A stretch of 34,790 nt of DNA from positions 1-34,790 of the forward strand of contig JAQIDB010000069.1 in the NCBI GenBank assembly GCA_027858225.1, read 5' to 3'. The notes under the pieces were generated by a model that saw nothing but the letters and a program-made list of their open reading frames with translations, did not search any database and was not told the origin of the DNA. Source of the stretch: Candidatus Delongbacteria bacterium. Lineage in GTDB: Bacteria; UBA4055. A program made the position numbers and the translations under genes. Numbering within the stretch: position 1 is the stretch's first letter; the number at the start of each line of letters is the position of its first letter. Shown here piece by piece: positions 1 to 34,790 of this stretch.

Positions 1-289
1 TTTGGCTACAAATAATATAACAAACTTAGAGGCTTATTTCAATTTATTTCGTACTTATTTTACCTATATTTCAAGCATTATGACACAGTGAAAATATTTT
101 TTCGGGGGTTTCCAGAAAAGATATAACTTTACTTAAGTCAAAAACTAAATTTATAGCTTAATTCATAATTTATTGTTTTTCTATGGACTTTGGATTCATT
201 TGTGCTTATTTTAAGTCATAGTTGAACCTATATAAACCATAGATTGTAGATATAAAAGCAAATCACATACAATATAGTAGGTGGTAGCA
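1..289. other. AT-rich stretch without a convincing gene
   Basis: I see no convincing gene here. A plus-strand frame from base 2 to a TGA at 86-88 is open for 28 codons and could be the tail of a gene starting left of the window, but its AT-driven composition gives no recognisable motif. The minus-strand frame reading back across the start of the MCE gene has no ribosome site and looks like noise. Confidence 0.4.
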
Positions 290-319
290 TTTACAATAAA
301 TTTTAAACTTTGATATAAA
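290..319 (+). promoter_or_regulatory. possible promoter of the MCE cluster
   Basis: TTTACA at 290-295 and TATAAA at 314-319 are separated by 18 bases, 21 bases before the ATG at 341. In such AT-rich sequence the match could be chance, but it is the best-placed candidate upstream of the first gene. Confidence 0.3.
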
Positions 320-340
320 ATGATTCTATTAGGATAGCAC

Positions 341-1315
341 ATGGTTACAAGATCACAAAAAATAAGAGTAATAGTTTTAATTTCGATAGTGTCTATAATT
401 TTTTTATATGTTATGTTCTTGCTAGTTGGCAAAAAAATACTGACAAAGGAAGATACTTACTACATTAAACTACAAAAGCAATCAGTATCCGGTCTTAATA
501 TTGGTGCTGATGTTAAATATTATGGTATTAATATTGGAAAAGTCATCGATATAGCTATAAATGAAGAAAAAATCTCTGATATAATAGTTACAATCGCAAT
601 TAAGGAAGATACTCCTATAAAATCAACTACGGTTGCAAACCTGCCTTACCAAAGTATCGCAACAGGATTGAAGCAGATAGAAATTACCGGTGGGGCAAAT
701 AAAGATCCTAATTTAGAACCCGGAAGCTATATTAAAGCAGGTGAGGATATGTTCGAGAGTATATCTGGTAAAGCAGAGATAATCTCAGAAAAAATTGAAA
801 TCCTACTAAATAATCTTATTAAAGTGACTTCGGATGAGAATCGTAATAAATTCTTCAATTTAATATCTCAAGTTGAAGAAGATGCCAGAACACTGGATAC
901 ACTTCTGACTTTCACACAAGATTTTGTAAGTTACAACAAAGAAAGTTTCACATCTCTGATAAAGAACTCTGATAAGATGATCAAAGAACTGACTATCTCA
1001 ACACGTTCATTTAATAAATTAATATTCAACACAAACAAGCTGATGGCTTCAGGGAACGTTGATGAAGCTGTGAAGAACATAAAAGAGATCACAGAAAAGT
1101 TAAATACAAAAGAATTCACAGAATTGATAAGATCAACAGAAAAATTAATCGGTTCATCACAAGAAACAGTAGAGCACTTTGATAGGACATTCCTACAAGG
1201 AAGAAGCAACTTGTTAAAATCTGTTGAATTGTTCAAAGAAGCGCTTGAGAACATAAATGAATTTGCAATATTATTGAAAGACAATCCCGATATCTTAATT
1301 AAAGGAAAAGATTAA
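341..1315 (+). CDS. MCE/MlaD-family lipid transport substrate-binding protein
   Basis: Single-pass inner-membrane protein of the MCE (MlaD/PqiB/YebT) family, whose hexameric domain shuttles phospholipids or other hydrophobic molecules between the two membranes. A transmembrane helix covers residues 9-29, followed by one MCE domain at about 38-118 with the family-typical GLNIGADVKYYGINIGKV segment at 51-68. Residues 140-320 are mostly charged and helical, suggesting a long coiled coil into the periplasm, longer than the tail of E. coli MlaD. The ATG has an AGGAT-like site just upstream. The next gene starts directly after the TAA, so translation is probably coupled. Permease and ATPase genes lie downstream (3564-5371), which supports an intact ABC lipid transporter. 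Direction and substrate cannot be read from sequence. Confidence 0.85.
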   Translation: MVTRSQKIRVIVLISIVSIIFLYVMFLLVGKKILTKEDTYYIKLQKQSVSGLNIGADVKYYGINIGKVIDIAINEEKISDIIVTIAIKEDTPIKSTTVANLPYQSIATGLKQIEITGGANKDPNLEPGSYIKAGEDMFESISGKAEIISEKIEILLNNLIKVTSDENRNKFFNLISQVEEDARTLDTLLTFTQDFVSYNKESFTSLIKNSDKMIKELTISTRSFNKLIFNTNKLMASGNVDEAVKNIKEITEKLNTKEFTELIRSTEKLIGSSQETVEHFDRTFLQGRSNLLKSVELFKEALENINEFAILLKDNPDILIKGKD

Positions 1316-1927
1316 GTGAATAAAATAAAATTATTGATCATTACTTTATTGCTACTTCTAGCCTCATGCAGTGTAAAAACAATAAAGGACCATTACATAT
1401 TATCTTACCTACCAAATCCTGCTAATTCTGACAAATTCGTATCATCTAAAATACCATTTGACTATAAAGTCGAGGTTCAAAATTTTGAAATGAATAGGAT
1501 CTATGATAGGAATTCTATAGTCATTAGACAATCATTACATCAACTTACATTTGACAAAAAGAGTGAATGGGCTTTAAGACCGCATAAAAGTATACCCGAA
1601 CTATTAGTTTATCACATAAATTCACTTAATTTGTTCAGAGAATGTAAAACTGATTTTTATACCAGCAGCCCTGATTATTATATCTCGGGAATGATCAGTA
1701 ATCTTGAAATTTATAAAAGTGATGAGGCAACTTTCGCACATGTGAATGTTTCTATGGAATTAAGGGACAAATCGAGAAATGTTCTTGTGCGGCATGGCAT
1801 TAATAAAAAAATAGAATTGGAAAATTCCGACATCTCATTTTTCATTAAAACAGTTAGTGATATACTGAAAGTAGAAACTGACTCTTTCTTATTAAAGATT
1901 GTTGATTTCCTAAAAACTCATTCTTAA
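1316..1927 (+). CDS. PqiC/YmbA-like MCE-associated lipoprotein
   Basis: Lipoprotein of 203 residues with a short hydrophobic signal and lipobox LASC, Cys at 18. Size, a YILSYLP stretch right after the lipobox, and position immediately after an MCE gene match the ABC-type transport auxiliary lipoproteins (PqiC/YmbA, PF03886 type), which sit on the inner leaflet of the outer membrane and dock the MCE tunnel. The family call rests on context as much as on sequence. Start is GTG, abutting the previous TAA, with AGGA at 1303-1306 inside the end of the MCE gene as ribosome site. Alternative: an unrelated small lipoprotein. Confidence 0.65.
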   Translation: MNKIKLLIITLLLLLASCSVKTIKDHYILSYLPNPANSDKFVSSKIPFDYKVEVQNFEMNRIYDRNSIVIRQSLHQLTFDKKSEWALRPHKSIPELLVYHINSLNLFRECKTDFYTSSPDYYISGMISNLEIYKSDEATFAHVNVSMELRDKSRNVLVRHGINKKIELENSDISFFIKTVSDILKVETDSFLLKIVDFLKTHS

Positions 1928-1949
1928 AAACTCAGTCGCGGAGTTAGTA

Positions 1950-3449
1950 ATGTTATTTAGAAATATATTCATTTTACTCATTTTGATTTTAGTTGCGAGT
2001 TCTTTCTCAAAACAAAGTAATTCCTGGCTTTCAGAACCGATAGATAAGCAGCTCCGGACTGAGTCAAGAGATGACCAATTGGGATTTGGAAGGTTGTTTA
2101 TTCCGACAATGAGTAAGCCAGATTGGGAACCAACGATAAAAATATACTCCTCCGAGAGCATTATCCATGAGGATAAAAGAATAGGTGAAAGTATATTTTT
2201 AAAACCTGGAAATTACACACTGGTTTTTGGATCATCTACAGATTCTTATGATCAAATTCAAAAACGTTTTACTATCTATGAGCAGCAAACTACAATAATT
2301 AATCCTGAATGGGCAGGACTACTTGTTAATGTTATAAATGAAAATTTGGAAAAAATAAGATTTGGCTATGAAATATTACATTTATCAAGTGGTATTTCCG
2401 TAGGAACAATTTACAGTAGAGAAGAGAATGATTATGAGGAAATTCGATCAACCTGGATTTTACCTCCAGGGAAATATAAACTTGTTAAACAGGGAGAACC
2501 GTTCAACACTATTCAAAATTTTACAACGTTCGAGTTGAAAGAAGGTGAGCTGAGTAAAATAACTGTCGTTGTAAACTCATTAACAAATAGTTTTATAGGT
2601 GCCGGAGAACTTGATTTCCTAGAAGACACGAAAAGTATTCAAAAAAATTGGCACAATTATCTTTATATTAAAGGATCTTTCAATCTTAATCATAACAATA
2701 AAGTTGATGAACTTGAACCTCAAACAGATTTGACATTCACCGGAAAAGTAGATAATAAATTTGTATATGACAAAAACCCTTACTACTTTAAATTTACACA
2801 ATATGTTGAAGAACAATGGACAAAACCAGCCGGATTTGACAATCTCAGAATCAGTTCTGACGAACTTAATCTTGTGAATACTGCAATATATTATTTCACA
2901 AATGTGTTCGGACTTTACTCTGAGATAGATATTGACACTAAGATTTTCCCTGGAAAATATTATGATTCTGAACTTAGTATAAACGATACTATAATCCTAA
3001 TTAATAACAATGGAAAACCATCAAACTATTACAACACTGATGCTCAAATAATATCTGAATCGTTCACTCCATTTTCCTTAAAAGAGGAATTAGGCTTAAA
3101 TTTTTCTTTGATAAAATCTTCTTCGTCAAATTTATATCTCCGGACAGGTATTGGTTTGTTTCAGGATCTTAATGATAATGTTTATACTTATGACACCTCG
3201 AATAGCACTACAGAAACTTTCATATTCAACGAACTGGAAAATAAATATCTAACCGGACTAATTTTTTCAGCAGGTGCAGATTTCCATTTTTTGAATAATG
3301 TCACCTATTATTCCAAGGCAGATTTCACATACTACTTATCCGATGACAAGAACTATGATCTTGAATGGGACAACAATCTTGTCTTTAAGCTTTTCAAATA
3401 TATCTCAATCGATTACAATTTAAATCTTAGTTATAACTATGAAAAATGA
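1950..3449 (+). CDS. exported protein with PEGA-like repeats and probable outer-membrane barrel
   Basis: Not a family I can name with certainty. Residues 1-20 form a signal peptide without a lipobox Cys. Residues 45-210 hold beta-rich segments with PEGA-like turns (LKPGNYTLVF and LPPGKYKLV), the kind of small beta-sandwich found in surface proteins. From about 215 to the C-terminus the sequence alternates aromatic and polar residues in short amphipathic strands separated by Asn/Asp-rich loops, ending in YNLNLSYNYEK, as in outer-membrane beta-barrels. A CGGAG ribosome site precedes the ATG. Lying between the MCE lipoprotein and the permease gene on the same strand, it is a candidate outer-membrane partner of the transporter (inference). 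It ends in TGA, followed by a TAA 12 bases on. Confidence 0.6.
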   Translation: MLFRNIFILLILILVASSFSKQSNSWLSEPIDKQLRTESRDDQLGFGRLFIPTMSKPDWEPTIKIYSSESIIHEDKRIGESIFLKPGNYTLVFGSSTDSYDQIQKRFTIYEQQTTIINPEWAGLLVNVINENLEKIRFGYEILHLSSGISVGTIYSREENDYEEIRSTWILPPGKYKLVKQGEPFNTIQNFTTFELKEGELSKITVVVNSLTNSFIGAGELDFLEDTKSIQKNWHNYLYIKGSFNLNHNNKVDELEPQTDLTFTGKVDNKFVYDKNPYYFKFTQYVEEQWTKPAGFDNLRISSDELNLVNTAIYYFTNVFGLYSEIDIDTKIFPGKYYDSELSINDTIILINNNGKPSNYYNTDAQIISESFTPFSLKEELGLNFSLIKSSSSNLYLRTGIGLFQDLNDNVYTYDTSNSTTETFIFNELENKYLTGLIFSAGADFHFLNNVTYYSKADFTYYLSDDKNYDLEWDNNLVFKLFKYISIDYNLNLSYNYEK

Positions 3450-3563
3450 TCTGATTTTAATTAACTCGTTTATGATAATAAATTCACCCTTGAATTCGCT
3501 TATTATCTAAATAATTAACCGTACCTAAACAAATTGCCCTACTTAAACAAATAGATATACCTA
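3450..3563. other. AT-rich spacer inside the MCE cluster
   Basis: A 114-base gap containing imperfect copies of CCTAAACAAAT/ACTTAAACAAAT (about 3523-3551). No clear terminator or promoter is seen, so the cluster may still be one transcript. Confidence 0.4.
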
Positions 3564-4628
3564 ATGTATAATATCGAAAATAATAAAATCATATTTGACA
3601 ATTCATTCCTTCTTACAGATATTGACTCTTTTATCGATGATCTAAAAAAATACGGAACAAATATATCTTCGGTACAGATTGATCTTTCTAAAGTTGAGAC
3701 TTTTGATAACTCTGTTTTAGCTGTGGTCAATTCATTGATCAAAAAGAAATATCAATTTTTACTTTCAGAAAAGTTAATTACCGAAATTAAAATATTTGAT
3801 AAGTTGATTTCATTCAATGAGAAAGAAACTGTAGTGACTTCAGGATTTGAAAATTTAGTTTTAAGAGTTAATGATTTTTTCTCACAGATCACTTCTTTCA
3901 TTGTTTTAAGTGCAGATATATTTTCTTATTCTATCAAAGCTATATTTCGCAAAGAAGGCAGAAGAAAAGGATCAATCTATGAGCAAATACTGCTCATGGG
4001 TAATAATGCTGTTCCAATTGTTTTTCTTTTAGCATTTTTAATTGGATTGATACTATCACTACAATCAGCCGCTCAACTTAGACAATTCGGTGCAAATATT
4101 TACCTTGTTGATCTCATCGTAATCTCAATGATAACTGAAATGGGACCAATGATCACAGCCATCATTGTTGCTGGTAGAAGCGGTTCAGCTATCGCAGCAG
4201 AAATTTCCACAATGCAAATTACCGAAGAGCTTGATGCTTTAAAAGTAATGGCATTAAATCCATTAAAATATGTGGTAGCACCTAAAATGATAGCAATGAC
4301 CATCAGCTTACCTATCCTTACTGTTTTTGCGAATATTATAGGTATCTTGGGAGGATTTATTATAGCAGTGATTTATCTTGAATTAAGCCCTGTAGTTTTC
4401 TTCAACAGAGCCGTCGGAGTAATGACATTATCATTTTGGTGGCAGAGTATGTTGAAAAGTGTTCTTTTCAGTTGGTTGATAGTCTTGATCGGAGCACATT
4501 TTGGGTTTAACGTAAAAGGTGGAGCTGAAGGTGTAGGAAAAGCAACTACAGCATCTGTTGTAGCAGCGATCTTTGCCGTTATAATGACAGATGCATTACT
4601 GAGTATTATATTCTACTTTGATTTTTAG
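3564..4628 (+). CDS. mlaE: MlaE-family lipid ABC permease with N-terminal STAS domain
   Basis: Inner-membrane permease of the MCE ABC transporter. Residues 1-95 look like a STAS domain, with FDNSVLAVVNSL around 47-58 matching the conserved D-x-S region; in E. coli this domain is the separate protein MlaB, which regulates the transporter. Residues 135-354 are the permease, with about five membrane helices and the family signature EMGPMITAIIVAGRSG beginning at 192, then EELDALKVMALNP at 221-233. The ATG at 3564 is the only start possible, since an in-frame TAG lies at 3552-3554; it has no visible Shine-Dalgarno sequence. The ATPase gene follows 8 bases later. Assignment to MlaE is secure; STAS fusion is likely. 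Confidence 0.9.
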   Translation: MYNIENNKIIFDNSFLLTDIDSFIDDLKKYGTNISSVQIDLSKVETFDNSVLAVVNSLIKKKYQFLLSEKLITEIKIFDKLISFNEKETVVTSGFENLVLRVNDFFSQITSFIVLSADIFSYSIKAIFRKEGRRKGSIYEQILLMGNNAVPIVFLLAFLIGLILSLQSAAQLRQFGANIYLVDLIVISMITEMGPMITAIIVAGRSGSAIAAEISTMQITEELDALKVMALNPLKYVVAPKMIAMTISLPILTVFANIIGILGGFIIAVIYLELSPVVFFNRAVGVMTLSFWWQSMLKSVLFSWLIVLIGAHFGFNVKGGAEGVGKATTASVVAAIFAVIMTDALLSIIFYFDF

Positions 4629-4636
4629 GAGTTTTA

Positions 4637-5371
4637 TTGGATAACATAATAAAAATAAAAAATTTAGTTGCCAAGTATGATACAAAGATCATTCTTGATA
4701 ACATATCGCTTTCTATTAAGAAAAAAGAGATCTTTATCATTTTAGGAAGTAGTGGTGGAGGTAAAACTACTCTATTGAAACATATCATTGGTCTGATCAA
4801 ACCTGTGGCAGGAACTATTGATATCTTTGGTCAAGAAGTAACAAAGATGGAAGATGATAAATTCGATAAAGTATTAACACAGATAGGAATGCTATTCCAG
4901 GGCGGAGCGTTGATCAATTCAATGAAAGTCTGGGAAAATGTGGCAATGCCACTTGAACAACATACAAAACTACTGCCTAACATTATCAGAGATCTTGTAA
5001 AACATAAATTATCGTTAGTTAATCTTGAACATGCTTATAATTTGTATCCTTCAGAGCTATCTGGTGGAATGAAAAAAAGAGTCGCTTTAGCCAGAGCTAT
5101 CGCTATGGATCCTAAAATATTGTTTTTTGATGAGCCTTCAGCAGGGTTAGATCCTATTACAGCTTTAGAACTTGATGAGTTGATCCTAGAGTTGAAAAAA
5201 AACCTTGGTATAACTCTTGTGATAGTTACTCACGAACTTGAATCGATCAAACGAATTGCTGACAGGATCATTTATCTTCAAAAAGGTAAGGCAATTTTTA
5301 TCGGAACTCTTGAAGAAGCAAGAGTAGAAAACATTGATGAAATCAACCGTTTTTTCGGTTGGAATAAATAA
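4637..5371 (+). CDS. mlaF: MlaF-type ABC transporter ATP-binding protein
   Basis: Cytoplasmic ATPase that powers the MCE transporter with the STAS-MlaE permease. All ABC motifs are present: Walker A GSSGGGKTT at 37-45, Q-loop Gln88, signature LSGGM at 141-145, Walker B ILFFDEP at 161-167, and His199 of the H-loop. Length (244 residues) is normal for MlaF. The start is a TTG with AGGAG at 4627-4631, five bases upstream and overlapping the permease stop codon, so translation is probably coupled. Sequence after 5371 turns AT-rich and carries a new promoter for grpE, so the transport cluster probably ends here. Confidence 0.9.
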   Translation: MDNIIKIKNLVAKYDTKIILDNISLSIKKKEIFIILGSSGGGKTTLLKHIIGLIKPVAGTIDIFGQEVTKMEDDKFDKVLTQIGMLFQGGALINSMKVWENVAMPLEQHTKLLPNIIRDLVKHKLSLVNLEHAYNLYPSELSGGMKKRVALARAIAMDPKILFFDEPSAGLDPITALELDELILELKKNLGITLVIVTHELESIKRIADRIIYLQKGKAIFIGTLEEARVENIDEINRFFGWNK

Positions 5372-5405
5372 TATTTTTTCGATCATATTTCACAATATTC
5401 ATACC

Positions 5406-5434
5406 TTGACTTTCACCAACTTTTTTATTATATT
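5406..5434 (+). promoter_or_regulatory. sigma70-like promoter for grpE-dnaJ
   Basis: TTGACT at 5406-5411 and TATATT at 5429-5434 are separated by exactly 17 bases, 55 bases before the grpE ATG. I saw no CIRCE inverted repeat or sigma32-like element, so heat-shock control is not visible here. Confidence 0.6.
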
Positions 5435-5489
5435 CTTTCCCCTAAATACATAGGTAATAATAATAAAAAATCTGCAAGGTAGACTAGAA

Positions 5490-6083
5490 ATGCCCGCTAA
5501 AATAAAAAAAGAAAAACAAGATAAAGATTCTGTTATAGAACAGGACTTAAAAACTGAAGAAATAAACTCAGAAGAGACAAAAGAAGACACCTCACAGGAA
5601 ACGGATAAAACTGTTGAAGAGCCTGTTTTTGAGGAGAGTATTGCTTCAAAACTTGAAACAGAAGTTTTTGAATACAGAGATAAACTTGTAAGAAAAGCTG
5701 CCGAATTTGAAAATTACAAGAAAAGAACTTCTGAAGAATTTTTAAGACTTATTGAAACTGCAACGGAAAATCTCATCATCAAATTACTACCTATCATAGA
5801 TGATATGCATCGTTTTCAGGATAATTATAAATCTGAAATGAAATCTGAGGATTTAAAAAAAGGTATTGATCTTATATTCGGTAAATATATGGATATTTTA
5901 AAAAATTCAGGTCTGGAAGAGATTGAAGTAATCGGAAAAGAATTTAATCCTGAATTACATGAAGCATTACTTCAAGTAGAAAACCCTGATGTAAAGTCAG
6001 ACCATATCGTAGATCAACATGAGAAAGGATATACATTAAGGAATAAGGTCATCAGACATTCAAAAGTAATTGTAGCAAAATAA
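5490..6083 (+). CDS. grpE: nucleotide exchange factor GrpE
   Basis: Cochaperone that releases ADP from DnaK. The first 55 residues are charged and disordered (rich in Glu, Lys, Thr), followed by the GrpE long helix with [20 protein letters not shown] near 67-86, then the C-terminal beta domain with [17 protein letters not shown] and the ending [16 protein letters not shown], all family hallmarks. Length 197 is typical. AGGTAG lies a few bases before the ATG. dnaJ follows after 13 bases, the usual grpE-dnaJ pairing; dnaK and hrcA are not in this window. Confidence 0.95.
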
Positions 6084-6096
6084 AACGAAGAGTACT

Positions 6097-7236
6097 ATGC
6101 CAAAACAAGATTATTACGATATTTTAGGAGTTGATAAAAACTCCTCAAAAGAAGAAATTAAAAAAGCTTACAAAAAGCTTGCCATAAAGCATCATCCAGA
6201 TAAGAATGATGGAAATAAAGAATCTGAAGAAAAGTTCAAAGAGATCGGAGAAGCTTATTCAGTACTTTCTGATGATAATAAAAAGTCTCGTTATGACCAA
6301 TTCGGTCATGAAGGTCTTAGAGGAGCATCAAGTGGTGGTGGTGGTGGATTCGGAGGATTTGATTTTGGCGATGCTGAATCCATATTCGAGCAATTTTTTG
6401 GTGGTGGAGGATTCGGCGGAGGAAGAGGTCGTTCCAGTGGAAGTACCAGAAGAGAAGGTGCTGACTTACAGATAAAAATAAAACTAACACTGGAAGATAT
6501 CGCAAAAGAAACTACAAAGAAAGTAAAGCTAAAGAAGCATGTTACTTGCTCTCATTGTGGTGGTTCTGGTGCAAAAGATTCTTCATCAGTAACAAAGTGT
6601 TCAACTTGTGGTGGATCAGGTGAAGTGAAGTCAGTTCAGAGATCTATCTTTGGACAATTTGTAAATGTAACTGCCTGCTCTGCATGTGACGGTCTAGGAG
6701 AAGTCATTACCGAAAGATGTCCAAATTGTTCGGGTGAAGGCAGAGTAAGGGATGAAAAAACAATTTCAATTAAAATTCCTCCTGGAGTAAGTGAAGGACA
6801 ATATATTACTTTATCTGGTGAAGGTAATGCTGGAAAAAGAAATGGTCCAACTGGCGATCTTTTAGCTATTATTATAGAGCAAGATCATAAATATTTCCAT
6901 AGAGATGGAGAAGATATTTATTACGATCTTAAGTTGAATATTGCTGAAGCAACTTTGGGAACCGATCTTGAAGTACCAATAATAGGTGGAAAGATAAAAG
7001 TTAAAATTCCTTCAGGAACTCAACCAGGTAAAAAGTTGATGATCAAAGGTAAAGGCCTTCCAATTCTTCATGGCTATGGAACGGGTGATATGATAATCAG
7101 AATTACTATTTGGATCCCTAAAAAACTTTCAAAAAAGTCTAAAGAATTATTTGAAAAGATCGGTGACATAAATGAGATTAAACCTAAAACAACGGATAAA
7201 GGTTTCTTTGAAAAAGTAAAGGATATCTTCTTTTAG
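6097..7236 (+). CDS. dnaJ: chaperone DnaJ
   Basis: Type A Hsp40 that delivers substrates to DnaK and stimulates its ATPase. Domains in order: J domain 4-66 with the HPD motif at 33-35; Gly/Phe-rich linker 75-112; zinc domain with four CxxCxGxG motifs from Cys151 to about 215 ([32 protein letters not shown]); then the two C-terminal substrate-binding beta domains. At 379 residues it is full length. Ribosome site GAAGAG precedes the ATG. It is in an operon with grpE, 13 bases upstream. Confidence 0.97.
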
Positions 7237-7245
7237 GTACGAGAA

Positions 7246-7686
7246 ATGGCTGCTAAGCAACAATCAAATATTGAAAAGTCAACTTACAAAGGATTACTAA
7301 TACTGACGGTAATATTAATATCTATTTTTGTATTTAGAACACTCTTATTTTCGTACGAGATCCATTCATATGACGAAATAGACAAAGAATTTGCGGATAA
7401 GACGTTATTCTCCAAGGATAGCGTAATCCTTGATTCAAATCACCAGAATAAAGACCAAAAAAATATAATTAAAGATTTGACAGTTAATCAAAAAATAGTT
7501 AATATAAATAGGTCTTTAAAAGATGAATTAATTAAGCTTCCTGGAGTAGGTCCAAAGACTGCAGAAAAGATCATCAAATATAGAACTGAGAATGGAGATT
7601 TTCAAACTAAAGATGATTTGAAGAAAGTAAAAGGAATTGGTCCTGCAAAGCTTAAAAAAATAAAGAATTTAATTAAATTAAAATAA
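7246..7686 (+). CDS. ComEA-like helix-hairpin-helix membrane protein
   Basis: Small protein of 146 residues. A transmembrane helix at about 16-36 anchors it, a linker follows, and residues 85-141 form a double helix-hairpin-helix DNA-binding module with the ComEA-type consensus: VNINRS, LPGVGPKTAEKIIKYR, then VKGIGPAKLKKIK. ComEA binds incoming DNA at the membrane during natural transformation, but many bacteria carry similar HhH proteins of unknown role, and no other competence gene is visible nearby. It starts 9 bases after dnaJ and is probably cotranscribed with it. Domain call is firm, DNA uptake role is inference. Confidence 0.8.
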   Translation: MAAKQQSNIEKSTYKGLLILTVILISIFVFRTLLFSYEIHSYDEIDKEFADKTLFSKDSVILDSNHQNKDQKNIIKDLTVNQKIVNINRSLKDELIKLPGVGPKTAEKIIKYRTENGDFQTKDDLKKVKGIGPAKLKKIKNLIKLK

Positions 7687-7701
7687 AAAATGGAGCGAAA
7701 G

Positions 7702-9192
7702 ATGTTTGTAACTTCCAGAAAAGGTAATATCGTACTAAAAATACTATCAGTTATTGCTTTTCTCCTGTTAGTGCTTTCTATTGAGATTCCTAGAAGAGCT
7801 TGGAATCAGCAAGTAGAAAGACAAGAATTTTCACAAAAAAGAATGATGCAAATGAGTGATTTAGAAGTTGTTTACATGCAAGAAACTAACCATTTTAGTA
7901 AAGATCTTAAGAAAATTTATGACTACGCCATTAAAAATGATTCACTGCAAGTAAGTGCTCCTGATATCGAAATTGAGATACTTACAATGGATTCTACTCA
8001 CATCAGAATATCCTACTCAGACTATAGTCATATCGAAGATCTTGATGTTGAGAATGTTGTAAAGAAAACTCTTGAGAACATAGAAGATAAGACAAAATTT
8101 ATTGCTTTTATGAAATCTATAGGATGTCCAACACCCGAAGAAGTTATGGATGCTGATATTGATGAAATCGAAATACTTTTAAAAGGCAACCTACATAAAG
8201 ATTTTTACAGATCTTTAAAACAGAGATATTATTTGGCAAGAGAGAATGATAACGAACACATCTACGATGGTGGTAAGGATTTAAATATTACTCTTAAAAA
8301 CAAGAATCCTAAATTAAAATTGAGATCAAACTCAATTAAATTATCTTCTCCATCAAACATTGAAACAATAGCTATTTACAGTGGTGAAAAAGATATTTAT
8401 TGGGATTTTATTTCTAGGGAAAAGATTAGTATTGTAAAGAATTATGATCCTGAATTGGATCTACAGCATGTAAATATAGGTAGATACTTATTACAAGATA
8501 TTGAAACTGATAAAACACCTTATTTATGCCCGAGTACACTTGACCCTTATTTGGTTGATTTTAACCTTATCGCTAAAGTCGGAATGAACATTGAATTCTT
8601 TAAAGGTGAGAACACTGGTGAACTAATAGATATTGAATCTGAAAAATTAATCGACAATGAAAAGATCAAAAATTATTTCTTAAATATCGCTAAACTTAAA
8701 AGTGAGAGAGTCGTTGCTGATTTTGTAAGAGAATATGAAATGGATGGTGATTCAACATATTCGAGTCAAGAACAACAAGATTCTTTATTTAGTAAATTTT
8801 TCGCTGAATATTTAAGAGATGTTGCCAAAAAAGCACCATTGGCTGATGCAATAACAAATTCAATAAGTTCTTTAGAAAAGGATCAAGAAAAAAACTTCTC
8901 TGAAGAAGCAATGTTTGACTTATTGTTCAGGTCAAGTATGGCTGAAATTGTTATAAATGAGATCAGTAAAGAAAATAATACGAAAGCTTTAGAAGAACTT
9001 TCATTTGCTTACACTACAAGCATCATCAAAGTTGATACAGTAAGTGTTAAAATTTCTTCGCCAATAAACAAGAACAGTCAGTTCAAAGGATATAGCAGAA
9101 ATTTCTTTGAGAAACAATTCTTGTTCGGCATTGAGGATGATGTAAATGCAGGTTCTATAGATAATGGAACTTCAAGCTGGAAAAGTGAATAG
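7702..9192 (+). CDS. membrane-anchored protein of unknown function
   Basis: I do not recognise this family. Near the N-terminus is a single hydrophobic helix (IVLKILSVIAFLLLVLSI), after which about 460 mostly charged, helix-rich residues should lie outside the cytoplasm; there is no lipobox. The start is taken at 7702 because GGAG at 7692-7695 is six bases upstream; an in-frame ATG at 7690 would add four residues but lacks a ribosome site. It follows the ComEA-like gene after 15 bases and is followed by a strong terminator at 9223-9268, so it ends the grpE-dnaJ transcription unit. No catalytic motif is evident. Confidence 0.7.
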   Translation: MFVTSRKGNIVLKILSVIAFLLLVLSIEIPRRAWNQQVERQEFSQKRMMQMSDLEVVYMQETNHFSKDLKKIYDYAIKNDSLQVSAPDIEIEILTMDSTHIRISYSDYSHIEDLDVENVVKKTLENIEDKTKFIAFMKSIGCPTPEEVMDADIDEIEILLKGNLHKDFYRSLKQRYYLARENDNEHIYDGGKDLNITLKNKNPKLKLRSNSIKLSSPSNIETIAIYSGEKDIYWDFISREKISIVKNYDPELDLQHVNIGRYLLQDIETDKTPYLCPSTLDPYLVDFNLIAKVGMNIEFFKGENTGELIDIESEKLIDNEKIKNYFLNIAKLKSERVVADFVREYEMDGDSTYSSQEQQDSLFSKFFAEYLRDVAKKAPLADAITNSISSLEKDQEKNFSEEAMFDLLFRSSMAEIVINEISKENNTKALEELSFAYTTSIIKVDTVSVKISSPINKNSQFKGYSRNFFEKQFLFGIEDDVNAGSIDNGTSSWKSE

Positions 9193-9222
9193 ATTAGTAT
9201 TTTAAATAATAATTAAAATCTG

Positions 9223-9268
9223 AGGGTTGTTTTGTTATGTAAGAATACAGTATAAAACAACCCTTTTT
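9223..9268 (+). terminator. rho-independent terminator
   Basis: GGGTTGTTTT at 9224-9233 pairs perfectly with AAAACAACCC at 9254-9263, extendable by a few pairs, and is followed by TTTTT. It closes the transcription unit ending at 9192. Confidence 0.85.
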
Positions 9269-9296
9269 AACATCATAAACCTAGATAATACCTAAT

Positions 9297-10637
9297 ATGA
9301 TACACACTCTCATAATAAGACCTTCACGCGTTGAATTGGTTTTAAAAACATTTTCATCTGATTACAATAAACTATCAGAAAAAAAACTTATCTCAAAAGA
9401 ATTTACTTTTAGATTTAACAGAGAAATAATAGATACTGGTGCATATTACAAATCTTTCTATCGAATTCTGGCGGACATATTACAACCTTATAAGAAGGAT
9501 ATTAAGCAACTTCAAGTCTCATTAAGATCATCTTTCTTTCAAGTTAGGTCTATTCAATGTGAAGAAAGTATGTATTCCGATCAGGAGTATTTAAACTGGG
9601 AAGTAGATAAAACAATCAATGATGTGAGTGAACATTTTAATTACGGAACATTTTACGAAGAAAATATAAAAACACTTCATCTTTTTATAATGAGAAAAAG
9701 TGTTGAAGCTTATTTTGCAGATATTTTAAGGAAGATAATCTCGGATGATATTAATTTTAGTGTTGGATATGACTTTATTACTGACTCGAAAGAAAATGTT
9801 TTTGTAAGTGCAAATAAATTAATAAATAAACCTTTTGGTTCTGAATCTTCTTCTATTAAAATGTGGAACATTCCTACAGAAAAAATCAGATCGGAAGTAA
9901 GATATAAAAGAACTTTAATATCTACAATAGTGTTGTCATTACTATTAGCAGCATTTTATTTAACCTACTTTCAGTCGGAAAGTTTATTTAAGCTCTATAC
10001 AAATTTTATTGATAATGAAAAACCTACTCAGGATACTATCGCCAAATTACCAAAAGTAAAAAAAGATACTGTCTCATATTCTGAAGAGATAATAAAGGTA
10101 AAAGAGGAAAATAGTTCTGAAAATTTAAGCTCTGAGGAAAAATTTCTTGAAAAGTTGTTTGAAGATGAGAAAACAACAGATGTAATTGCTGAAGTTAAGG
10201 TGATTAAAGAAGAAGCTCCGAAGATAATTAAAAAGATAAATATTCATGATGCACTAGATTCTCTAGTCTCTTACAATCCAAGCTCTGTAATTTTTGAAAA
10301 TGGTAAAGTGCATGTTCAATTTTTCAATAAAAGATCTTTAAATAAATTTATGGCTCTTACTAAAGCAAATAACATCTTAATTATCAAAGAATATCAGGAG
10401 TATTTATCTTTTGAATTTGAAGATAAAAATACAACATATTTAGCATTGAATAAGAAGGATTATAAGAAAGCTCGCAAAACTTTAAAATTAGATTCAAAGA
10501 AACCTTTCATTGTTATGAGTAACAAAAATAAATTTTACAAATTAACGAATATCCTTATGAAAAATAATAAGATATTTGATAAATTTGTTCTTTCAAACAG
10601 AGGCAATAAACTATTTTTAGCGGTTTATTTTGATTAG
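9297..10637 (+). CDS. single-pass membrane protein with GspL/PilM-like architecture
   Basis: A cytoplasmic N-terminal domain of about 200 residues, one transmembrane helix at 206-225, an acidic/lysine-rich linker (about 230-310), and a C-terminal domain of about 130 residues. This order, and N-terminal features such as a segment predicting QVSLRSSFFQVRSI strands followed by an acidic YLNWEVDKTI stretch, resemble PilM/GspL proteins that link assembly ATPases to the pilus or secretion machinery. The similarity is by architecture and impression, not by a decisive motif, and no pilus or secretion genes are adjacent. The start ATG lacks a Shine-Dalgarno sequence. Its 3' end overlaps rsmD by 8 bases. 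Confidence 0.5.
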   Translation: MIHTLIIRPSRVELVLKTFSSDYNKLSEKKLISKEFTFRFNREIIDTGAYYKSFYRILADILQPYKKDIKQLQVSLRSSFFQVRSIQCEESMYSDQEYLNWEVDKTINDVSEHFNYGTFYEENIKTLHLFIMRKSVEAYFADILRKIISDDINFSVGYDFITDSKENVFVSANKLINKPFGSESSSIKMWNIPTEKIRSEVRYKRTLISTIVLSLLLAAFYLTYFQSESLFKLYTNFIDNEKPTQDTIAKLPKVKKDTVSYSEEIIKVKEENSSENLSSEEKFLEKLFEDEKTTDVIAEVKVIKEEAPKIIKKINIHDALDSLVSYNPSSVIFENGKVHVQFFNKRSLNKFMALTKANNILIIKEYQEYLSFEFEDKNTTYLALNKKDYKKARKTLKLDSKKPFIVMSNKNKFYKLTNILMKNNKIFDKFVLSNRGNKLFLAVYFD

Positions 10638-11202
10638 AATTACAGGCGGAGAATTAAGAAGTAGAGTTCTTCAATCAGTATCAGGAGATGAACTCAGACC
10701 AACCACCTCTTTTTTTAGAGAGTGGATTTTCAATGTTCTAAATTATTTTTACAATTTAAATAGCGTAGTCTTGCTGGATCTGTTCAGTGGGACTGGGGTT
10801 ATCTCGTTTGAATTTCTCAGCCGAAATGCAAAAAAAGCTGTTATGATAGAAAAGAATATAAAATTTATTAAGATAGCTGAAAAAAACATATCTAAACTTA
10901 AAATTCAAAATATCACCACATTAAAAACTGATGCTCTAAAATATGTGTCCAATCTGGTTAGATCTAAATCTGACATTCAGTACAATGTAATATTTATGGA
11001 TCCACCTTATGCCAATGAAAAAATCACGAATGACATACTTAAATTGATTTTCGATAATCTGGATCACTTCCCAAAAGAACTGCTAGTAATAACAGAAACA
11101 ATTAACACTTTCGAACCAATCATTAACGAACAGATCGAAATATACAAATCAAAGTCAAGTGGTAGAACAAAAATGACTATCTTCAGGAGAGTAATTAAGT
11201 GA
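10630..11202 (+). CDS. rsmD: 16S rRNA (guanine966-N2)-methyltransferase RsmD
   Basis: Methylates G966 of 16S rRNA using S-adenosylmethionine. The N-terminus IRITGGELRSRVL and LRPTTSFFREWIFNVL (22-37) match RsmD's GxxRGRxL and RPTxxxxREalFniL features; LDLFSGTG at 49-56 is the SAM-binding motif and DPPY at 124-127 the catalytic motif of N2/N6 amino methyltransferases. Length 190 is normal. The start is TTG inside the end of the preceding gene, with an 8-base overlap and a weak ribosome site. Its TGA overlaps the GTG of the next gene (GTGA), which points to translational coupling. Confidence 0.9.
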   Translation: MIRITGGELRSRVLQSVSGDELRPTTSFFREWIFNVLNYFYNLNSVVLLDLFSGTGVISFEFLSRNAKKAVMIEKNIKFIKIAEKNISKLKIQNITTLKTDALKYVSNLVRSKSDIQYNVIFMDPPYANEKITNDILKLIFDNLDHFPKELLVITETINTFEPIINEQIEIYKSKSSGRTKMTIFRRVIK

Positions 11203-12716
11203 CAGAATTAAAGAATTTAATAACAAAAAGTGTTGCTGATATTTTCATACCGAAAATCCTGAAAGAATTTGTTGAGTTAGCAAATTCGAATAAAATGAAT
11301 AAAAAATCATTCATTTATCTGATCACAATTAAATATTCTTACGAAAAACAAATTTTACAATATTTTAGAAAATGTGAAAAAACTGAGATTTCTTCAGTTG
11401 AGTCTGCTGTTGATAAATTTGGAATAGAATTATGCGCATTTGTGATCTTCAATATTTCTCTAATGGAAAAGCTCAATAATAATTCTTTGAGAGATTGTTT
11501 TATCCGAATGTTTGAAAAATGTATTTTCACTGCAGTTTCAAGTTATTATATTGCTAAAAAAGCAAATTTAAGATCACCATGGAAGGCTTATTTGGCCGGT
11601 TTATATTCAAATATAAGTTACTTTTTTATATACAAGTACTATCCTGAACATCTACAAAAAATAATGTCCATTGAAATGAATTCAATCACCAGAATGAATT
11701 ATGAATGGGAAACCTTAGGTATGACACATTCTGACATATCATGGATGATACTGGGAAAAGCAGGTATACCGGAAGATATTAGAGGTCCTGTTAGGAATCA
11801 TCACTTAAAAAGAAGTCAAGTAGTATGTGAAGATAAACATATTAAAGAAACTTGTGCATCAGTCTATCTTGGATCAATGCTAACAACAGTATTTTATGAA
11901 AATTTTGCTTTAGCTATTGATTTTAAACAGGAGATCCAAAAACATTTAAATATTCAAGTTGTTGGATTGGATGATCTTTTCTCAACTATCTTACTTGAGT
12001 TTAAGATCAAATTGAATTTACTCGATGTTTACGATTTTACAATACCTGGTTATTTTTCTATTATTGAATTATTTCAAAACACCTTAACAGAAAAAAATAC
12101 TGAACTGAAAGAGGCTAAGCAAGCATTAAGCAAAGAAAAGAAACAAAGATTAAAATTCCAAAAAGTGTTAGAATCATATAACAAAAAGTTAGTTGGTATA
12201 GCAATAAAAGATCCTTTAACAGGTATTTACAATAGAAGATATCTGACTGAAAGATTGAATGATGAATTTATCAAAGCAACAAAATACAATTCTTCATTTT
12301 TAATAATTACGTGCGACATTGACCATTTTAAAAATATAAATGATACTTACGGTCATGGATTTGGTGATGAAGTATTGGTGAAATTAGTTCAAGTAATCGC
12401 AAAGACAATAAGAAAAGCTGATCTTTTAGCCCGAATTGGTGGAGAAGAATTTATTATTCTTTGTAATCAAACAAATGATTATGATGGAATATTAATTGCG
12501 GAGAAAGTTAGAAGTCAAATTGAAAAAACTGCTTTTGTTTATGAGAAAAACACCGTTGTAAATGTTACAATGAGTTTTGGTGTTGCAAATTTCACTAAAA
12601 ACATAAAATCGGTTCAAGAATTGATGGAGCTGTCCGATAATAGGCTTTATCTTGCAAAGGAAAATGGGCGGAACAGGGTTGTATATACTGATTCAACCAA
12701 TGAAGCATTGATGTAA
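11199..12716 (+). CDS. HDOD-GGDEF diguanylate cyclase
   Basis: Makes the second messenger c-di-GMP from two GTP. Residues about 10-275 resemble an HDOD domain (for example WETLGMTHSDISWMILGKAG at 170-189 and PVRNHH at 197-202), a signalling domain in place of a membrane sensor. A coiled coil (about 295-330) leads into the GGDEF domain at 335-495, with DPLTGIYNRR, DIDHFKNINDTYGHGFGD (373-390) and the active-site loop GGEEF at 414-418, a catalytically competent variant. RKAD at 405-408 lies exactly five residues upstream, the RxxD inhibitory site for product feedback. No transmembrane segment, so it is cytoplasmic. It starts at GTG overlapping the rsmD stop. Confidence 0.9.
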   Translation: MTELKNLITKSVADIFIPKILKEFVELANSNKMNKKSFIYLITIKYSYEKQILQYFRKCEKTEISSVESAVDKFGIELCAFVIFNISLMEKLNNNSLRDCFIRMFEKCIFTAVSSYYIAKKANLRSPWKAYLAGLYSNISYFFIYKYYPEHLQKIMSIEMNSITRMNYEWETLGMTHSDISWMILGKAGIPEDIRGPVRNHHLKRSQVVCEDKHIKETCASVYLGSMLTTVFYENFALAIDFKQEIQKHLNIQVVGLDDLFSTILLEFKIKLNLLDVYDFTIPGYFSIIELFQNTLTEKNTELKEAKQALSKEKKQRLKFQKVLESYNKKLVGIAIKDPLTGIYNRRYLTERLNDEFIKATKYNSSFLIITCDIDHFKNINDTYGHGFGDEVLVKLVQVIAKTIRKADLLARIGGEEFIILCNQTNDYDGILIAEKVRSQIEKTAFVYEKNTVVNVTMSFGVANFTKNIKSVQELMELSDNRLYLAKENGRNRVVYTDSTNEALM

Positions 12717-12729
12717 ATGCTCATGGCAA

Positions 12730-12776
12730 ACGTGGGATGTAGCGCTCGTGGACAGACATGGGAGCCTGTCCCTACA
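12730..12776. repeat. palindromic intergenic element
   Basis: Between two convergent genes lies sequence markedly richer in GC than its surroundings. GGACAG at 12750-12755 pairs with CTGTCC at 12766-12771 around a ten-base loop. The minus-strand glycosyltransferase uses a TAG at the edge of the element as its stop codon. It resembles short dispersed palindromes of many genomes, but I see only one copy of this exact form in the window. There is no U tract, so terminator function is doubtful. Confidence 0.4.
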
Positions 12777-13950
12777 GTATACTTCTCTTCTTTCTTAAAA
12801 TCATTTCTCTTTCAAAATAAATATCACGAATTTCATTCAATCTATTAATTGACGCATCTTCAAAATTAAAATCATCTCTCAGATCAATATTAAGCTCTTC
12901 CCTGCTGAATTTTATAAAGTTCTTTAAACTGTCACCTGTTTGATAGTACTTCAATGCCTGCAAAATCCTTAATCCATCTAACTTTTCATGACAAGCTCTA
13001 ATAAAATTCTTCTCTGTCTTGAAATTTTTTCTCAATGGAGTCCAGATATCCTTACCAAAATTATCTTTAATGAAATCATCTGTAGGGGTTTCAATATTTT
13101 GTTTATATAGCTCTGGCAAACATTCATAGGTCTTCCCTATTTTTTCGAATGCTTCCATATCATAGAATGGGTAACTTTCCCAATTACCGGCAATACCTTT
13201 TATCACTGCAGGACCAGTACCGAATGGAACTCTATCTGACCCTCTTGAAGATGGCCGAACTACTTCATCATTCCAAATAAGTATCTCACCTGCTTTTTTC
13301 ATCCTATTCACAAAATAGAAATCTTCTCCTGCTTCTTTAGGAGTAATCCCATTTATCTTTCGATATCCTGCTGTTTTAAAGGCTATTGCTGAGCCAAGTG
13401 CAGAAAATGCATATGGGGAACCTATTTTTAATAAATTGAGCATATAATAACGCATATAAAGCTCATAACGAAGAATTGCCGCATCAGTCCTTTCATCTTC
13501 TGTCAGATCATGATAATAAGGGTTAGTCAGTAGAAGTGCTTTCTTATTTTTTTGAAATGTATTTAACACAGACTTTATATATTTCTCTGATATCCTTGTA
13601 TCTGCATCGAGGCTTATAACAATATCATCATCAGTAGCTTCGGCATTGACAGCTTCAAACAACACTTGCCTTGCATAACCAACACCTTTCTTCTTACCTA
13701 TCCAACCTTTTCCCTGGGAAGCTTTGTCTATTACGGTAATATCAATACCTGAAATACTTTTTAAATAACCTAAAGTAGTAACATTGTTTTCACAGATAAG
13801 CTTCTTTTTATCATCATCCCACCAATTATCTGAGTTATTTACACAGATAAAAACTTTGAAATCCTGATATATTTGAGTTCTCAGATCTTCTATCAGTTTA
13901 GGAAGATAATCAAGCTCGTTCAGAGCAGGTATTGCAATGTATATTTTCAT
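12772..13950 (-). CDS. family 2 glycosyltransferase
   Basis: Cytoplasmic GT-A fold glycosyltransferase transferring sugar from a nucleotide donor; acceptor unknown. The N-terminus IYIAIPALNELDYLPKLIEDL is the typical GT2 opening, SLDADT at 114-119 carries the metal-binding DxD, and AGEDFYF at 207-213 matches the catalytic ED region. No transmembrane helices are obvious. Length 392. No clear ribosome site precedes the ATG at 13950. It is a lone gene, divergent from the lipoprotein cassette and convergent with the cyclase, so genomic context gives no pathway. Its C-terminus RKKRSIL ends at a TAG that is part of the intergenic palindrome. Confidence 0.8.
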   Translation of the reverse strand: MKIYIAIPALNELDYLPKLIEDLRTQIYQDFKVFICVNNSDNWWDDDKKKLICENNVTTLGYLKSISGIDITVIDKASQGKGWIGKKKGVGYARQVLFEAVNAEATDDDIVISLDADTRISEKYIKSVLNTFQKNKKALLLTNPYYHDLTEDERTDAAILRYELYMRYYMLNLLKIGSPYAFSALGSAIAFKTAGYRKINGITPKEAGEDFYFVNRMKKAGEILIWNDEVVRPSSRGSDRVPFGTGPAVIKGIAGNWESYPFYDMEAFEKIGKTYECLPELYKQNIETPTDDFIKDNFGKDIWTPLRKNFKTEKNFIRACHEKLDGLRILQALKYYQTGDSLKNFIKFSREELNIDLRDDFNFEDASINRLNEIRDIYFEREMILRKKRSIL

Positions 13951-14015
13951 AGTGATAAAGCTAACGAACTTTGAACTTTAAATCAAATTTAAATACATTG
14001 GAAAATTACCATCCC

Positions 14016-14044
14016 TTGACCATTTACACTAATTTTCATACTTT
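14016..14044 (+). promoter_or_regulatory. sigma70-like promoter of the lipoprotein cassette
   Basis: TTGACC at 14016-14021 and TACTTT at 14039-14044 are 17 bases apart, 40 bases before the first lipoprotein ATG. The same CCTTGAC lead-in occurs in the grpE promoter at 5404-5410. Confidence 0.5.
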
Positions 14045-14083
14045 ACTAGAAAGTTCTACAATCATAAAACACAAAGGAATCAA

Positions 14084-14530
14084 ATGTTTAAGTTAAAAAC
14101 ACTGATTATCGCTATTACTTTGGTAATAATCATGTCATGTACACAAAAGAACTCTGAGAACAGTAAGAAAAACTACCAATTGTCAGATACTTTGATGACA
14201 GTAGAAAAATACATAGATATGGATTTTGAACTGGCTTCTACACTTGTTGAAGAATACTACGAAAAGTTAAAAGATAAAGAATATGCAGAAGTAAAAGATA
14301 TCTATCATAAATTCTTAGAAGAAAAAGAATCTATTTATAAAAAATACAATGTAACCGATCCAAAAAAGAATTCAGTTTGGGCACGTAAAAACAAGGTAGA
14401 ACTTAAAGCTTACAGAGAAGCACATCCAGTGATAAATTACTACAAAAAATATCCTGAATTTAAAAAAGTAAATATAGTAATATATAATTTAGCTAGAGCA
14501 GAATATAACTCAAAGCAAACAGAGGAGTAA
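14084..14530 (+). CDS. small lipoprotein, paralogue of the next gene
   Basis: Lipoprotein of 148 residues with signal and lipobox IMSC, Cys at 19. The mature part is charged and helical with no known motif. Its centre (EYYEKLKDKEYAEVKDIYHK) aligns with the neighbour at 14535 (TYWDQFKGKNYEEVKDVYAQ), so the two are tandem duplicates that have diverged widely. AAAGGA precedes the ATG. First gene of a same-strand cassette behind the promoter at 14016-14044. Function unknown; location probably periplasmic face of the outer or inner membrane. Confidence 0.75.
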   Translation: MFKLKTLIIAITLVIIMSCTQKNSENSKKNYQLSDTLMTVEKYIDMDFELASTLVEEYYEKLKDKEYAEVKDIYHKFLEEKESIYKKYNVTDPKKNSVWARKNKVELKAYREAHPVINYYKKYPEFKKVNIVIYNLARAEYNSKQTEE

Positions 14531-14534
14531 TACA

Positions 14535-14993
14535 ATGAAACGAATTTTACCATTACTACTAGCAATCACGATCCTATTTTTAGGTTGTGGAAGTGGGACA
14601 GAGAAAACAGATTCCCAAAAATCTATCGAGAAGAAATTAACTAAAGTAGAGAAAATCGAATTAACAACTGAAAGATATTGCATGATCATTAAAGAGAAAA
14701 AGAAATTGCTAATGGAAACTTACTGGGATCAATTTAAAGGTAAGAATTATGAAGAAGTGAAAGATGTTTATGCGCAGTATCTGAAGGAAGAAAAAGCCAT
14801 TGAACAAAAATATGGGATAGTTAAATGGGATGCACTTTCTTCTTTTTTCAGAACAAATTTTAAAGAAATAGAAGAATATATGGCAAATGATCCTGAAAAC
14901 ATTGAATATCCGGAAAGACCTGATGCAAAGAAAACACTGATAAATTTTGCTGAGTATAAATATAAAGAAGATATGGATGATACTAAAAAATGA
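14535..14993 (+). CDS. small lipoprotein, paralogue of the preceding gene
   Basis: Lipoprotein of 152 residues, lipobox FLGC with Cys at 18. The mature protein is helical and shares the YEEVKDVYAQYLKEEKAIEQ region with the upstream paralogue (EVKDIYHKFLEEKESIYKKY). It begins 4 bases after the upstream stop, with GAGGAG in the end of that gene as ribosome site. Its TGA overlaps the ATG of the following gene, so the cassette is translationally coupled. Function unknown. Confidence 0.75.
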   Translation: MKRILPLLLAITILFLGCGSGTEKTDSQKSIEKKLTKVEKIELTTERYCMIIKEKKKLLMETYWDQFKGKNYEEVKDVYAQYLKEEKAIEQKYGIVKWDALSSFFRTNFKEIEEYMANDPENIEYPERPDAKKTLINFAEYKYKEDMDDTKK

Positions 14994-15829
14994 TAAGGTT
15001 GTATCCTAATAAGAAATATCAATTTATTCTATTAGTAGGTGTAACATTACTTTTAACATCATGCTACTCTAACTATGTTCATTTAAGTTATGATGTGGAA
15101 TATTCTCATCCTGATCCAATATATCAGTTTGGAGATTCAAATAAGGTCGCTTTTGTTTCTACACAAAAGGCATACCTACGAGCAACGGGAATTTCAGCAT
15201 TTCCCGATGGTGGACAAGTAAAGTTTCTTTATAAGAAGACTGGACTTTATCTTTATGAAATTGGAAGAAATAAATTAACTCAATTAAAAGATCTTACTGA
15301 TTCTAAAGATATTCCGTGGTATGTCAGAAATAGATCAGAACTCTTATTTATTGACAGTTTAGTTTATTATTACAGGAAGGGAGCAATACTTGATACTAAA
15401 GAATCCAAGGAAGCTTTAGTGATTAAACAGAAATATGAAAAATGCTATTCAATAAATATAAATACAAAAAAGATAAATTCGGTAGATACCGCAAAATTCA
15501 ATTCATTATATAAAGAGCACTATAAAAAAAAGCGCGCTGATCTTTCAGCATTAAAAAAGATCCCTTTAGCAGAGTTTGACTTAATAATTCAAGACATCTA
15601 TCCGAAATCCGATGAAGAGTACATTGAAGAAACGATTTACTTAACAAGTGATGGTCAAACTACTCGTAGAGCTGTCATTGAGCAGATAATTTCAAAACTC
15701 CAAAAGAAGGAAATAAAACAACTGCTGAAAAAAATGGATGACCACAGTAAAACTCTGGAGGAATACGAAAAAAGTAAATATGATACTTACTCAAAGGAAA
15801 CATATGAAAGTATTAAAAGCTTATTGTAG
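14990..15829 (+). CDS. lipoprotein of unknown function
   Basis: 279 residues with a lipoprotein signal ending LLTSC, Cys at 25. The first half of the mature protein is beta-rich (for example VAFVSTQKAYLRATG and GLYLYEIGRNKLTQL), the second half charged and helical. I recognise no family. It overlaps the previous lipoprotein by 4 bases (ATGA) and the next exported protein by 26 bases, so it is part of one tightly packed transcription unit. No catalytic residues are apparent. Confidence 0.7.
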   Translation: MIRLYPNKKYQFILLVGVTLLLTSCYSNYVHLSYDVEYSHPDPIYQFGDSNKVAFVSTQKAYLRATGISAFPDGGQVKFLYKKTGLYLYEIGRNKLTQLKDLTDSKDIPWYVRNRSELLFIDSLVYYYRKGAILDTKESKEALVIKQKYEKCYSININTKKINSVDTAKFNSLYKEHYKKKRADLSALKKIPLAEFDLIIQDIYPKSDEEYIEETIYLTSDGQTTRRAVIEQIISKLQKKEIKQLLKKMDDHSKTLEEYEKSKYDTYSKETYESIKSLL

Positions 15830-16286
15830 AAATATCCTGTTGATGATAATCCTGTTATCAACTACTTTATTTTCAGACACAGACGAAGGGATATCGAATG
15901 ATAGCTTGGCACATTCTAATGATATTGACAGCATTGAATTTACCGAAGTAATAAAAAATGTTTATGTAGACAAATCCGAACAATCATTGATAATAGACAG
16001 TGGCTCATTTAAATCATGTGCCTATAGAGATACATCAGCAATATTGCAGTTAATGGAAGTAACTGAAGATTTCAGATGGGCTATACTTATATCTATGCCT
16101 GCAGAAATTGAAGGAAGAGCTGCGACAACTTATCTATTAATAGATATTAAGAACAGAACAAATATGAATTCTTGGCTTGAAGCTGAAACAGGTAGATACC
16201 TTGGTGGGAATTATATGGAGTTTGAAATTTCTACCGATGGAAAAACTTACCTGAACTGTCGAGATTATAAAGTAGAGCTGAAATAG
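15804..16286 (+). CDS. small exported protein of unknown function
   Basis: 160 residues. The start at 15804 is chosen because AAGGA sits seven bases upstream and because it puts a proper signal peptide (NILLMIILLSTTLFS, residues 12-26) at the N-terminus; the same frame is open upstream to an ATG at 15738 but that would bury the signal. There is no lipobox. The mature part has beta-rich character with no known motif. It overlaps the upstream lipoprotein by 26 bases and precedes a frameshifted barrel-like gene by 17 bases. Confidence 0.65.
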   Translation: MKVLKAYCRNILLMIILLSTTLFSDTDEGISNDSLAHSNDIDSIEFTEVIKNVYVDKSEQSLIIDSGSFKSCAYRDTSAILQLMEVTEDFRWAILISMPAEIEGRAATTYLLIDIKNRTNMNSWLEAETGRYLGGNYMEFEISTDGKTYLNCRDYKVELK

Positions 16287-16303
16287 TATGAAAGGAGAAA
16301 AAT

Positions 16304-17022
16304 ATGTTTATTTCAAAGTTTAGAGCATTTCTTATTATCGGAATGTTTTTTTCACTTTAAGTAATTTACACTCTCAGAACAAATATTCTTTAGGTTTTTC
16401 CGGCATTCTTGGACAAGGTACCGACAATGGTACTGCACTTGATTACTGGGGTGGTGAACCTTACGAATCAAATTATGGTTTTGGAATTAACATTGAATAT
16501 CCTATAAATAAATCCTTCCATGTTTTCCTTGATGCAAATTACTATACGATGAGGGTTTTTCAAGCTGATGAAGGCGAAACCGTTTATAGTCTTTGGGCTT
16601 ATGAAGAATCTGGATACGTTGATGGTAATGTTACTCCAACTACTGATGTCTATTATTTTCTGAACACCGCGATGTTCAGAATAGGTGGAAAATATGTGTA
16701 TTCTGTTGGGAAAAGAATAGATGTATGGTACGGAGCAGGAGTAGGATTCTGCGGCTGGACAGCATCTTACGACACTGAAGACCGAACTCAAACATACGGA
16801 AGTGACAATGACTTTTTATTCGCACCTTTCTATCAAATGCTTGGTTTTGATTATAAAGTAAAAGAGAATATAAAACTGACTCTTTTCTTTGATGGTGGCT
16901 CACCCGTTGCAGAAGTTATAATCGAAGATTTATTTAATGATAATGATGGATGGACTTGGGATGCAGAAAAACATATTATGGCTCCGTACCGCATAGGATT
17001 AACCTTTAGTATGTCACCCTAG
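16304..17022 (+). pseudogene. outer-membrane barrel-like protein, frameshifted in the signal peptide
   Basis: The ATG at 16304 has an ideal ribosome site (GGAG at 16294-16297) and begins a signal peptide, but that frame stops after 18 residues. One extra T in the seven-T run at 16346-16352 would join it to the frame running from 16353 to the stop at 17022, giving a continuous product of about 240 residues with signal MFISKFRAFLIIGMFFF and cleavage near LHSQ. The mature part (GFSGILGQG, YGFGINIEYPINKSFHVFLD, IGGKYVYSVGKRIDVWYGAG) alternates like a small outer-membrane beta-barrel. Without the shift only an internal start near 16549 remains, which lacks a signal. Phase variation, slippage, decay or a base-call error are all possible. 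Confidence 0.7.
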
Positions 17023-17030
17023 ATAAAAGA

Positions 17031-17059
17031 AAAAAGCCGTTCAATTTGAACGGCTTTTT
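17031..17059. terminator. bidirectional terminator between convergent genes
   Basis: AAAAAGCCGTTCAA at 17031-17044 is followed by its full reverse complement at 17046-17059; the core stem is GCCGTTC/GAACGGC with A and T runs on both sides. It serves the cassette ending at 17022 and pyrH ending at 17089. Confidence 0.9.
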
Positions 17060-17088
17060 ATATTTATCAGACTCATAATGATGAGTCT

Positions 17089-17802
17089 CTACTCGCTTAC
17101 AATAGACCCAATCTTCTCACCCATTACAAACTTTTGAAGATGTCCTTCCTTTAGTAAATTTACTACGCCTATCTGTAATTTATTTTCCATACAGAAACTA
17201 ATAGCAGTAGTATCTAGAACTCTAAGGTTCATATTCAGAACATCAATATATGAAATAGCATCAAACTTCTTAGCATCAGGATTCTTAATTGGATCAGAAT
17301 CATAAACACCGTCAACCTTAGTAGCTTTAATAATGATCTCTGCCCCAATCTCTCTTGCTCTGAGAACAGCAGCTGTATCAGTAGTAAAATAAGGATTACC
17401 TGTACCACCACCAAAGATCACGATACGACCTTTTTCGAAGTGTCTGAGTGCTTTCCTTATGATAATTGGTTCAGCAATAGATTGCATAGGAACGGCACTT
17501 TGAATAATTGTTTCGATCCCTTCAAGTTCAAGTGCGTTCTGAATAGCAATAGAATTTATAATAGTAGCAAGCATACCCATTTGATCGGCCTGAACTCTAT
17601 CCATATTTTTTGCGTGATCACTGAGACCTCTAAAGATATTTCCACCACCGATTACGATACCGATCTCAACTCCAAGATTATATATTTCTTTTACCTGTTT
17701 CGCAGTATTTTTCACGACTTCCGGATCAATACCATATCCTTGACTTCCAACTAATGCTTCACCTGACAGTTTAAGTAATATTCTTTTATACTTTGCACTC
17801 AT
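17089..17802 (-). CDS. pyrH: UMP kinase
   Basis: Phosphorylates UMP to UDP with ATP, first step to UTP and CTP; hexameric, amino-acid kinase fold. [12 protein letters not shown] opens the family, [13 protein letters not shown] follows at about 50-62, and the C-terminal part has the ADTIGAD-like and [17 protein letters not shown] region typical of bacterial UMP kinases. The start is placed at 17802 ([11 protein letters not shown]), with GGGAGA just upstream; an in-frame ATG 42 bases further up would run into the terminator after tsf. 237 residues is the usual length. It lies downstream of tsf but across a terminator, and frr, its usual neighbour, is absent. Confidence 0.95.
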
Positions 17803-17822
17803 AATGTTCTCCCAAAATTTAC

Positions 17823-17852
17823 AAAAAAAAAAGGCTTTTTTCAAAGCCTTTT
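17823..17852 (-). terminator. terminator between tsf and pyrH
   Basis: On the minus strand AAAAGGCTTT pairs with AAAGCCTTTT around GAAA (arms at 17843-17852 and 17829-17838), followed by a run of T. pyrH starts only 20 bases past it, so read-through or attenuation may set its level. Confidence 0.8.
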
Positions 17853-17860
17853 AAATTTAT

Positions 17861-18706
17861 CTATCCAATTTGATATCTAACGAATTTTTTGACAACAATC
17901 TTAGTTCCTACTTCCTTTTCAACAGAAGCAATAAGTTCTTTAACTGGCATCTTATCTTTAACATACTCTTGTTCGAGTAAACAAACATCAGCGAGTATTT
18001 TGCCTTTTCTTCCCTGAACAATCATTTCTAAGATATTCTCAGGTTTATTCTTATTTTTAGGATCTTCTTTAAGCATACTCTTTATCAAATCTAATTCACC
18101 TTTTACAAATTCAGGATCAAGATCTGCTTCAGAAATTGATCTAGGTGCAAGAGAAGCTATCTGAAGAGTAAGATTCTTTGCAAGTTCGTTAATCTTTTTA
18201 TCAGCTGCTTTTGTATTATCTTCAATCTCAAGATCAAGAACAACACCAACTTTCTTATTTGAATGAATATAGTATGCAACTTTATCACCAGCTATTCTTG
18301 TGTGATTCATTACTGAAATATTTTCACCTAATTTAGCTCTAATCTCTGTTAATTCTTCAACCATTTCTTCGCTTTCAAGTTTAGCTGCTTCATCATTAAA
18401 AATAATACCTGATACTTTTTCACCGAACTCAATAAATTTTTCAGTATTAGTAACTGGCTCAGTTTCGCAAGTCATTTGAAGCATTGAAGCTGTTTTAGAA
18501 TCCTCTGAAACTTGGCAGAAAATTCTACCTTCTTTAGTTTCATTACCTATTCTTTTAGCAGCCTTAGCCATTCCTTTTTCACGAAGGATCTTAATTGCTA
18601 CATCCATATCACCATCTGCTTCAGTAAGTGCTTTTTTACAGTCCATCATAGGGGAACCAGTAGATTTTCTAAGGTCTCCAACCATTTTTGCTGTTATATT
18701 TGCCAT
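17861..18706 (-). CDS. tsf: elongation factor Ts
   Basis: Nucleotide exchange factor for EF-Tu. The N-terminal UBA-like module is clear (VGDLRKSTGSPMMDCKKAL, then AIKILREKGMAKAAKR at 38-52), and two core subdomains follow; 281 residues is typical. Odd: the segment that is CxTDFVA in most EF-Ts, where Asp and Phe push into EF-Tu beside the Mg site, reads CETEPVTNTE here (residues 80-89), so both key residues are changed. CGGAG lies before the ATG. It follows rpsB by 78 bases, with a hairpin between them, and ends at a terminator before pyrH. Confidence 0.95.
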   Translation of the reverse strand: MANITAKMVGDLRKSTGSPMMDCKKALTEADGDMDVAIKILREKGMAKAAKRIGNETKEGRIFCQVSEDSKTASMLQMTCETEPVTNTEKFIEFGEKVSGIIFNDEAAKLESEEMVEELTEIRAKLGENISVMNHTRIAGDKVAYYIHSNKKVGVVLDLEIEDNTKAADKKINELAKNLTLQIASLAPRSISEADLDPEFVKGELDLIKSMLKEDPKNKNKPENILEMIVQGRKGKILADVCLLEQEYVKDKMPVKELIASVEKEVGTKIVVKKFVRYQIG

Positions 18707-18763
18707 AATTTATCTCCGAAATTTTGCTAATTGTTATTTATTTCTCTTACTATTACACATGCT

Positions 18764-18782
18764 ATTACGTTCTACACGTAAT
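18764..18782 (-). other. hairpin between rpsB and tsf
   Basis: ATTACGT at 18764-18770 and ACGTAAT at 18776-18782 form a 7-bp stem immediately after the rpsB stop. There is no T run, so it is probably not a full terminator; RNA stability or processing is possible. Confidence 0.35.
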
Positions 18783-18784
18783 TT

Positions 18785-19648
18785 TTACTTTGCAGGTGCT
18801 TCTTTTTTTACTTCTGCCTTTGGAGCTTCAGCTTTAACTTCAGCTTTAGGAGCAGTTTTTACTGCTTCAACTGGTTTTCTTAAAGGTCTTTTAGGTGCTC
18901 TTTTTGAATCATATTTCGGAGTTGATGGCATTGGCTTCTTACCTTCATCTGCCATTCTGATATTTGCTACTTGACTTGCTTCAAGGATAGAATCACTTAA
19001 AACTTTCGTGATCAGTCCAATAGATTTGAATGCATCATCATTTGCAGGGATAATATAATCAAGCCCGTCTATATCTGAATTAGTATCAACTATTGCAAAG
19101 ATAGGTATCTTTAATTTCTTTGCTTCTTTTATAGCAATTGATTCTTTCTGAGTATCAACAACAAATATTGCATTAGGAATAACTTTCATTGTCCTAACAC
19201 CTTCAAGAACTCTATGAAGTTTTGTTTTTGCTTTTTCAATCATGATAATTTCTTTCTTACTAATCTTATCATAAGTTCCATCAACTGCTTTCTTCTCATA
19301 TTCTTCTAAAGTCTTAATAGAATTTCTGATAGTTTGAAAGTTAGTTAAAAATCCACCCAACCATCTTTCAGTAACCCAGTTCATTCCACATCTTTGTGCT
19401 TCTTCTTTTAAAAGATCTTTTGCTTGAGCTTTTGTACCTACAAATAGAATCTTTCCTCTTTTTGAAACTATCTTCATAGCTGCGTTACAAGCTTCTTCGA
19501 CTTTCTTAACCGTTTTGTTAAGATCAATCAAATGAATACCTTTTTTCTTAGTAAAGATATACTGCTTCATTTTTGGATTCCATCTTTTAGATAGATGACC
19601 AAAGTGAGCTCCTGCTAGTAGTAGCTGTTGTGCTGTTACTCTTGACAT
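18785..19648 (-). CDS. rpsB: 30S ribosomal protein S2 (uS2)
   Basis: Ribosomal protein of the small subunit. Starts MSRVTAQQLLLAGAHFGHLS and has the S2 features KRWNPKMKQYIF, HLIDLNKT, RWLGGFLTNFQTI and PNAIFVVDTQKE. The start at 19648 has GGAG seven bases upstream; extension to 19750 in the same frame has no support. After the normal fold (about 230 residues) comes an added tail rich in Lys, Ala, Pro and Glu (KAEVKAEAPKAEVKKEAPAK), a low-complexity extension seen in S2 of some phyla. 287 residues in total. Part of the rpsB-tsf unit. Confidence 0.97.
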   Translation of the reverse strand: MSRVTAQQLLLAGAHFGHLSKRWNPKMKQYIFTKKKGIHLIDLNKTVKKVEEACNAAMKIVSKRGKILFVGTKAQAKDLLKEEAQRCGMNWVTERWLGGFLTNFQTIRNSIKTLEEYEKKAVDGTYDKISKKEIIMIEKAKTKLHRVLEGVRTMKVIPNAIFVVDTQKESIAIKEAKKLKIPIFAIVDTNSDIDGLDYIIPANDDAFKSIGLITKVLSDSILEASQVANIRMADEGKKPMPSTPKYDSKRAPKRPLRKPVEAVKTAPKAEVKAEAPKAEVKKEAPAK

Positions 19649-19849
19649 TTTGTCTCCTTTTAATTTGGGGTTATTAACGTCTAATTCCAGACGCATCCGT
19701 AATTTTTTACGGATTAGCATGCTGCAGTCATTCCTTTGATCGACACACAATTTCTTATTATTTGTGCACCCCGTTCAAGGGTCATGAGCATGTTTGTTTC
19801 TATTTTAATGTAAAGACGCACATGTAGTGCGTCCATACAGAATCGTTTT
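19649..19849 (-). promoter_or_regulatory. rpsB leader region with two hairpins
   Basis: Upstream of rpsB, minus strand, two hairpins lie at 19678-19714: an 8-bp stem (ATCCGTAA with TTACGGAT, arms 19695-19702 and 19707-19714) and a 5-bp stem (CGTCT with AGACG, 19678-19682 and 19689-19693). Ribosomal protein leaders often bind their own product or S2 mRNA regulators, so a control element is plausible. No confident promoter was placed here. Confidence 0.35.
19815..19833. repeat. palindrome downstream of rpsI
   Basis: GACGCAC and GTGCGTC are perfect inverted 7-base arms around a five-base loop, GC-rich in AT-rich surroundings. On the minus strand it follows rpsI and is trailed by TTTACATT, so it may be a weak terminator of rplM-rpsI, or a dispersed palindrome like that at 12730-12776; both are preceded on the minus strand by CTGTA(G/T)GGAC. 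Confidence 0.45.
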
Positions 19850-20251
19850 CTATCTTTTTGAGAATTGAAATTTCTTTCTAGCTCCAGCCAAACCGTACTT
19901 CTTCCTTTCCTTCATTCTTGAATCTCTGGTAAGCATACCCTTAACTTTAAGGTTCGATTTCAACTCAGCATCAAAAACTATTAAAGCTCTAGAAATACCT
20001 AAACGAGTTGCACCTGCTTGACCTGATAATCCACCACCTCGAACATTTACAAAGATATCAAATTTACCGATATTGTCTGTAATCTCTAGTGGTTGTTCAA
20101 GATCCATTTGAAGAATCTTCTTCTTGAAATATTCTAAACTTTCTGTGTTGTTTACTACGATCTTACCTGAACCCGGCTTGATCCTAACTCTTGCTGTGGC
20201 GCTTTTTCTTCTGCCTACTGCAGTAAAAAATCCTTGAGCATTTACTTTCAT
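19850..20251 (-). CDS. rpsI: 30S ribosomal protein S9 (uS9)
   Basis: Small-subunit protein whose C-terminal tail reaches the P-site t[24 protein letters not shown] (8-28), [21 protein letters not shown] (70-90) and the terminal [21 protein letters not shown] are full family signatures, the last arginine included. 133 residues is normal. Minus strand, 22 bases after rplM, with AGGAA before the ATG, so the two are cotranscribed as in nearly all bacteria. Confidence 0.98.
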
Positions 20252-20273
20252 TTATATCATTTCCTTTTTGATT

Positions 20274-20696
20274 TTATAGTTCCTGGGGTTGTTGAGCTGA
20301 ATGTGTGTGTTCACAACCAATAAAGACTTTTAATCTTTTCATTCTTCTTGCTCTCATCTTATTCTTTGGAAGCATTCTGCTTACAGCTTTAGAAATCAGT
20401 CTTTCTGGAAATTTTTCTCTAACATCTGCTACTGTTTGCATTCTTCCACCACCAGGGTATCCTGTATAGTGAAAATACTCTTTTGAAGTTTCTTTGTTTC
20501 CTGTTAGGAAAACTTTCTCAGCATTGACAACGACTACAAAGTCACCTAAGTCAATATGAGGAGTGAATAATGGCTTTTCTTTACCGATCAGCTTTACAGC
20601 TATCTGTGTTGCCATTCTACCTAAAGTTTTACCTTCAGCATTAATAACATACCATTTTCTGTCGATATCGGTATGTTTTGCACTAATGGTTTTCAT
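20274..20696 (-). CDS. rplM: 50S ribosomal protein L13 (uL13)
   Basis: Large-subunit assembly protein. The opening TDIDRKWYVINAEGKTLGRMA, the central GDFVVVVNAEKVFLTGNK and YFHYTGYPGGGR, and AVSRMLPKNKMRARRMKRLKV match L13 closely. 140 residues is normal. GGAGAAA precedes the ATG at 20696. First gene of the rplM-rpsI unit, with a promoter at 20825-20853 about 130 bases upstream on the minus strand. Confidence 0.98.
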   Translation of the reverse strand: MKTISAKHTDIDRKWYVINAEGKTLGRMATQIAVKLIGKEKPLFTPHIDLGDFVVVVNAEKVFLTGNKETSKEYFHYTGYPGGGRMQTVADVREKFPERLISKAVSRMLPKNKMRARRMKRLKVFIGCEHTHSAQQPQEL

Positions 20697-20824
20697 TTTT
20701 TCTCCGTTTTCATTTATTTTTAAGTTGTTTTCGTCACTCTCATTGTCTATCAGCTATGATAAACTGCTACTTGCTTCATAGTTAATTCACGCTTAATTAA
20801 TTAACCGTTCACGTAGCGCACACC

Positions 20825-20853
20825 AATATAACATTCGCATTTAGTATATGCAA
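20825..20853 (-). promoter_or_regulatory. sigma70-like promoter for rplM-rpsI
   Basis: On the minus strand TTGCAT (20848-20853) and TATATT (20825-20830) are 17 bases apart, 129 bases upstream of rplM, leaving room for a leader. I saw no clear leader hairpin between them. Confidence 0.5.
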
Positions 20854-20915
20854 CTAAAATATTTCTATTATTTTGATAAATATTGGTGAGTTATAATGAT
20901 ACTATTATGAAACTT

Positions 20916-21512
20916 CTACTTTCCTTCTTTTGCCCTCTTCGCAGCTATCTCTGGGTAAAGTTCTTTTAGACAATCCGGACAGATAGAATGTGAAAATTTT
21001 GCATCAGATCGTGTACTTAAGTACTGCTCGACTTGTGCCCAATAACCATCATCTTCTCTTACCTTTTTGCAAGATGAACATATCGGGATGATACCATGAA
21101 GAGTTTCTATTTCGTTTTTCATGTGATTTACTACAGTTTGAAGTTTTAAGAGTTTTGAAATATCTCGAATCTCTTCAACCACATACTTAATATTATTATT
21201 TTCATCAAAAATAGGAGTAGCAGTTATCTCTTCAAAAACTTCTTTTCCACCATGCATATGTTTATGAACCACTTGACAAGCAGATTTTGTCTCAAAAGAT
21301 TCTTGAACCGGACATTCTAAACCATTTTCCCAGCAGGGTTTGGTTTCATCATGAGTTAATGCGTAACACTTTGAACCACATTCTTGTTTATTCTTAAATA
21401 TTTCATCTGTTTTATTATTTGTGGAAATAATATTATAATCTTTATCTATTACAATCACTGCAAAAGAAAGATTATCATAAACATTACATCCAATTTTTTC
21501 ACAATCTTTCAT
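20916..21512 (-). CDS. PAS-domain protein with cysteine-rich insert and C-terminal zinc motif
   Basis: 198-residue cytoplasmic sensor-like protein. Residues 12-118 form a PAS domain (NLSFAVIVIDKDYNIISTNN, ATPIFDENNNIKYVVEEIRDISK) with an unusual run of cysteines (Cys45, 49, 60, 67, 79) and His-rich HKHMHGG near 83-89, which could bind iron-sulfur or zinc. The C-terminus carries CSSC (145-148), KFSHSICPDC (172-181) and LYPE, a small zinc-binding module widely fused to response regulators and PAS proteins. The start is set at 21512, with AGAGG at 21520-21524, rather than an ATG 15 bases upstream. There is no output kinase or DNA-binding domain, so its partner is unknown. Confidence 0.8.
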   Translation of the reverse strand: MKDCEKIGCNVYDNLSFAVIVIDKDYNIISTNNKTDEIFKNKQECGSKCYALTHDETKPCWENGLECPVQESFETKSACQVVHKHMHGGKEVFEEITATPIFDENNNIKYVVEEIRDISKLLKLQTVVNHMKNEIETLHGIIPICSSCKKVREDDGYWAQVEQYLSTRSDAKFSHSICPDCLKELYPEIAAKRAKEGK

Positions 21513-21581
21513 AAACGAACCTCTCATTTTTTGTAATATACTAAATAAAATAATGTAATAATATGATATAATCGTAAAAAC

Positions 21582-21607
21582 AAAAAAGACGCAGAAATCT
21601 GCGTCTT
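21582..21607 (-). terminator. terminator of lepB
   Basis: On the minus strand AAGACGCAGA and TCTGCGTCTT (21598-21607 and 21586-21595) form a 10-bp stem followed by TTTTTTG. It overlaps the lepB stop region at 21614, directly before the PAS gene. Confidence 0.85.
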
Positions 21608-21613
21608 AATAAG

Positions 21614-22591
21614 TTATTGAATGAAGTATCCAATACGTGACCACCGAATAGCCTTTAAAAGCGGTGATTCAGAATCCCATGAAAAATATACCATTATCGG
21701 CTTTCCAACGATATAATCTTCTTCAACAAAACCCCAGTAACGGCTATCTAAACTATTATCTCTATTGTCACCCATCATAAAATAACAACCTTCTGGAACT
21801 GTAAATTTACGAAAATTATCCTTATAATTTAGTTTGCTCAGTATATTATCATCAGTGACACCGGAAAATTTTACTTGAAAAGCATCATTGCTTTCATTTC
21901 CCAAAGCTCTTGCATTTGGTATACACAAAGAATATTTTGATTCTAAGTAATAGAAGTACTTAAATGTCCCATTCCTGTTCCCGTATGTTTCATTTAATTT
22001 TACAGGATCTAAATAAAGAGTACTATCAACCGTGTTATACAAACCTATTTGTTTAAGGTCACTTATGAGATCAGTCTTATATTTTTCGTTTTGCAATGGA
22101 TAAGATCTGAATGAGTCAGTAAATCTAGCACTTGCCTTCCCCTCTTCGAACATTGGATCTACTTCCACAGTCTCGTAAAAATCTTTGAATAGTTTACCAT
22201 CAACGTAAACTTCTTTATCTTTTATCTCAACTGTCTGTCCTGCTAATGCAATACATCTTTTCACATAATATACCCATTGATCCATACCTAGATCATAATG
22301 TTTAAATACAGTTACATCACCTTGTTTAATATCTTTGAAAAACGGGGTTTTCACCCAAGGAACACTAAAACCAATTTCTGTAAATGGAATACCTATCCAA
22401 TCAGGTGTTCTGAAACCATAAATAAATTTATTCACCAAAAGCATATCACCAACTCTAAGCGTTCTTTCCATTGAACCAGTTGGTATTCTGTATGCTGAAA
22501 CGATAAAAGACATGATTAAAAACAGCATTATTATTAAACTTGAAGCAGCCTTAATAATTGTTTTATAATTCGTAGATTTCTTCTCTTCCAT
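21614..22591 (-). CDS. lepB: signal peptidase I
   Basis: Membrane serine protease that cuts signal peptides from exported proteins. One helix (13-33) anchors it, directly followed by RIPTGSMERTLRVGD with catalytic Ser40; the general base lies in YYVKRCIALAGQ (Lys111), and MGDNRDNSLDSRYWG is the diagnostic C-terminal box. At 325 residues it is longer than most; the extra length is an insertion of about 120 residues between the Lys region and the C-terminal box, common in Bacteroidota-like enzymes. A near-consensus promoter lies just upstream. It probably processes the many exported proteins of this region. Confidence 0.95.
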   Translation of the reverse strand: MEEKKSTNYKTIIKAASSLIIMLFLIMSFIVSAYRIPTGSMERTLRVGDMLLVNKFIYGFRTPDWIGIPFTEIGFSVPWVKTPFFKDIKQGDVTVFKHYDLGMDQWVYYVKRCIALAGQTVEIKDKEVYVDGKLFKDFYETVEVDPMFEEGKASARFTDSFRSYPLQNEKYKTDLISDLKQIGLYNTVDSTLYLDPVKLNETYGNRNGTFKYFYYLESKYSLCIPNARALGNESNDAFQVKFSGVTDDNILSKLNYKDNFRKFTVPEGCYFMMGDNRDNSLDSRYWGFVEEDYIVGKPIMVYFSWDSESPLLKAIRWSRIGYFIQ

Positions 22592-22620
22592 TTATTCCTC
22601 TATGTAGATTTATTGAAAAG

Positions 22621-22649
22621 ATAATATGAAATTTGTGACAGAATGTCAA
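22621..22649 (-). promoter_or_regulatory. sigma70 promoter for lepB
   Basis: TTGACA (22644-22649, minus strand) and TATTAT (22621-22626) are exactly 17 bases apart, 30 bases upstream of the lepB ATG. The best promoter match in the window. Confidence 0.75.
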
Positions 22650-22687
22650 TTCCATAAACTTTTTAACTATAAAAAATCTAAAACGTT

Positions 22688-24826
22688 CTACAATTTAAAG
22701 AATTCCCAGATTTGACCCTGAGTCGTCCGAGACAACAAGTTATCTACGAATTCCTTCTTATACAAATATGTTGAAATACCTGCCAAAACTCTTATGTGAG
22801 GATCATTTTTCTTGGTGGAAGATACAAGCATAATAATTACCTTTGTTGGAAGACCGTCGATTGAGTCAAAATCTAAACCTTCTTTTTTAAAACCAATTGC
22901 GATCTGAACATGATCAACGCCTTCTGTTCTTGCGTGAGGAATAGCCAGACCATTTTGCATACCAGTACTAATAACACTTTCCCTTGTCATTACTTCTTTA
23001 AAGATTTCATCCTTGTTTGTTATCTTGCCATTCTTTTCCAGAAGATGAACAAGCTCTTTAATAACTTCTTCCTTTGAATTTCCCTGAAGTTCGAGTTTTA
23101 TACAGTTCGGATCTAAAATCTGTGAAATATCTATATTTATCCTGGCTTTCACATCTGGAGGCATTACTGTCTTTCTCAATTCCTCAGGATTAGTCATATC
23201 CTTTAGCTTGTCAAGATTGTACTTAAGCTTCAGGAATGATTCGTAGATCATTGTTCTCACAAATGCCATATCCTCAGAGCTAGTACTAAACACTATTTTG
23301 TTGGAGTGTTTATCCAATTTTACGAATATATCATCTTTTCTGATGTGATAAATTTCATGATCCAGAGTAATCTTATTAATAAAAAATCCTTCGTTATCAA
23401 AGTACTTGATTATGTATGATTCGAAAAATTCAGTTCTCTCTTCACTCTCCAAATTCAATTCGTATGTTTCACTTTCCTGACCTTTAACTTCTTTCTTTGT
23501 TCCACGAGTCTTATTCTTTAGAGTAAGATTAAACAGAGGAGGTGAAATCAAAATACTCATCAATATCATCATTATAGCGATACCATAAATCTCCGAATCA
23601 ATAAAATTATTCGATAAACCGATACCTGCAATTATAAGAACAACCTCTCCCCTTGGAACCATCCCAAGTCCAACCCTCAAACTTCCAATTTTATTAAAAC
23701 CTGTGAAGAATGCTGGAATACCACATCCTAATACTTTTCCAAGTATTGCAACAATACCATAAACAAAACCAATTAATAATATTTTTCCATTAATTGCATT
23801 TAAATCAACCATCATACCCATTACTGTAAAGAATATTGGCACAAAAAAAGCTTTTAGTGGATGGATAGTATCTTGGATTACATAATTAAGGTCTGTCTTG
23901 GACAGAGTTAATCCCATCACATAAGCACCTATAATCATTGCAAGTCCTGCACTTTCAAATATTCCGGCTAAGAATAATGCAAGTCCGAATGATAGAACTG
24001 TAAAAGTATATTTATCTTTAAAAAATTTTAAGAATTTACTAATCTTATTAGCTAGTAATAATCCTACCACAGTAAATCCTATCCAAACGGATATTGCTTT
24101 TGTAGAAATAACACCTATTTCAACCCAGTCGATCTCACCTCCACCTACTAAAACAGCTGAGACACCAAGAATAACTGCTAATAATACGATTCCCAACACA
24201 TCATCAATTATAGCAGCAGTTAGAATAGTTACCCCCTCAGGAGAATCCATATATTTCTTTTTCGTAAGGATCCTAGCAGTCACACCCACAGAAGTCGCTG
24301 TACTCATTACTCCGAGAAATAAACATTTAGGGTCCATAAAATGAAGATCAAAAAGATACATTCCAGCTATTACACCAGAGAAGAAAGTTCCTATTAGACC
24401 ACCTAGACCTACAATTGAACCTGTAACTGAATATTTTTTCAACAAGTTAATATCAGTTTCTAGTCCAGCTATGAAAAGTAACATAATTGAGGCTATAACT
24501 GACACACCATATATTTCAGTACTTATAGGAATAAGACCTTCATTTAATGGGAAAAACCCATGTGGAAAGCCTAAGAATGCAAGAGGAACTTTTCCAAGTA
24601 AATATGGACCGATCACGATACCTGCAGTAAGCTCACCCAAAGTAGTTGGGAGGTTCAATTTTTCAAATAATAATCCGAAAAATCTAGCAGCAAATATTAT
24701 CAAACCCAAATGAAATACAAAGGATGTCATCAGATGAATAATATTATCTTGTTGAGGTACATGGTCTGAGGCGAATATCAAGGTGCCGAATATTAAAACA
24801 TATAATATAGATTTTTTTAATTTCAT
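22688..24826 (-). CDS. CPA2-type cation/proton antiporter with C-terminal PTS EIIA domain
   Basis: Membrane transporter of 712 residues. An N-terminal signal-like helix and about twelve further helices (roughly 30-440) carry CPA2 features: LPTTLGELTAGIVIGPYLLG, AGLETDINLLKK, and the ion-binding-region ATSVGVTARIL and AAIIDDVLGIVLLA (Asp-Asp). After a charged linker, residues about 565-712 form a nitrogen-type EIIA domain with NGLAIPHART, the phospho-acceptor His near 631. Such fusions link ion exchange to PTS phosphorylation. It overlaps the lipoprotein upstream by 4 bases (ATGA). Exchanged ion (Na+, K+) cannot be told. Confidence 0.9.
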   Translation of the reverse strand: MKLKKSILYVLIFGTLIFASDHVPQQDNIIHLMTSFVFHLGLIIFAARFFGLLFEKLNLPTTLGELTAGIVIGPYLLGKVPLAFLGFPHGFFPLNEGLIPISTEIYGVSVIASIMLLFIAGLETDINLLKKYSVTGSIVGLGGLIGTFFSGVIAGMYLFDLHFMDPKCLFLGVMSTATSVGVTARILTKKKYMDSPEGVTILTAAIIDDVLGIVLLAVILGVSAVLVGGGEIDWVEIGVISTKAISVWIGFTVVGLLLANKISKFLKFFKDKYTFTVLSFGLALFLAGIFESAGLAMIIGAYVMGLTLSKTDLNYVIQDTIHPLKAFFVPIFFTVMGMMVDLNAINGKILLIGFVYGIVAILGKVLGCGIPAFFTGFNKIGSLRVGLGMVPRGEVVLIIAGIGLSNNFIDSEIYGIAIMMILMSILISPPLFNLTLKNKTRGTKKEVKGQESETYELNLESEERTEFFESYIIKYFDNEGFFINKITLDHEIYHIRKDDIFVKLDKHSNKIVFSTSSEDMAFVRTMIYESFLKLKYNLDKLKDMTNPEELRKTVMPPDVKARINIDISQILDPNCIKLELQGNSKEEVIKELVHLLEKNGKITNKDEIFKEVMTRESVISTGMQNGLAIPHARTEGVDHVQIAIGFKKEGLDFDSIDGLPTKVIIMLVSSTKKNDPHIRVLAGISTYLYKKEFVDNLLSRTTQGQIWEFFKL

Positions 24827-25659
24827 TTGGAGTTATTCCAGTTTTTTATGATAATTTTTTCCTTAATATAATCATAAAGGTAAACCTTATTATTGTCAAT
24901 AGCAGAAGTCCTTAAATCTATGGACGAAATATCTATTCCCGTTCTCTTTTTCGAGTGCTGAAGTGATACTTCTAATGTGAATATTACAAGTTTTTCATTC
25001 TCGTTAGAAAGTATGACCGGTTTATCATTAACTATAGAAATATTACCATAATTTACTTTTTCAGGAAGATATATTTCATCCAATATTTTTAGATCTTTAT
25101 CAAGAATGGATAAAATACTTGTAGAATTGTCTAAGAGATAAATTTTATCAGTAGAAACAGCTAATGACGTTTGACCAAATTTAGAATTACTCTTCATATT
25201 TGATGAGTTAAGTTTTATATGTGATATTTCTTTAGATACTGTATTGATCGAATACAGCACTTGTCCTTCCTGATTCAATCTTGAAGTGACAAAGAGTTTA
25301 TTCCCGATCTTTGCGATCTTATCCGGACTGAATACTTTAAAAGTATCTACAATAGAATTTCCTTGTAGTTTAAAGATCTCATCGTAAGTATTAGATAGAT
25401 AAACATCTTCCCCATCTAAAATAAAATCTAAGACAAAGTCTCTTCCTTTAATATCAGGTTCAAAAACTGTTATCAGAGAATTACCATCTATCTTTTGAAT
25501 GGATGATCTTGTCGAATTTAGCACATACACTTCTCCACCTATAGCCTTTATCATGTTGATAGAACCTTCATATGAAGTATCAATTACGATATTTTTATCC
25601 ATAGAGGTACAGGAAATTAATAGGAACGATAGTATTATTAAGATAATTTTTGTTTTCAT
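24823..25659 (-). CDS. lipoprotein with propeller-like repeats
   Basis: 278 residues with lipobox LISC, Cys at 17. The mature part reads as repeated four-strand units (for example GEVYVLNSTRSSIQKID, EDVYLSNTYDEIFKL, NKLFVTSRLNQ, DKIYLLDNSTSILSILD), the pattern of beta-propeller blades. No catalytic motif. It overlaps the antiporter gene by ATGA and so is likely translationally coupled to it; a role in sensing or assembling the antiporter is speculation. 37 bases separate its start from the end of the beta-helix gene upstream. Confidence 0.65.
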   Translation of the reverse strand: MKTKIILIILSFLLISCTSMDKNIVIDTSYEGSINMIKAIGGEVYVLNSTRSSIQKIDGNSLITVFEPDIKGRDFVLDFILDGEDVYLSNTYDEIFKLQGNSIVDTFKVFSPDKIAKIGNKLFVTSRLNQEGQVLYSINTVSKEISHIKLNSSNMKSNSKFGQTSLAVSTDKIYLLDNSTSILSILDKDLKILDEIYLPEKVNYGNISIVNDKPVILSNENEKLVIFTLEVSLQHSKKRTGIDISSIDLRTSAIDNNKVYLYDYIKEKIIIKNWNNSK

Positions 25660-25696
25660 AGTTTGTAATCTTGAATTTGAGATACAATTGTGTAAT

Positions 25697-27751
25697 TTAT
25701 TTTTTTATATCAGTCACTGCGACAACATAGTAAAATCTTCGACTTTGGCTGTAAGCAATTCTCCAACTTTCACCATCATATGTTCCTACATCTAAAACAT
25801 CTTCAAATATTCCGTACGGATCTTCAGAAGCGTAAATTTTATAAGATGTTGCTCCGATCACAGGATCCCAGGTCAATTCAAGATAATTCCCAATAATTTC
25901 AGTCTTGATGTTCTTTGGTATTAAATGACTTCTCTGATCTTCAAATGCTCCCATATCAATAATTTCATTCATTATTCTAGGATTTCCAAATAGATCGAAC
26001 TGAGGTTGAAAAAGTTCTATTTCTGCACCTGAATCTATACAAACAGAACTTTCTGACAGACCACCGGGAATAAATTGAGTTTCATCAAATGATGGATCTG
26101 CATCAATATTATTATTATACCCATAAATCCCCTGAATGTCATTATTATAGGTAAAATATTCTTTATTCGAGTGAACTTGTGGTGTTATTCCTTCAGGACT
26201 GTTTCTTATAATATTATTCACAAAATAAGGCTTCGATCTAAAATTGAATACTGCACCCTGAGTATAGATCCCACTGGTTTCATAAATATAATTATCTATA
26301 GCTGTATTATTGTAAAAGTATGAATACGAATTAATAAAACATGCAACCGGACCATTATGCTGAGCATAGTTTTGATAGAAAAGATTATTATTTATTTGTG
26401 GCTGACAATTGGCAACTCCGATTGCTGCACCATAAAGAGCTGTATTGTATCTAAAAATATTGTTCTCAATAATTAATTTGGAAAAATTATTAATGAATAT
26501 AGCTCCACCGTAATATCCTGAAATATCCCATTCATCGTAACTGATCTTCTTTGCGTACTCAAATACCGCATATTTTATTGATGAACTATCGTTGGTGGAA
26601 AGAGTTTTATCGAAAACTAAACCTGCCCATGAGTATTTAATATCTGTATAATTATCCACAGGATCAGGATTTTCTGATGTAAATATAATTCTTTCATAGG
26701 CAGTACCTTCAGCGATTAAGGTTCCTTCAACATTTATTTTGTATGGACCTGTAAAAGAAAATACTGTACCTGCAGAAATTTTCAATGTAGTGCTATTATA
26801 AATAATTAAGTCGCTGGAAACTGAAACAGTATCGGCTTTAATTAGAGTATTCTCAGTAATGTTACCCTCTAAATTTATCTTATTTCCCTGCAAGACATTT
26901 GTGTAAGTTTTAGAAACTTTTATTTCCTTATCTTTAGCAATATAATATGTTTCACATCCGTACCCTTTCGCAGGTGATCCTTCTTCCAATCTAAAATCAA
27001 GCCCGTCAGGATTGATCAGCAGAGGATCTATATTTGTTATGTTATTATTAGGTGCCAAACTGGCATCTGCCCACTCTTGTGGTGGACCTCAACCATACTC
27101 TCAAAGCATTGAGAAATGTATCATTGGTTCATCAATATAACGATCGTTATAACTCCAATTCTCAGTGATCTCTGGAATGCCAAACCACGGAAACATCGAA
27201 AAAGAATAACTGGTTCCTGTTCGTAAAAAATCTGTCGGCAAGCTGTTATATTGAGGAAAATCAGGACCTGTAGTAATGCAGTTAACTACTAAATTTTTGT
27301 TGATTTCCATATCCAGTCCTGCACTTTCTAATCTGACACCATAATCAATGGAATTGTAAAATGTTACATTTTTTATAGAACCAAAGGGTATTATATAACC
27401 TCCCGCACCATTTGAACAACCGCTAAATCTAACTGTCCCATTTAAAATCACACAGCTGTCGATATCCAATTTATTTCCGGTATAACCAAAATTTATTTGA
27501 CCGTTCTTTAGATCAATTATTGCACCATACCCTTCGATCTTAACATTTATTTCATCTAACTTTTCATCATTGTATGTAAACGGATTGTAAAACCATCCTA
27601 AAAAAATACCGCCTTCATATACTTGACCTTTCTCAAGAATTACGACTTTATCATACTCCCCCGACGGCTGCCCAAGATCGTATGCTTCCTTTAATGTCAT
27701 TGCAGACAAATTTATTATCAGGATAAGTACTATTGAAATATATGATTTCAT
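25697..27751 (-). pseudogene. secreted beta-helix protein interrupted by two in-frame TGA codons
   Basis: One reading frame of 684 codons, broken by TGA at 27101-27103 and again at 27089-27091. Part one (27751-27101) has a signal peptide (YISIVLILIINLSA) and beta-helix coils. Part two (27088-25697) continues without frameshift, with right-handed parallel beta-helix repeats (NNLFYQNYAQHNGPVACFIN), DPLL and EGSPAKGYG motifs of that fold, and an FN3-like C-terminal domain (LELTWDPVIGATSYKIYASE to FYYVVAV). Intact it would be a surface-exposed polysaccharide-binding or adhesin-like protein. A GGAAG ribosome site precedes the start. TGA is a normal stop elsewhere here (rsmD and others), so loss of function is the plain reading; readthrough remains possible. 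Confidence 0.75.
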
Positions 27752-27983
27752 TTATCTTCCGTATTTTGATTAATTAAAAGTATAAAATATTTTAAAAGGA
27801 ATCAAGATGAAAAACGAGTTGACTAATAATAGTACCTATTAACACTTAAATAGTACTTTATCAAACTTTAACTTTCACGAATTTATAGCTACCTGAACCT
27901 TGCTTTTTCTTTGGCATAATATTTGCGATTAAAATAATCTTACTCACAGTTTATAAAAAAAAATTAATTATAAAGGAGCCAGT

Positions 27984-30900
27984 ATGTTAAAAAAAATCAG
28001 TATGATCTTTCTGATGCTTACATTAAGCGTTAAGTTATTCTCATTCGCAGGTGGGGACGGAACTGTAGGTGATCCTTATCAAATTAGTAATGTTGATGAG
28101 CTTCAAAACATGAATTTGTTCAAGAGTGCAAACTATATCGTTATTAACGATATTGATGCAAGCATTACTACAACTTGGAACAGTGGACAAGGATTTATAC
28201 CTGTAGGCTACTGGATGAATGAATTCACAGGTACATTAGATGGTCAGAATTACATTATATCTAATTTGTACATAAATAATAGTAATAATGACACTGGATT
28301 ATTTGGTATTATCTATTATACTGAAATTGCTAATATTATTCTGGAAAATGTTGATTTTACGACATCGCAATTCTCGGGTGGTTTAGTCGGTGTTAACAAC
28401 AATAGTACTATTAATAATTGCCATACATCTGGAAGTATTATTTCGGATGAAGTTTCAGTTGGTGGTTTAGTAGGATATAATGATTCTGGAATTATTAATA
28501 ATAGCCATAGTGCATGCAATACTTCTGGAGGATACAGGGTTGGTGGTTTAGTTGGAAATAATAATGGAAATATAACCAACAGTTATAGTGAAGGGAATGT
28601 ATCTACTACGAGAGGTCCTGCAGGTGGATTTACGGGATTTGTTTTGGGTGGTAATATCTTAAACTGCTATTCTTTAGGTAATACTACTACTTTAATTAAT
28701 AGTATCAGTGGTGGTTTTATTGGTCAAGTTTTTTTGGATATGGATTCAGTGATAATAACAAATTGCTATTCAAAAGGTATTGTTACTGGAGATTCTTTAG
28801 TTGGTGGGTTTATTGGAGGTAAAGTAGACTTAGGGGGACCCGAAGTAATCACCAATTGCTATTGGGATATTGAAACATCCGGACAGGCAACTTCAGAAGG
28901 TGGAACAGGTAAAACAACTGCTGAGATGAACACTCAAGCGACCTTTTTAAACTGGGATTTTGCAACACCTGTGTGGGAGATACATTCTGCTTTAAATAGT
29001 GGATACCCATATTTAGAGTGGCAAGGACTAGTACCACCTTTTGCAGGTGGAGACGGAACTGTAGGTGATCCTTATCAAATTAGTAATGCTGTCGAGCTTC
29101 AAAATATGAATTTGGTTTTGAGTGCAAATTATATCATCGTTAACGATATAGATGCAAGCATTACTACAACTTGGAATAGTGGAGCAGGATTTATACCTGT
29201 TGGTGATGATACCAATAAATTTACTGGTACATTAGATGGTCAAAACTACACTATCTTTAACGTGTATATCAACAACATAACTCATTACAATGGGTTGTTT
29301 GGTGCAATCGATCATACTGAAGTTTCTAATATTATACTAGCTAATGTTGATATTACTACATCAAGTTTTTCAGGTGGTCTGGTAGGATTTAACAATTATA
29401 GTACTATTAACAATTGCCATACAACTGGAGATATTACTGCAAATGGAAGTGCTATTGGTGGATTAGTTGGAGAGAATCGTTTTGGGGAAATAAATAATAG
29501 TCATAGTTCATGCAATACTTCTGGAGAATACGAAGTTGGAGGTTTAGTAGGAGTTATTAATGGAAATATTAGCAATAGCTATAGTGAAGGGAATGTTGAA
29601 AGTACTTTATGGGGTATTGTAGGAGGATTTGCAGGAAGAATTTATAGTGGTGACATTTCAACTTGCTACTCTTTAGGAGATGTAACAAGTTTTGATGGAA
29701 GTGCAGGCGGTTTTATTGGTAATTTCGATGCAGTGGATGGAGAAATCAATATTATAAATTGCTATAGTGAAGGAAATATTATTGCTACCGATGGTATAGT
29801 AGGTGGCTTTATTGGTCAATCCTGGGTTGATATGGGATCAGTTACTATTACAAACAGCTTTTCTACTGGTTTTGTAGACGGAGTTTCTGGAACTGGTGGT
29901 TTTATTGGTAATTCTATGAGCATGATGGGAACAATCGATATAACAAATTGCTACTGGGATATTGAAACTTCAGGACAAGCAACTTCAGACGGTGGAACTG
30001 GTAAAACAACTGCTGAGATGAACACTCAATCAACCTTTACTAACTGGGATTTTACTACTCCTATATGGATTATACATTCTGCTTTAAATAGTGGATACCC
30101 ATATTTAGAGTGGCAGGGACTAATACCACCTTTCGCAGGTGGCGACGGAACTGTAGGTGATCCTTATCAAATTAGTAACGTTGATGAGCTTCAAAACATG
30201 AATTTGTATTTGAGTGCAAACTATATTGTTGTAAATGATATTGATGCAAGTATTACAACCACTTGGAATAGTGGAGAAGGATTTATCCCTATAGGCTATT
30301 GGTTGAATGAATTCACAGGTACGTTAGATGGTCAGGATTACACTATCTCTAACTTGTACATAAATAATAGTAATAATGACACTGGGTTATTTGGTATTAT
30401 CAAAGATACTGAGGTTGCTAATATTATACTGGAAAATGTTGATTATACGACATCCGATTATTCTGGTGGTTTAACCGGAGTTAACAATAACAGTACTATT
30501 ACCAATTGCCATACGTCCGGAAGTATTACTTCAGATGGATATACAGTCGGTGGTTTAGTTGGATTTAATGATAATGGAAGTATTTATAATAGCCATAGTG
30601 AGGGCAATACTTCTGGAGGATCAAAGATTGGTGGTTTAGTTGGAGATAATAGTGGAAATATTGACAATAGTCATAGCGCATGCATTACTTCTGGCGAAAG
30701 CCATGTTGGAGGTTTAGTTGGAAGTAGTTTGGGAAATATTAACAACAGCTATAGTGAAGGAGATGTTGTATCAAGCATTGATTATGGAGAAGTAGGAGGA
30801 TTTGCAGGATATGTTTTTGCCGGCAATATTTCAAATTGCTATTCTATAGGGGATGCAACAAGCTTAAACGGTAACTGTGGTGGTTTTATAGGTTTTATCG

Positions 30901-31580
30901 ATGCGATGATGGAAACAGTCACTATTACAAACTGCTATTCATTAGGAGATGCTTCAACTTCTGGAGGCGTAGTAGGTGGATTTATTGGTAATTGCATGTC
31001 TTTCTCAATGGAACCAATCACTATTACAAACTGCTTTTCTACTGGTTTTATGACAGGAATTTCATCAACTGGTGGATTTATTGGCGAAGATATGAGTATG
31101 GAACCATCGCTTATTACAAGCTGCTACTGGGATGTTGAAACTTCAGGACAAGCAACAAGTGTCGGTGGAACTGGTAAAACAACTGCTGAGATGATGGTAC
31201 AAGCGAATTATGTGAGTTGGGATTTTACTACTCCTATATGGAATATACATTCTGCTTTAAATAGTGGATACCCATATCTAGAGTGGCAAGGGTTAATTCA
31301 ACCTTTAAGTGCACCTCAAAATGTTGTAGCTGAAGTTGTTGGATTAGATTTTAATTTAACTTGGGATGCTGTTAGTGGAGCAACAGGATATAAAGTATAT
31401 GCCTCTATAGATCCTAATGGTACTTATGCTGATATTTCTCTTGATGGAGTATTTGGTGAAGAAAGTTGGAGTTACGAGTATATCGATAATAAAATGTTCT
31501 ACTATGTTGTTGCTGTAGATGGCGGGAAATTGCCAGTGACGAAGAAGAACGTTATCAGAAACAACAGCAAAGTAAGATAG
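27984..31580 (+). CDS. secreted GLUG-repeat surface protein
   Basis: 1198 residues. After a signal peptide (1-20) come three long tandem repeats starting FAGGDGTVGDPYQISN at residues 21, 353 and 717 (about 332, 364 and 390 residues), each a run of GLUG motifs such as VGGLVGYNDSGIINNSHS and a closing CYWDIETSGQATS. From about 1108 an FN3-like domain (NLTWDAVSGATGYKVYASID to FYYVVAVDGG) ends the protein, resembling that of the divergent neighbour at 25697. GLUG proteins are IgA-peptidase-like or adhesin surface proteins; the exact ligand is unknown. AAGGAG precedes the ATG. A terminator follows at 31600. No sortase or type IX sorting tail is evident. Confidence 0.85.
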   Translation: MLKKISMIFLMLTLSVKLFSFAGGDGTVGDPYQISNVDELQNMNLFKSANYIVINDIDASITTTWNSGQGFIPVGYWMNEFTGTLDGQNYIISNLYINNSNNDTGLFGIIYYTEIANIILENVDFTTSQFSGGLVGVNNNSTINNCHTSGSIISDEVSVGGLVGYNDSGIINNSHSACNTSGGYRVGGLVGNNNGNITNSYSEGNVSTTRGPAGGFTGFVLGGNILNCYSLGNTTTLINSISGGFIGQVFLDMDSVIITNCYSKGIVTGDSLVGGFIGGKVDLGGPEVITNCYWDIETSGQATSEGGTGKTTAEMNTQATFLNWDFATPVWEIHSALNSGYPYLEWQGLVPPFAGGDGTVGDPYQISNAVELQNMNLVLSANYIIVNDIDASITTTWNSGAGFIPVGDDTNKFTGTLDGQNYTIFNVYINNITHYNGLFGAIDHTEVSNIILANVDITTSSFSGGLVGFNNYSTINNCHTTGDITANGSAIGGLVGENRFGEINNSHSSCNTSGEYEVGGLVGVINGNISNSYSEGNVESTLWGIVGGFAGRIYSGDISTCYSLGDVTSFDGSAGGFIGNFDAVDGEINIINCYSEGNIIATDGIVGGFIGQSWVDMGSVTITNSFSTGFVDGVSGTGGFIGNSMSMMGTIDITNCYWDIETSGQATSDGGTGKTTAEMNTQSTFTNWDFTTPIWIIHSALNSGYPYLEWQGLIPPFAGGDGTVGDPYQISNVDELQNMNLYLSANYIVVNDIDASITTTWNSGEGFIPIGYWLNEFTGTLDGQDYTISNLYINNSNNDTGLFGIIKDTEVANIILENVDYTTSDYSGGLTGVNNNSTITNCHTSGSITSDGYTVGGLVGFNDNGSIYNSHSEGNTSGGSKIGGLVGDNSGNIDNSHSACITSGESHVGGLVGSSLGNINNSYSEGDVVSSIDYGEVGGFAGYVFAGNISNCYSIGDATSLNGNCGGFIGFIDAMMETVTITNCYSLGDASTSGGVVGGFIGNCMSFSMEPITITNCFSTGFMTGISSTGGFIGEDMSMEPSLITSCYWDVETSGQATSVGGTGKTTAEMMVQANYVSWDFTTPIWNIHSALNSGYPYLEWQGLIQPLSAPQNVVAEVVGLDFNLTWDAVSGATGYKVYASIDPNGTYADISLDGVFGEESWSYEYIDNKMFYYVVAVDGGKLPVTKKNVIRNNSKVR
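28044..31305 (+). repeat. three tandem coding repeats of the GLUG protein
   Basis: Copies begin at 28044, 29040 and 30132 with nearly identical DNA (GCAGGTGGxGACGGAACTG) and run to 31305. Copies 1 and 3 share the most, including GGCTAYTGG-type segments missing from copy 2. The near identity at their starts suggests recent duplication or continuing recombination between copies. Confidence 0.85.
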
Positions 31581-31599
31581 ATGCTAGTGTGACTCTCTT

Positions 31600-31630
31600 A
31601 AGGCAGACTATTTAGTCTGCCTTTCTTATT
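31600..31630 (+). terminator. terminator after the GLUG gene
   Basis: AAGGCAGACTA (31600-31610) pairs with TAGTCTGCCTT (31613-31623) and is followed by TCTTATTT. The spacing to the stop codon at 31580 is 20 bases. Confidence 0.75.
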
Positions 31631-31719
31631 TCTGACAATGCTGTCTTACATTTAAACTTGATAAATTCAATGAAAGTCTATAAATTAAAATTCTTGAAAT
31701 TAATGAATATGGATTTAGT

Positions 31720-32451
31720 ATGAAACCATTTATTAGAACATCCATTCTAGCTATAATCATAGCTCTATTTATCCTGGGTTGCTGCAATGTAACAGAATCA
31801 GAATCTGATATTCAAATTACTATCGAGCAGATGTACTCAAATGCTATATCTGATGCGATTTTAGCTGAAGAAAGTGAAATTTATGATGGTCTGACCGCAA
31901 TTATTCCAAGTAATCCTGATCTCCTTTGGTCGCCAGATAGTTCGCAGGTACTAGTAATAAGCTGGACAAGGTACCCTGATAGTTATCCTGTCGATAGTAC
32001 AATTACCTGTTGGTGGGGAGATACTTGGGTCACAGCTGTTCCTGATCTGGAAAAATGGGTTACTAACCATGCTATTGATGTAAATGAACCTTCATTACGT
32101 TTTAGACAATTATTAGGACTCCCTCCTGTATCAGAGCATTCTCATTTTGTGGAATTTTGGGCTTCACCTGAAGATCTTTTTCGACCTGCACCAGATTCTG
32201 AGATCACTGATAATATCTGTGAACTTGCTTTTTCTGATAGTGTAGATACAGAATATGTAGATTGGTTCAATAGTAATATTTTGTATTCTTATTTTCCTCA
32301 AAGGTATCCTTGGACACGATTGGGTTATACTTATGACTGGGGTAGCGAAAATACAGAAATTGGATTATCTGAATTTGTACTCCGACAAGATGCAGATATA
32401 GTTGTTGAAAGAGTTATATCCACAAATGAATTTGTTTCTCTGATAAAATAA
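31720..32451 (+). CDS. conserved lipoprotein of unknown function
   Basis: 243 residues with signal and lipobox ILGC, Cys at 21. The mature part holds strongly patterned segments: SPDSSQVLVISWTRYPDSYP, WWGDTWVTAVPDLEKWV, LRFRQLLGLPP, and PWTRLGYTYDWG (197-208) with following GLSEFVL. These aromatic, Arg- and Asp-rich motifs look like a conserved uncharacterised family rather than drift, but I cannot name a function. It precedes cutC by 14 bases on the same strand, so the two may be cotranscribed. Confidence 0.7.
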   Translation: MKPFIRTSILAIIIALFILGCCNVTESESDIQITIEQMYSNAISDAILAEESEIYDGLTAIIPSNPDLLWSPDSSQVLVISWTRYPDSYPVDSTITCWWGDTWVTAVPDLEKWVTNHAIDVNEPSLRFRQLLGLPPVSEHSHFVEFWASPEDLFRPAPDSEITDNICELAFSDSVDTEYVDWFNSNILYSYFPQRYPWTRLGYTYDWGSENTEIGLSEFVLRQDADIVVERVISTNEFVSLIK

Positions 32452-32465
32452 ATTAATGGATAAAC

Positions 32466-33203
32466 ATGAAAAAATTTAAACTAGAAATATGTCTTGATTC
32501 TGTTGAGTCAGCTATTGAATCTGAAAAAGGTGGTGCTGACAGAGTAGAACTTTGTGATAATCTTATCGAGGGAGGTACAACTCCATCCTACGGATCTATC
32601 AAAGTTTCCAGAGAAAAAATCAGCATTGGACTTCAGGTCATAATCAGACCGAGAGGTGGTGATTTCTGTTATTCTGATATCGAATTTGAGGTTATGAAGC
32701 AGGATATTATTCAATACCGAGAACTTGGTGTTGACGGTGTTGTCATAGGTATCTTAAAGACTGATGGAACTATTGACATAGAAAGAACTAAAGAACTTAT
32801 AGAACTTGCAAGACCGATGAATGTTACTTTTCACAGAGCTTTTGATATGACTGTCGATCCATTCGTAGCTTTAGAAGATATCATTAAAATCGGAGCAGAT
32901 AGGATCTTAACTTCGGGACAACAGAAAAGTGCAATTGATGGCTCTTCCCTGATAGCTGAGCTCATACAAAAAGCCGGCAATAGAATAATCATCATGCCTG
33001 GAGCTGGTCTCAGAGAGAATAATGTAACAGAGTTTATCAGAGAGACAAATGCATCTGAAATCCACCTTGCAGTTCATAGAAAAATTGATAGCAGAATGAC
33101 TTTTAGACCTGACCATATTCACATGGGTGGAGAGATGTCTGAATTTGAATCTAAGATCACAGATGCTGAAGCTATCAAAAGAATAAAATCACTGGAAATA
33201 TAA
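32466..33203 (+). CDS. cutC: copper homeostasis protein CutC
   Basis: TIM-barrel protein of 245 residues linked to copper tolerance and, in some bacteria, of disputed role. Family signatures: GGADRVELCDNLIEGGTTPS (22-41), VIIRPRGGDFCYSD (58-71) and VTFHRAFDMTVDP, then ILTSGQQKSAIDG. No signal peptide, so cytoplasmic. Its TAA overlaps the ATG of the next gene by one base (TAATG), so translation is coupled to the M81 peptidase. No copper-binding export genes or regulator are nearby. Confidence 0.9.
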   Translation: MKKFKLEICLDSVESAIESEKGGADRVELCDNLIEGGTTPSYGSIKVSREKISIGLQVIIRPRGGDFCYSDIEFEVMKQDIIQYRELGVDGVVIGILKTDGTIDIERTKELIELARPMNVTFHRAFDMTVDPFVALEDIIKIGADRILTSGQQKSAIDGSSLIAELIQKAGNRIIIMPGAGLRENNVTEFIRETNASEIHLAVHRKIDSRMTFRPDHIHMGGEMSEFESKITDAEAIKRIKSLEI

Positions 33204-34621
33204 TGAAAATTGCTATAGGTGGGTTTTTCCATGAATCAAATAGTTTTAATCCTATCATTACAGATGAAAAAGATTTTATAGTTTTTCACAAAGAAGAAAT
33301 ATTCTCAAATGCTGATAGCTACATCATGGCTAAAGGTATAATTGAATATTTTGAAAAATATCCTGATTACGAGATACTACCTACGATTTTCGCAAAAGCT
33401 GTACCCAACGGACTCATCAGCAAAGAATATTATATCTACCTGAAAGAGAAGTTTTTTGAATATATCAGATCCTACGGGAAATTGGATGCAATTGTTTTAG
33501 CTTTGCACGGTTCAATGAGAATTGTTGACATCGGAGATGCGGAAGGTGATCTACTTTCTGATCTCAGAAAAATTTATCCGGATATCCCGATCATTTGCGG
33601 CTTGGATATGCACGCAACAATAACAAATAAAATGACCAGTAATGCCAATGCTTTCGTAGGTTTTAAAACTGCTCCGCATATAGATGTTTATGAAACAGGT
33701 GAAAAAGCTGCTGAAATATGTAGATTAACTTTAGAGAACAAACTTGATCTGCAAATGGGTTTAGCTAAATTACCGATCATGATAGCAGGAGAAAAGTCAG
33801 AAACCGATTCCGAACCAATGAGATCTTTGATATCTGAGTTAAAAGAATATGAAAAAAATGACGAAATCTTAGCAGCATCATATTTACTTGGATTTCCCTG
33901 GGCCGATTCGGAAGATAATGGAGTTACAACTCTAGTCGTCACTAAAGGAAATAAGCAAAAGGCTTCTGAGGTAGCTATAAAGTTATCTGGAATGTTCAAG
34001 AAAAAGAGCTCTGAGTTTAATTTCTCTGTCCCTTCCTATGAACCTGAAAAAGCTTTGAAGATCGCATTAGATCAAAGTGAAAAACTTACGTTCCTATCTG
34101 ACTCAGGAGATAATCCTACAGCAGGTTCTACAGGTGATAATACAACAATGCTTAAGCTTCTGATTAATGAAAAAGAAAGAATTTTATCACTGAATAAAAA
34201 TATCCTTGTAGCAGGTATTTATGATACTAAAGCTATAAACTATTGCTCTGATCATATCGGGGAAACTATCTCTATTACAGTCTGTGGTTTCTATGATACA
34301 ATGAACTGCACTCCGGTAGAGCTTACAGGAAAAGTTATAAAGAACTGGGGACCGTTCAGCTCAGACATGGTACTTTTTTCAACAGAAATCTTTGAACTGA
34401 TAATCGTATCTAAACATATTGGTTTTACTGATGTTACAATGTTTGAAGCAATGGATATTGACTATATAAATAAAGACCTTATCGTTGTAAAACTGGGGTA
34501 CTTGACCGATCCATTCAAGAAAATTGCAAATACATCTATTTTAGCACTAACCAAAGGATGCACGAACGAATTACTATCTGATTTACCTTATGAGAATAAA
34601 GATGAGTATGTGTTTGTTTAA
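33203..34621 (+). CDS. M81 (MlrC-type) metallopeptidase
   Basis: Member of the M81 family named for microcystinase C, which hydrolyses linear microcystin; most members act on other, unknown peptides or amides. The opening GGFFHESNSFNP (6-17), LALHGSM with His102, LDMHA with Asp135 and His137, FKTAPHIDVYETG with His159 are the expected zinc-ligand regions, and DSGDNPTAGSTGDN at 300-313 is the C-terminal family motif. 472 residues is typical. Cytoplasmic. It starts inside the cutC stop codon. An IS element lies just beyond its end. Confidence 0.9.
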   Translation: MKIAIGGFFHESNSFNPIITDEKDFIVFHKEEIFSNADSYIMAKGIIEYFEKYPDYEILPTIFAKAVPNGLISKEYYIYLKEKFFEYIRSYGKLDAIVLALHGSMRIVDIGDAEGDLLSDLRKIYPDIPIICGLDMHATITNKMTSNANAFVGFKTAPHIDVYETGEKAAEICRLTLENKLDLQMGLAKLPIMIAGEKSETDSEPMRSLISELKEYEKNDEILAASYLLGFPWADSEDNGVTTLVVTKGNKQKASEVAIKLSGMFKKKSSEFNFSVPSYEPEKALKIALDQSEKLTFLSDSGDNPTAGSTGDNTTMLKLLINEKERILSLNKNILVAGIYDTKAINYCSDHIGETISITVCGFYDTMNCTPVELTGKVIKNWGPFSSDMVLFSTEIFELIIVSKHIGFTDVTMFEAMDIDYINKDLIVVKLGYLTDPFKKIANTSILALTKGCTNELLSDLPYENKDEYVFV

Positions 34622-34662
34622 CTAAAACCTAGTTAAGAATATCGGAAAAATTTAATACAATT

Positions 34663-34680
34663 AAAGGCAGACATAATCTG
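34663..34680 (+). terminator. remnant of a terminator cut by an insertion element
   Basis: AAAGGCAGA (34663-34671) has only its first partner bases TCTG (34677-34680); the expected CCTTT is replaced by TACCC. Compare the intact, similar stem at 31600-31623 (AAGGCAGACTA with TAGTCTGCCTT). This suggests the IS element at the window's edge inserted into the 3' arm. Inference, not proof. Confidence 0.4.
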
Positions 34681-34790
34681 TACCCTTTGTCAAGGACAAT
34701 GATAAAAAGGGGGTTGTTCTAAAAGTTGACTTCTGTATTCAACAGGAGTCAACTTTTTCAAATCCCATTGTGGTCTATCATTGTTATAGT
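34679..34790 (-). mobile_element. end of an IS3-family insertion sequence
   Basis: The window closes inside an insertion sequence reading in from the right. Its outer end is probably TGTACCCTTTGTCAAGGACA starting at 34679, with the TG typical of IS3-type ends. The transposase fragment at 34690-34788 supports the call; the other end, target duplication and full length are out of view. Confidence 0.6.
34690..34788 (-). CDS. IS3-family transposase OrfB, C-terminal fragment
   Basis: Last 32 codons of a DDE transposase before a TGA at 34690-34692. YNNDRPQWDLKKLTPVEYR is the typical end of the integrase core in IS3-type OrfB proteins (a YNxxRPQxxL...TPxEYR pattern). The rest lies to the right of the window, so completeness and activity cannot be judged. 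Confidence 0.7.
   Translation of the reverse strand, partial: YNNDRPQWDLKKLTPVEYRSQLLEQPPFYHCP

Follow-up and report, generated by a model that had tools for sequence, protein, structure and literature searches.

A predicted selenoprotein with two in-frame UGA codons from a beta-helix-like, probably exported protein family in Candidatus Delongbacteria

The window, by which we mean the whole analysed stretch of 34,790 nucleotides, comes from a draft metagenome-assembled genome (MAG) of Candidatus Delongbacteria (2.4 Mb, 204 contigs, 79% complete). On its minus strand, a frame of 684 codons runs from 27751 to 25697, and its sole interruptions are TGA codons at positions 217 and 221, which are separated by three codons in the motif LUEYGU. 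The first-pass annotation had described two in-frame TGAs in an otherwise open 684-codon gene, with one frame on both sides and no indel. Both statements agree with our reading, and no frameshift was found. In the absence of recoding, ORF finding cuts the gene into one piece at 27101-27751 (216 aa) and a second at 25697-27058 (453 aa) that begins with a TTG start at 27058. The features of the locus are as follows.

25697 to 27751, minus strand: gene of a predicted selenoprotein of 684 aa, including two selenocysteines (Sec), from the open frame and its homologues
27101 to 27103, minus strand: UGA codon 217 (site 1), predicted Sec from homologue comparison, Cys in CxxxU relatives
27089 to 27091, minus strand: UGA codon 221 (site 2), predicted Sec from homologue comparison
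27069 to 27087, minus strand: hairpin 1 (GTCCAC/GTGGGC), directly after UGA 221, from folding; partly forced by Pro...Trp codons, role uncertain
27053 to 27065, minus strand: putative SECIS apical hairpin UGCC-AGUUU-GGCA, from the SECIS rule, covariation and the SelD loop class

The predicted protein starts with a hydrophobic, signal-peptide-like N-terminus, followed by beta-helix-like repeats. Pfam gave no match on the window protein. Members of its family score at, above or just under threshold on beta-helix and choice-of-anchor-Q models; with NF041518 (choice-of-anchor Q), the window copy reached 24.8 bits (cut-off 25) and locus L114 reached 34.5 bits. Coil ends of the form DPLF...SPCID are common to this family and to right-handed beta-helix and choice-of-anchor Q proteins (PF13229, NF041518), but ordinary beta-helix members that align at the DPLF turn lack the C/U motif. 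Several Delongbacteria relatives share with type IX secretion (T9SS) cargo a sorting domain (TIGR04183, PF18962), which exceeded the cut-off in L097, L080 and L096 and was not found in the window copy. At the position of this tail, the window protein carries instead a C-terminal domain of ∼70 residues that recurs about two dozen times elsewhere in its own genome and is possibly an alternative sorting or anchoring domain. Copies of it lie at 25700-25920 and at 31311-31520, the second within the neighboring gene at 27984-31580. An FN3-like end had been noted before; this label was assigned by eye and has no Pfam match behind it.

Are the two TGA codons shared by relatives of the gene? Homologues from the same phylum, at 34-65% identity, have TGA at the matching codons. 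The motif LUEYGU recurs in G001 (65% identity), G009, G010 and one paralogue of G007 (C76), and G004 has LUDTGU; these five genomes belong to the family-level group of the source genome, and all five genes have TGA at site 1. In total, TGA at site 2 was found in 23 genes in 20 genomes, that is, in all members found except one all-Cys paralogue. Site 1 is Cys in two further paralogues of G007 (C102, MCDEGU; C106, LCETGU) and in all members outside the phylum. A fourth G007 paralogue (C32, VPEUGU) is a UxU variant, and a fifth (C151, L096:1171-2298) is the all-Cys copy, which is free of TGA and has CCESC at the matching position. Besides this copy, its genome contains four Sec paralogues (UxxxU, UxU and CxxxU motifs). 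As far as the predicted residues go, the exchange of Cys and Sec at site 1 between these paralogues shows a Sec position in flux. A narrower alignment scan of genome contigs yielded three Delongbacteria loci, one of them in a genome of the same genus, and no relative was found in the viral contigs searched.

Outside the phylum, a search of 20 genomes of the phylum of G351 revealed 10 homologues, each of which (10/10) carries exactly one TGA, in CEY[GA]U. The motif is CEYGU in G351 and nine more genomes of its phylum, except that one of them, G389, has CEYAU; G110 and G406 have CPYGU. At a contig end (L119:1-461), a second G110 gene fragment has TAG in CP*GU. The codon is TAC in L116, and the TAG probably reflects an error at the contig end or a variant copy. 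Short distant relatives have CWSU (G113) or CGGU (G115). These are beta-helix proteins of ∼245 aa (L117:1465-2211 and L118:1189-1917) from two unrelated genomes, with SECIS-like hairpins, and are candidates for a second, related selenoprotein family. Beta-helix and tail matches outside the family, of which the homologue table contains dozens, showed only occasional TAA or TAG. The segment across both TGAs (EYG...PxxW) ranks with the best-conserved parts of the family, and the motif precedes an invariant W and a DP turn.

The alternative residue bears directly on how the TGAs are read. Exchange between TGA and Cys is the classical mark of selenocysteine. The first-pass annotation had suggested that TGG-to-TGA changes would account for both codons; in the homologues examined, TGA or Cys occupies both sites and neither TGG nor Trp was found at either, which goes against a Trp reading. 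Its other option, local recoding, which it raised without naming selenocysteine, is the one that the homologues favor. Its argument that two TGAs so close together exceed chance is likewise strengthened by the retention of TGA at site 2 in so many genes, several of which have TGA at site 1 as well.

Comparison with G001 yielded a pN of 0.19 and a pS of 0.68 over codons 222-606, and a pN of 0.22 and a pS of 0.81 for the part before the TGAs. The codons downstream of the TGAs are under purifying selection. Around the TGA site, pS against G001 was lowered to 0.34 (versus 0.68-0.81), a dip that is expected of an RNA signal overlapping the code; against G009, pS around the site was 0.74, with no dip.

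Bacterial SECIS elements follow a rule of a 3-9 nt loop with G[G/U] in its first positions and a stem of at least 4 bp, placed 16-37 nt after the UGA (PMC13188914). The loop of the putative SECIS hairpin lies 27 nt after UGA 221, in keeping with the rule, and 39 nt after UGA 217, just outside the published range. Hairpins that fit the rule were present in 14/14 genes tested. Most Delongbacteria have UGCC-GGUUC-GGCA or a variant, G351 and G222 have GGCC-GGA-GGCC at 20 nt, and G113 has GAGAG-AGUU-CUCUC. As a positive control, SelD genes of the same genomes showed AAGUCC-GGA-GGACUU or a GUC loop, a loop class that matches the family hairpin. Across eight Delongbacteria genes, all 40 cells of the stem alignment were paired (100%), 3 of the 5 pairs had changed on both sides, and the covariation score, which none of 500 shuffles reached, was lost when the partner strand was slid. 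The same residues, A-S-L-A, are encoded by GCC AGT TTG GCA in the window and by GCA AGT CTT GCT in G007:C106; the codons differ and both versions pair. Synonymous-shuffle tests on single genes gave modest values, from 0.001 to 0.18 (0.0145 for the window), as can be explained by the conserved protein motif that constrains the same bases. With such values the hairpin alone is not proof, and its agreement with the other lines of evidence carries the case. In the window, the upper stem alone folds at −4.5 kcal/mol and a longer stretch at −14.6 kcal/mol, and the published energy threshold of −7.5 is reached only by the longer fold. An Rfam scan of the window gave no match.

Hairpin 1, which the first-pass annotation had noticed after the second TGA, does fold, but the fit to the SECIS rule belongs to the next hairpin, at about 27065-27053. 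We also considered hairpin 1 as the SECIS of UGA 217 throughout the family and rejected it: G009 and G007:C32 are the only genes in which its loop fits G[G/U], and Pro and Trp codons partly dictate its stem. Hairpin 1 is probably not the SECIS apical hairpin.

The source genome encodes SelA (548 bits), SelB (332 bits versus a cut-off of 242), SelD (358 bits) and tRNA-Sec (54 bits versus a cut-off of 47 with the Rfam model), the full set looked for in a host that inserts Sec. Its SelD has one in-frame TGA, at the GUAGK site, and is thus itself a TGA-containing selenoprotein. The anticodon loop of the tRNA-Sec, read directly from the sequence, is C-U-UCA-A-A; ARAGORN made no call on this copy, which the Rfam model called over cut-off, and reported tRNA-SeC with anticodon tca in G008, G004, G007 and G001. 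Our survey of SelA, SelB, SelD and tRNA-Sec covered Delongbacteria genomes: SelA and SelD were found in 6/6 of those tested that hold the family, and SelB was only partial in G009 and G010, both of which are fragmented assemblies. Beta-helix genes beside SelB in the source genome have no comparable internal UGA. TGA also serves as an ordinary stop, ending 4/32 long ORFs in the window, and genome-wide recoding is excluded, as the first-pass annotation had held. A lipoprotein gene, for instance, ends in a TGA at 24823-24826 that overlaps the ATG of an antiporter-like neighbor in an ordinary ATGA junction, so that TGA is a true stop there.

Could the TGAs be damage rather than code? The draft state of the MAG, and the single base that separates TGA from TGG, would suit a pseudogene or an assembly or sequencing error with two TGG-to-TGA changes. 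However, independent assemblies from different genera and phyla show the same TGAs, Cys and never Trp is the alternative residue, and the 684 codons show no other lesion and a low pN/pS after the TGAs. Two TGAs would not persist in a decaying gene through divergence to 34-65% identity. We judge damage to be extremely improbable and, on the conservation of the TGAs, already refuted.

Two further explanations accept the TGAs as genuine, and we give each of them very little weight. The gene might encode two proteins, with a true end at codon 217 and a downstream part re-initiated at the TTG that opens the 453-aa ORF, but the highly conserved EYG...PxxW segment spans both TGAs, and the frame is open through site 1 in CxxxU relatives and throughout in the CCESC copy. 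The minority use of TGA as a stop in the window would be compatible with regulated readthrough or with a UGA reassigned to some different amino acid (Trp, or Cys via another tRNA), and a Cys-inserting suppressor could also yield UGA/Cys exchange. Against this, a full Sec system with tRNA-Sec(UCA) is present, and the SelD of the same genome uses UGA at an established Sec position, next to a hairpin that shares the loop class.

Taken together, the conserved pattern of TGA and Cys, the hairpin and the genes of the machinery argue that both in-frame UGAs are, with near certainty, decoded as selenocysteine. The UGA is conserved in frame with both of its flanks across homologues, and Cys replaces Sec at site 1 in several relatives and at both sites in L096. 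SelB and tRNA-Sec(UCA) would insert Sec at both UGAs, directed by the hairpin just downstream. One hairpin may serve both codons, perhaps with hairpin 1 shortening the path to UGA 217; alternatively, hairpin 1 could itself serve UGA 217, a possibility whose loop fits the rule only in the two genes named above.

What might such a residue pair do? Under the Sec reading, the window protein would be exported via its signal peptide, with relatives passing onward via type IX secretion. The U-x3-U pair, which directly precedes the conserved W...DP turn, would form a surface selenol pair. This pair may form a diselenide, or a selenylsulfide in CxxxU relatives, and act in thiol/peroxide redox chemistry or soft-metal binding. 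A redox or soft-metal role is the most likely one, given the general chemistry of Sec pairs and the exchange with Cys; for a redox role taken singly, the chances appear roughly even. AlphaFold predictions for the whole protein and for its N-terminal 273 residues, built on an alignment of four sequences, were unusable (pLDDT of 45 and 35), and with such models the loop position and its chemistry are read from sequence alone. Gene context gives no function, as no neighbor is conserved across five loci. At one of them, a gene that by eye resembles thioredoxin reductase (L098:5570-6502) shares the strand of the G009 homologue and lies ∼95 bases downstream of it; none was found at the other loci.

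Most characterised selenoproteins have a thioredoxin-like fold, and a 2026 catalogue lists 119 prokaryotic selenoprotein families in a table without a beta-helix entry (PMC13188914). Neither a thioredoxin-like nor a rhodanese domain was detected in the window family, and no selenoprotein model was among its NCBIfam and Pfam matches. The closest parallels are the double-Sec families of Table 1 in that catalogue (among them Prx-like UxxU of the SelL type, NF041115 with UxxU, and TsoB with UxxxxU; PMC13188914), which are likewise bacterial, with two nearby Sec and Cys exchange. The window family differs from them in its UxxxU spacing (UxU in one paralogue) and its beta-helix-like, predicted exported protein. 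CxxU-type selenoproteins (GrdA, AhpD-like, the TonB-dependent receptor FCYxU family, NF049945) also place a Cys ahead of Sec within a short motif, and the TonB-dependent receptor family is extracytoplasmic as well. Their folds differ, however, and here the motif is CxxxU in the long members, with CxxU confined to the short relatives from G113 and G115. In the open-access literature, we found no relevant paper on selenoproteins with a beta-helix and none linking selenoproteins to Delongbacteria; an earlier description elsewhere is possible. The predicted exported, beta-helix-like family with its UxxxU or CxxxU motif thus appears to be undescribed.

We consider it somewhat probable that these genes represent a selenoprotein superfamily, hitherto undescribed, that is built on a beta-helix scaffold, occurs in several candidate phyla and is often type IX-secreted, and in which C-x(2-3)-U has become U-x3-U (and U-x-U) in Delongbacteria and two UGAs 12 nt apart are read from one SECIS hairpin, with an extra hairpin shortening the distance. 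As automatic annotation splits genes of this kind in two, the family has probably gone unnoticed wherever it is present. A surface or secreted beta-helix selenoprotein that carries an adjacent Sec pair would broaden the view of where, and for what, bacteria use selenium, and the double UGA would be a natural experiment on whether a single bacterial SECIS is able to serve two codons 12 nt apart.
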